This document shows, one piece after another, positions 1-46,176 of a stretch of 46,176 bases of DNA (positions are counted from its first letter, which is position 1; every line of letters begins with the position of its first letter). The notes under the pieces were generated by a model. It had not been told where the DNA came from, searched no databases, and was given only the letters and a program-made list of their open reading frames with translations. The DNA is from Ileibacterium valens (GTDB taxonomy: Bacteria; Bacillota_I; Bacilli_A; Erysipelotrichales; Erysipelotrichaceae). The stretch lies in NCBI RefSeq assembly GCF_001945525.1, contig NZ_MPJW01000199.1, positions 1-46,176 on the forward strand. The letters are read 5' to 3'. Position numbers and translations under genes: made by a program.

Positions 1-2
1 AT

Positions 3-320
3 GAAGCCGGTCTGAGAGTATTCCTTGATGATCCGCTGGTTCCGGCCCATAACAACAGTTCAGAAGAAGCATTTGTCTCCATAGCGAGAGGACGGCATAA
101 CTGGCTGTTCGCATACAGTGAAGACGGAGCCAGAGCGCTGACGCTTCTGTCTTCGATAGTCAAGACAGCCAGACGCTGCGGACTGAATGTCCTCAAGTAT
201 CTCGAACTGGTGATGAACAGATTCCAGAAATGGCGCGGTTCAGTTATACCGGCTGATGTCATTGACAGCGTTCTTCCCTGGAATGATGAAATCAGAGAAC
301 TCTGTGCTCTGTCAGTCTGA
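3..320 (+). CDS. tnpC: IS66 family transposase TnpC, C-terminal fragment
   Basis: The frame is open from the first bases to the TGA at 318-320 and gives about 105 residues of the DDE transposase C-terminus. Recognisable features are a LVPAHNNSSEEA stretch, where the family usually has an IDNN..ER motif, then GRHNWLFAYSEDGARA, and the YLELVMNRFQKW tail. In the family the late glutamate of this region completes the DDE catalytic triad. The N-terminal HTH/zinc and first DDE residues lie before the window. This is IS machinery with no role in the glycan locus. Confidence 0.85.
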   Translation, partial: EAGLRVFLDDPLVPAHNNSSEEAFVSIARGRHNWLFAYSEDGARALTLLSSIVKTARRCGLNVLKYLELVMNRFQKWRGSVIPADVIDSVLPWNDEIRELCALSV

Positions 321-342
321 ATCAATAATACTTCAATGTAAA

Positions 343-415
343 AAAGGCGAAGTTCTTTGCGTCCTGCAGCTTTCCTGAGAGGAAAACTGCAGAATTCAAA
401 AGATTCTTCGCCTTT
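343..415 (+). terminator. Nested hairpin in the IS66 3' region
   Basis: An outer 10-bp stem pairs AAAGGCGAAG (343-352) with CTTCGCCTTT (406-415). Inside it CTGCAG pairs with CTGCAG (364-369 with 387-392) and TTTCCT pairs with AGGAAA. There is no long T-run after the right arm, so it is at best a weak terminator. It may protect the IS mRNA or limit read-through out of the element. Confidence 0.45.
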
Positions 416-495
416 AATGGTATATAGGTAATTTCATTTCGGGCAACCCGTCAAATATAAAGAACTTACAGTCATGCTTCGGATCTTAGGAAACC

Positions 496-524
496 TTGAA
501 ATGATGGCTCAGGATGTTTATAAT
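496..524 (+). promoter_or_regulatory. Sigma-A-type promoter for the first LCP gene
   Basis: TTGAAA (496-501), a 17-bp spacer and a perfect TATAAT (519-524) form a near-consensus housekeeping promoter. It starts 27 bp downstream of the IS66 end at 469, so the LCP gene has its own promoter outside the element. Transcription would begin near 531 and give a leader of about 45 nt. Confidence 0.65.
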
Positions 525-526
525 TG

Positions 527-548
527 AGACAGTTTTTTTTGGCTGTCT
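527..548 (+). promoter_or_regulatory. Hairpin at the 5' end of the LCP leader
   Basis: AGACAG (527-532) pairs with CTGTCT (543-548) around a loop of eight T and two G. It overlaps the predicted transcription start, so it would sit at or near the mRNA 5' end. A 5' stem of this kind can stabilise transcripts. No riboswitch or ops-type motif was recognised. Confidence 0.3.
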
Positions 549-575
549 GATGCTGAAAATTAGAGGGGAATTAGA

Positions 576-2405
576 ATGGCAAAAAAGAAAGTCGACAGGC
601 GCCGCAAATTCAGGCGAAGAGCAGGCCCAATATGCTGGATTGTTTCTCTGCTTGCACTGGCAGCTGTTGGATATTTAATATTTGAATTAATCAGGCTGGA
701 TATTCTTCCGGTATATATGATGATTCTTGTATGTCTGGGACTGATTCTCGTCAGCTTTTTGATTATCCGATTCTGGTTATTCAAAAGCCGCAGACCAATT
801 TCAAGATACTTAACAGGACTGATCGTAATTATCCTGGCTTTAAGTTGTTCGCTGGCAGGAAAATATGTTAAAGATACATCTATCATGCTTGATCGCGTGA
901 CGGATCTTACAGACAAAATGGCAAATACAGTCACAGTTTATGCCATGATTAATAATATGGATTCTGAGAAAGATCTGGATCAGACTTCTCTTGGAGTCAT
1001 GAGGCAGGAAGAACCTGAAGGAACTCAGGGCTTGCTGGATAGTCTGGATAAAAAAGGGATTCATCCACAAACAGTAGAATATGATTCAGTCTATCAGCTC
1101 GTTGATGATCTATATAATGGAGAGATAAGTGCTATTGCTCTTCCTGAACAACTGCATGATGCATTAAATGAAGCGGCAAATGATGTCAATCGCTACAATG
1201 CGCTGACGACTTTTACAAATGTAGTCGATCAGTACATTTATTACACAGATCGAGACGCATCCATGCTTAATCCTGCTGACCCTGTGAATAATGTCATGAC
1301 AGATCCGTTTGTCGTTTTAATTTCAGGAAATGACAGCTACGGAACTTTAAATAGTGTATCCAGGTCGGATGTCAATATGCTGGTTGCGATTAATCCAAAA
1401 ACGGCAGAAATACTGATGGTTTCTTTGCCTCGTGATACTTATACGGAAATCACATGCAAAAAGAACCAAACTGCCTGTGAAGGATTACAGGGACAGTTTG
1501 ATAAATTGACTCATTCTGGTCTTTATGGGGTAGGAACAACAGAATCCACTGTAGAAGATTTGCTTGATGTTCCAATCAACTATACAGTCAGGCTGAACTT
1601 CTCTTCATTGATCAACATCGTTGATGCCATTGGAGGAATTGAGGTAGAAGTTGAACCTGGACTTGAAGTTGAAACCTTCTATGCAAACGGAACGGAAGGG
1701 GTTAAGGCAGGATGGAATCATCTGGATGGAGAGAGAGCTCTTGCTTTTTCACGAGAGAGACACGCTTATTCAGATGGAGACAATCAACGGGTTAAAAACC
1801 AGCAAACCGTTATGAAAGCTCTGATTCGAGCTATGATATCTCCTTCGATGATTTCCAACTATCCGAAAGTAATGGAAGCTTTATCAACCGCTTTTGAGAC
1901 CAACATGAGTACCAAAGATGTGAAAAGACTGCTGACTTTAGAATTGAGCCGCTTTCCAAATTGGAATATTCAATCGGTCGCACTGGTCAATTCATCATCG
2001 ATGGAGTATTCGCCGTCAGTTCAGGGATTTGCTTCAGTCACTCTGGCTGATGAAGGCCAGCTTCAGACTGTTCATGATTTGATTATGGATGTTCTGAATG
2101 GAAATAACCCGGTAATTCCCGATATTTACAGTACCAGTTCGAATACTTTCCATACCAGTGAGGATGGAACAGCTGAACAGGTCAATGAATATTCTAGCGA
2201 ATATTACGATCCAAACACCTATCAGCAGCCTGTAGATGTTTACGATAATGCATGGTCTGAACAATATTCTGACCAACAGACAGATCTTTACGATCAGGGC
2301 GCTTCAGTGAATGAGGAACCGTTGAGCGAACCGGAAAATAATGAGACTATATTCGATGAAGGTCAGCATTATGATCCAGAGGTATTCGTAGAACCTCTGC
2401 CATAA
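576..2405 (+). CDS. LCP family wall-glycan ligase with N-terminal binding-protein-like domain
   Basis: A 609-residue LytR-CpsA-Psr phosphotransferase, of a family that moves lipid-linked glycans onto peptidoglycan at the outer membrane face. Three N-terminal membrane segments (about residues 18-38, 45-67, 79-94) follow a basic tail. Residues about 115-225 look like half of a periplasmic-binding-protein fold. The LCP domain (about 245-430) keeps SRSDVNML (R263, D265), SLPRDTY (R286, D287), DKLTH, and FSRERHAYSDGDNQRVKNQQ-type residues (R393, R395, D402, R405). Two cysteines six residues apart lie between PRD and DKLTH. The last ~85 residues are acidic, rich in Tyr, Glu and Gln and probably disordered. 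An AGAGGGG ribosome site precedes the ATG. It has its own promoter and terminator. A paralogue (43754-45625) closes the locus. Confidence 0.92.
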   Translation: MAKKKVDRRRKFRRRAGPICWIVSLLALAAVGYLIFELIRLDILPVYMMILVCLGLILVSFLIIRFWLFKSRRPISRYLTGLIVIILALSCSLAGKYVKDTSIMLDRVTDLTDKMANTVTVYAMINNMDSEKDLDQTSLGVMRQEEPEGTQGLLDSLDKKGIHPQTVEYDSVYQLVDDLYNGEISAIALPEQLHDALNEAANDVNRYNALTTFTNVVDQYIYYTDRDASMLNPADPVNNVMTDPFVVLISGNDSYGTLNSVSRSDVNMLVAINPKTAEILMVSLPRDTYTEITCKKNQTACEGLQGQFDKLTHSGLYGVGTTESTVEDLLDVPINYTVRLNFSSLINIVDAIGGIEVEVEPGLEVETFYANGTEGVKAGWNHLDGERALAFSRERHAYSDGDNQRVKNQQTVMKALIRAMISPSMISNYPKVMEALSTAFETNMSTKDVKRLLTLELSRFPNWNIQSVALVNSSSMEYSPSVQGFASVTLADEGQLQTVHDLIMDVLNGNNPVIPDIYSTSSNTFHTSEDGTAEQVNEYSSEYYDPNTYQQPVDVYDNAWSEQYSDQQTDLYDQGASVNEEPLSEPENNETIFDEGQHYDPEVFVEPLP

Positions 2406-2440
2406 GTTCGTTATTAAGCTTCTGTGATTTTATTGAGTAT

Positions 2441-2477
2441 AAAAAACGCTTCCTGGTTTATGGAAGCGTTTTTTAAT
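2441..2477 (+). terminator. Rho-independent terminator after the first LCP gene
   Basis: A 13-bp perfect stem: left arm AAAAAACGCTTCC (2441-2453), eight-base loop, right arm GGAAGCGTTTTTT (2462-2474). The symmetric A/T tails could let it work in both directions. It isolates the LCP gene from the downstream operon. Confidence 0.85.
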
Positions 2478-2541
2478 TCGTGTTTTTTTTAGAAGTTATG
2501 ATATAAGACCACACATATTGAATGGTTGAAGTTCAGAGTTA

Positions 2542-3015
2542 TTGGCTTTCTTTCGAAATGATCAGTCGAATGTTTATAATGGTAGCTATATGGTTGCAGA
2601 AAAGCTTAGAAAAAAACTGATCTATTTTTGCTGGCTTTTGCTATTTATGCTCATTCTTTTTTTTGTTGGAGCTATTTTATACAGAAAGACCAGCCAGATC
2701 AATTTAACTGCTGACCTTGTGATCGAAATCCAGGGAACGGATGGATACGGAGAAATTGTCTCAATTTCGAATCAGCAAAATCAGGCCGATCCAATCCGAA
2801 ATATTTATCTTTCACAGATTGAGTACGAAGCCTTCCCAGATTCATCACTGAAAAATGGTCAGTCAGTTGTAGTAGAGGCAATTGATGATATGGAGTTATC
2901 CAGAAAATATCAATTATATCCGGTAGAACGGAAGAGAACATTTATTATTGATGGGCTTAATGATCAGGATCAGATCATCCAGATCGTTCTGAGTGAGTCC
3001 TCAGATAAGGAGTAA
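2542..3015 (+). CDS. Small single-pass membrane protein of unknown function
   Basis: A 157-residue protein with a basic segment (KLRKK) followed by one strong membrane helix (about residues 27-48), then an extracellular region of about 105 residues. That region contains a GTDGYGE motif and a KNGQSVVVEA stretch, which recall the beta-sandwich 'GYG ... NGD' modules of many Firmicute surface proteins; this likeness is weak. I do not recognise a named family. The start is uncertain: a TTG at 2542 gives this length, while an in-frame ATG at 2590 would still keep the helix. It ends 5 bp before the next gene, whose ribosome site overlaps this stop, so the two are co-translated. It is the first gene of the 2.5-9.9 kb operon. 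Confidence 0.6.
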   Translation: MAFFRNDQSNVYNGSYMVAEKLRKKLIYFCWLLLFMLILFFVGAILYRKTSQINLTADLVIEIQGTDGYGEIVSISNQQNQADPIRNIYLSQIEYEAFPDSSLKNGQSVVVEAIDDMELSRKYQLYPVERKRTFIIDGLNDQDQIIQIVLSESSDKE

Positions 3016-3020
3016 TCCCA

Positions 3021-4187
3021 ATGAAAACAGCAATTATCTGTATCAGCGATCCTTATCTGGTTCGAGGAAAGCAGTTGAAAGATTTCTATACTAATGTTTG
3101 CCATGACGAAGTGATTATCCTGACTCCTGACTTTTCACATCGAAACAAGGCCTACATCGAAATAGATGATTCTCAAATCAAATTGATTCATCATCCATCC
3201 TATAAGAAAAATCTATCTGTTCGACGAATGGTCGGGCATTGGTTATTTGCAAGAAGGTGCAGACTCTTTCTTGAGAATTATTCTCCAGATCGTATCCATT
3301 GTCTGATGCCTGCTAATTCTCTTGGTCCTGAAATGGCTGCTTACAAGAAGAAAAATCCAGAAACACAGCTGATTTTCGATGTGCTCGATCTTTGGCCTGA
3401 ATCTTTTCCCATCAGTATGGGGCGTTATATTCCTGGGTTTGGTCTGTGGAAAAAATTGAGACAGAGTGCTCTTGAAAAGGCTGACCAGGTATATACCGAA
3501 TGTGAGTTTTACAAACAATTTTTACCTGATTCGGTTGCTGATAAAGCGCAGACTTTATATTGGGCTGGGATCGATCAAGAGCCTAAACTTGAACAGAACT
3601 GGGATTCGAGCAGCATCGATATTGCCTATTTAGGCAGCATAAACCATATATTGGATCTTGATCTCATGGTTTCTTTAATGACGTGTATTGCACGGGATAA
3701 AAAAGTAGTTTTCCATTTGATTGGGGCTGGAGAAAAAAAGGAAGAACTCTGCAGCCGATTACGATTGATTAACAATCTGGATTTGATCGACCATGGCGAA
3801 GTCTATGATTCAACAAGAAAGCAGGAAATATTTAATCGATGCCGGTTTGGGCTGAATTTAATGAAATCGCATATTATTGTGGCTTTATCGATGAAGTCCA
3901 TTGATTATTTTCAGTCAGGGCTTCCAGTAATCAATAATCTGTCTGGGGATACCTGGGATTTTATTGAAATGTATAATGCAGGCTATAACCTGGATGCAGA
4001 CCATATAGAGATAGTAGCCAGGAAAATCATCGAACAGTCAGAAATGGATAATCAAAGGATGAGAAGAGCTGCCCGGAAGCTCTTTTTACATTCGTTTTCG
4101 ATCCATGCTTTTGAAGAAGTTCTTAAGCTTGAGACTGTTAATACTAATCAGAATCAATGGATGACAGAGCCTGTCAGGAAAGGATAG
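3021..4187 (+). CDS. Glycosyltransferase family 4 (GT-B fold)
   Basis: 388 residues, cytoplasmic. The N-terminal half contains FDVLDLWPESFP, a signature of the GT4 group that includes WbuB/WcaI-type enzymes. The C-terminal half starts near residue 195 (IAYLGSINHILDLDLM) and has an HLIGAGEKKEEL segment and a donor-site region MKSIDYFQSGLPVINN in place of the more usual E..A.G.PV. It should transfer a sugar from a nucleotide donor to a growing lipid-linked oligosaccharide; donor and acceptor cannot be told. AAGGAG lies 7 bp before the ATG. The stop is 5 bp before the aminotransferase start. Confidence 0.85.
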   Translation: MKTAIICISDPYLVRGKQLKDFYTNVCHDEVIILTPDFSHRNKAYIEIDDSQIKLIHHPSYKKNLSVRRMVGHWLFARRCRLFLENYSPDRIHCLMPANSLGPEMAAYKKKNPETQLIFDVLDLWPESFPISMGRYIPGFGLWKKLRQSALEKADQVYTECEFYKQFLPDSVADKAQTLYWAGIDQEPKLEQNWDSSSIDIAYLGSINHILDLDLMVSLMTCIARDKKVVFHLIGAGEKKEELCSRLRLINNLDLIDHGEVYDSTRKQEIFNRCRFGLNLMKSHIIVALSMKSIDYFQSGLPVINNLSGDTWDFIEMYNAGYNLDADHIEIVARKIIEQSEMDNQRMRRAARKLFLHSFSIHAFEEVLKLETVNTNQNQWMTEPVRKG

Positions 4188-4192
4188 AAAGC

Positions 4193-5326
4193 ATGATTAA
4201 TTTTAACATTCCTCCCGTTACGGGGAATGAACTTCAATATATTCAAAAAGCCATCGGAAACAGGAAGATCTGTGGAGATGGCGAATTTACAAAAAAATGC
4301 TCGCAATGGATGGAAGAACGTTTTAAAGTTCAGAAAGTATTGATGACGACCAGTGGAACATCCGCATTGGATCTTGCAGTAATGTTGTGCGATCTCAAAG
4401 AAGGGGATGAAGTGATTCTGCCTAGTTTTACCTTCTCTTCTACTGCGACTGCTCCGTTGTTATCGCAAGCCTCTCTTGTTTTTGTAGATCTGGATCCGAA
4501 AACGATGAATATTGATCCTGAAAGGATTCGTGAGGCGATTACTGATAAAACAAAAGTTGTGATCATTATGCATTATGGCGGAATTTCCTGTGACATGGAT
4601 AAAATTATGGATATTGTAAAAGAACATAATCTGATCCTGATTGAAGATGCTGCGCAGGGAGTCATGGCAAGTTTTAAGGGAAAAGCCTTAGGTACTTTTG
4701 GAGATTTCGGCTGCTATTCATTCCATGAAACCAAAAACTACTCTATGGGTGAAGGTGGAGCTCTTCTGATTAACAATCCTCAGTACAATGAACGGGCTGA
4801 AATTTTACGAGAAAAGGGAACTGACAGATCAAAATTCAATCGAGGCCAAGTCGATAAATATACCTGGGTGGATCGAGGCGATTCTTTTTTACCAAGTGAG
4901 CTGAATACGGCTTATCTGTTTGCTCAGCTTGAACAGGCTGATCAAATTAATGAAGATCGAAAGAACACCTGGAATTTCTATTATTCGCAGCTTGAAGATC
5001 TTCAGGCAAAACGTCAGATTGAATTGCCTTACCTTCCTGAAGGTGCACAACATAATGCCCATCTGTTTTATATAAAAACCAAAGATCTCGAAGAACGGTC
5101 GCAGCTGATCCAGTTCGCCAGGGAGCAAGGAGTTCAGCTCGTTTTTCATTATATTCCACTTCATTCAGCTCCAGCCGGACTTAAATATGGCCGAATGTCT
5201 GGAGAAGATCAATTTACTACTGTTGAAAGTGAAAGACTTGTGCGTCTTCCAATGTATTATGGAATGACATCTGAAGATGCAAAAAAGACGGTCTCGGTGA
5301 TCAGAGAGTTTTATGAAAACAGATAA
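4193..5326 (+). CDS. wecE: dTDP-4-amino-4,6-dideoxyhexose transaminase (WecE/RffA-like)
   Basis: A PLP-dependent DegT/DnrJ/EryC1/StrS sugar aminotransferase of 377 residues, close to the 376 of E. coli WecE. It shares long blocks with WecE: an N-terminal PPVTGNEL, CGDGEFTKKC, EDAAQGVM, SFHETKNY, and FHYIPLHSAPAG near the C-terminus. The PLP-binding lysine of SFHETKNY is K181, the same number as in WecE. The ATG at 4193 was chosen over one at 4157 because it matches the family start and follows AGGAAAGGA. The substrate should be dTDP-4-keto-6-deoxyglucose made by RmlA/RmlB in this window, giving a 4-amino sugar such as Fuc4N. Whether product is gluco or galacto is inferred from WecE similarity. 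No WecD-like acetyltransferase is present nearby. Confidence 0.88.
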   Translation: MINFNIPPVTGNELQYIQKAIGNRKICGDGEFTKKCSQWMEERFKVQKVLMTTSGTSALDLAVMLCDLKEGDEVILPSFTFSSTATAPLLSQASLVFVDLDPKTMNIDPERIREAITDKTKVVIIMHYGGISCDMDKIMDIVKEHNLILIEDAAQGVMASFKGKALGTFGDFGCYSFHETKNYSMGEGGALLINNPQYNERAEILREKGTDRSKFNRGQVDKYTWVDRGDSFLPSELNTAYLFAQLEQADQINEDRKNTWNFYYSQLEDLQAKRQIELPYLPEGAQHNAHLFYIKTKDLEERSQLIQFAREQGVQLVFHYIPLHSAPAGLKYGRMSGEDQFTTVESERLVRLPMYYGMTSEDAKKTVSVIREFYENR

Positions 5327-6605
5327 TCAAATCAAAGTTGAATCTGTAAATCCAAAACAGATGGAAGCAGCAGGTAAAGACTATTTATGGAATACTTTCG
5401 GAACATTCTTTTATTTTTTCTGTCAGTATCTGCTTACGATTCTGGTCGTACGCCTGGGTAATTTTATGGATGCCGGAATATTTTCGATTGTTCTATCCAT
5501 TACAAACATTTTCTACTGTGTTTCGATTTATGGAGTTCGTAATTATCAGGTTGCTGATATTGAAAATCGTTTTTCAGATTCAGATTATATTCATTTCAGA
5601 CATCTGTGCACTCTGATCGCTTTAGGGCTGTTTGTGATCAGTCTTCCTTTTTTTGGATACTCTGTTTACACAAGCGTATGCTGTCTGATTTATCTGTTTT
5701 ATAAATTTGGCGAAAGTTATATGGATGTGTTATTTGGGATTTTTCAGAAAAGAGATGAAGTCAAAAAGATTGCAATCTCCTATATGATTAAAGGAATTGT
5801 CTCAGTAACAACATTCACTCTTGGAATGATCCTGTTTCACTCACTGATGGCTACTTTACTGATTAATACGCTGGGGATTTTTGTTGTATTAATCTTTTAT
5901 GATATCCAGCATGAAAAGGGATTAACTGGACCGAAGCTGACCAGAAATCAGGCTCTGGTATTATTAAGAGATTGTTTTCCGTTAATGCTTTATTCACTTC
6001 TTGTTCCGGCGCTCAATTTGATCATGCGTACCGATATCGAGAAAATGTTTGGTACTGAACAGCTTGGCTATTTTTCCTCAGTTACAATGGTGCTTTCCAT
6101 ATTAAATGTATTGATGACTTCAGTGTTCGTTATGTTGATTCCAACGATATCGATTCTTTATGCTGAAGCGAAAACAAAGAAGCTGATCCGATTGATACTG
6201 ATTGCGGTTGCTGGTTTTGGCCTATTGTGTCTTGCAGGTGTTGGAGCCGGTGCTCTGCTTGGTGATTTTGTGTTTTCACTTTTGTTTGGAAAAGAAATTC
6301 TACCTTATATGAATCTGCTTGCACCAACAATTATTGCTTCAATTATTCTGAGCTGCGTGACTTTCTTTAGCTCAGTGCTGACATCTTTTTCGAAAAATGA
6401 TGAAGTGTTGATTGGCAATTTTCCATCGGTGCTTATTGTATTCCTGTTTACTCCGATGATCCTTCAAAAGTCTGGAATGATAGGCTCTGTATTCCTGCTG
6501 TGTCTGGGATTGTTTGTTTCGGCATTGATTTTATTCGGGTTTATTTTTTTAGCGATTCATCGCAGGAATAGAAAGAAAGAAATGAAGCGGGGCCGGCATG
6601 AATAA
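5313..6605 (+). CDS. wzx: Wzx-type oligosaccharide flippase 1
   Basis: 430 residues with about 12 hydrophobic segments and no soluble domain, of the MOP/polysaccharide-export superfamily. A charged N-terminal tail precedes the first helix; IYGVRNYQVADIENRFS in the second loop is shared almost word for word with the flippase at 35986, so the two are paralogues. It should move lipid-linked repeat units across the membrane. It overlaps the aminotransferase gene by 14 bp and the next gene by 8 bp, indicating translational coupling in one operon. The basic C-terminus (HRRNRKKEMKRGRHE) is cytoplasmic. Confidence 0.85.
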   Translation: MKTDNQIKVESVNPKQMEAAGKDYLWNTFGTFFYFFCQYLLTILVVRLGNFMDAGIFSIVLSITNIFYCVSIYGVRNYQVADIENRFSDSDYIHFRHLCTLIALGLFVISLPFFGYSVYTSVCCLIYLFYKFGESYMDVLFGIFQKRDEVKKIAISYMIKGIVSVTTFTLGMILFHSLMATLLINTLGIFVVLIFYDIQHEKGLTGPKLTRNQALVLLRDCFPLMLYSLLVPALNLIMRTDIEKMFGTEQLGYFSSVTMVLSILNVLMTSVFVMLIPTISILYAEAKTKKLIRLILIAVAGFGLLCLAGVGAGALLGDFVFSLLFGKEILPYMNLLAPTIIASIILSCVTFFSSVLTSFSKNDEVLIGNFPSVLIVFLFTPMILQKSGMIGSVFLLCLGLFVSALILFGFIFLAIHRRNRKKEMKRGRHE

Positions 6606-7977
6606 CAAGAAATTATTTCCCATAAGCGCAAGTCTTTTAATCATTTTGGCTGCGGGATTTACGATCGTATGTACACTCGGTTTAGATACAAGATATGCAC
6701 CAGATGAAGTCATGCGTAAACAGATTGCAGACTTTATCGTCATGAATGGTTATCTTCCTTGGGGGGATGAGCCAGAACTTATAACGGTGTGGGGCTTTAA
6801 TTACTCTTTTTCTCCATATTTTCCAACGATTCTTGGCTCGTTATTTATGAAGGCTGCGAGCTTGTTTACTGATAATCCATATATTTTATTGGCTGCATTC
6901 AGACAGGTATCAACAATATCTGTTATAGGAACAGGCATTTACAGTATGCTTATTGCTCAGAATGTATTTCACAGGTATGGTGTGCAATTGCTGTTTGTCA
7001 GCCTGTCGCTGTTTCTTCCGCAATTCCTGTATTTAGCCAGTTACTTTAACAATGACATCTTCAGTATTTTTCTTGGATACGGTTTTGTCTATTGCTGGAT
7101 TCGGGCTTTACGTAACGGTTGGACAGGTACTCAATGTGTTCATCTGGGAATTTTATGCGGATTGATGTCGATCACTTATTATTTTGGATATGCTTACCTG
7201 TTAGCCAGCCTTATTGTTTTCTGTATTTCCTGCTGGAAAGAAAAAACAGATAAGATTTATTTTTGGAGCCGCTTCGTTATTGTATTTCTGATTGCCTTTA
7301 CGATCGGCGGATGGTGGTTTATCAAAAATGCAAACTTTATGGCCTTTGATTTTCTGGGGTTTAAAGCCACTGAATTTTATCAGGAGATGTATGGACAGAA
7401 TCTGAATCTGCTCCACCCAGCGGATACCATGAGTTTTATCGATATGATATTTAAACCTGTTGGACAGGGCGATGAAGCTATGCTGTGGTGGAGACACTCT
7501 TTGATGTCTTACATTGGAGTATTTCAATCCATGTCAGTGGTTATGCATTGGAAATACTATGTTTTCTATTTTTTAATTCTGGGTTCGGGATTTATAACAG
7601 GTTTTGTATTCAGCCTGAAATCTTTTATTAAAATGAATAAAAACAGACTGTTTATGATCGCTTTGGTAATCTCGATTGTTCTTCCGGTCTTTTTAAGCGC
7701 ATATAACTCATATGTAAATGATTATCAACCCCAGGGAAGATATATGATGTCAAGCTTATGCGCTGTTATGCTTTGCGTGGCCTATGGTTTTTCTAAGCTT
7801 GAAACGATTTTTGATCGAGCCCAGGGATGGTTGTTGAATACAGTTTTTAGAATTAAGCCAGATTTCAGATTGAGCTTATCGTTAATCACAGCTTTATTCT
7901 TCTGTTATAAAGGACTGCAGCTCTACTATCTTCATAATGCTGAAATTTTGTTTACAAACCTGTCAAGGCTGTTTTAA
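6598..7977 (+). CDS. Polytopic GT-C type glycosyltransferase-like protein
   Basis: 459 residues with around ten membrane segments. After the first helix comes RYAPDEVMRKQ; an acidic D-E pair in the first outer loop is typical of GT-C enzymes (PMT/ArnT and DUF2142-like groups), which use polyprenyl-phosphate sugars outside the membrane. NYSFSPYFPTILGSL follows in the same loop. The likely role is addition of a side-branch sugar on the outer face, possibly with donor lipid made by the DPM1-like enzyme at 15528. The substrate is unknown and the specific family assignment is tentative. It overlaps the flippase gene by 8 bp. Confidence 0.65.
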   Translation: MNNKKLFPISASLLIILAAGFTIVCTLGLDTRYAPDEVMRKQIADFIVMNGYLPWGDEPELITVWGFNYSFSPYFPTILGSLFMKAASLFTDNPYILLAAFRQVSTISVIGTGIYSMLIAQNVFHRYGVQLLFVSLSLFLPQFLYLASYFNNDIFSIFLGYGFVYCWIRALRNGWTGTQCVHLGILCGLMSITYYFGYAYLLASLIVFCISCWKEKTDKIYFWSRFVIVFLIAFTIGGWWFIKNANFMAFDFLGFKATEFYQEMYGQNLNLLHPADTMSFIDMIFKPVGQGDEAMLWWRHSLMSYIGVFQSMSVVMHWKYYVFYFLILGSGFITGFVFSLKSFIKMNKNRLFMIALVISIVLPVFLSAYNSYVNDYQPQGRYMMSSLCAVMLCVAYGFSKLETIFDRAQGWLLNTVFRIKPDFRLSLSLITALFFCYKGLQLYYLHNAEILFTNLSRLF

Positions 7978-8025
7978 ACGATAGACTTTATGATATTATT
8001 TGGACTTTGAGAAAGGATGGAATTG

Positions 8026-9150
8026 ATGGAAAAAGAAAATGCAATCGAAGTAAGAAATATGACGAAATCCTTCAAAATTTACAAGGATCAGGCGAAAACC
8101 ATCAAGGACCGTCTTGTTCGAGCGGGTTCAAAACCAGAGATAAAAACTGTGCTGGAAGATATTAATCTGGATATCCATAAAGGGGAAACCGTTGCCTTAA
8201 TTGGCACAAACGGAAGTGGAAAATCAACCCTGTTAAAGTTGATGACCAAAATCCTGTATCCGAATAAAGGCACAGTCTCAACGCAGGGAAAATTAACCAG
8301 TTTGCTTGAGTTGGGGGCCGGATTTCACATGGATTTTACCGGTAGAGAAAACATTTACTTTAATGCCTCAGTCTTTGGGTTGACCAGAAAAGAAATTGAC
8401 AAAAGAATTGACCGTATTATTGAATTTTCTGAACTGGGACCAAATATTGATGAACCTGTTCGAACGTATTCATCAGGAATGTATATGCGATTGGCTTTTT
8501 CAATTGCAATTAATGTTGATGCGGATATATTGCTGGTTGATGAAATTTTGGCTGTCGGGGATCAGCACTTTCAGAATAAGTGCTTTGAAAAACTGGAAGA
8601 GCTTCGTGATTCAGATAAAACAATTGTTATTGTTTCTCATTCTTTGGATACTGTTCAAAATCTTTGTTCCCGAGCGATCTGGGTCTATCATGGTCGCATA
8701 CAGTTAGATGGAGATCCAGCTTATGTCATTCGACAATATTTAAAACAAAGCGCGCTGGACAACGAAGAAAACTTCAGTAAAAACGATGGAGAAGAATCTC
8801 ATAAGCATGCAGGAGTAATTCATATTGATACTCCGCACAATTTTGAATCCATTAAGGCCAAGCAAATCCTGAATGTATCAGGATGGGCTGTGTCAACATC
8901 AAAAAAGGAAACAATTGAGATTGGATTTGACCAGTCAATGAATCCAGTCGAAAAGCAGATTGCCAGACCAGATGTTTACGAAGTCTATGAAGAGGAATAT
9001 GCTGGCCTGATTAAGGACGATATTCTCGGATTTAATATACAGATCATGGTTCCGGAAGATATTTCTGGCGATGCCAGATTAACCGCGGTGTTGAAAGCAG
9101 ATGGTCGAATAATTGATCGAAAGAAAGTCCGTTTGAGGGTGGAAGAATGA
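8026..9150 (+). CDS. wzt: Polysaccharide ABC exporter ATPase (Wzt/TagH-like) with C-terminal beta module
   Basis: 374 residues. The nucleotide-binding domain has Walker A GTNGSGKST (60-68), signature YSSGM (148-152), Walker B LLVDE (D172, E173) and the H-loop VSHS. A linker around 240-262 leads to a C-terminal module (263-374) with a V-x-GW motif (G286, W287) and RPDV (314-317). Wzt proteins of this type use such domains to recognise the glycan end. The same module opens the 842-residue glycosyltransferase at 26331. The ATG at 8026 was chosen over 8017 because GAAAGGA is well spaced from it. It overlaps the permease gene by ATGA. With that permease it should export a polymer on undecaprenyl diphosphate. 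Confidence 0.9.
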   Translation: MEKENAIEVRNMTKSFKIYKDQAKTIKDRLVRAGSKPEIKTVLEDINLDIHKGETVALIGTNGSGKSTLLKLMTKILYPNKGTVSTQGKLTSLLELGAGFHMDFTGRENIYFNASVFGLTRKEIDKRIDRIIEFSELGPNIDEPVRTYSSGMYMRLAFSIAINVDADILLVDEILAVGDQHFQNKCFEKLEELRDSDKTIVIVSHSLDTVQNLCSRAIWVYHGRIQLDGDPAYVIRQYLKQSALDNEENFSKNDGEESHKHAGVIHIDTPHNFESIKAKQILNVSGWAVSTSKKETIEIGFDQSMNPVEKQIARPDVYEVYEEEYAGLIKDDILGFNIQIMVPEDISGDARLTAVLKADGRIIDRKKVRLRVEE

Positions 9151-9926
9151 GCTTATTCAGACAAATCTATCAGTATAGAGAGCTCCTGCTCACAAATGTT
9201 AAAAAGGATATTCGAGGAAAGTACAAAGGAAGTGTATTAGGGGTCATCTGGTCTTTTCTCAATCCACTTCTGCAGGTATTTGTTTATTATCTGGTTTTTC
9301 CGTATCTTCTCGGAAATGTGATCCCCAACTACCTGATCTATCTGATTACCGGTCTTATTCCCTGGACATTCTTTTTAAGTACTGTGACCGGGGGAACCCG
9401 ATGCATCAAAGATAACGCAGGGATCATCAAGAAAGTTTACTTTCCAAGAGAAATTCTGATGATTTCACAGGTATTATCCGGGCTGGTTAATTTTTATATA
9501 TCCTGTCTGATCATATTGATCTTCTGTCTCTTTGGAGGAGTAGGTATAAGCATTCATGTTCTTCTGGTCCCATTTATCGCCTTGATTCAGGCAGTTTTGT
9601 CTTTGGGATTAATTCTGATTCTTGGATCGATCGAACCTTATATTCAGGATCTGGAGTTTATTGTTCAGTTTATCCTGCAGATGGGTTTCTATGGAACACC
9701 AGTGATCTATACAATTACTCAGTTTCAAAATGCAGGATGGCTGCTCAAGATCATTGAATACAACCCATTAACAGTTCTTCTTAATGCTTACAGGGATTGC
9801 TTTCTTTACCATGTCTGGCCAGATATGAATGCCATTCTCATTGTTTTGGCTGGCAGCCTGCTGTTATTGATCATTGGAATGATGATCTTTAGAAAACTCG
9901 AGAGAAATTTTGCTGAAGTTCTCTGA
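9147..9926 (+). CDS. wzm: Polysaccharide ABC exporter permease (Wzm/TagG-like)
   Basis: 259 residues, ABC-2 type permease with about six membrane helices. The N-terminal amphipathic stretch YRELLLTNVKKDIRGKYKGSVLG and the following WSFLNPLLQVFVYYLVF are standard for Wzm/TagG proteins. ATGA overlap with the ATPase gene shows a translationally coupled pair. It forms the membrane channel for the Wzt-like ATPase. It is the last gene before the terminator at 10061, so the exporter closes the first long operon. Confidence 0.9.
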   Translation: MSLFRQIYQYRELLLTNVKKDIRGKYKGSVLGVIWSFLNPLLQVFVYYLVFPYLLGNVIPNYLIYLITGLIPWTFFLSTVTGGTRCIKDNAGIIKKVYFPREILMISQVLSGLVNFYISCLIILIFCLFGGVGISIHVLLVPFIALIQAVLSLGLILILGSIEPYIQDLEFIVQFILQMGFYGTPVIYTITQFQNAGWLLKIIEYNPLTVLLNAYRDCFLYHVWPDMNAILIVLAGSLLLLIIGMMIFRKLERNFAEVL

Positions 9927-10060
9927 TATGAGCTTGTATTGGATCTTATCTTTTTTGCTTTTAAGTCTGATTTTGGATCAGTCCGGTTGAGTTTCAGCAG
10001 TAATTTTTCTTTTTGCAGAACTGACTTTTATTTAATGTTTCTGAATCAGACAGAACACTC

Positions 10061-10100
10061 GAAACCAGCTCATTCTATTTGCATGACTGGTTTCTTTTTT
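10061..10100 (+). terminator. Rho-independent terminator after the ABC exporter
   Basis: GAAACCAG (10061-10068) pairs with CTGGTTTC (10087-10094), extended inside by TCAT/ATGA around one bulged C, and is followed by six T. It ends the 2.5-9.9 kb unit. A short open frame at 9939-10136 runs through it and is not considered a gene. Confidence 0.8.
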
Positions 10101-10152
10101 ATTAGTCTGAAGTGTGTTGATCGTACTGTTGAATGATCACAGGGAGGTTTTA

Positions 10153-12582
10153 ATGAATCACTTTAAAATATCTGATATTTATGCGCAGAAGGTTACGGAT
10201 GGCTATAGTCTGATTATCAATGGAATTCTCGACCAGGGACAGATCCTGATATCAGTTGATCAAGTCAGCGAGCTGATCAATGAACCAGAAATTTATATGG
10301 TGATGGTTCCCGAACGAGATATCAATCATCCGTCTGGCAGGGTGGTTAAATTAAAACTTACTGCCCTGCCCGAAACCATCCAAATTTATGCAAACGGAAT
10401 TCCAGATTCGGTGATTGATTCAGAACAGCTGAAAAATGCTCTGAAGAAGAATTCATTTCGGATCCGTGCAGCTGCTGATCCCATAAGTGAAAATAAAATA
10501 AAAATTCATGGTTCTGTTTTTGCGGGGGATGGACAAAAAGTTTCGCTGAGCCTGGTCAATATGGATGATGAGTCCGATGGATCATCTGATTCCGAGATAA
10601 GAATTCCCGAAATCCAGAGAATGAATGATGAGCAGCTGCAGATTTTTTATGCTCAAAAAGAAAATCTGGCAAGTGGTTTTTCCATTGAAACGGATTTAGA
10701 TCGTATGAAAAATCTGGCTCTTGTTCTTGAAAGCCAGGAAGAAAGTGAGCAGATTCCGCTTGAGGATATTGTTTCTGATACCCGAAACAGTGAAAACGTC
10801 AGTAAATTGAATCGTTCAAAAGAATATCTGAGTCAGTTTGGGTTAAGAAAGACAATATCGAAGGCAGTAGAAAAAAGCAGTCAGCATTTTGGAGGAACTA
10901 GTTATCACCATTACGCCATCAGACAGCTTCCTTCAGATGATGAATTAACCAGACAAAAACAAACTGAATTTGAATATGAACCTCTGATTTCACTGATTGT
11001 TGCAGCTTATAATACCCCAGAATCATTCTTCAATGAGATGATTAAGAGTGTGCTGAATCAAAGCTATTCCAATTGGGAACTCTGCATTGCGGATGGTTCG
11101 GATAATAACAATATCGATGAATGGCTAAAAAGAATTAAAGATCCAAGAATCAAGTATAAAAAGCTGACTGAGAATCAGGGAATTGCTGGAAACATGAACG
11201 AAGCATTAAATATGGCAATTGGAGATTATATTGGATTCTTCGACCATGATGACCTTTTGCGAAAAGATTGTCTTTTTAAGGTAGTACAGGCTCTTCAAAC
11301 CCACAGATATGATGTTCTCTATACGGATGAAGATAAATATGTCTCCGAAACAGAAACTTTTACCGAACCGCATTATAAACCAAATTTTTCTATTGATCTT
11401 TTAAGATCTGAAAACTACATTACTCATTTTTTAGTTGTAAGCCGTTCTATTGCCAGTCAGCTTGAAGGTTTTCGATCAGAATACGAAGGATCACAGGATT
11501 ATGACTATGTTCTTCGAGCTAGTGAAATTGCAGGCTCGATTGCCCATATTCCCGAAATTCTCTATCATTGGCGGATTCATGAAGACAGCACGGCTATGAA
11601 GGCTGCAAGTAAGATGTATTGCTTTGAAAATGGAAAAAAAGCCCTTGAAGATCACCTTTTGCGGATGAATATTATGGCCAGAGTTGAAATGCTTCCTGCA
11701 CCTTACTATGGAAAATTCAGAGTGTATTATCCGCAGGATCCAAATCTGAAAATCTCTATCCTGGTTGATCGTCCATTTGATCGATCAAGTGAGAGATTTT
11801 ATGCCGATGAATTAGCAGAGAGTCTGCTTCAATCTGAGTATCAGAATTTTGAGGTTCTGATTGCACCCGGATCATTGATTGAAAAAGATGGAGCTTATAT
11901 CCAGCTTCAAAAAGCAGGGAAAATAATCGAAATTTCACATCTGGATGAAGAAAATAAAGCAGAATTTTTCAATAAAGCATCACAGCATGCCCATGGAGAT
12001 CTGCTTCTCTTTATGAGTGGAGAGCTTTCAATCAGGGACAGTGAAACTTTAGGAGAGATGTCCAGTTTAGTCCGTATGGACAGGACAGGAGCTGTAACAG
12101 GAAAGATTTTGAACCGAAAAGGTCTGATCAGTGAATTTGGAACAGTAATCCGTCCTGAACAATCTGCTTTGCAGGTTCCTGCCTTCAGAAATCTTGAATA
12201 CTTTCATGCTGGATATCAGGGACGCTGTCTGACTCTTTCGAATTTTTCGGCATTTTCAGATTCAGCTTTAATGGTTAGAAAAGATGTATTCATGAATCTT
12301 GGCGGGTTTTCAGAGAGTTATTCGGATAATGAATTTGCAGCCGAATTCTGTATTCGGCTTTTGAATAAAGGATATTGGAATATTGCAGATCCTTTTGCAC
12401 TTTTTACGGTACCTACAAACCGAAACTGGATAAAAAATACAAGGAGCAGGAAGCTTTCAAATTCACAGAATGTTCAAAAGAGTTTAAGAGAGAACTTACC
12501 TCTGTTTTTTAGAAATGGAGATCCATTCTACAATCCGAATTTTGAAAATTCTTTACAACCATTCCATATTCCTGAAAGCTAA
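10153..12582 (+). CDS. Large multidomain GT2 glycosyltransferase with degenerate second GT domain
   Basis: 809 residues. The first ~220 residues are beta-rich and lack a known catalytic motif; around 110-210 they loosely resemble the GW module of the exporter ATPase. A GT2 domain (about 277-510) is intact: ISLIVAAYNT, CIADGSDN, FFDHDDLL (DHDD at 364-367) and YTDEDKY. A second GT2-like domain (about 533-770) has lost the expected acidic motifs: MSGELS stands where the paralogue at 26331 has MNNDME, and SDNEFAAEFC where it has NDVDFCLKLL. The second half is probably structural or acceptor-binding. The ATG at 10153 follows AGGGAGG; an upstream frame start at 10114 has no such site. It begins the 10.1-17.9 kb unit. 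Likely role: rhamnosyl or similar transfer. Confidence 0.82.
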   Translation: MNHFKISDIYAQKVTDGYSLIINGILDQGQILISVDQVSELINEPEIYMVMVPERDINHPSGRVVKLKLTALPETIQIYANGIPDSVIDSEQLKNALKKNSFRIRAAADPISENKIKIHGSVFAGDGQKVSLSLVNMDDESDGSSDSEIRIPEIQRMNDEQLQIFYAQKENLASGFSIETDLDRMKNLALVLESQEESEQIPLEDIVSDTRNSENVSKLNRSKEYLSQFGLRKTISKAVEKSSQHFGGTSYHHYAIRQLPSDDELTRQKQTEFEYEPLISLIVAAYNTPESFFNEMIKSVLNQSYSNWELCIADGSDNNNIDEWLKRIKDPRIKYKKLTENQGIAGNMNEALNMAIGDYIGFFDHDDLLRKDCLFKVVQALQTHRYDVLYTDEDKYVSETETFTEPHYKPNFSIDLLRSENYITHFLVVSRSIASQLEGFRSEYEGSQDYDYVLRASEIAGSIAHIPEILYHWRIHEDSTAMKAASKMYCFENGKKALEDHLLRMNIMARVEMLPAPYYGKFRVYYPQDPNLKISILVDRPFDRSSERFYADELAESLLQSEYQNFEVLIAPGSLIEKDGAYIQLQKAGKIIEISHLDEENKAEFFNKASQHAHGDLLLFMSGELSIRDSETLGEMSSLVRMDRTGAVTGKILNRKGLISEFGTVIRPEQSALQVPAFRNLEYFHAGYQGRCLTLSNFSAFSDSALMVRKDVFMNLGGFSESYSDNEFAAEFCIRLLNKGYWNIADPFALFTVPTNRNWIKNTRSRKLSNSQNVQKSLRENLPLFFRNGDPFYNPNFENSLQPFHIPES

Positions 12583-12612
12583 GTCTATTGAAGAAAAGAG
12601 GAGATGAATCCG

Positions 12613-13572
12613 ATGAATGTCTCAACAGTTATGAGTGTTTATAATCCAAATGAATTTCTAGAAAAACAGTTGGATTCAATTCGAAATCAAAGCAGTGCCT
12701 GTGATGAAGTTATTCTGGTCGATGACTGCTCAACAAATGATGCAGTCTGCAGAGTCAATTCCTATATTGAAAAATATTCTCTGGATCATTGGAAATTGTA
12801 TAAATCCAAAAAGAATCGTGGCTTCATTGAGACATTCAGAAAGGGTTTAAGTCTGGCTTCTGGAGATATAATTGTTCTTTGCGATCAGGATGATATCTGG
12901 AAGATAGATAAAGTGGAGTCCATAAAGCATGAATTTGAGATCCATCCTGAGATTCTCGCATTAGGAACTTCCTTTGAAGCAATCGATGAATTCGATCAGA
13001 CAATACCAATAGTTGTTCACAAAGGAAAGTCCAATAATAATCTGCTTCGTAAGAAAGTCGAAAAAGGAAAGCTGACGCCACTGGCATACAGAGATATCGC
13101 CATTTATAACTTTACTCCAGGATGTACTGCAGCCATCAGATCTTCATTAAAAAACGACTATTTACAATGGACGGGTGACTTACCTCATGATTGGGCCCTG
13201 TTTGCGATTGCTGCCTTAAACGATGGACTATTTTATCTGGATAAGAAAACAACACTTTACCGGCAGCATGGCTCCAATACTTATGGATTAAAACATCTCA
13301 GTTCTCTGGAAAACAGAAAAAAAAGAGCAGCTGAAGATTATACTCAAAAACAGGCTCTGGCTTCATTGGTTCAAACTTTCTCAAAGCGAAAGAATGACCA
13401 GAATATGGCAAAGAAAGTTGAAAAATTTTATGAAAAACGTCTGCAGATGCTAAAACAGAAAAATCTGGCTGCAGCTTCTATGCTTTTGGTTGAATCCTTA
13501 CAATATCCATTTCTGTATCAGACGATCGGTGCAGATATCAAATCCATTTTTGATTCGAGAAAATCGACATAA
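12613..13572 (+). CDS. GT2 glycosyltransferase (rhamnosyltransferase-like), first of three in tandem
   Basis: 319 residues, cytoplasmic GT-A fold. Motifs: STVMSVYNPNEFLEKQLDSI, the nucleotide-binding ILVDDCSTND, the metal site VLCDQDDIW, and PHDWALF followed by YRQHGSNTYG near residue 215. This arrangement is common in rhamnosyl- and galactosyltransferases of streptococcal-type wall polysaccharides. ATG 12613 is preferred over 12604 because GAGGAG lies at the right distance. It is homologous in sequence and order to the genes at 13589 and 14498, so the three likely arose by duplication. The sugar is not known, though dTDP-rhamnose is made in the window. Confidence 0.85.
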   Translation: MNVSTVMSVYNPNEFLEKQLDSIRNQSSACDEVILVDDCSTNDAVCRVNSYIEKYSLDHWKLYKSKKNRGFIETFRKGLSLASGDIIVLCDQDDIWKIDKVESIKHEFEIHPEILALGTSFEAIDEFDQTIPIVVHKGKSNNNLLRKKVEKGKLTPLAYRDIAIYNFTPGCTAAIRSSLKNDYLQWTGDLPHDWALFAIAALNDGLFYLDKKTTLYRQHGSNTYGLKHLSSLENRKKRAAEDYTQKQALASLVQTFSKRKNDQNMAKKVEKFYEKRLQMLKQKNLAAASMLLVESLQYPFLYQTIGADIKSIFDSRKST

Positions 13573-13588
13573 AAGTCATGAGGTCTGA

Positions 13589-14365
13589 ATGCTTATGAGT
13601 GAGAAAGCAAGTCATGAAAATCATTTATATAATCTGGTCTGTATGGCAGCCTGTAATGGTGAAAAGTATATAGACGCTCAGATCAAATCGATTCTTAATC
13701 AGTTGAATGAAGACGACAGGTTATTCATCAGTATCGATCCTTCAAAGGATCAAACAAAAGAGATAGTTGATACCTTTAAAAAACAGGATTCAAGAATTTT
13801 TGCACTCAATGGTCCAGGACAGGGAATCCAGAAGAATTTTGAATTCCTGCTTAGTAAAGCACAGGTGTATTTAAAAAAACGAAGAGATTATGATCCGGAA
13901 TGCTTACAGAAAACTTTAATCTATTTATGTGACCAGGATGACCTATGGCATAAGAATAAAATTCCTGTTGTTGAGAAATTTTTTTTACAGGAGCCTATCA
14001 ATCTGCTTGTTCATGACTGTGATCTGATTGATGAAAACGGATTAATGCTGGAACAATCCTACTTTGAACTGCATCGGACTAAACCAGGATATTTAGATAA
14101 TCTGGTTCGAAATTCTTATATTGGATGCTGTATGATTTTTCGAGCAGAGCTTCTGGAAAAAATTCTTCCATTTCCACAGCCAATACCGATGCACGATCAG
14201 TGGATTGGTTTAAAAGCACGGCAATATGGGAGACAAAAATGGTTGAAAGAGCCATTGATCAGTTACCGTAGACATGGTAAGAACGCTTCAGATTTAACCC
14301 ATTCAAAACTTACTCAGATGATTCAATGGAGATTTCAGATAATCAAGGCTCTATTACAGAAGTGA
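13589..14365 (+). CDS. GT2 glycosyltransferase, second of three in tandem
   Basis: 258 residues, shorter at the C-terminus than its neighbours. The fold is GT2: LVCMAACNGEKYIDAQIKSI, a metal-site YLCDQDDLWH, and PMHDQWIGL then YRRHGKNASD. At the nucleotide-binding motif it has ISIDPSKDQT where neighbours have IRDDGSTDQS, so the first Asp of the usual DD pair is replaced by Ile. It may still be active, as one Asp and the QDD motif remain, but donor use may differ. The start at 13589 or 13595 is unresolved. Confidence 0.8.
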   Translation: MLMSEKASHENHLYNLVCMAACNGEKYIDAQIKSILNQLNEDDRLFISIDPSKDQTKEIVDTFKKQDSRIFALNGPGQGIQKNFEFLLSKAQVYLKKRRDYDPECLQKTLIYLCDQDDLWHKNKIPVVEKFFLQEPINLLVHDCDLIDENGLMLEQSYFELHRTKPGYLDNLVRNSYIGCCMIFRAELLEKILPFPQPIPMHDQWIGLKARQYGRQKWLKEPLISYRRHGKNASDLTHSKLTQMIQWRFQIIKALLQK

Positions 14366-14497
14366 TTTCAAGATTGAAACTAAAACATAGTCAGATCAAA
14401 CAGAATATTTCTGAAGTAACATTTATGGAGATTAAAGATCGATAAGTATAGAAACTTGATGAAACTTATAGGTCATTTGGAATATGAGGAGAAAGTC

Positions 14498-15475
14498 ATG
14501 AAGATTGGTGTGATTGTTGCTGTCTATAATGGTGAACGCTTTTTGTTGGAGCAGTTGGAATCGATTGCCAATCAGAGTCGAAAACCTGACGCTATATGGA
14601 TCCGTGATGATGGGTCCACTGATCAGTCAAAGCCATTAGTTCAGCAATTTATTACAGACCATTCAGAGCTTTGCATCCACTTTATTCAGGGACAAAATGT
14701 TGGTTTTAAAGAGAATTTTCGGCTGCTGTTATCAGAAGCCTATAACAAAATGGATTGGATTTTCCTAAGCGATCAGGATGATCGATGGGATTCAGATCGA
14801 ATTCTGAAAATGGAAAAGCAAATTCAAAAGGTTGATAACATGTCAGCAATCGCCAGTTCATTTCGTTTTATGAATCAAAAATCTGAAATATACTCTATAC
14901 CGCTAAAACAGGGATGGTCTAACCAGAATCTGATTCCCAGAGTGATTTCAGAATTCAGGCTGGAACCTATTTCGGTGGATGAACTTACTTTTCATAATTA
15001 TTTTCAGGGGTGTGCTATGGCTGTTCACCAATCGGTTGCCGAAGAATATCTGAAAATCAATAATCCTTATTTACCTCATGATTGGATGTTATCTTTGATT
15101 GCGGCAAGCAAAAATGAACTTTACTTTTGGAACGAACCTTTATTTGATTATCGCATTCATGCTGATAATACGATCGGTTTGCCTCAAAGCAGTCGATTTG
15201 AATTTTTCAATCGAATTAAAAATATGAATACTCTGTATAATCGAACAATAGTCATCAAACAGTCAAAAGAAGTTCTTGAGACTTTGGAAATCAATTATCC
15301 GGAGCTGATGACTGAAAATAGAAAACAACAACTGCAATTCACTAAAGAAAACCTGAAACTGATAGAATACAAAAAAATTATTCCATTGATCGGACAGTTT
15401 TCTAACCCCTTTTACCATCAATATAAATCGAAATTTGGACAGATTATGGATTTAATTTACTGTATAACCCACTAA
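14498..15475 (+). CDS. GT2 glycosyltransferase, third of three in tandem
   Basis: 325 residues. GVIVAVYNGERFLLEQLESI, WIRDDGSTDQS, FLSDQDDRWD and LPHDWMLSLIAAS then YRIHADNTIG are all present, so this copy looks fully functional. ATG 14498 is chosen because AGGAGAAA precedes it; an upstream frame start at 14456 lacks a site. A 132-bp gap with no recognisable gene separates it from the previous transferase. It acts in the cytoplasm on lipid-linked glycan; the sugar is not known. Confidence 0.85.
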   Translation: MKIGVIVAVYNGERFLLEQLESIANQSRKPDAIWIRDDGSTDQSKPLVQQFITDHSELCIHFIQGQNVGFKENFRLLLSEAYNKMDWIFLSDQDDRWDSDRILKMEKQIQKVDNMSAIASSFRFMNQKSEIYSIPLKQGWSNQNLIPRVISEFRLEPISVDELTFHNYFQGCAMAVHQSVAEEYLKINNPYLPHDWMLSLIAASKNELYFWNEPLFDYRIHADNTIGLPQSSRFEFFNRIKNMNTLYNRTIVIKQSKEVLETLEINYPELMTENRKQQLQFTKENLKLIEYKKIIPLIGQFSNPFYHQYKSKFGQIMDLIYCITH

Positions 15476-15527
15476 TCAGGAACGAATAGTAAGTGATCAA
15501 TTAGGATTACTAAGAAAGGTAATAAAA

Positions 15528-16235
15528 ATGAAGAATAAAAGACAGTCTGATATTCTTCTGATCATTCCCGCTTTTAATGAAGAAGAATGCATTGAGCGAG
15601 TCGTCAGAAATCTTATCGAGCACTATCCTCAGTTTGATTACGTCATTGTGAATGATGGATCAACGGATGATACCTCGAAAATTGCACATCGTTGTGATTT
15701 TAATGTAGTAGATTTACCAATAAATTTAGGACTGACAGGTGCATTTCAAACTGGTATGAAATATGCAGCAAAGAATAATTACTTTTGTGCGATCCAATTT
15801 GATGCAGATGGTCAGCATAAACCTGAGCATATTCAGGAACTTTATGAATCGATTCGAAGAGGGAACGATATTGCGATTGGTTCACGGTTTGTAAAACATA
15901 AAAAACCATTTTCAATGAGAATGTTTGGAAGTCGACTGATTGAGACAGCAATACGACTAACAACCGGGCGGCATGTTAAGGATCCAACGAGTGGGATGAG
16001 AATGTATTCAAGTAATGTTATCCGAAAATTTGCTAATAATGTTAATTTGACTCCTGAACCGGATACAATTTCATATTTACTTAAGACTGGATCTTCTGTG
16101 GATGAAGTGCAGGTGGAGATGGATGAGAGGCTGGCTGGAGAAAGTTATCTGACACTTTCGAAATCTATTCGATACATGACTCTAATGCTTACAAGTATCT
16201 TGTTTGTACAGCCTTTCAGAGCGAGGAAAAACTGA
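15528..16235 (+). CDS. DPM1-like polyprenyl-phosphate glycosyltransferase (GacI-like)
   Basis: 235 residues, GT2 of the dolichol-phosphate-mannose-synthase group: IIPAFNEEECIERVV, IVNDGSTDDTS, NLGLTGAFQTGM, FDADGQHKPEH and GSRFV. It lacks C-terminal membrane helices apart from a modest hydrophobic patch. It should make a polyprenyl-monophosphate sugar. The next gene, overlapping by one base (TGATG), encodes a DUF2304 membrane protein; this pairing matches GacI and GacJ of the group A streptococcal carbohydrate, where GacJ stimulates GacI to form GlcNAc-P-undecaprenol. That equivalence is inferred from domain types and order. The lipid-sugar could feed the GT-C-like enzyme at 6598. Confidence 0.85.
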   Translation: MKNKRQSDILLIIPAFNEEECIERVVRNLIEHYPQFDYVIVNDGSTDDTSKIAHRCDFNVVDLPINLGLTGAFQTGMKYAAKNNYFCAIQFDADGQHKPEHIQELYESIRRGNDIAIGSRFVKHKKPFSMRMFGSRLIETAIRLTTGRHVKDPTSGMRMYSSNVIRKFANNVNLTPEPDTISYLLKTGSSVDEVQVEMDERLAGESYLTLSKSIRYMTLMLTSILFVQPFRARKN

Positions 16236-16702
16236 TGTCAATATTATTCAGACTATTATTAATTGGTACAGTTATTTTTGCTACCTATTGGATGTTCAGA
16301 ATGATTAATCGTTCCAGGATGAAGATTTCTGATTCAATATTCTGGATTTTTCTAGCATTTATTTTAATTGTTTTGGGAATATACCCGAGTATTATGCGAT
16401 CGTTCAGCGATGTTTTGGGAATTTATTCGGAAGCAAATCTTCTATTTGCGGTTATTCTTTTTATCATGCTCGTCAAAGTCTTTCTGATGTCGGTCGAAAA
16501 CTCACGTTTAACCAATCGTATTGACAATCTTACCCAGCAGATCGCACTGAAAAATAGAGATGACAAAATTTATCTGGAAAGCCTGGAAAAGAAAGTTGAA
16601 AATCTTCAAAACGAGCTGGAAAAAGGGGCTGGAAAAAGCAACATAAAGAATTCGGAAATCCTCGTAAGCGAATCTTATTCTGAAGAAGAAATAAATATTT
16701 AA
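16235..16702 (+). CDS. DUF2304 membrane protein (GacJ-like partner)
   Basis: 155 residues with three hydrophobic segments in the first 90 residues, including IFWIFLAFILIVLGIYPSI, followed by SVENSRLTNRIDNLTQQIALKNRD, a charged heptad-like coiled coil to about residue 140. This is the DUF2304 pattern. It overlaps the DPM1-like gene by one base, so the two are translated together. Family knowledge supports a membrane anchor and activator of the transferase rather than an enzyme. Confidence 0.82.
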   Translation: MSILFRLLLIGTVIFATYWMFRMINRSRMKISDSIFWIFLAFILIVLGIYPSIMRSFSDVLGIYSEANLLFAVILFIMLVKVFLMSVENSRLTNRIDNLTQQIALKNRDDKIYLESLEKKVENLQNELEKGAGKSNIKNSEILVSESYSEEEINI

Positions 16703-16708
16703 TTAGTG

Positions 16709-17899
16709 ATGAAGATTAGAAATGATATCAAAAATGAAAAATTATTTTCCACAGGGGAATTTGCATCAATTGCTCAGGTAACAAAACGCACTCTACAATT
16801 TTACGATCGAAAAGGATTACTGAAACCTAGTTATATCCTAGACAATGGGTATCGAAAATATACTCTAAAAGATTTAGAACGTCTTCAAAAGATTTTAATG
16901 TTTAAGGAACTGGGATTTTCACTGGATGAAATTACGATGCTCCTGCTCGATTCAAGAAAGGATCTTTTGAATTCAATACGTATTCAAAAAGATCTGGTCA
17001 ATGATAAAATCAATCATTTAAAAAATGTTCATGAGTCCCTTGGATTGGCTTCATTGAAATTAGAGTCTGGAAACTCAGATTCTGAAGACGTTATCCTGAA
17101 CCTCATACAGGTACTCAAAAAAGATGAAAATCTGGTCGAGCAGTATAAAACCGCTAATAATTTGAGAATCAGAACAAACTTGCATCAGAAGTATTCAACC
17201 GCAAAAGTTCCCTGGTTTGAATGGCTATTTTCTCAGCTCCGGTTTGATCACGTGAATCGAATTCTGGAAATTGGATGTGGAAATGGATTGTTATGGAAAA
17301 ATTGCAGCCGGTCTATGCGCAATCGAGATATCTTCCTTTCAGACATTTCTGAAGGAATGGTTGATGAAGCCAGAAAACAGCTCAACACCTATGATTATTC
17401 TTTTATGGTGTTTGCAGCCGAGTCGATTCCATTTAAAAACAGTTATTTTGATGCAGTGATCGCAAACCATATGCTGTTTTATCTGAAGGATTTTTCGCAG
17501 GGTATGAAAGAGATCAATCGAGTTCTGTGCGATCATGGAACTTTGTATGCCTCAGCATATGGAAAAAACCATATGAAGGAAGTCACTGAACTTGTTAAGG
17601 AGTTTGATCCACAGATTTACCTGTCAGATGAAAATTTATTCGATCGATTTGGTAAGGAAAATGGCAAAGAACTGCTTTCCACATGGTTTAACGAGATTGT
17701 CTATATTCCTTATGAAGATCATCTTGAAGTAACAGATTCAAGAGATCTGGCTGATTATATTATTTCGTGTCATGGAAATCAGAATGAACGTCTGCGTGGA
17801 CGAATTGACGAATTCCTGGAGTTTCTGGATTGTAAAATGAAACAAATGGGGAAAATAGTAATAACCAAAGATGCTGGGCTGTTCATCGCTAAAAAATAA
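16709..17899 (+). CDS. MerR-type DNA-binding domain fused to a SAM methyltransferase
   Basis: 396 residues. The N-terminal 80 residues form a MerR helix-turn-helix (FSTGEFASIAQVTKRTLQFYDRKGLL ... GYRKYTLKDLERLQKI), followed by a dimerisation helix rich in Lys and Leu. From about 150 to the end is a class I methyltransferase: motif I ILEIGCGNG (185-193), acidic motif II FLSDISEGM, FDAVIANHMLFYL and LCDHGTLYASAYG. A GTG at 16706 is an alternative start; the ribosome site is weak. It is the last gene before the terminator at 17921. Either it is a regulator that senses a small molecule through the methyltransferase fold, or an enzyme autoregulated through MerR; no target was established. Confidence 0.85.
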   Translation: MKIRNDIKNEKLFSTGEFASIAQVTKRTLQFYDRKGLLKPSYILDNGYRKYTLKDLERLQKILMFKELGFSLDEITMLLLDSRKDLLNSIRIQKDLVNDKINHLKNVHESLGLASLKLESGNSDSEDVILNLIQVLKKDENLVEQYKTANNLRIRTNLHQKYSTAKVPWFEWLFSQLRFDHVNRILEIGCGNGLLWKNCSRSMRNRDIFLSDISEGMVDEARKQLNTYDYSFMVFAAESIPFKNSYFDAVIANHMLFYLKDFSQGMKEINRVLCDHGTLYASAYGKNHMKEVTELVKEFDPQIYLSDENLFDRFGKENGKELLSTWFNEIVYIPYEDHLEVTDSRDLADYIISCHGNQNERLRGRIDEFLEFLDCKMKQMGKIVITKDAGLFIAKK

Positions 17900-17920
17900 A
17901 CTTTTTTTTCAAAAGATTAT

Positions 17921-17952
17921 GGGAAATCATCAAAGTTGGTGATTTCCCTTTT
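17921..17952 (+). terminator. Rho-independent terminator after the MerR-methyltransferase gene
   Basis: GGGAAATCATC (17921-17931) pairs with GGTGATTTCCC (17938-17948) with one G-T pair, then TTTT. A T-run at 17902-17909 lies just upstream. It separates the glycosyltransferase operon from the rml genes. Confidence 0.8.
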
Positions 17953-18025
17953 CTATTACGTAACGTCATAGTTTATTATGTATTCAGTTAACGAATTACA
18001 GGATAAAGGTCCGAGGAGGCATTTC

Positions 18026-18913
18026 ATGAAAGGTATTATTCTTGCAGGCGGATCAGGTACCCGTCTGTACCCATTGACGAAGGTAACGAGTAAACAATTG
18101 CTGCCTGTGTTTGATAAACCAATGATTTACTATCCAATGAGCATCCTCATGGAAGCTGGAATCAAGGATATTCTTATTATTTCTACTCCGGAAGATACTC
18201 CGCGTTTTGAAGAACTGCTTGGGGATGGACATCAGTTTGGAGTCAATCTGTCTTATAAAGTGCAGCCGTCACCTGATGGACTTGCACAGGCATTTATCAT
18301 CGGTGAAGATTTTATTGGAAATGATTCAGTAGCAATGATCCTTGGCGATAATATTTTCCATGGTCATGGACTGGCAAAACGTCTTCGGGCAGCTGCCGCT
18401 AAAGAAGATGGTGCAACTGTGTTTGGCTACTATGTTGAAGACCCGGAACGCTTTGGAGTGGTTGAATTTGATGATAACGGCCATGCTATTTCATTGGAAG
18501 AAAAACCAGAAAATCCTAAATCGAATTATGCCGTTACAGGGCTTTACTTCTATGACAATAATGTCGTTGAATACGCAAAAAATCTACAGCCTTCTCCAAG
18601 AGGAGAACTGGAAATCACAGATCTGAACAGGATTTATCTGGATAAAGGTCAATTAGGGGTCACATTATTGGGCGATGGCTTTACATGGCTTGATACAGGA
18701 ACACATGAATCTTTAGTAGATGCAACCAACTTTGTAAAAACTGTAGAAGAGCACCAGCATAGAAAAATTGCTTGTCTCGAAGAAATCGCGTTTCGAAATG
18801 GCTGGATCGATCTGGATAAGATGAAGGAAATTTACGAGACATACAAGAAGAATCAATACGGTGCTTATCTCAAAAAGCTGATTGACCGCAAATATGTAGA
18901 TAAGGAAGTGTAG
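18026..18913 (+). CDS. rmlA: Glucose-1-phosphate thymidylyltransferase
   Basis: 295 residues. It makes dTDP-glucose from glucose-1-phosphate and dTTP, the first step to dTDP-rhamnose. The N-terminal [12 protein letters not shown] (7-18) binds the nucleotide, with [15 protein letters not shown] next, LGDNIFHG in the middle and the [13 protein letters not shown] block. Length fits the family. The ATG at 18026 is preferred over 17978 because GAGGAGG lies at ideal distance and it matches the usual start MKGIILAGG. The region 17949-18025 must hold the promoter: a TATTAT at 17974 is a candidate -10, but no good -35 was found; a TTACGTAA palindrome lies at 17956. Confidence 0.96.
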
Positions 18914-18922
18914 GAATAGATT

Positions 18923-19504
18923 ATGAAAGTACATGAAACCGAGATTCCTGGTGTTCTGATTATTGATACAGATGTTTTTGGAGATCACCGGGGATACTTT
19001 ACAGAAACGTATAATAAGCCCAAATATGAAGCCGCAGGAATTCATGCTGATTTTGTGCAGGACAATATGTCTTTTTCAGCTCAGCCTGGAACGCTCCGGG
19101 GTCTGCATTGGCAAAATCCTCCATATGCTCAGGCAAAACTTGTCAGCTGTACAAAAGGCCGGGTGATTGATGTAGCGGTAGATATTCGTAAGGGATCGCC
19201 AACGTTCGGAAAATGGGTCGCCTGTGAGCTGTCTGAAGAAAACCACAGACAATTCTTTATTCCAAGAGGGTTTGCTCATGGCTTTCTGACTTTAAGTCCG
19301 GATGTTGAATTCCGCTACAAGGTCGATAATGTCTATAACAAGGAATCTGAAGGGGGAATGCAGTACGACGCCCCTGAAGTCAATGTAGATTGGGGAACAT
19401 TGCTTGAGGGAATTGAACCCGTTCTTTCCGAAAAAGATATGGCTGCTCCAGACCTGACTCATTCAGATAACAAGTTTGTATATGAAGAAATGATTACAGA
19501 ATAA
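18923..19504 (+). CDS. rmlC: dTDP-4-dehydrorhamnose 3,5-epimerase
   Basis: 193 residues, cupin-fold epimerase that acts on the RmlB product at C3 and C5. It shows DVFGDHRGYFTETYN, QDNMSFS, GTLRGLHWQ with catalytic H62, FFIPRGFAHGFLTL and FRYKVDNVYNKESEGG with the family tyrosine. The stop of rmlA is 9 bp upstream, so it is in the same unit. The gene order A-C-B-D is common in Gram-positive rml operons. Confidence 0.96.
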   Translation: MKVHETEIPGVLIIDTDVFGDHRGYFTETYNKPKYEAAGIHADFVQDNMSFSAQPGTLRGLHWQNPPYAQAKLVSCTKGRVIDVAVDIRKGSPTFGKWVACELSEENHRQFFIPRGFAHGFLTLSPDVEFRYKVDNVYNKESEGGMQYDAPEVNVDWGTLLEGIEPVLSEKDMAAPDLTHSDNKFVYEEMITE

Positions 19505-19560
19505 TTATTCTGGATAATCTATTGATGTATCTCATATTAAGGAAAAGATATTTTTGAAGG

Positions 19561-19575
19561 CTGGAATCATTCCAG
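19561..19575. repeat. 15-nt palindrome between rmlC and rmlB
   Basis: CTGGAATCATTCCAG is a perfect 7-bp inverted repeat around one base, in the 119-bp gap between rmlC and rmlB. It is short for a terminator and has no T-run. It could be an operator or chance; no promoter of good quality was identified next to it. Confidence 0.3.
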
Positions 19576-19623
19576 GAAATAAGGAATTTAAAGCCAGTCT
19601 GTAATAACAAAAGGAGAAATTTT

Positions 19624-20658
19624 ATGAAAATACTCGTAACAGGCGGTGCCGGATTTATCGGCGGTAACTTTGTTCAGTATATGGTGAATGAATATCCGGA
19701 AGATATGATTATCAATCTGGATAATCTGACATATGCCGGAAATCTGGAGACGCTGAAATCTGTTGAAGATAAACCGAATTATAAATTTATCAAGGGAGAT
19801 ATCGCTGACCGCGAATTTATTTTTGATCTTTTTGAAAAGGAAAGACCAGATGTTGTGATTAACTTTGCCGCTGAGTCTCATGTAGACCGTTCCATTGAAG
19901 ATCCTGAAATCTTTGTTCGTACTAACGTTTTAGGGACGACCACTTTACTTGATGCGTCAAAAACTTATGGCGTAAAACGATATCATCAGGTATCTACTGA
20001 TGAAGTTTATGGCGATCTACCGTTAGATCGTCCAGACCTCTTCTTTACAGAAGAAACGCCATTACATACAAGCTCCCCTTACTCTTCAAGTAAGGCTGCC
20101 GCTGATCTGTTTGTTCAGGCATATCATCGTACGTATGGACTGCCAACAACGATTTCGAGATGTTCAAACAACTATGGTCCATATCAATTCCCGGAAAAGC
20201 TGATTCCTTTAATGATTTCGCGTGCTCTTGCAGATGAAAGCCTTCCAGTGTATGGAAATGGTGCAAATGTTCGTGACTGGCTCCATGTTCTTGATCATTG
20301 CAAAGCGATCGATCTGATCATTCGCAAAGGCAAAGAAGGTGAAGTTTACAACGTGGGTGGCCATAATGAAAGAACCAACCTTGAAGTTGTAAAAACTATT
20401 CTGAAAGCTTTAGGAAAACCGGAATCTCTGATTACCTATGTCGAAGACCGCAAAGGCCATGATCAGCGTTATGCGATTGATCCTGCAAAACTCGAAAATG
20501 AGCTGGGCTGGGAACCAGAATATAATTTCGATACTGGAATCGCTCAGACCATTGACTGGTATCTGAATAACAGAGACTGGTGGGAAAATATTCTGTCTGG
20601 AGATTATCAGAATTACTTCCAGAAAATGTATGTAGATAAAGGCAGAGTTTCTGAATAA
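19624..20658 (+). CDS. rmlB: dTDP-glucose 4,6-dehydratase
   Basis: 344 residues, extended short-chain dehydrogenase. It turns dTDP-glucose into dTDP-4-keto-6-deoxyglucose, the branch point used by RmlC/RmlD and by the WecE-like transaminase at 4193. The NAD site GGAGFIGGNF is at the N-terminus; NFAAESHVDRSI, STDEVYGDLP and Y153-x3-K157 (PYSSSKAAAD) form the active site; RCSNNYGPYQFPEKLIP and RDWLHVLDHC are family blocks. AAAGGAG precedes the ATG. Confidence 0.97.
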   Translation: MKILVTGGAGFIGGNFVQYMVNEYPEDMIINLDNLTYAGNLETLKSVEDKPNYKFIKGDIADREFIFDLFEKERPDVVINFAAESHVDRSIEDPEIFVRTNVLGTTTLLDASKTYGVKRYHQVSTDEVYGDLPLDRPDLFFTEETPLHTSSPYSSSKAAADLFVQAYHRTYGLPTTISRCSNNYGPYQFPEKLIPLMISRALADESLPVYGNGANVRDWLHVLDHCKAIDLIIRKGKEGEVYNVGGHNERTNLEVVKTILKALGKPESLITYVEDRKGHDQRYAIDPAKLENELGWEPEYNFDTGIAQTIDWYLNNRDWWENILSGDYQNYFQKMYVDKGRVSE

Positions 20659-20671
20659 TTGAATTTTAATC

Positions 20672-20698
20672 AGGCAGGGATGAAGTTCCTGCCTTTTC
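20672..20698 (+). terminator. Weak hairpin between rmlB and rmlD
   Basis: AGGCAGGGA (20672-20680) pairs with TTCCTGCCT (20686-20694) with one G-T pair, followed by TTTCAT. The T-run is short, so partial read-through into rmlD is likely; it may lower rmlD expression relative to rmlB. Confidence 0.5.
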
Positions 20699-20723
20699 AT
20701 AAAATAAATCTAAAGGAGTTCAA

Positions 20724-21578
20724 ATGAAAATATTAGTAACTGGAGTGAATGGACAGCTTGGATTTGACGTCGTAGAAGAAGCAGAAAAACGGGGCATTGA
20801 AGCTGTTGGTGTAGATATTCAAAATTTGGATATTACAAACGAAGAACAGGTTAACGACGTCATTCTGAATGGAGATTATGATGCAGTCGTTCATTGCGCA
20901 GCCTGGACCGCAGTCGATAAGGCAGAAGAACCTGAATTGTTTGAAACTGTACGCAAGGTCAATGCCACAGGAACCAAATATATTGTGGAAGCCTGCCGAA
21001 AAAAAGATATCCCATTGATGTACTTTTCAACTGATTATGTTTTCGACGGCCAGGGAGAAGATCCCTGGATGGAAGACGCTCCGAGAAACCCTTTGAATGT
21101 TTATGGGATTACTAAAGCTGAAGGCGAAGAATATGTAGAAAGCTATCCAAAGCACTTCATTATCCGTATTTCCTGGGTGTTTGGACGCAACGGGAACAAC
21201 TTTATTAAAACTATGCTGCGCCTGGGCAAGGAACATGATCAGCTGACTGTTGTCTCCGATCAGGTTGGTTCACCAACCTATACTTATGATCTGGCCAGAC
21301 TGGTCGTCGATATGATTCTTACTGATGAATATGGAACTTATCATGCAACGAATCAGGGAGAATGCTCCTGGTATGATTTCGCCAAAGAAATCTTTAAGCA
21401 GGCCAATATGGATGTAAAAGTTTTGCCAGTCAGCAGTGATCAGTATCCAGCCAAAGCTAAACGTCCATCGAACTCACGAATGAACCAAACTAATCTTGAT
21501 GATCACGGTTTTGATCGATTGCCGACATGGCAGGATGCGTTGTCAAGATACCTCGAACAGCTCAATAAGCAGAACTAA
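20724..21578 (+). CDS. rmlD: dTDP-4-dehydrorhamnose reductase
   Basis: 284 residues. It reduces the RmlC product with NAD(P)H to dTDP-L-rhamnose. The N-terminal TGVNGQLGFDV binds the cofactor; YFSTDYVFDGQGEDPW, Y127-x3-K131 (VYGITKAEGE), ISWVFGRNGNNFIKTMLRL and SDQVGSPTYTYDLA are family signatures. AAAGGAG lies before the ATG. It ends the rml unit, with a clear terminator at 21628. Confidence 0.96.
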   Translation: MKILVTGVNGQLGFDVVEEAEKRGIEAVGVDIQNLDITNEEQVNDVILNGDYDAVVHCAAWTAVDKAEEPELFETVRKVNATGTKYIVEACRKKDIPLMYFSTDYVFDGQGEDPWMEDAPRNPLNVYGITKAEGEEYVESYPKHFIIRISWVFGRNGNNFIKTMLRLGKEHDQLTVVSDQVGSPTYTYDLARLVVDMILTDEYGTYHATNQGECSWYDFAKEIFKQANMDVKVLPVSSDQYPAKAKRPSNSRMNQTNLDDHGFDRLPTWQDALSRYLEQLNKQN

Positions 21579-21627
21579 AATGGAATCTGTTTATCAGAAT
21601 GTTTTCTATAATTATCTGTCCATGGAT

Positions 21628-21655
21628 AAAAGGATCAGAACTCCTGATCCTTTTT
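21628..21655 (+). terminator. Rho-independent terminator after rmlD
   Basis: AAAAGGATCAG (21628-21638), a five-base loop, and CTGATCCTTTTT (21644-21655). Eleven paired bases and a T-tail make a strong terminator for the rml genes. Confidence 0.88.
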
Positions 21656-21870
21656 CCACGTTTATGAACAGATGATTCGGAAAACGATCGATGAGAAAGA
21701 GAAGAGAGGATGTTTAATGTCTCGAAAAGAATCATACAATTTTGAATGCGGTTAACATGTATTTGTCAGATAGAAAATCTTTTCTTTTAAAAAATGACAT
21801 TTTATATTTTTAATGCACGTCTGCCGGAGACGAACAAATTTTCCTGGCGGATCAAATCATGCTCCATTCA
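21656..21870. other. Non-coding stretch upstream of the third transcription unit
   Basis: Together with flanks this makes 352 bp without a recognised gene. It contains a 12-codon frame from ATG 21717 (MSRKESYNFECG) with an AGAGAGG ribosome-like site, and a 5-bp hairpin CGTCT/AGACG (21818-21832). Neither is convincing as a leader peptide or RNA element. The middle is AT-rich. Confidence 0.35.
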
Positions 21871-21898
21871 TTGAGGAGAAACCATTCTCCTCTATAAT
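21871..21898 (+). promoter_or_regulatory. Promoter with a perfect dyad in the spacer
   Basis: TTGAGG (21871-21876), a 16-bp spacer and a perfect TATAAT (21893-21898). A perfect 7-bp inverted repeat, GAGGAGA (21873-21879) and TCTCCTC (21886-21892), fills the gap from the -35 to the edge of the -10. That is where a repressor or MerR-type activator would bind. It drives the unit beginning at 21931. Confidence 0.6.
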
Positions 21899-21930
21899 AA
21901 GAATGACATCAATCTGAAAAGGACCTGTTT

Positions 21931-22701
21931 ATGAATATAAAAATAATTGTTGCTGCTCATAAAAAATATCCTATCTCAGCTGAATCGATTTATCTGCCCG
22001 TACAGGTCGGAGCTTTTCAGCGGGAATCAATTGGCTATCAAAGAGATGATGAGGGCGAAAATATTTCTCATAAAAATCCAAACTATTGCGAACTTACAGG
22101 ATTGTACTGGGCATGGAAAAACTTACCAAGTGATTATCTTGGACTCGTTCATTACCGACGCTATTTTGGAGGTTCGCAAAAAGGCAAGGGTATGGAGAAG
22201 GTTCTTTCTGATCAGGAAGCTGCAGAGATTCTGAATACCACGGATTGTATTCTTCCAAAAAAACAGCGGTACTTGATTGAGACCATTTATTCGCATTACG
22301 ATCATACTCATTATGCACAGGATATTCAGAAAACCAGAAAGATCATTGCAGAATATTACCCAGAGTATCTGAATGCATTTGACAGACATATGGAGAAAAG
22401 GAGTTCTCATATGTTTAACATGTTTATCATGCGCCGCGATTTAGCAGACCAATACTGTAAGTTTTTGTTTGGTATTCTCGGGAAGCTTGAATCTGAGCTG
22501 GACATGGAAGCGTATGATCCGTTTCAGGCCAGAGTTCTTGGAAGAATTGGTGAAATTTTGCTGGATGTCTGGATTGATACCAATCAGATTAACTATAAAG
22601 AGATGCCTATGATTTATCTTGAGAAGATTAATTGGCGTAAAAAGATCATTGCGTTTCTTCAGGCAAAGTTCTTCCATAAAAAATATAAAGGGAGCTTTTG
22701 A
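21931..22701 (+). CDS. DUF4422 glycosyltransferase
   Basis: 256 residues, soluble. IIVAAHKKYPISAESIYLPVQVGA at the N-terminus, then NYCELTGLYWAWKN and YLGLVHYRRYFGG, are the hallmark blocks of DUF4422, found in capsular and O-antigen clusters and treated as glycosyltransferases. HMFNMFIMRRDLADQYCKFLF and the C-terminal basic segment fit the family. Donor is not known; such genes often accompany glf, which is present at 41028. AAAAGGA is upstream of the ATG. It is the first gene of a unit driven by the promoter at 21871, and overlaps the next gene by one base. Confidence 0.85.
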   Translation: MNIKIIVAAHKKYPISAESIYLPVQVGAFQRESIGYQRDDEGENISHKNPNYCELTGLYWAWKNLPSDYLGLVHYRRYFGGSQKGKGMEKVLSDQEAAEILNTTDCILPKKQRYLIETIYSHYDHTHYAQDIQKTRKIIAEYYPEYLNAFDRHMEKRSSHMFNMFIMRRDLADQYCKFLFGILGKLESELDMEAYDPFQARVLGRIGEILLDVWIDTNQINYKEMPMIYLEKINWRKKIIAFLQAKFFHKKYKGSF

Positions 22702-24395
22702 TGATAAAAAAAATAAGTACCTTCATAGAGAATCATTATTCCACCCTTGTTTGTCTTTGCATTTCTGCTTACTTTGTCTGTGCACTTGAAGTATCAACAA
22801 TGATTCACTATCTCCCAGTTCTGCCTCTTCTGCTAAAACTGGTCAGATACGCTATTTATGCGGCGTTGCTGATTTTATGGGGAGTTGAATTCTGCTCAAG
22901 AGAGTTGGTCAGTAAATTTTCTGATTTTTTTTCAAAATTTACTCTCTGGCTGGTCAATCATCTGTTCTTTTGCCTGATTGCTTTTATCGCAATCATGATT
23001 TATCTGACTTCCGGCTCATTGATTCCCTTTGCTCTTTTATTAATGTTTGGCGTAATGCAATATGTAAAGACAGAGAAGGTTTTAAAATGGATTTTCTTTA
23101 CACAGACAATTACGGCCGTTGGAATCATTTTGCTTTCATTAGTGGGAGTCATTGAAAATCTGGGATATCCAACGTTTTTAAGAGGAATCCGCTATTCCTT
23201 CGGATATATTTTTCCACTTGAACTCCATGTTCATTTTCTGATTCTGTCATTGATGTACTTGTATCTTTATCCAAAGCAGCATGGATGGAAGAGTTTTTTA
23301 GGCATTAGTGTTTTGAATTTTGTACTGTATCACTTTACTATTGCCAGAACGTCTTTTATTCTGGCAGAGTTTGCAGCCATAATGAGTTTGATTATCGCCT
23401 TGCTGCCTTCAAGATTCAAGGACTCCCTTTGTCGATGGAAATCCTGGCGTTATCTTATACCAGGCTTAACCGTGTTTGTTTTTCTGTTCTTTATCTTTCT
23501 GTGTCTGGCATATAATCCGGACCTGCTGGCGTGGGAACGTCTTGATGATATGCTTTCTGGAAGACTTCGCTTAGGTCAGTCTGCCTTACAGACTTATCCG
23601 CTGACTTTGTTTGGCCAGACTGTAAAGTGGCTTGGCTCGGGTGGTCCGGAAGGAGTTTATGTCTGGGAGAGTGCCTATAATTATGTTGATAATTCTTATA
23701 TTAAGGATTTGATTGATAACGGTATTATCTTCTGGACTCTTGAAATTCTGGGATATATCTGGCTTCAGCTCAGAATGCTGCGTTCAAAGAATTTAATGGG
23801 ATTTACGATCATCTGGGTATTTTTCATTCTCGGAATGATGGAACCAAGACTGGTGCTGATCCCGTTCAACTTTTTACTTTTATTATTTGGACCAGCCTGT
23901 TTAGCTTCAAATGTGCAGGTCGAGACCTGGATCAGCAAACTGTCCTGGATACGGGATAAAACAAGAGAGCTTTCAGTCTGGCAAAAAGCACTATTTGTAA
24001 GTCTGCTAGGAATTCTTTTGGTCTTTGGTTTTTTCAGGTTAAGAGAGCAGAGAATTCGTCTAGCTAGAGAAAAATTTGCCGATCAATTAATCGATCATAG
24101 AGATCAATATACAAGAGAATTATGGATGAGTGAATCTTCGGAATCTGAAGATCCATTCAATTGGAGAAGTACAATCTACAAAGCGGTCGAAAGTACTGAC
24201 TCATATGAAAAGAAAGTTTATCAATTTGATAAAAGGAATCTTTCAGATGAGGCTTTCGGGAAAATATCAGAGCTCGATGAGCAGACCATCGAGAGAATTT
24301 ATCAGAAACTTGTGAATAACCAACAGGGATCTGAGGCTAAAACTCTGAATGAAATCAAAAATGAAGTTGAAAAAGCCCGATTGGAATTAGAATGA
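22701..24395 (+). CDS. wzy: Wzy-like polysaccharide polymerase
   Basis: 564 residues, about 11 membrane segments to residue 450, then a charged, helical cytoplasmic or outer tail of about 110 residues ending ELE. The block SGRLRLGQSALQTYPLTLFG, followed by NYVDNSYIKDLIDNGIIF, is typical of Wzy-type polymerases of Gram-positive capsule loci. It should join lipid-linked repeat units on the outer face after Wzx transport. The ATG at 22701 forms a TGATG overlap with the previous stop, after a GGGAG ribosome site. The long charged tail is unusual for a polymerase. Confidence 0.75.
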   Translation: MIKKISTFIENHYSTLVCLCISAYFVCALEVSTMIHYLPVLPLLLKLVRYAIYAALLILWGVEFCSRELVSKFSDFFSKFTLWLVNHLFFCLIAFIAIMIYLTSGSLIPFALLLMFGVMQYVKTEKVLKWIFFTQTITAVGIILLSLVGVIENLGYPTFLRGIRYSFGYIFPLELHVHFLILSLMYLYLYPKQHGWKSFLGISVLNFVLYHFTIARTSFILAEFAAIMSLIIALLPSRFKDSLCRWKSWRYLIPGLTVFVFLFFIFLCLAYNPDLLAWERLDDMLSGRLRLGQSALQTYPLTLFGQTVKWLGSGGPEGVYVWESAYNYVDNSYIKDLIDNGIIFWTLEILGYIWLQLRMLRSKNLMGFTIIWVFFILGMMEPRLVLIPFNFLLLLFGPACLASNVQVETWISKLSWIRDKTRELSVWQKALFVSLLGILLVFGFFRLREQRIRLAREKFADQLIDHRDQYTRELWMSESSESEDPFNWRSTIYKAVESTDSYEKKVYQFDKRNLSDEAFGKISELDEQTIERIYQKLVNNQQGSEAKTLNEIKNEVEKARLELE

Positions 24396-24460
24396 CCGCA
24401 ATAATGAATCTTTAAAAGATAAAAATTTAACGATAAGTTTATGAATAAACGGAGGATCAA

Positions 24461-25498
24461 ATGATTAATTTAGAAAATTCAAAAGTGCTGATCACAGGAG
24501 CAGCTGGTTTTATTGGCTCTAATCTCGCTAAAGACCTGCTGAAGAAATTCAAAGACATCAAGATCGTCGGAATTGATAATCTGAATGATTATTACGATGT
24601 ACAGATTAAACATAACCGATTGGAAGATCTAAATCAGGACTCTCGTTTCGAATTTATTAAAGGAGATATTTCTGATAAAGAATTAATTGATCAGATCTTT
24701 GAAACATTCCATCCAGATGTTGTCGTGAATCTGGCCGCTCAGGCTGGAGTTAGATACTCTATCATAAATCCGGATGCCTATATTCAAAGTAATCTAATCG
24801 GATTCTATAACCTTCTTGAAGCGTGCCGTCATTATCCGGTAAAACATCTTTTATTCGCATCAAGTTCATCAGTTTATGGAGCAAATAAGAAAATTCCCTA
24901 TTCGACTGAGGATAAAACAGACCATCCGGTGTCTCTTTATGCAGCTACAAAAAAATCCAATGAACTCTTAGCTTATGCATACTCAAAGCTTTACAAGATC
25001 CCGGCAACCGGTCTTCGATTCTTCACCGTTTATGGACCAGCAGGCAGACCGGATATGGCTTATTTTGGATTCACAGATAAACTCAGAAGAAATGAAACAA
25101 TTGAGATCTTTAACTACGGAAATTGCAAACGCGATTTCACCTATATTGATGACATCGTTGAAGGTGTAATTCGAGTGATGGAAAAATCTCCGAAAAAAGA
25201 TGAAAACGGTGTTGAATTCAAAGTTTATAACATTGGAAATAATGAACCGGAAAATCTTTTAGACTTTGTTACGATTCTGCAGGAAGAATTAATTCGTGCT
25301 CATGTATTACCGAAAGATTACAACTTTGAAGAGCATAAGAAATTGGTTGGCATGCAGCCTGGCGATGTCGAAGTTACATACGCGGATGTAACTGAATTAA
25401 TTAAGGATTTTAACTTTCAGCCTAACACTTCATTGAGACAAGGCCTTCGAAATTTTGCAGAATGGTATGCAGACTATTATGGAACTTGTGAACAGTGA
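24461..25498 (+). CDS. UDP-glucuronate 4-epimerase (CapI-like)
   Basis: 345 residues, extended SDR. ITGAAGFIGSNLAKDLL binds NAD; GIDNLNDYYDVQIKHNRL, NLAAQAGVRYSI, SSSSVYG, Y160-x3-K164 (SLYAATKKSNE), LRFFTVYGPAGRPDMA and RDFTYIDDIVEG match the UDP-glucuronate/UDP-galacturonate 4-epimerase group rather than GalE. Expected product is UDP-galacturonate. No UDP-glucose dehydrogenase is in the window, so UDP-glucuronate must come from elsewhere. GGAGG is just upstream of the ATG. Confidence 0.87.
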   Translation: MINLENSKVLITGAAGFIGSNLAKDLLKKFKDIKIVGIDNLNDYYDVQIKHNRLEDLNQDSRFEFIKGDISDKELIDQIFETFHPDVVVNLAAQAGVRYSIINPDAYIQSNLIGFYNLLEACRHYPVKHLLFASSSSVYGANKKIPYSTEDKTDHPVSLYAATKKSNELLAYAYSKLYKIPATGLRFFTVYGPAGRPDMAYFGFTDKLRRNETIEIFNYGNCKRDFTYIDDIVEGVIRVMEKSPKKDENGVEFKVYNIGNNEPENLLDFVTILQEELIRAHVLPKDYNFEEHKKLVGMQPGDVEVTYADVTELIKDFNFQPNTSLRQGLRNFAEWYADYYGTCEQ

Positions 25499-25548
25499 TT
25501 TGATTTTTGTTAGATACTGTTTTAAATGAACTAACATGAGGATATTGT

Positions 25549-26313
25549 ATGACATCTGTAAAACTCAGCGTTAGCATCGTCTCATATCATAATTTTAATG
25601 ATATAAAGCGACTGCTTGAATCCATTAAACGGAATACTTCATCTGAGCTTTCCATGAAAATATATGTGATTGATAATGCCAATGAGCAGGATCAGTTTCG
25701 GGAATTGGGTAAACAATATCCTGAACTGAACTACATTCACACGGGAAAGAATCTTGGATTTGGGAAAGGGCATAATTATGTATTGTCAAATCTAGACTCA
25801 GAATATCATGCAATCGTAAACCCAGATGTTCTTCTGAAAGATGATGCTTTCAGCATTTTAATCGATTTTATAGAAAAAACAGGCTGCGGTATGGCTGTTC
25901 CCAAACTGGTAACTCCTGATGGCGAAAGATTAGCAGCTTATCGAAAAGATCCTAATCTGTTGGATATGTTATGCCGAATCTGGTTTCGTTCCGTATTTCC
26001 GGAAAAAGTGGCCGTTCACGAGCTGTCGCATGAAGATTACTCTAAGCCGTTTAAAGTCCCATTTGCACAGGGAAGTTTTTTGGTCTGCAAAACCGACTTA
26101 TTCAAACAATTAAACGGGTTTGATGAATCCTATTTTATGTATCTTGAAGATGCTGATTTATGCAGAAGGATGAATCAGATCAGCGATGTAATGTATTGTC
26201 CTTATACAACTGTTGAACATCGATGGGAAAAAGGATCACATAAGAATTTTCATCTATTCAGAATACATATTCAAAGCTGGATTAAATACTTTAAAAAATG
26301 GGGATATTTTTAA
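25549..26313 (+). CDS. GT2 glycosyltransferase (WbbL/rhamnosyltransferase-like)
   Basis: 254 residues. LSVSIVSYHNFNDIKRLLESI, VIDNANEQDQF, LGFGKGHNYVL, HAIVNPDVLL and QGSFLVCKTDLFKQLNGFDESYFMYLEDADLCRRM are the blocks of the WbbL-type family, many of which use dTDP-rhamnose. Metal-binding NPD replaces the classical DxD, as is normal here. TGAGGA lies before the start. It sits 17 bp before the large GT, with which it is likely co-transcribed. Confidence 0.87.
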   Translation: MTSVKLSVSIVSYHNFNDIKRLLESIKRNTSSELSMKIYVIDNANEQDQFRELGKQYPELNYIHTGKNLGFGKGHNYVLSNLDSEYHAIVNPDVLLKDDAFSILIDFIEKTGCGMAVPKLVTPDGERLAAYRKDPNLLDMLCRIWFRSVFPEKVAVHELSHEDYSKPFKVPFAQGSFLVCKTDLFKQLNGFDESYFMYLEDADLCRRMNQISDVMYCPYTTVEHRWEKGSHKNFHLFRIHIQSWIKYFKKWGYF

Positions 26314-26330
26314 TTTCAAAAGGTGTCAGA

Positions 26331-28859
26331 ATGAAAAAACGCTATTGTCTTGAAAAATTTGAAAATTATGAATCCAGTGATGGCTATGAACTGTTTGTCC
26401 GTGGATGGTATTTAACCAAGAATCATGAATCATTAAATGTAGAAGTCTATGCTGATAACTCACCAGTATCTGCAGATGTGACAATTATCAGCCGTCCCGA
26501 TGTGTTAAACAGTCTTCAGGCTCCTGACAGTACTGTTCATTGCGGCTTTATTATTAAAGCTAAAATGAGTGAGAAAACAAAAGAAATGAAACTTGTTTTA
26601 AATGGAGAAACTGTACTGGAATTAAAAGGGCTTGAATTTGAGCGCAGTGTTCTCAAGGACGATTTTATGTATGATTTTACTCTACGCCAGGAAGGGGATG
26701 CTCTGTACCGGGTAGCTGGTTTTGCTGCTTCTCCTGAAAATGGAAAAGTAAATGTTTATCTTGTTGATGGCGATAACAAAAAAATTGACCAGCAATTAAA
26801 CAAATTACCTGATTATAAATCTCCATTTTATTTTGATGAGCACGTTCGGGACGCTGGTTTTGATATTGTATTCTGTCATCCTGATAATAAAAATTCTGTT
26901 CATCTGGTTCTTGAAAAAGACAGTAAACAATTCACGATTCCACTATCAATGAGTTCGTCAAGACCGGAAATTTTGATGAATAATTTTTCTGTTTTAGGAA
27001 TCGGGCGTATTTATCCATTATGGAAAGCCAATGGATCGCGTTTTTTAGCGCGCAGACTTTTTAGACATGAACTCTACAGTATTGTTGATGCACAGGCAGA
27101 AACGAAATGGTATAGAGAAAATACACCTACGCAAAATGACCTAGCTAAACAAAAAAATACAAAGTTCAGTTATGAACCACTTATTTCTCTGGTTTGTGCT
27201 GCTTACCATACAGACCTCAAATATTTAAACATTTTAATACGCTCGTTGAATCAGCAGTCGTATTCCAATTGGGAACTGTGTATAGCTGATGGATCAGAAG
27301 ATCGTTCTGTTGAAGAGTATGTTGCAAAAAAACTGAAAGATAATCCGAAAATTCGTTATAAGAGAATTGGGAATAATTTGGGTATTGCTGGAAATACAAA
27401 CGAAGCAATAAAAATGGCTGAAGGAGATTTTATCGGATTTATTGATCATGATGATTCCTTAAGACCAGATGCGCTGTTTGAAGTCGTCAAGGTAATCAAT
27501 GAAAAAGATCCTGATTTTATTTATACCGATGAAGATAAGATCATTAATAAAAAAGGGGAACTTGGAAATCTCTTTTTTAAACCGGATTATTCTCCTGATT
27601 ATTTATTCTCATGTAATTACATCAATCATTTTTCTGTTGTACGGAAATCCATTTTAGATAGAATTGGTCTTTTGAGAAGTGAATACGATGGTGCTCAAGA
27701 CTATGATTTTCTTCTGAGAATGATTGAAATCGTTCCTGCTGAAAAAATTGTACATGTATCTAAGCCGGTTTATCATTGGCGAATGACTGAGGATTCTACT
27801 GCACTTAACCCTGAGAGCAAACGTTGGGCATTTGATGCTGGCAGAAGAGCTATCCAGGATTATATGGATAGGAATGGAAAAAATGCTGTAGTTTCGGATG
27901 GTCCGTATTTGGGGACCTATATGGTCAAATACAAAATGCAGGAATATCCAATGATCAGCATTATCATTCCGAATAAAGATCATATTGGAGAATTGGAGGT
28001 TCTATTATCTTCCATTCAAGAAAAAGTCAGCTATCCAAATTATGAGATTCTGGTTGTCGAAAATAATTCAACGGAAGAAGCAACTTTCAGATTTTACGAA
28101 ACTATTGAAAGCAAATTTCCCAAAGTAAGATTGCTTCATTGGGAAGATGAATTTAATTATTCTGCGATCAATAACTATGCAGTAAGACAGAGTCAGGGTG
28201 AAATTATTCTATTAATGAATAATGATATGGAAATTATTGATGGAGATTTGTTGGACGGAATGGCTTCGAATGCTCTCAGAGATGAGGTTGGAGCTGTGGG
28301 AATCAAGCTCCTATACAAAAATGGAAGAATTCAGCATAATGGAGTGCTATGGGGAATCGAAGGAGGCTATCATCTATTTCTTGAAGAAGAGGTTGCGGGG
28401 AATTCCTATGGTAATTTAAAAATGGTTCAGCATGATGTAGCTGGAGTGACTGGTGCAGCCTTGATGGTGACTAAGAAGAAGTATTGGGAAGTAGGCGGAT
28501 TAGACGAAAGATATCAAGTCGCCTATAACGATGTTGATTTCTGTTTGAAACTTTTAGATGCTGGTTACTATAATGTTATTCTTCCTCAATATTCGATGTA
28601 TCATTATGAATCATTATCGCGTGGGTTAGAGGATACCCCAGAAAAACTGAATAGATTTTACTCAGAACTTGATCGTTTAACTGATACCTGGACTGATCAT
28701 TTCGAACATGGAGATCCTTATTATAACGAAAACTTATCTTTAACTCGTGGGTATTACACTCCAAGAACACTTGATGAACAAAGCGATTATGAAATACTAA
28801 AAAATGCTCGTAAAAAAAGAGACATTGAAAGAAAGCGGCTGGATGATGAAAAAGAATAA
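26331..28859 (+). CDS. Bifunctional GT2-GT2 glycosyltransferase with N-terminal GW/RPDV module
   Basis: 842 residues. Residues 1-110 form a beta-rich module with RGW (G25, W26) and RPDV (55-58), matching the C-terminal module of the exporter ATPase at 8026. Residues 110-270 are a second beta-rich region. The first GT2 domain (about 283-520) has SLVCAAYHT, CIADGSEDRS, FIDHDDSL (DHDD 372-375) and YTDEDK. The second (about 541-790) has ISIIIPNKDHIGELEVLL, VVENNSTEE, LLMNNDMEI (D632), VTGAALMV and YNDVDFCLKLL. Both look active, so it may add two sugars in turn. The ATG at 26331 is chosen over 26298 for its AAAGGTG site. It is a paralogue of the 809-residue protein at 10153, whose second domain is degenerate. 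Confidence 0.87.
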   Translation: MKKRYCLEKFENYESSDGYELFVRGWYLTKNHESLNVEVYADNSPVSADVTIISRPDVLNSLQAPDSTVHCGFIIKAKMSEKTKEMKLVLNGETVLELKGLEFERSVLKDDFMYDFTLRQEGDALYRVAGFAASPENGKVNVYLVDGDNKKIDQQLNKLPDYKSPFYFDEHVRDAGFDIVFCHPDNKNSVHLVLEKDSKQFTIPLSMSSSRPEILMNNFSVLGIGRIYPLWKANGSRFLARRLFRHELYSIVDAQAETKWYRENTPTQNDLAKQKNTKFSYEPLISLVCAAYHTDLKYLNILIRSLNQQSYSNWELCIADGSEDRSVEEYVAKKLKDNPKIRYKRIGNNLGIAGNTNEAIKMAEGDFIGFIDHDDSLRPDALFEVVKVINEKDPDFIYTDEDKIINKKGELGNLFFKPDYSPDYLFSCNYINHFSVVRKSILDRIGLLRSEYDGAQDYDFLLRMIEIVPAEKIVHVSKPVYHWRMTEDSTALNPESKRWAFDAGRRAIQDYMDRNGKNAVVSDGPYLGTYMVKYKMQEYPMISIIIPNKDHIGELEVLLSSIQEKVSYPNYEILVVENNSTEEATFRFYETIESKFPKVRLLHWEDEFNYSAINNYAVRQSQGEIILLMNNDMEIIDGDLLDGMASNALRDEVGAVGIKLLYKNGRIQHNGVLWGIEGGYHLFLEEEVAGNSYGNLKMVQHDVAGVTGAALMVTKKKYWEVGGLDERYQVAYNDVDFCLKLLDAGYYNVILPQYSMYHYESLSRGLEDTPEKLNRFYSELDRLTDTWTDHFEHGDPYYNENLSLTRGYYTPRTLDEQSDYEILKNARKKRDIERKRLDDEKE

Positions 28860-29769
28860 TAGTGGTGAGCCGGAAATATTAGCTGGGATTGTCACCTGTA
28901 ATCCTGAAATCACTCTCTTGAGTAAAAATATTCGAGCATTAGAGGATCAAGTAAGTGAGATAATAATTATCGATAATGATTCAGAAAATCGCGATCAGAT
29001 CATTGCTTTAGCTAATTCATTTGATTCAATACATGTTTTATTAAATCAAACCAATAAAGGTTTAGCGTCGGCTTTAAATCAGGTGTTTCAATATGCTGTT
29101 GACAATGAATATGGATGGTATTTGTCTATGGATCAGGATTCAGTAGTTAGCCATAACCTGATTGAAAATTATCGACCATACATGAAAGAAAATATTGGTA
29201 TTTTGTGTCCTTTTTTATTGAATAATAACAAAATCAGTCTAGAAGAGTATAAAAGTCTTGAACTTCCTGATATTGAGAAGATTCGAGAGCCAATCGACTG
29301 CATAACTTCTGCCTCTCTTAATCAGACAAACGCAATTGAGACTGTTGGTGGATATAATGAACGTCTTTTTATTGATTGTATTGATGTTGATTTGAATATC
29401 AGACTTATGCAGAAGGGGTTATCTATATATCGCGTAAACGATAGCTATCTTCTACAGCAAATGGGCGAGGGGAAGCAGGTAGAAATATTCAGGTTCCTTT
29501 ATCAGATTACTGGTAAATCGATTTTTCAGAAACTTTCTGTTAGCCCAGTTTATTCAGACTTAAGACTCTATTATATTGCAAGAAATTCTGCTTACATTAA
29601 TCAAAAATATCCTAATCTGGCTGGTAAGCGAATGTCTAACTTATGGATGACAGCTCAATTTGTTTATTATTTTTTGACATTTCCAAAAAATCGTAGCCGC
29701 AAAAAAATGTGGAATTCATGGAAAAAAGGAAGAAGTGATGCAGCTGCCCTAATGGAGAGAAGCCAATGA
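28843..29769 (+). CDS. GT2 rhamnosyltransferase-family protein
   Basis: 308 residues. ILAGIVTCNPEITLLSKNI, IIIDNDSENRD, NKGLASALNQVF, YLSMDQDSVV and AIETVGGYNERLFIDCIDVDLNIRLMQKG are signature blocks of the rhamnosyltransferase family of GT2. The start overlaps the end of the large GT by 17 bp; ATG 28843 or 28846 is likely, as an earlier frame start at 28804 has no site and adds no conserved sequence. The stop overlaps the polymerase start (ATGA). The basic C-terminus may touch the membrane. Confidence 0.82.
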   Translation: MMKKNNSGEPEILAGIVTCNPEITLLSKNIRALEDQVSEIIIIDNDSENRDQIIALANSFDSIHVLLNQTNKGLASALNQVFQYAVDNEYGWYLSMDQDSVVSHNLIENYRPYMKENIGILCPFLLNNNKISLEEYKSLELPDIEKIREPIDCITSASLNQTNAIETVGGYNERLFIDCIDVDLNIRLMQKGLSIYRVNDSYLLQQMGEGKQVEIFRFLYQITGKSIFQKLSVSPVYSDLRLYYIARNSAYINQKYPNLAGKRMSNLWMTAQFVYYFLTFPKNRSRKKMWNSWKKGRSDAAALMERSQ

Positions 29770-30920
29770 TTTTAATTGCCTACCTGCTGATAATCTTTAT
29801 TCTTTTATTTAAAACAGAGTGGCTTTTGCAGATTAATAAAAAGCTCGAACATTTGTTAGATCATGCTGAACCTAGTCAATCGGTATTATTTCTGAAACGA
29901 ATCAACTCAGAAATGATATGGGAATACGTGATTATTGCCTTCATTACATTGATTTGCTTTAGAGCTGCATCGGTTCCTGATTTTGCAAATTATGCCGCAG
30001 CATACAATAAGATGAGTTTAGGAATTCCCTATTCCTATTTAGGAAAAGGTTGGTATATCTTGATGAATATCGGATTCACCTTTGGATTCAGTTACTCATT
30101 AGTCAAAGCGATTATTGCCTTTGGAGCGTTGTTACTGGTCAATTCTTCAGTGAATTTCTTTTGCAAATCATTTAAAGGGCGAATGTTTTTTTGGGGGATC
30201 ATGCTGATCTTTCCAATTTTATTGGACATTACTCAAATCCGTTTCTTCGCTGGAAGTGCATTGGTTATTTTCGGATTAAGATATCTAAAAAGCTTTAGTT
30301 TCAAAAATATAACTTGTTACCTCGGTCTTGTATTAATTGGAACTTTGGTTCATTCTTCCATTTTATTCTACAGCTTGTTTATACTGGTTTATTTATATCC
30401 TTTTGGGCAACGAATATTTACTGTTTGTTTCCTTAGTATTTCCTTAATAGGCATGATGTTTAAGGATTATTTAATCGGTATTGCGTCTTGTTTTATACAA
30501 GGAGATCGCCTAGAAAGGTATTTTACTTCAGGAGAATCAATTGGAACAATTGGCTTATTTGTTGTTTGCACTATTGTGTTTTCACAGTTAATAATTCTGA
30601 TTTGGTTACAAAAATATAAGAAACAAATAAATAGGAGTAAACAGGGACTGTCGAACATTAATCTTTCTTATGGTATCTGCGTTATATCATTAATAATCTT
30701 GCCATTATGTAAATTGGATTCTAATTTTTTTCGCCTGGAACGAATTGGGTGGCTGATATTTGTTATGGTTTGCACTTCCTATCTGTTTAATCGAAATTCA
30801 TTAGTGAATCATAATGGTAAAAAATGTTTAAAATGGGGTGTTATTACTCTTGCGATTTGTGAAAATTTGTATTTGATTACTTTGTTTACCTTCCAGATTA
30901 TAGCTGGTTACTTGCTCTAA
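29766..30920 (+). CDS. EpsG-like polysaccharide polymerase
   Basis: 384 residues, about ten membrane segments. The outer-loop block ASVPDFANYAAAYNKMS, then a KGWYILMNIGFTFG region, LLDITQIRFFAGSALVIFGLRYLKS and LVHSSILFYSLFIL, follow the EpsG family layout (R..PD...Y, IR..A, H.S). EpsG-like proteins are thought to polymerise extracellular polysaccharides. It is translationally coupled (ATGA) to the previous GT. With the Wzy-like protein at 22701 it gives the locus two candidate polymerases. Confidence 0.75.
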   Translation: MILIAYLLIIFILLFKTEWLLQINKKLEHLLDHAEPSQSVLFLKRINSEMIWEYVIIAFITLICFRAASVPDFANYAAAYNKMSLGIPYSYLGKGWYILMNIGFTFGFSYSLVKAIIAFGALLLVNSSVNFFCKSFKGRMFFWGIMLIFPILLDITQIRFFAGSALVIFGLRYLKSFSFKNITCYLGLVLIGTLVHSSILFYSLFILVYLYPFGQRIFTVCFLSISLIGMMFKDYLIGIASCFIQGDRLERYFTSGESIGTIGLFVVCTIVFSQLIILIWLQKYKKQINRSKQGLSNINLSYGICVISLIILPLCKLDSNFFRLERIGWLIFVMVCTSYLFNRNSLVNHNGKKCLKWGVITLAICENLYLITLFTFQIIAGYLL

Positions 30921-30943
30921 AATACTAATGAGGTTCATATCAA

Positions 30944-32056
30944 ATGAAAAAGAAAATTGCAATTATCGGAGCAAGCTATCTTCAGGAACCTTTAATTCAG
31001 AAAGCAAAAAACATCGGATTAGAAACTCATGTTTTTGCTTGGGAAGTTGGTGATCCAGGAGAAACGTTAGCAGATTATTTTTATCCGATTTCAATAATAG
31101 AAAAAGAACAAATTACAGAAATATGTAATAATTTAAAAATAGACGGTATTTGTACGATCGCGTCTGATCTGGCGGTTAAAACTGTTAATTATGTGGCGAA
31201 TCGTCTTGGTCTTCCTGGAAACAGTTTGGAAAGCACACAATTATCTACTGATAAAGTGAGAATGCGGGAAATATTTAATAAAAATTCAGATCCGAGCTGT
31301 AAAAGCCGAGTAGTTTTTCCTGAAGACAATCCTCTAAATAAAATTGAAGCGACACATTCTTGGCCATTGATTATAAAACCTTCAGACCGATCGGGAAGCC
31401 GAGGTATATATCTAGCAAACACAGAATCAGAAATCATAGAGGGCGTTAATGCAGCTAGGCAAGAGAGTTTTAATCAGGTCGTTTTAATAGAAGATTATGT
31501 ATTAGGAGATGAATATTCTGTCGAGTATATATCCCAAAATGGAAAACATCATTTTCTTACAGCAACCAAGAAATTAACTACTGGGGCTCCTCACTTTATT
31601 GAAAAAGGACATATCCAACCTTCTGGTTTATCTGTTCAAATGATAGAAAAAGTTAAAAAAGTTGTTGAGCATGCATTAAATAGCCTAGATATTAAACAAG
31701 GGGCTTCCCACACTGAAATAAAAATCTACAAAGATGATATTACAATTATTGAAATTGGGGCTAGAATGGGTGGAGATTGCATAGGTTCACATCTTGTTCC
31801 ACTGACAACTGGGTATGATTATTGTCGTATGGTCATTGAATGTGCACTTAACTGGCCTATTAGTATGGATATTCATGAACATCACCAAAGTGCTGAAGTA
31901 CACTTTATTATGGATGATAAAGAATTGTTAAATTTCAAAAAAACTTTACAAGTCGAAAATAATGTGACTGCAATCCCATATCTTCGGTCATCACAGCACG
32001 AAGAAGTCAAAGATTCATCTACCCGGTTAGGTTGCTATATAATAGCAAACAATTAA
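30944..32056 (+). CDS. ATP-grasp ligase (carbamoyl-phosphate-synthase-L-like)
   Basis: 370 residues, cytoplasmic. A preATP-grasp N-domain (KKIAIIGASYLQEPLIQKAK) is followed by the nucleotide-binding WPLIIKPSDRSGSRGIYLA, EDYVLGDEYSVEYI and the metal-binding HTEIKIYKDDITIIEIGARMGGDCIGSHL. Enzymes of this fold join a carboxylate to an amine or thiol using ATP. In a glycan locus a likely role is making or attaching an amino-acid or acid substituent, but the substrate is not shown by the sequence. TGAGGT lies upstream of the ATG. It is followed 43 bp later by a large membrane protein. Confidence 0.8.
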   Translation: MKKKIAIIGASYLQEPLIQKAKNIGLETHVFAWEVGDPGETLADYFYPISIIEKEQITEICNNLKIDGICTIASDLAVKTVNYVANRLGLPGNSLESTQLSTDKVRMREIFNKNSDPSCKSRVVFPEDNPLNKIEATHSWPLIIKPSDRSGSRGIYLANTESEIIEGVNAARQESFNQVVLIEDYVLGDEYSVEYISQNGKHHFLTATKKLTTGAPHFIEKGHIQPSGLSVQMIEKVKKVVEHALNSLDIKQGASHTEIKIYKDDITIIEIGARMGGDCIGSHLVPLTTGYDYCRMVIECALNWPISMDIHEHHQSAEVHFIMDDKELLNFKKTLQVENNVTAIPYLRSSQHEEVKDSSTRLGCYIIANN

Positions 32057-32099
32057 ATCAGAAACGGAAGAATGGCGCTTAAAGGGGTGGTTAGGGGAA

Positions 32100-34061
32100 A
32101 TGGTCATTGATTATATAAAAGGTTTTTTGTTTTTAACGATTTATTTTCTGTATATATATTTACTTGGAAGCATTTATCCAAATGATAATTCGTTTTATAA
32201 AAAGATAATTTATGGATATTTAACTACATCTTTAATGGCCGGAATCTTAGGAGTGATAACGCAGATTCTTTTTTTACCATGGAGTTTTTTTGCCATAACA
32301 ATGACTATTTGGCATATATTGGCTGTCTTATTAGGGTTGTTGATGATTAAAGAAAAAAAAGTAAATCTGTTTAGAAGTTTATTAAATGATATAAAAAAAC
32401 ATTATTTTCTATTTCTACTGATATTTATCCTTCTATTTTTACAGATGGGAAATTATCCTGGATTCTGGTTGTCAAACCACCTGGATGACGGTTTTTATCT
32501 ATCAAAAATAGGTATACCATGGCAGATAGATGATTTTCATTCGGAAAACTTGGTGAGTGGTTTTGGAAAGCTTCATCATATAGATTCCTATTCTTTAAAT
32601 ACTCATGAACTTGAATATGGTTATTATTTGAGTTTGATTAGGATTCCAACAACACTCTTTGCCAGATTTTTTATGGCTTGGATAAACTTACTTATTACAT
32701 GCTGTACAGTTTCTTACTTATCTGAGATTCTGTTTCGAGCAATGAGACTTAATTTTAATTATCCAATTTCGGATTATGCAACAGTCATCCTCATCGTTTT
32801 TCTTTCAAATGAAGTCCTATCCAGAGAGATGAATTTGATAGATATGCAAGATATGAACCAAATTTCTTCTGCTTTTTATTATGGCTCTGTACTTGTTAGA
32901 ATGGTTTCTTTTATATGGCTAATTGCCCCGTTTATTAAAAAGAAGAAAATTAATCTCTCTTTAATTATAAAAGTTCTAATTATTTCGTTTGTTTTATTAA
33001 CTAAAAGTGGCGTCGCACTTCCTCTGATTATAACTTGTATAATTTCGTATTTATTCGTATTTTTGCTATTTAGGAAAAGCAGTTCGAAGAAATCTGCTTT
33101 TATTCTACTTGCTGTGGTGGTTTTAGGTAATGTTGTTTTATATATGGCTTGTGGAAATATTCCCCTTTTAATGCCTATTAAAGTAACGTCTGAAACTTCA
33201 GTTCACTTATTAAATTCATTTATCAAGAAACCTATCTTTATATTATTTCTAATTAGTTTCATTGGTTCTTTCATATTTAAAAGTAAACTGATATATAAAT
33301 ATAATCTTGTTATCGTTGTATGTTATCTTTTAATAGGTTGTCCTATTTTAAATACTTTTACAGCAGCAATTTCCATCTATCCTTTTGTTCTCGCCAGAGC
33401 AACAGCAGCATTAACTTGTTTTATCGCGTTTACAGCATGGATTTATTTATTGGGTATTATTTTCTACATTGTTAAATCGCAACGTATGTTGATGGTTTTT
33501 GGGGACGTTAGTACAGCTCTTCTTTCGTCCTTTGTTCTATATACTTATGGTGTAAGTGGTGGAGCTATTACTGGGCTTGATAAACCAGGAGAAGTTCCGA
33601 TTAGTAAATTTTATGAAGTGATCTTTGAGCATCCAGCATTGACGCCAAAAGTAACTGTTGAAATAGGGAATATTCTTAATGAAGCTTCAAAAGAATTAGG
33701 ACAAAGAATCGTATTATCAAATATGTCCTATGTAATTGACAATGTAGATGCTCAAATTCCACTGGAGCTAAGGCTTTTCTCGCCTGATTCAATTATTTTG
33801 TGCAATAATCATCGATATCCTCAAAATGAAAATCCAGAGTTTGGATCGTTTAGTCTTGAAGATTTAGCTATTTATGACGCATATATTAGTAATCCAGATG
33901 ATGTGAATGAAGTTGATCTTAAGTCAGTAATTGATCAATATAAAATTAATACCTTGATTACTGAAAATTCTCAAGTTAACTTTTCTGATCTTGGATTCCA
34001 TTTGTACGGTACAACATCTGAAGATTCTGATGGGCGAAAATTTTATGTTTACGTTAAATAA
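32100..34061 (+). CDS. Large polytopic membrane protein, possible GT-C glycosyltransferase
   Basis: 653 residues: about 12 membrane helices up to residue 510 and an extracytoplasmic C-terminal domain of about 130 residues. A short N-terminal membrane region leads to NYPGFWLSNHLDDGFYLSKIGIPW, whose acidic pair in an outer loop recalls GT-C enzymes. I know similar proteins only as uncharacterised (DUF6077-like) from memory. Codon use is strongly AT-biased (many ATA, TTA, AAA), like its neighbours from about 28.8 kb. It is the last gene before the strong terminator at 34266. It could add a terminal sugar outside the membrane; this is inference. Confidence 0.55.
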   Translation: MVIDYIKGFLFLTIYFLYIYLLGSIYPNDNSFYKKIIYGYLTTSLMAGILGVITQILFLPWSFFAITMTIWHILAVLLGLLMIKEKKVNLFRSLLNDIKKHYFLFLLIFILLFLQMGNYPGFWLSNHLDDGFYLSKIGIPWQIDDFHSENLVSGFGKLHHIDSYSLNTHELEYGYYLSLIRIPTTLFARFFMAWINLLITCCTVSYLSEILFRAMRLNFNYPISDYATVILIVFLSNEVLSREMNLIDMQDMNQISSAFYYGSVLVRMVSFIWLIAPFIKKKKINLSLIIKVLIISFVLLTKSGVALPLIITCIISYLFVFLLFRKSSSKKSAFILLAVVVLGNVVLYMACGNIPLLMPIKVTSETSVHLLNSFIKKPIFILFLISFIGSFIFKSKLIYKYNLVIVVCYLLIGCPILNTFTAAISIYPFVLARATAALTCFIAFTAWIYLLGIIFYIVKSQRMLMVFGDVSTALLSSFVLYTYGVSGGAITGLDKPGEVPISKFYEVIFEHPALTPKVTVEIGNILNEASKELGQRIVLSNMSYVIDNVDAQIPLELRLFSPDSIILCNNHRYPQNENPEFGSFSLEDLAIYDAYISNPDDVNEVDLKSVIDQYKINTLITENSQVNFSDLGFHLYGTTSEDSDGRKFYVYVK

Positions 34062-34265
34062 ATAGATATTCTCATCTGAAACCTTAGTTATGATGTCTTA
34101 GTATTTTAGCTGATGTACTTAAAAAAGTGCTGTCTGCTCATGATCGAATCTAGTATATTAATGAAATTATTTTTTTGCGTAACTAGATTAAAGAAACTGT
34201 CTGAGATACGCGAGTTGGTTTTCAGAAGTCTCAATATTGTAATATGTTTTTAATAAATAGAAGAG

Positions 34266-34305
34266 AAAAAGAACATAAAAGATTACCTTCTTTTATGTTC
34301 TTTTT
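34266..34305 (+). terminator. Strong, likely bidirectional terminator
   Basis: A perfect 17-bp stem: A5-GAACATAAAAGA (34266-34282) with TCTTTTATGTTC-T5 (34289-34305) and a six-base loop. It ends the 21.9-34.1 kb unit. The group II intron begins about two bases after it. Confidence 0.9.
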
Positions 34306-34306
34306 G

Positions 34307-35648
34307 GTGTACAGGGCAAGGTGTGTAGTTTATGGTGAAGTCTAGTCACAGGTTTTCATCGGCGAGTATAGAGAAGCACAAGCGGGCGTGTTTGTACCTT
34401 AACCCTAAGGATGAACGAATACCGAAGCGGTAAATCAGGAGGCCATGAAATGAAAGTTATGTGTCTTGCTCCGCAAGATCCTGCAAACATCCGTGCTTGT
34501 CTTCGTGAATCAGTCAATGGACCAGGTTCAAAGCGGTGCCGGTGGTCGAAAAAGGTTTATTGCAGGAAGTCAGCAGAAGCCATAGTAGGCATAAGCCGAA
34601 GGGCTGAACAGATAAACAAGTCTTAAGTAAGTCTGCTAAGTGTTTAGATAGTCTGCAATTTTGGATGCAAAGCCGATAGAAACGTATGTCTAAAGGTCAG
34701 CTGTTCACCAGATGAGATGATTCTTTCACTGTAAAGATGACAGAAAGGAAAGACAGAACAATGAACGAGTATCACGAAACGCACCAATTTGGTAGGTGGG
34801 ATCCTTTGAGCCATATGCTTAGCGAAGACAATGTTAAGCGGGCAGTAGAAGCTGTCATGGCAAACAAAGGCGTTCCCGGACCAGATGGAATGAAAACCAC
34901 AGAACTCGATCAGTGGATGGCTGAGAATAAATATCAGCTCATTCAGGACATTTGAAATAAGACCTATAAACCTCAGCCAGTCAGGCGAGTTTATATTCCA
35001 AAAGCGAATGGCAAGAAAAGACCATTAGGAATCCCTAATGTGGTTGATCGAGCAGTTCAACAGATGGCGGCTCAGACCCTTCAAATTTGCTTTGAACCCC
35101 TATTTAGTCCATTCAGTTATGGATTTCGTCCTGGAAGGAAAGCACAGGACGCAGTCAATCAGGCTCTTGTGTACCTGAACGAAGGATATGAGTGGATCAT
35201 TGACTTTGATATTGAGAAATTCTTTGACAGAGTCAACCACGATAAACTCATTTCATGCGTTAGAAAAGAAATCAATAATGATGTGATCCTGCATCTAATC
35301 CGGAAGTTTCTAAAAGCCGGAGTTATGGAAGATGGAGTAAAAGTTAAGACGGCAGAAGGCCCTCCTCAGGGAGGCCCCATGAGTCCAATACTTGCAAACA
35401 TCTACTTAACGGAATTGGATCGGGAACTGGATAAAAGAGGTTTGCGCTATGTCCGTTATGCCGACGATTTTCTCATCCTTACTAAATCGGAAGTGGCGGC
35501 CAATCGAGTGATGGAGTCTGTCAGCCGATGGATCCGCAATAAACTGTTTTTGAATGTCAGTGCTGAAAAGATCAAAGTGGTCAGGCTTATAAAAAGCATA
35601 TTCAGGAATTCCCGGTTTGGCGAAATCCAGAGTGACTTATATGATTAG
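34307..35648 (+). mobile_element. Decayed group II intron
   Basis: The sequence from GTGTACAGGGC at 34307 onward looks like a bacterial group II intron: about 450 bp of structured, non-protein sequence and then a reverse-transcriptase gene. Its 5' end lies directly after the terminator hairpin, the insertion preference of class C introns. The 5' boundary is a best estimate, and GTGTA departs from the usual GUGYG. No domain V hairpin (with a CGTACGGTTC-like end) is visible after the reverse-transcriptase frame, so the 3' part is missing and the element cannot splice or move. The small 71-codon frame at 34411 lies in the RNA part and is not considered a gene. Confidence 0.7.
34761..35648 (+). 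pseudogene. ltrA: Group II intron reverse transcriptase/maturase, inactivated
   Basis: The start ATG 34761 follows GGAAAG. The reverse-transcriptase blocks are clear: [69 protein letters not shown] and the catalytic YADD. A TGA at 34953-34955 interrupts the frame where the family usually has a coding residue (between LIQDI and [11 protein letters not shown]); the rest continues in the same frame. Near 35603 another frame reads FPVWRNPE, resembling the conserved FLGF.FW region, which implies a frameshift. The maturase and endonuclease parts are absent. The protein cannot be made in full. Confidence 0.85.
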
Positions 35649-35651
35649 TGA

Positions 35652-35825
35652 ATGTTCAAACATCTGTCCAAATTGACTGAATGCAAAGATGGAGAAGTTA
35701 ATATGCTTTTACAAAAAGTCAATGTTAATGGACGAAAGATTCACAATCCTAACTTTATGACAGTGGACTTATTACAGATCATCCATGCCTATACTCCCGT
35801 TGATGAAAAAATTACTAACAAATAG
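35652..35825 (+). CDS. 57-codon ORF, unknown; possibly a gene remnant
   Basis: An open frame of 57 residues from ATG 35652 to TAG 35823-35825, beginning MFKHLSKLTECKDGEV and ending VDEKITNK. It begins four bases after the broken intron ORF and has no ribosome binding site. The composition is protein-like, with a hydrophobic-charged pattern, so it may be the tail of a larger gene cut by the intron's decay. I do not recognise the family. Confidence 0.25.
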   Translation: MFKHLSKLTECKDGEVNMLLQKVNVNGRKIHNPNFMTVDLLQIIHAYTPVDEKITNK

Positions 35826-35942
35826 CTCAAAATAGTTTATACCGTTTTAAAAATAAGCGCTTGTATTATTTCAGCCGTTATTAGTGAGTAATCTAAGTTT
35901 TTTAAAGAAAATTTCTACCTCAAAAAGGCTATCCGCATGATT

Positions 35943-35971
35943 TTGACATGTAAATAAAATCTATCTATCAC
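35943..35971 (+). promoter_or_regulatory. Candidate promoter for the fourth unit
   Basis: A perfect TTGACA (35943-35948), a 17-bp spacer and TATCAC (35966-35971), a weak -10. It lies 14 bp before the flippase start, so the leader would be very short. The intron region upstream ends transcription, so a promoter is expected here. Confidence 0.4.
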
Positions 35972-35985
35972 AGAAGGGAATTGAT

Positions 35986-37260
35986 ATGAAAAAATTCAAA
36001 ACTTGGATGTTTGAGTCCAACAATGAGAAGGTTATTTTGAAACGCGCTACCTTTTGGAATTTAATTTCGAGTTTATTAAATGCATCTATGACAGCTGTTA
36101 TTATTTTTTTTATGACCAGAGCAGGTCAGACAGAGATTGCAGGTTTTTTTTCAATCGCCACTGCAGTTGCTTATCAGGTTCAGGCCATCGGCTTTTTCGG
36201 TGTTCGAAATTATCATATAGCAGATGTTACCAATAGATATTCGTTTTCGGATTTTGTATATATTAACCTCTTTTCATCGGTGCTCATGATTGTATCGTTA
36301 ATTTTTATCATTTTTAAAAATGGATATTCTGGCGAAAAAGCATTGATTGTGTTGTTTTACTCCTTGTTCCGAGCGATTGATGTTTATGAAGCGCTATTTC
36401 ATGACGAATATCAGAGACAAGGAAGAATAGATATTGGATTAATCTTACAAACTATTCGATACTTGGTGTCATTGACAGTCCTGATTGTACTGTTATTAAT
36501 TACAGGTAGCTTGGTTATTGGAATTATCGGAGCTTTAATCATATCTATTCTTCTAGTTTATATACAAAATAAAGATTTTTGCGAGTCGTTTAGATGCCAT
36601 ATACGAAAACTACAGATCGCTAAGTTTAAAAATTTATTATGGGTTTGTCTTCCTATATGTATTGCTGGTTTTATATCAATCTATCTCACGAACGCTCCGA
36701 AATATGCCATTGATAGCGTGATGAATGATCAGGTTCAAGGAATATTTGCGATACTATTTGTACCTGTCTTTACTATTAATCTTCTAGCTACTGTAATATA
36801 CCGTCCATATATAACACAGATTAGTGTGGAATGGACTTATGGACGAAAAAGACAATTCATAAAAATGATTTTAAAACAGGTTTTTGTGATTATACTGTTG
36901 TCTCTGACAATTATAGTATTCGGTTATATTATTGGATTGAAGCTTCTTGGAATGGTTTATTCGATAGATTTAATGCCCTATATGTCGGAATTTCTCATTT
37001 TATTAATTGGTGGAGGATTAAACACACTGGCGATCTTTATAAATCAGATAATGGTGATAATTGGATGCTATCATTGGAATCTAATTATTTATTTAGTTGC
37101 AATTCTAATTACGGTGTTGTATGGAGATACGATTGTTATGAATCATCAGTTGATGGGAGCTTCAATTCTCTATTCTCTTCCATCAATAATTTTAATAGTA
37201 TTTAGTCTGATTGTGTTGATTATTAAAATCTGTCGGCTGAGATCAAACTTACGAAATTAA
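35986..37260 (+). CDS. wzx: Wzx-type oligosaccharide flippase 2
   Basis: 424 residues with about 12 membrane segments. The GFFGVRNYHIADVTNRYSFSDF loop matches the flippase at 5313, so they are paralogues despite low similarity elsewhere. AGAAGGGA precedes the ATG. A 207-bp AT-rich gap follows in which I see no gene and no clear terminator. It should flip a lipid-linked repeat unit distinct from that of flippase 1. Confidence 0.85.
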   Translation: MKKFKTWMFESNNEKVILKRATFWNLISSLLNASMTAVIIFFMTRAGQTEIAGFFSIATAVAYQVQAIGFFGVRNYHIADVTNRYSFSDFVYINLFSSVLMIVSLIFIIFKNGYSGEKALIVLFYSLFRAIDVYEALFHDEYQRQGRIDIGLILQTIRYLVSLTVLIVLLLITGSLVIGIIGALIISILLVYIQNKDFCESFRCHIRKLQIAKFKNLLWVCLPICIAGFISIYLTNAPKYAIDSVMNDQVQGIFAILFVPVFTINLLATVIYRPYITQISVEWTYGRKRQFIKMILKQVFVIILLSLTIIVFGYIIGLKLLGMVYSIDLMPYMSEFLILLIGGGLNTLAIFINQIMVIIGCYHWNLIIYLVAILITVLYGDTIVMNHQLMGASILYSLPSIILIVFSLIVLIIKICRLRSNLRN

Positions 37261-37467
37261 AATCTCTTGATCTCGGAAATCATTGATATTTCTCTCTTTT
37301 AATGAAGATATTATTAAAAATGTTAATCGGAACAGTCTTAAAAACCACTTGCTATTCTAAATGAATAATATAAAAAAATAATCTTAAATTATTTATTAAT
37401 AATACAGAAACAAAAGGCCAAATTTGAATTAATGTTTAATTTATAGAAACGAGTATATGGTAACAAT

Positions 37468-38397
37468 ATGGATAATAGTAATGAAGTTTTGAAATGGCTT
37501 GAACAACTTTCCAACGAGAAAATTGCCATCAAAAACAGTCCAGAAAATTCAATAGGAAGAGCCTTTTTGAATTATTGGTCTAAGATAAAGAAAGGCGATT
37601 TTAAGGGCCTGTCAAAAGATGTGAAAGACTATAAAGCAACAAAAAAAATCAGAAAACGTTATTTCAATCATTTAGATCGTCCTGAAGTTGACTCAAATCA
37701 AGTCAATATTAATGAAGCTAAAATCGCAATTTATACTTGCGTTCTTGGTGGTTATGATCAGATACCTGATCATCTTCCTGATTTTGACAATGCTGATTAC
37801 TTTTTACTTACAGATCAGCCAGAAAATTATGAATTTCTTTCAGACCGTTTTGAAATTATTCCATTAGATGAATCTCATCTAAATCTTGGAAATATCCTGG
37901 CAAATCGCTACGCGAAATTTCATCCAGCCGAGTTTTTTAAAGATCGATATGATTACGCAATTTATCTGGATGGAAATGTTCGGGTCACGGCGGATATTCG
38001 AAAAATGGTTAAACGAGTTCCTGTACAAACTGGAATTGCTATGCATAATCATCGAGAGCGCGATGATATTTTCTCTGAAGCTGAATCCTGCAAGCTGCTT
38101 CGAAGAGGAGATCCAGATAAAATTGATCTTCAAATGACAAGATATAAGAGTGCTGGTTTTCCGGCTCATTTTGGAATGAACGAGGCAACGGTGATTGTGA
38201 GTGATCTTAAAAATGAAAAATCTGTTGAACTTTTGGAGTTATGGTGGCAGGAATTTATCAAATCCGAGAGTTTTCGAGACCAGTTAGCCTGGCCATTTGT
38301 ACTCTGGGAAAATAATCTGATGATCGAAGATATAGGGAATCTGGGAAATGATATCTACAAGAACCCTCTGGTTGAAATTGAAAGGCATGCGAGTTAA
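37468..38397 (+). CDS. DUF616/TOD1-type glycosyltransferase
   Basis: 309 residues, soluble. After an ~85-residue helical N-terminal part comes AKIAIYTCVLGGYDQIPDHLPD, YFLLTDQPENYEF, NRYAKFHPAEFF and YAIYLDGNVRVTADI, the pattern of DUF616 glycosyltransferases, where the D-x-N of YLDGN is the likely metal site. QTGIAMHNHRERDDIFSEAE and FGMNEATVIVSDL follow. Its stop directly abuts the ATG of the TupA-like gene, so they form a pair. Donor and acceptor are not known. Confidence 0.8.
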   Translation: MDNSNEVLKWLEQLSNEKIAIKNSPENSIGRAFLNYWSKIKKGDFKGLSKDVKDYKATKKIRKRYFNHLDRPEVDSNQVNINEAKIAIYTCVLGGYDQIPDHLPDFDNADYFLLTDQPENYEFLSDRFEIIPLDESHLNLGNILANRYAKFHPAEFFKDRYDYAIYLDGNVRVTADIRKMVKRVPVQTGIAMHNHRERDDIFSEAESCKLLRRGDPDKIDLQMTRYKSAGFPAHFGMNEATVIVSDLKNEKSVELLELWWQEFIKSESFRDQLAWPFVLWENNLMIEDIGNLGNDIYKNPLVEIERHAS

Positions 38398-39261
38398 ATG
38401 TCGTTAATTAATAAATTATGGAAAATTCCATTTGTGGTTCAATCAAAAATTCCATTTAAACTATTGCCAGATCGACTATATCTGAGCTGCACTTTTCGAG
38501 GATTGATGAATAAAAAATTAAATTGGAATTCACCTGAAACTTTTAATGAAAAACTTCAATTGCTCAAGCTGAAATATTCTGGTCCAATTTACAGTGAATG
38601 GGTAGATAAACATCTTGCGAAATCTAAAGCGGCCAGTTTGCTGTCAAAAGAATGCATTATTCCAACGATCGCGACTTTTTCAGATCTCGAAGAGTTTGAA
38701 AAATCTTTAACAAATTTACCCAGGCGATTCGTTTTAAAAACAACGCATAATTCAGGAGGAGTATGGATTATTTCTGAAAAGAATCCATACTCCTCAAAGA
38801 TAAAAAAAGAGATTCAGAAAAATCTGAAAGAGAATTATTACAATCAATGGCGGGAAGCTCCGTACAAAGATGTCAGGCCCGCTTTGATCGTCGAAAAATA
38901 TATGGGAAATGATTTGAAGGATTATAAGCTTTTTTGTTTTCATGGAAAACCGGAAATTATTCTGGTTTGTTCCGAACGATCCAGCAATTTAAAAGAAGAT
39001 TTCTTCGACTGTTCCTGGAATCATCTCGATATGGAAAGAGTGAAACATCCAAACGCAGATTCGATTCCTGAAAAACCAAAGCAGTTATCTGAAATGATTT
39101 CTATGGCTCAAAAGCTTTCAGAACCTTTTGAATTCGTTCGAGTGGATCTGTTTGAAATCGATGGTTCTGTTTATTTTGGAGAAATGACTTTTATTCCTGC
39201 CTGCGGCTTTGAAGGATTCAAACCGGATAAATGGGATAAAAAGCTCGGTGAATGGATTTAG
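38398..39261 (+). CDS. TupA-like ATP-grasp ligase
   Basis: 287 residues. The N-terminal PDRLYLSCTFRGLMNKKLNW and NSPETFNEKLQ, the nucleotide-binding RRFVLKTTHNSGGVWI, VEKYMGNDLKDYKLFCFHGKPEII and the metal-site VRVDLFEIDGSVYFGEMTF match the TupA-like ATP-grasp family. TupA is linked to teichuronopeptide, a glucuronate-glutamate wall polymer of alkaliphilic Bacillus. Related genes in other glycan loci are uncharacterised. A role in joining an amino acid to a uronic acid or other carboxylate is inference. The ATG follows the DUF616 stop without a gap. A perfect 14-bp inverted repeat lies inside the gene (38756-38795). Confidence 0.82.
   Translation: MSLINKLWKIPFVVQSKIPFKLLPDRLYLSCTFRGLMNKKLNWNSPETFNEKLQLLKLKYSGPIYSEWVDKHLAKSKAASLLSKECIIPTIATFSDLEEFEKSLTNLPRRFVLKTTHNSGGVWIISEKNPYSSKIKKEIQKNLKENYYNQWREAPYKDVRPALIVEKYMGNDLKDYKLFCFHGKPEIILVCSERSSNLKEDFFDCSWNHLDMERVKHPNADSIPEKPKQLSEMISMAQKLSEPFEFVRVDLFEIDGSVYFGEMTFIPACGFEGFKPDKWDKKLGEWI
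38756..38795. repeat. Perfect 14-bp inverted repeat inside the TupA-like gene
   Basis: GAGGAGTATGGATT (38756-38769) and AATCCATACTCCTC (38782-38795) pair perfectly around a 12-base loop. It encodes an ordinary part of the protein (GGVWIISEKNPYSS), so it is not an insertion. The mRNA would form a stable hairpin here. Confidence 0.85.
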
Positions 39262-39327
39262 TTATGTAGTTAAATAGTTAAATAGAGCCTTTTAAAAAAC
39301 TGAAATGACCAAGATGTCTTAGAAAGT

Positions 39328-40134
39328 ATGAACAAAATGAACGAAACGCAAAGTGAAAAACCTATAGTAAAGATTTTCTGGACTGGAGGATGGGATTCAA
39401 GTTTCAGGATCTGTGAACTCTCTCGAATGCCGGTTCAGATCCAGCCATACTATCTTCATGGGGATGATCGTCATTCCGAAAAATTTGAACGCATAGCCAT
39501 GGATAAAATTACTCAGCTTTTGAAAGAACGGCCAGAAACTCAGGCTGATTTTCTTGATCTGATCAGTGTAGATATTCGAAATATCGAACTTCATCCTGAA
39601 GTTTCCGCTGCTTATCGAAGAGTCAGAGAAAAAACTGGGTTAGGCACTCAGATGGAATATCTTTCAAGCTATGTTTATGATCATCCTCAAATTGAATTAG
39701 GAATTGAGAAATTACCTGTTGAAGAATCACATATGATTCATGCGGTTCTTGATTCCTGTAAAGTGATTCGTAAAGAAGTCAATGGGATTGAAGAGTATTG
39801 TGCCGATCCTGATGAATCATCCGAAGATGGAATGCTTTTGTTTGGAAATATCCTGCTGCCTATTTTTGAAAAAACTGAATCAGACATGCTTCGACTCATT
39901 AAGGAATGGGGTTATCTTGATATTATGAAACATGTCTGGTTCTGCCATCAGCCTTATCAGGGACGTCCCTGTGGGATGTGTCACCCCTGTGAAGTCAAGA
40001 TGGGGGCAGGCATGGAATTTTTGCTGCCGGAAGATTCTCAGAAGAGATATCACCTTCAAAATAAATATCATGATAAATTCTGGTTTAAAGTCTACCGTAA
40101 ATTATTGTATTGGTTTTTCTGGAAACATGATTAA
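39328..40134 (+). CDS. QueC-like PP-loop ATPase of unknown substrate
   Basis: 268 residues. The PP-loop IFWTGGWDSSFRI (T19-GGWDS-S25) is a variant of the SGGxDS ATP-pyrophosphatase motif. Near the C-terminus C206, C215, C218 and C221 have spacing x8, x2, x2, identical to the zinc site of QueC (7-cyano-7-deazaguanine synthase). The rest differs from true QueC, and no other queuosine gene is nearby. Such enzymes adenylate a carboxylate or amide to make a nitrile, amidine, thioamide or amide. Next to a TupA-like ligase it may modify the glycan; this is inference. The C-terminal KVYRKLLYWFFWKHD is hydrophobic and may dock at the membrane. The ribosome site is weak. Confidence 0.75.
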   Translation: MNKMNETQSEKPIVKIFWTGGWDSSFRICELSRMPVQIQPYYLHGDDRHSEKFERIAMDKITQLLKERPETQADFLDLISVDIRNIELHPEVSAAYRRVREKTGLGTQMEYLSSYVYDHPQIELGIEKLPVEESHMIHAVLDSCKVIRKEVNGIEEYCADPDESSEDGMLLFGNILLPIFEKTESDMLRLIKEWGYLDIMKHVWFCHQPYQGRPCGMCHPCEVKMGAGMEFLLPEDSQKRYHLQNKYHDKFWFKVYRKLLYWFFWKHD

Positions 40135-40186
40135 ATAAGATAGAAGATAAAGGATTTTATAAACATAAAGAGAGAAGGAAAGTTGA

Positions 40187-40975
40187 ATGACATTATCAAA
40201 AACCAGAGATGCTGCTTTGCTAGGTACTTTGATGCTGGCCGGTTGTGCAGCACCCATAAACTCTTCCTCTCAGACAGAAAATTCAACTCTTTCTATTCAT
40301 GAGGTTCTTGAGCAGGTTGACCGCAATGATCTCAGACTGACCAGCTATCGAATGAATTCGATCGAAAAGTTCCGCTCCCCTGAAGCGAATGAAGATACGT
40401 CGTTTGAAGTCAGTGTGGAATTTGACAAGGAAAATCTATACATGATTTCAGAATTTCCAGAAGGCGGCAGCCGAATTGCTCAATACAGACTAAAGAATGG
40501 GCATAAACATACTTTAGATGGCTGCTATCTCGAAGTTCTCTCAGGAATGTGGGCTTTTATTGATGATGGGGGTATATTTCAGGACTTTTATCAGGTCGAT
40601 GAAGAGATGCAGGTGGAGGATTATATTTCCATACCTGCAGCCTATCTGTATTCAGGAAATGAATTTAAAAGTACAGCGACGGAAAAGGGCAGCTATGTAA
40701 TTGAAGTCGAAGCGAAAAATGCAGCCGACTCCCAGGTTCCCGGTTCAGAAAATTCACTGTCATTTACACTGAACAAGGATGGACTTTTGGAAGAAATTCA
40801 TTCTACTGAAACAGGACCCGATCAAATATATACCAATGAAAAGAGCAGACGGTTTTCTGACTATAACGTAAAAATGATCAATACCGGGGCAATGAAGCAA
40901 TTCTTTGAGCAGGTGAGTACTGGTCAGATTCAATCAGGAAGCCATATCAGTCTGGATCAGTTTCGTCTGAAGTAA
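40187..40975 (+). CDS. Secreted lipoprotein of unknown function
   Basis: 262 residues. A short signal peptide ends in the lipobox LAGC (C20), so the mature protein is anchored by lipid on the outer face. The rest is beta-rich with alternating polar and hydrophobic segments (FEVSVEFDKENLYMI, SYVIEVEAKNA, LSFTLNKDGLLEEI), a layout seen in LolA/LppX-type lipid-carrier folds; this likeness is weak. GAAGGAAAG precedes the ATG. It lies between the PP-loop gene and glf. A role in glycan export or chaperoning is possible but not shown. Confidence 0.7.
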   Translation: MTLSKTRDAALLGTLMLAGCAAPINSSSQTENSTLSIHEVLEQVDRNDLRLTSYRMNSIEKFRSPEANEDTSFEVSVEFDKENLYMISEFPEGGSRIAQYRLKNGHKHTLDGCYLEVLSGMWAFIDDGGIFQDFYQVDEEMQVEDYISIPAAYLYSGNEFKSTATEKGSYVIEVEAKNAADSQVPGSENSLSFTLNKDGLLEEIHSTETGPDQIYTNEKSRRFSDYNVKMINTGAMKQFFEQVSTGQIQSGSHISLDQFRLK

Positions 40976-41027
40976 GCTGAGTGTTACCAACTGTAAAAGC
41001 TCCCATAGTCTAACAAAGGAGTTATTT

Positions 41028-42134
41028 ATGAAAAAATATGATGTCTTGATCGTCGGAAGCGGTCTGTATGGTGCGGTGATGGCCAGGCAGCTGATGGACG
41101 ATGGAAAAAAAGTTCTTGTTATTGATAAACGAAATCATATTGCAGGAAATGTATATACCCGTTTTGAAGATGGAATTCATGTCCATCAGTATGGTGCTCA
41201 TATTTTCCATACAAATAGTGATAAAGTCTGGGATTATGTAAACCGTTTTGCTAAATTCAATCGTTTTACCAATTCTCCAGTTGCAAACTATAAAGGAAAG
41301 CTCTATTCACTTCCTTTTAACATGTATACCTACAATCAGATGTGGGGTGTCAGTACGCCCCATGAAGCCCAGAAAATAATTGATGAACAGCGAAAGGAAA
41401 TTGATCATCAGCCAACAAACCTGGAAGAACAGGCCATTTCGCTTGTCGGCAGAGATATTTATGAAAAATTGGTTAAAGGATATACTGAAAAACAATGGGG
41501 ACGGGATTGTACCGAACTTCCAGCTTTTATTATTAAGCGTCTGCCGGTTCGAATGACCTTTGATAACAACTATTTCAATGCACTCTATCAGGGGATTCCA
41601 ATGGGTGGCTATACGAAGATGGTTGAGAATATGCTTGATGGTGCAGATATTCGGTTGAACACAGATTATCTTGAAAATAAAGAAGAGCTTGATTCACTGG
41701 CGGATCTGACCATTTATACCGGGCCAATTGATGCTTACTTTGACTTCAAATTGGGCCCGCTCGAATACCGTTCGCTTCGCTTTGAAGAAGAAAAGCTCGA
41801 TATTCCGAATTTTCAGGGAAATGCTGCCGTAAATTATACGGATCGTGAAACTCCATTTACAAGAATCATTGAACATAAATGGTTTGAAGATACCGGCAGT
41901 GATAAGACGATCATTTCCAGAGAGTATCCGATGGACTGGAAACCAGGTGATGAGCCTTATTATCCTGTCAATGATGAAAAGAATACTGAGCTCTATCAGA
42001 AATACAGAGAGCTGGCTGATCAGGAAGAGAATGTTATCTTTGGCGGACGTCTTGGTGAATATCGTTACTACGATATGGATCAGGTCATTGCCTCCGCGCT
42101 TGCAAAATATGATCGAATGAAAGAGAATCAGTAA
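41028..42134 (+). CDS. glf: UDP-galactopyranose mutase
   Basis: 368 residues, FAD enzyme converting UDP-galactopyranose to UDP-galactofuranose. The N-terminal DVLIVGSGLYGAVMARQL binds FAD; DKRNHIAGNVYT, QYGAHIFHTNSDKVWDYVNRF, YTEKQWGRDCTELP, FDNNYFNALYQGIPMGGYT and the C-terminal FGGRLGEYRYYDMDQVI are diagnostic. AAAGGAG lies before the ATG. A terminator overlaps its stop codon. It indicates that the glycan contains galactofuranose. Confidence 0.96.
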   Translation: MKKYDVLIVGSGLYGAVMARQLMDDGKKVLVIDKRNHIAGNVYTRFEDGIHVHQYGAHIFHTNSDKVWDYVNRFAKFNRFTNSPVANYKGKLYSLPFNMYTYNQMWGVSTPHEAQKIIDEQRKEIDHQPTNLEEQAISLVGRDIYEKLVKGYTEKQWGRDCTELPAFIIKRLPVRMTFDNNYFNALYQGIPMGGYTKMVENMLDGADIRLNTDYLENKEELDSLADLTIYTGPIDAYFDFKLGPLEYRSLRFEEEKLDIPNFQGNAAVNYTDRETPFTRIIEHKWFEDTGSDKTIISREYPMDWKPGDEPYYPVNDEKNTELYQKYRELADQEENVIFGGRLGEYRYYDMDQVIASALAKYDRMKENQ

Positions 42135-42150
42135 AAGATTCTCTTTTTTT
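42120..42150 (+). terminator. Rho-independent terminator overlapping the glf stop
   Basis: AAAGAGAATC (42120-42129) pairs with GATTCTCTTT (42137-42146), followed by TTTT. The TAA stop of glf (42132-42134) lies in the loop, so the hairpin uses the last glf codons. Some read-through to the flippase is likely, as no strong promoter is visible before 42195. Confidence 0.75.
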
Positions 42151-42194
42151 CTATATGAATAACTAATATGGTTCAAAAAGGTGGGAAGACTGAT

Positions 42195-43640
42195 ATGAAA
42201 CAGAAACAACATTCTATTCATTACAACTTCATCATGAATTTTATTTTAAGCGCATCCTCCATTCTTTTTCCGTTAATCACCTTTCCGTATGTTTCACGCG
42301 TCATTCTGCCCGTCGGAACAGGAAAAGTCGCGTTTGCCATGTCAACAGCTGCTTATTTTACTATGGCTGCCATGCTTGGAATTCCAACTTATGGGGTCAG
42401 AGCGGTGGCTCAGAATAAAAATGATCCGGTCAAATTGGCATTGGTACTCAAGGAGCTTCTGTGTATCAACCTGTTCATGTCCTTGTTTGCCTATGCAGCT
42501 TTTGGAGCGGCATTGTTTCTTGTTCCGCAGATGGCTGCTGAGAAGACGTTAATGATCATCGCTTCAGCATCGATTTTCCTTAATGTGATTGGTGTCACCT
42601 GGCTGTTTCAGGGATTAGAGGATTATTCTGCAATTACGCTTGTATCCCTGATTTTTAAAGTGATTGCGGTTGTTACAATGTTCTTATTCATCCATACGGA
42701 ACAGGATTACCTATGGTATGGAGTGATGACGGTTCTATCTTCTTTTGGTTCTGGATTTGTTAATTTTTTCAGGGCAATTCCTTATTTGAAAGCAGCCAAA
42801 GGAATGGAGATGGATTTTAGAAGACATATGAAACCAATCATGGTTTTCTTTGGCATGACGGTAGCTACGACGGTTTATACCAATTTGGATACAGTCATGC
42901 TTGGGTTTATGAAATCTGATTATGATGTTGGGATTTATAACGCTGCAATTAAAATAAAGTCACTTCTGGTGACACTGGTCACTTCATTAGGAACTGTCAT
43001 GCTTCCAAGACTGAGCGAATATGCTTCCCAGAATAGAAACGAAGAATTCAAAGCTTTGATTTCAAAAGCCATCAGCTTTGTGCTTTTGTTTTCAATCCCC
43101 GTCAGTCTGTTTTGTATGGTCATGGCAAGACCAACGATTCTTCTGATCAGTGGACAGGATTATCTCGCAGCGGCAATGCCGATGATTATACTGATGCCTA
43201 CTCTTGTCCTGATTGGTCTTTCGAATATTACAGGGATACAGATCCTGGTTCCAACGGGCAAAGAAAAGCAGGTCATGATTTCGGTTTGTGCCGGAGCAGT
43301 GACTGATTTACTGATTAACTGTCTTCTGATTCCGTCGATGGCAAGCAGCGGAGCTGCAATTGGAACATTAATTGCCGAGACGGTTGTCACTGCCTGGCAA
43401 TTCTGGATTTTACGTTCAATGCTAAGGAAAATATTACCCAAAACAGAGTGGAAACAGCTGATACTTGTTCTTCTGGTCAGTATTCCTGCTTTCTGGCTTA
43501 TCCGACTGGAAATCTTTAGTTCATTGCCCGTTTTTATTTATCTTGCCGTCAGTGGAATTATATATTTTGGAATGATAGGGATTACTTTATTGCTCTCTGG
43601 TGAACAGATTTTGAATGGAATTATCCATCGTAAGGTTTGA
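42195..43640 (+). CDS. wzx: Wzx-type oligosaccharide flippase 3
   Basis: 481 residues with about 14 membrane segments. NFIMNFILSASSILFPLITFPYVSRVI is the standard N-terminus of the RfbX/Wzx group, distinct from flippases 1 and 2; FQGLEDYSAITLVSLIFKV and TTVYTNLDTVMLGFM are also conserved in that group. The ATG at 42195 is preferred over 42168 because AAGGTGGGA precedes it. It lies between glf and the second LCP gene. It may serve a galactofuranose-containing repeat unit, judged only by position. Confidence 0.85.
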   Translation: MKQKQHSIHYNFIMNFILSASSILFPLITFPYVSRVILPVGTGKVAFAMSTAAYFTMAAMLGIPTYGVRAVAQNKNDPVKLALVLKELLCINLFMSLFAYAAFGAALFLVPQMAAEKTLMIIASASIFLNVIGVTWLFQGLEDYSAITLVSLIFKVIAVVTMFLFIHTEQDYLWYGVMTVLSSFGSGFVNFFRAIPYLKAAKGMEMDFRRHMKPIMVFFGMTVATTVYTNLDTVMLGFMKSDYDVGIYNAAIKIKSLLVTLVTSLGTVMLPRLSEYASQNRNEEFKALISKAISFVLLFSIPVSLFCMVMARPTILLISGQDYLAAAMPMIILMPTLVLIGLSNITGIQILVPTGKEKQVMISVCAGAVTDLLINCLLIPSMASSGAAIGTLIAETVVTAWQFWILRSMLRKILPKTEWKQLILVLLVSIPAFWLIRLEIFSSLPVFIYLAVSGIIYFGMIGITLLLSGEQILNGIIHRKV

Positions 43641-43753
43641 TTGACATAAGAAACTATGATTTCAGCGCGGATTATTTTATTATGTTTAAAGTAATTTCAT
43701 TTATACTCAGTCTGCCTGAAGATCGACGATTGAGTTGAAAGTGAGGATAGTCT

Positions 43754-45625
43754 ATGAATTCAGACGGTACATCGAAGAAGTTTTTACTCATCCGTATTCT
43801 GATCTGTATTTTGTTATGCATTGTAACCGTGCTTTTTGTCGGTCAGATTAATGCTCTGAATATTCTGAGTCAGAATTATATGCTGATTCTGATCGCCGCT
43901 GCTGCCATACTCTGCGGTCTGGTCTCGGTGCTTGTTTTATTTGCGGCAAAAAAGACAGGAACCCAGATCGCCTGTTCTGTTCTGGCGGTGGCTTTAGCAG
44001 CGGGATGTGGATTTGGTTCTTTCTATGTAGCCAAGACCGGGAATATGCTTGGAGCCCTGACAGCAGCTCATTCAGGTAAGATTGCCAATGTCGTTCAGGT
44101 GTATGCCTTGAAAGATTCTGCAATCAAATCAGATAAAGATCTTGAGGATAAGAAAATCGGAGTCGTCAAAAATGTAAATGCAGTTGGAATAACCCATTTA
44201 CTGAATGATTTAAAGGATAAGGGAATTACAGTTAAGGAAGAACAATACGATAATTTTGGTCCGTTAGCAGATGCATTATACGATAAGGAAGTCAGTGCAA
44301 TCGCAATTAATCAGGTTCACGAGTCCAATATTACCCATTTAGCTAAATTCACAGATTTTAAAGATAAGGCAGAAGTGATTTATTCGTTTACTTACTATAC
44401 GAATGCGACATCTGCGGCTGATGCAGTAACCGATATTACTGAAGAACCATTTACAGTGTTAATTAATGGATCTGATTCACGCGGTGGGCTGGGTGATACT
44501 GACCGTTCAGATGTAAATATGCTTGCGGTGGTGAATCCAAAGACCCATGTTGTGCTTTTAGTTAGTATTCCCCGGGATGCTTATGTTAAGACATATTGCG
44601 ATCCTGAATATGACTGTCTGGAAGGACAGTACGATAAACTGACTCATACTGGAATTCATACTTACAATACAACCGCAAAAACCATTGAAGAGCTGATGGG
44701 AATTGATATCAACTATGTATTCCGGGCTAACTTTTCAGCTGTTGTCAGTATCGTAGACGCGTTAGGCGGAATTGATGTCAATGTAGCCCCTGGTTATGCT
44801 GTAGATTATTTCTATACCAACGATATGTTTGGAACCGAATATGGTGTTGAAGAGGGAGTCAATCATCTGAATGGGGAAGCTGCTCTATGTTATGCAAGAG
44901 AGCGATATGCCTATACTGAAGGTGACTTTCAAAGAATTAAAAACCAGCAGGAAGTTCTGACTCAGATTGCCAGGAAAGCAACCTCCCCAGAAGTTATTGC
45001 CAGATATCCCGCTTTGATTGATGCGATCGAAGGGAACTTCTGGACTGACGTTTCCCAGGATGAAATTTCTGAACTGATTCAGTTTCAGCTTGATCAGATG
45101 CCTCAATGGACATTTATCTCTTATTCTTTATCCGGAACACCAGACAATCGATATTGTGCTGAAGCTTACGGAAACGCTTCTGTAGTTATTCTTGATCAGA
45201 ATACGGTGAAGTTTGCAGATAAACTGATCAAAGCAGTTCAAAGTGGAGATTCTGGAAAAGAAATTACAGATATGATTGATACGTATGAAGCGCCGGCTCC
45301 AGACTATGGAGAAGCAGAAACTGAAGGCAATAATCAGGTTGATCCTGAATATTCAGCTGAGTACGAATATTATGAACCGGTCCAGGAACCAGTTTATAAT
45401 GAGCCCGTCTATAATGCGCCGGTTGTAGAAGCGCCGATTTATACTCCGCCGGTGGTTCCAGAAACGCCTGCTCCTGAACCAGACCCAGTTCCTGAACCAA
45501 CGCCTGAACCTGAGCCAGCCCCTGTTCCAGTTCCTGAACCAACGCCTGAACCGGAACCTGTTCCAGAACCTGCTCCTGAACCCTCTCAGGAACCGGCGGC
45601 TGTTACTCAACAACCGGCTGCCTGA
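43754..45625 (+). CDS. LCP family wall-glycan ligase, second copy, with proline-rich tail
   Basis: 623 residues, a paralogue of the LCP protein at 576. Three N-terminal membrane helices (about 12-32, 37-58, 68-88) precede a binding-protein-like domain (about 110-220) with SDKDLEDKKIGVVKN, LLNDLKDKGITV and DALYDKEVSAIAINQ. The LCP domain has DRSDVNML (R251, D253), SIPRDAY (R274, D275), DKLTH, IVDALGGIDVNV and YARERYAYTEGDFQRIKNQQ-type residues. A cysteine pair five residues apart precedes DKLTH. The C-terminal ~75 residues are Tyr/Pro/Glu-rich with repeated VPEPTPEPEP blocks, suited to span or bind the wall. GTGAGGA precedes the ATG. Confidence 0.92.
   Translation: MNSDGTSKKFLLIRILICILLCIVTVLFVGQINALNILSQNYMLILIAAAAILCGLVSVLVLFAAKKTGTQIACSVLAVALAAGCGFGSFYVAKTGNMLGALTAAHSGKIANVVQVYALKDSAIKSDKDLEDKKIGVVKNVNAVGITHLLNDLKDKGITVKEEQYDNFGPLADALYDKEVSAIAINQVHESNITHLAKFTDFKDKAEVIYSFTYYTNATSAADAVTDITEEPFTVLINGSDSRGGLGDTDRSDVNMLAVVNPKTHVVLLVSIPRDAYVKTYCDPEYDCLEGQYDKLTHTGIHTYNTTAKTIEELMGIDINYVFRANFSAVVSIVDALGGIDVNVAPGYAVDYFYTNDMFGTEYGVEEGVNHLNGEAALCYARERYAYTEGDFQRIKNQQEVLTQIARKATSPEVIARYPALIDAIEGNFWTDVSQDEISELIQFQLDQMPQWTFISYSLSGTPDNRYCAEAYGNASVVILDQNTVKFADKLIKAVQSGDSGKEITDMIDTYEAPAPDYGEAETEGNNQVDPEYSAEYEYYEPVQEPVYNEPVYNAPVVEAPIYTPPVVPETPAPEPDPVPEPTPEPEPAPVPVPEPTPEPEPVPEPAPEPSQEPAAVTQQPAA
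45485..45552 (+). repeat. 26-bp direct repeat in the LCP proline-rich tail
   Basis: Two perfect 26-bp copies (45485-45510 and 45527-45552), period 42 bp, encode the repeated VPEPTPEP block. Such in-frame repeats can expand or shrink by slippage and so change the length of the extracellular tail. Confidence 0.85.
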
Positions 45626-45713
45626 AAATATAATTCGTACTTTACAAGATCAAATAAGTGTTTTGACTGGCTGATTTTGAGAGATGGCATGAAATTTTTG
45701 AATGAATAAAAGT

Positions 45714-45755
45714 AAAAAGTCTGACTGGCCCAAAGAAGCAAGTCAGACTTTTTCG
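45714..45755 (+). terminator. Rho-independent terminator after the second LCP gene
   Basis: AAAAAGTCTGACT (45714-45726) pairs over 13 bases with AGTCAGACTTTTT (45741-45753). It closes the glycan locus about 55 bp before the second IS66-type element. Confidence 0.88.
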
Positions 45756-45837
45756 TATCAGATTTCTACGCTTTCATGTCGGATACGCTTTGAAAGCTCA
45801 GACAGACAGTAACCTTTTGAAATTTGCACGGGCTTAG

Positions 45838-45885
45838 ATCCTCCGGTTCCAGTCGATATTCTGTATTCGACTAGAACTGGAGGAT
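45838..45885 (+). promoter_or_regulatory. Stem-loop covering the tnpA ribosome binding site
   Basis: A 19-bp arm (45838-45856) pairs with 45867-45885 at 17 of 19 positions around a ten-base loop. The GGAGG ribosome site of tnpA (45879-45883) lies inside the right arm, and the ATG is four bases beyond it. Transcripts reading in from outside would carry the full hairpin and hide the site. Transcripts starting inside the element could avoid it. Confidence 0.7.
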
Positions 45886-45888
45886 TTT

Positions 45889-46176
45889 ATGCATAATTAT
45901 CTGTTTTCCAAATCCCGTGAACTGAATCAGGAACAGTGGATGAACCTGGTTGATCAATACCAGGTGTCAGGTCTGACTCAGGCTGGCTTCTGCGTCCAAA
46001 ACGGCCTGGCTTTATCCACCTTCCAGTACTGGCGAAGAAAAGCTGCCGCCGTATCGCCTGCTTCAGCGGCTCTTGAATTCGTAGAAATTGACAGGACGGT
46101 CTTCCTGGATTTGGAAGGATCAGACGAGAGTCCAAAGCCGGTGATTGAAATCACTGACAGCGACCGAACGATCCGT
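45889..46176 (+). CDS. tnpA: IS66 family accessory protein TnpA, N-terminal part
   Basis: The first 96 residues of the IS66 TnpA-type (HTH) accessory protein, running off the window edge. NQEQWMNLVDQYQVSGLTQAGFC followed by LALSTFQYWRRK is the classic helix-turn-helix pattern of this family. The middle (EFVEIDRT) and later part is the variable region. It is needed with TnpB and TnpC for transposition. GGAGG precedes the ATG but is in a hairpin. Confidence 0.85.
   Translation, partial: MHNYLFSKSRELNQEQWMNLVDQYQVSGLTQAGFCVQNGLALSTFQYWRRKAAAVSPASAALEFVEIDRTVFLDLEGSDESPKPVIEITDSDRTIR

Follow-up and report, generated by a model that had tools for sequence, protein, structure and literature searches.

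What does a QueC-like PP-loop enzyme do beside a TupA-like ATP-grasp ligase in a bacterial wall-glycan locus? The question is raised by a 46,176-nucleotide stretch of DNA from Ileibacterium valens (the window), in which four complete plus-strand open reading frames lie at 37468-38397, 38398-39261, 39328-40134 and 40187-40975. The sequence-only reading took these for a single four-gene cassette; all four genes are there, and the gapless DUF616/TupA junction that it described is real, the DUF616 stop codon TAA abutting the TupA start codon ATG. G+C content is ~36% across these first two genes and 39-40% from the PP-loop gene on, with no sharp break. The answer that we favor, to which we assign a probability of roughly one half, is that the zinc PP-loop enzyme amidates a uronic-acid carboxylate and, with TupA, decorates the acid groups of the glycan. 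The genes on which the argument turns are as follows, backbone genes being those that recur in a syntenic locus of G028, a genome from another genus of the same family.

24461..25498, plus strand: UDP-glucuronate 4-epimerase-type SDR, assigned from the motif SSSSVYGxNxKxPxSxxDxxDxPVSLYAATKK, PDB matches to SDR epimerases/dehydratases, and profile
30944..32056, plus strand: second ATP-grasp ligase (ATP-grasp_4), backbone; PF13535, E 1.5e-23
37468..38397, plus strand: DUF616 / TOD1_MUCI70 glycosyltransferase-like protein, backbone; PF04765, E 9e-10, above cut-off
38398..39261, plus strand: TupA-like ATP-grasp ligase; PF14305, E 8e-54; missing in the syntenic G028 locus
39328..40134, plus strand: PP-loop / QueC-superfamily gene, assigned from P-loop and Cys4 motifs, relatives and fold; proposed uronic-acid carboxylate amidase
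40187..40975, plus strand: secreted lipoprotein with signal peptide and lipobox LAGC, backbone, rare
41028..42134, plus strand: UDP-galactopyranose mutase Glf, backbone; TIGR00031, E 3.5e-131

The third of the four reading frames matches the QueC family PF06508 only below threshold (16.3 versus 22 bits), and the claim that it encodes a QueC-like PP-loop protein with a zinc motif holds on the strength of family and fold rather than of a Pfam call. Exact peptide patterns retrieved no relatives, and a search of solved structures with the single window sequence gave no match. The protein nevertheless has 95 full-length relatives, each matching it at E<1e-3 and the best at 43-45% identity, and a profile search of the PDB returned QueC structures alone at E<0.01. 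Its P-loop, WTGGWDSSFR, spans residues 18-27, and a genuine Cys4 motif, WFCHQPxxxxPCGxCHPC, spans residues 204-221. Across 50 sequences, 19 columns are invariant, comprising G-x-D-S, P40, Y42, R48, E54, G106, Q108 and W-x-C-H-x-P-x4-P-C-G-x-C-x-P-C; members mostly run to 235-305 residues and consist of the PP-loop domain and zinc site alone. The AlphaFold model (pLDDT 94.8, pTM 0.90), submitted to Foldseek, retrieves QueC (3bl5) first, so that a QueC-type fold can be predicted with confidence. We thus place the protein among the QueC-superfamily ligases, with a zinc site predicted.

How far the likeness to QueC (PF06508; PDB 3bl5, 2pg3) extends bears directly on the chemistry. The PP-loop fold, the P-loop and the Cys4 spacing C-x8-C-x2-C-x2-C are shared: C206, C215, C218 and C221 of the window protein align with C188, C197, C200 and C203 of QueC, whence the predicted zinc, and SGGxDS appears as TGGWDS, with Thr for Ser and with D and S invariant in 50/50 members. 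Superfamily membership and zinc site are also what synthesis of a nitrile in the manner of QueC would lead one to expect, a glycan acid carboxylate being carried through the amide to the nitrile. To our knowledge, however, nitrile sugars are no component of any known glycan, and we consider such a product most improbable. The 2026 QueC family survey (PMC13329287) counts Y35, R99, Y131 and Tyr189 among the essential residues of QueC; in a comparison of 50 family members with one QueC, that of E. coli, Y35 is replaced by D/G, R99 by S/T and Y189 by H (50/50), while Y131 is unconserved. The QueC substrate motifs YxQxHxxE, VPxRN and YPDC, whose residues that account lists as essential, are not conserved in the family, which leaves the nitrile unsupported among the amide, amidine or nitrile that the sequence-only reading had offered. 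Nor were the QueC neighbors queD and queE recognized among the listed neighbors of the PP-loop genes or in Pfam counts. The family instead carries its own invariant W-x-C-H-x-P-x4-P-C-G-x-C-x-P-C signature, and in the sections consulted the survey describes no cluster with that signature, so that this QueC-superfamily branch is missing from the survey to that extent. The amidine fares no better, as no HisH/HisF-like partners were recognized and the signature is not that of WbpG. The latter N-acetyl-sugar amidotransferase is likewise a PP-loop enzyme of glycan loci, with the signature CxxC(x)6CxC and SGGxDSxY (PMC13329287), whereas the cysteine pattern here differs and the NCBIfam WbpG-type model matches none of the family. 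Transfer of sulfur by a TtuA/MnmA-like PP-loop enzyme, giving a thio-acid or thioamide on the sugar, would suit the cysteine-rich site and the presence of TtuA and MnmA among the better Foldseek matches; it is very unlikely in view of the alignment of all four cysteines with the QueC zinc site, the best match being QueC itself, and no sulfur-carrier gene was recognized in the regions listed. Of the three groups proposed, it is the amide that the evidence best supports.

The G028 locus shows which genes belong together. From LCP to LCP its gene order (loci L152/L161-L163) is that of the window, with Rml genes, epimerase, second ATP-grasp, DUF616, lipoprotein, Glf, Wzx and LCP, and the two loci share 75% identity in the epimerase, 53% in the second ATP-grasp, 62% in DUF616, 20% in the lipoprotein and 76% in Glf. 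In G028, DUF616 lies 15 bases from the lipoprotein gene, with Glf next and with neither TupA nor a PP-loop gene; it is exactly this gap that TupA and the PP-loop gene occupy in the window. The two are therefore most simply viewed as a unit gained or lost together. The partnership of TupA and PP-loop gene in a glycan locus is thereby upheld, and the four-gene cassette shrinks to two: DUF616 and the lipoprotein belong to the backbone, and the movable unit is the TupA/PP-loop pair (38398-40134), an accessory module in a wall-glycan locus (rhamnose- and uronate-containing) that is conserved apart from it. Since the epimerase is kept in both genomes, GalA is probably part of the glycan whether or not the pair is present, and the pair accordingly looks like an optional glycan modification. 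The lipoprotein has no Pfam or NCBIfam match and a single orthologue, the one in G028. Weak matches of the DUF616 protein to Rab7 and haemoglobin were taken as chance, and DUF616 matches were found in 0/49 PP-loop-carrying genomes, the same search finding DUF616 in no control genome either.

The evidence that points to uronic acids comes from the neighbors of the PP-loop gene elsewhere. A scan of ~85,000 species genomes for a DNA pattern of the zinc motif yielded at least 118 loci, a few being chance matches without a P-loop. We call a uronate gene any gene of UDP-sugar 6-dehydrogenase or UDP-GlcA 4-epimerase type, names given from motifs and homology. Within the half of the tree that contains the window protein, the PP-loop gene directly adjoins a uronate gene in 8/9 regions that hold one, five of the nine having been fetched after adjacency was seen. 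The neighbor is of epimerase type at L020, L044, L074, L095 and L097 and a dehydrogenase at L034, L031 and L116, always on the same strand and across gaps of 4-102 bp, and L095 reads epimerase, PP-loop, dehydrogenase. For this motif-selected sample with mechanical gene calls, permuting the order of genes gives P 1e-5, which becomes 6e-4 once near-duplicates are removed, and among four regions not picked for adjacency 3/4 are adjacent (P 0.036). In Compostibacillus humi, the closest relative among the matches listed (44%), a degenerate dehydrogenase and the start of an epimerase come after the PP-loop gene; in Thioalkalivibrio an epimerase lies 3.5 kb away. A place beside uronic-acid nucleotide-sugar genes, as befits a uronamide synthase, is found repeatedly in this half of the tree, and in the window itself at 14 kb only, the distance to the epimerase, whose family does occur beside PP-loop genes in other genomes. 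The UDP-glucose-6-dehydrogenase-type gene of the window's genome, a kind also found in L142 and L143, is on a different contig (C65). The uronate-neighbor label shows no clustering on the tree beyond that of shuffles, and we therefore claim no single origin for the linkage.

The family is widespread and patchy. It occurs in at least about 110 species of Bacillota, Bacteroidota, Pseudomonadota, Actinomycetota, Planctomycetota, Synergistota, Saccharibacteria and others, and yet in only 1/146 genomes of the window's family and 1/296 of its class, both being the window's own. Phmmer over 146 family and 392 phylum genomes found no relatives besides that genome's, and tblastn against plasmids and phages found none. 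Horizontal movement likely accounts for this distribution. The sequence-only reading named, as support for its idea, a pair confined to glycan loci, and the family is not so confined: the members at L137, L144-L146 and in Steroidobacter, there with PEP mutase, lie elsewhere, and no connection to glycans is visible for those of Lysobacteraceae, Steroidobacter and some Clostridia. Nor do the Lysobacteraceae and Steroidobacter members, which make up the tree's other half, show a uronate link, and this tells against the uronate reading.

Those outlying members, together with the single copy in the whole family sample, are what one would expect if the genes were chance neighbors in a gene-rich glycan locus and the PP-loop protein had an unrelated, possibly non-glycan function. 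We think this unlikely, because separate lineages repeat the same two arrangements, a uronate gene on the same strand 4-102 bp away and an ATP-grasp gene next door. Among the 118 loci listed, 20 have an ATP-grasp gene beside the PP-loop gene (TupA in 8, ATPgrasp_ST in 9, RimK in 3). TupA is present in 29/49 PP-loop genomes, in 19 of them within 20 kb on the same contig by hand comparison of coordinates. It exceeds the cut-off in 22/146 genomes of the window's family and therefore does not need the PP-loop gene; co-occurrence runs in the direction anticipated (29/49 against 22/146), in samples whose taxon mix differs. The same adjacency feeds the main rival to our reading, in which the enzymes act in series, the PP-loop protein amidating the free carboxylate of an amino acid that TupA or another ATP-grasp ligase has joined to a uronic acid, or making a small amide for the ligase to couple. 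That TupA, ATPgrasp_ST and RimK adjoin the PP-loop gene in ~10 separate lineages, and that TupA and PP-loop gene entered or left the window's locus as a pair, make this possible, if rather doubtful; against it, the genome of the epimerase-linked L044 has no TupA that we could find.

Under the uronate-amidation reading, the PP-loop protein would use ATP to adenylate the C6 carboxylate of UDP-GalA, UDP-GlcA or a lipid-linked glycan residue, the UDP-GalA in the window being supplied by the epimerase-type SDR, and ammonia would displace AMP to give the primary uronamide. Such a step would repeat on a sugar the first half of the QueC reaction, in which ATP activates a carboxylate and ammonia attacks; that chemistry and the uronate neighbors together make a uronamide the simplest product. 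TupA, for its part, would convert a carboxylate of the same kind of residue to an acyl phosphate and couple an amino compound through an amide bond, such that the two enzymes together would cap or decorate the glycan's acid groups and thereby alter its charge. We infer the substrate, the nitrogen donor, the product and the order of the PP-loop step relative to TupA. The QueC scaffold has already been put to use in modifying tRNA, DNA and protein, and Cap9 (CBASS type IV) and QatC (qatABCD) are QueC-family proteins that serve outside queuosine synthesis. Cap9 is indeed a top Foldseek match to the window model; PADLOC matches are weak, with QatC in one member and none for the window protein, and the defense partners of these systems were not recognized in the regions listed around PP-loop genes.

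Uronamides are real components of bacterial glycans, made by WbpS, an enzyme of AsnB type (PMC7468200, PMC6025236). The proposed product and the placement beside uronic-acid genes are shared with WbpS/WbqG, while WbpS, being asparagine-synthase-like, is of a different protein class: none of 50 PP-loop members matches, in Pfam or NCBIfam, its class II glutamine amidotransferase and asparagine synthase domains. Our best reading is that the PP-loop enzyme would be an alternative to WbpS. The broader proposal, that there is a new and widespread class of zinc PP-loop, QueC-scaffold uronamide synthases, distinct from WbpS, that acts with ATP-grasp ligases to neutralize or decorate surface-glycan uronates in many phyla, is more tentative, and we place it somewhat short of even odds. 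If true, it would tell what class of substrate is used by a QueC-superfamily branch found in all of the species counted above, would extend the scaffold to sugars, and would make glycan amidation, and hence surface charge, predictable from genomes with the PP-loop gene.

It would also give TupA-like ATP-grasp proteins a directly testable role beyond teichuronopeptide. The window protein is well above the PF14305 curated cut-off (183 bits versus 25), and it shares the PF14305 ATP-grasp domain and a uronic-acid context with the TupA of Bacillus halodurans teichuronopeptide; unlike there, no sign of poly-gamma-glutamate is seen here. That TupA was known only for this polymer proves a poor guide to function, since PF14305 is widespread, being frequent among Clostridia as well as in the window's family, and has several copies in glycan loci. 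TupA loci in that family often lie near dehydrogenase/epimerase genes, in keeping with the founding TupA polymer, which is made of glucuronic acid and glutamate (PMC8153356).

On a Synergistales contig (L013, 1000-5260), three consecutive PP-loop genes are flanked by two TupA-like ATP-grasp genes, and a Mariniphaga contig (L105) also carries a tandem array of three PP-loop genes. The PP-loop gene at 9603-10302 of L139, which lies 3' of a pair formed by an epimerase gene and a TupA gene, is interrupted by several stops and is a decaying copy.

In three Clostridia MAGs (L144-L146), the PP-loop gene follows a conserved membrane protein of ~582 aa, with no obvious glycan genes adjoining it. On an IMG/VR contig (L005), the PP-loop family member at 5280-5996 adjoins ORFs of virus-like structural type; a search of the phage collection found no relative.

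In the window, the stretch from the second ATP-grasp gene to the DUF616 gene (32100-37260) encodes a 653-aa membrane protein, an additional Wzx-like flippase and, at 35040-35648, an apparently remnant reverse transcriptase of the group II intron type, the last of these within a portion that has no counterpart in the syntenic glycan locus of G028, a genome from another genus of the Erysipelotrichaceae. The sole ORF of the equivalent G028 interval encodes a lipoprotein-like product of 407 aa. Partial conservation in G028 is seen for another ORF of the window's glycan locus (16706-17899), in which a methyltransferase domain is fused to a MerR-type regulator.

Elsewhere in the window's own genome, on contig C65 (L126, 1240-2727), a single ORF joins an N-terminal helix-turn-helix (XRE-like) domain to a UDP-glucose dehydrogenase-like protein. 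At the end of the window (45889-46176), the start of an ORF resembles an IS66-type transposase accessory protein.
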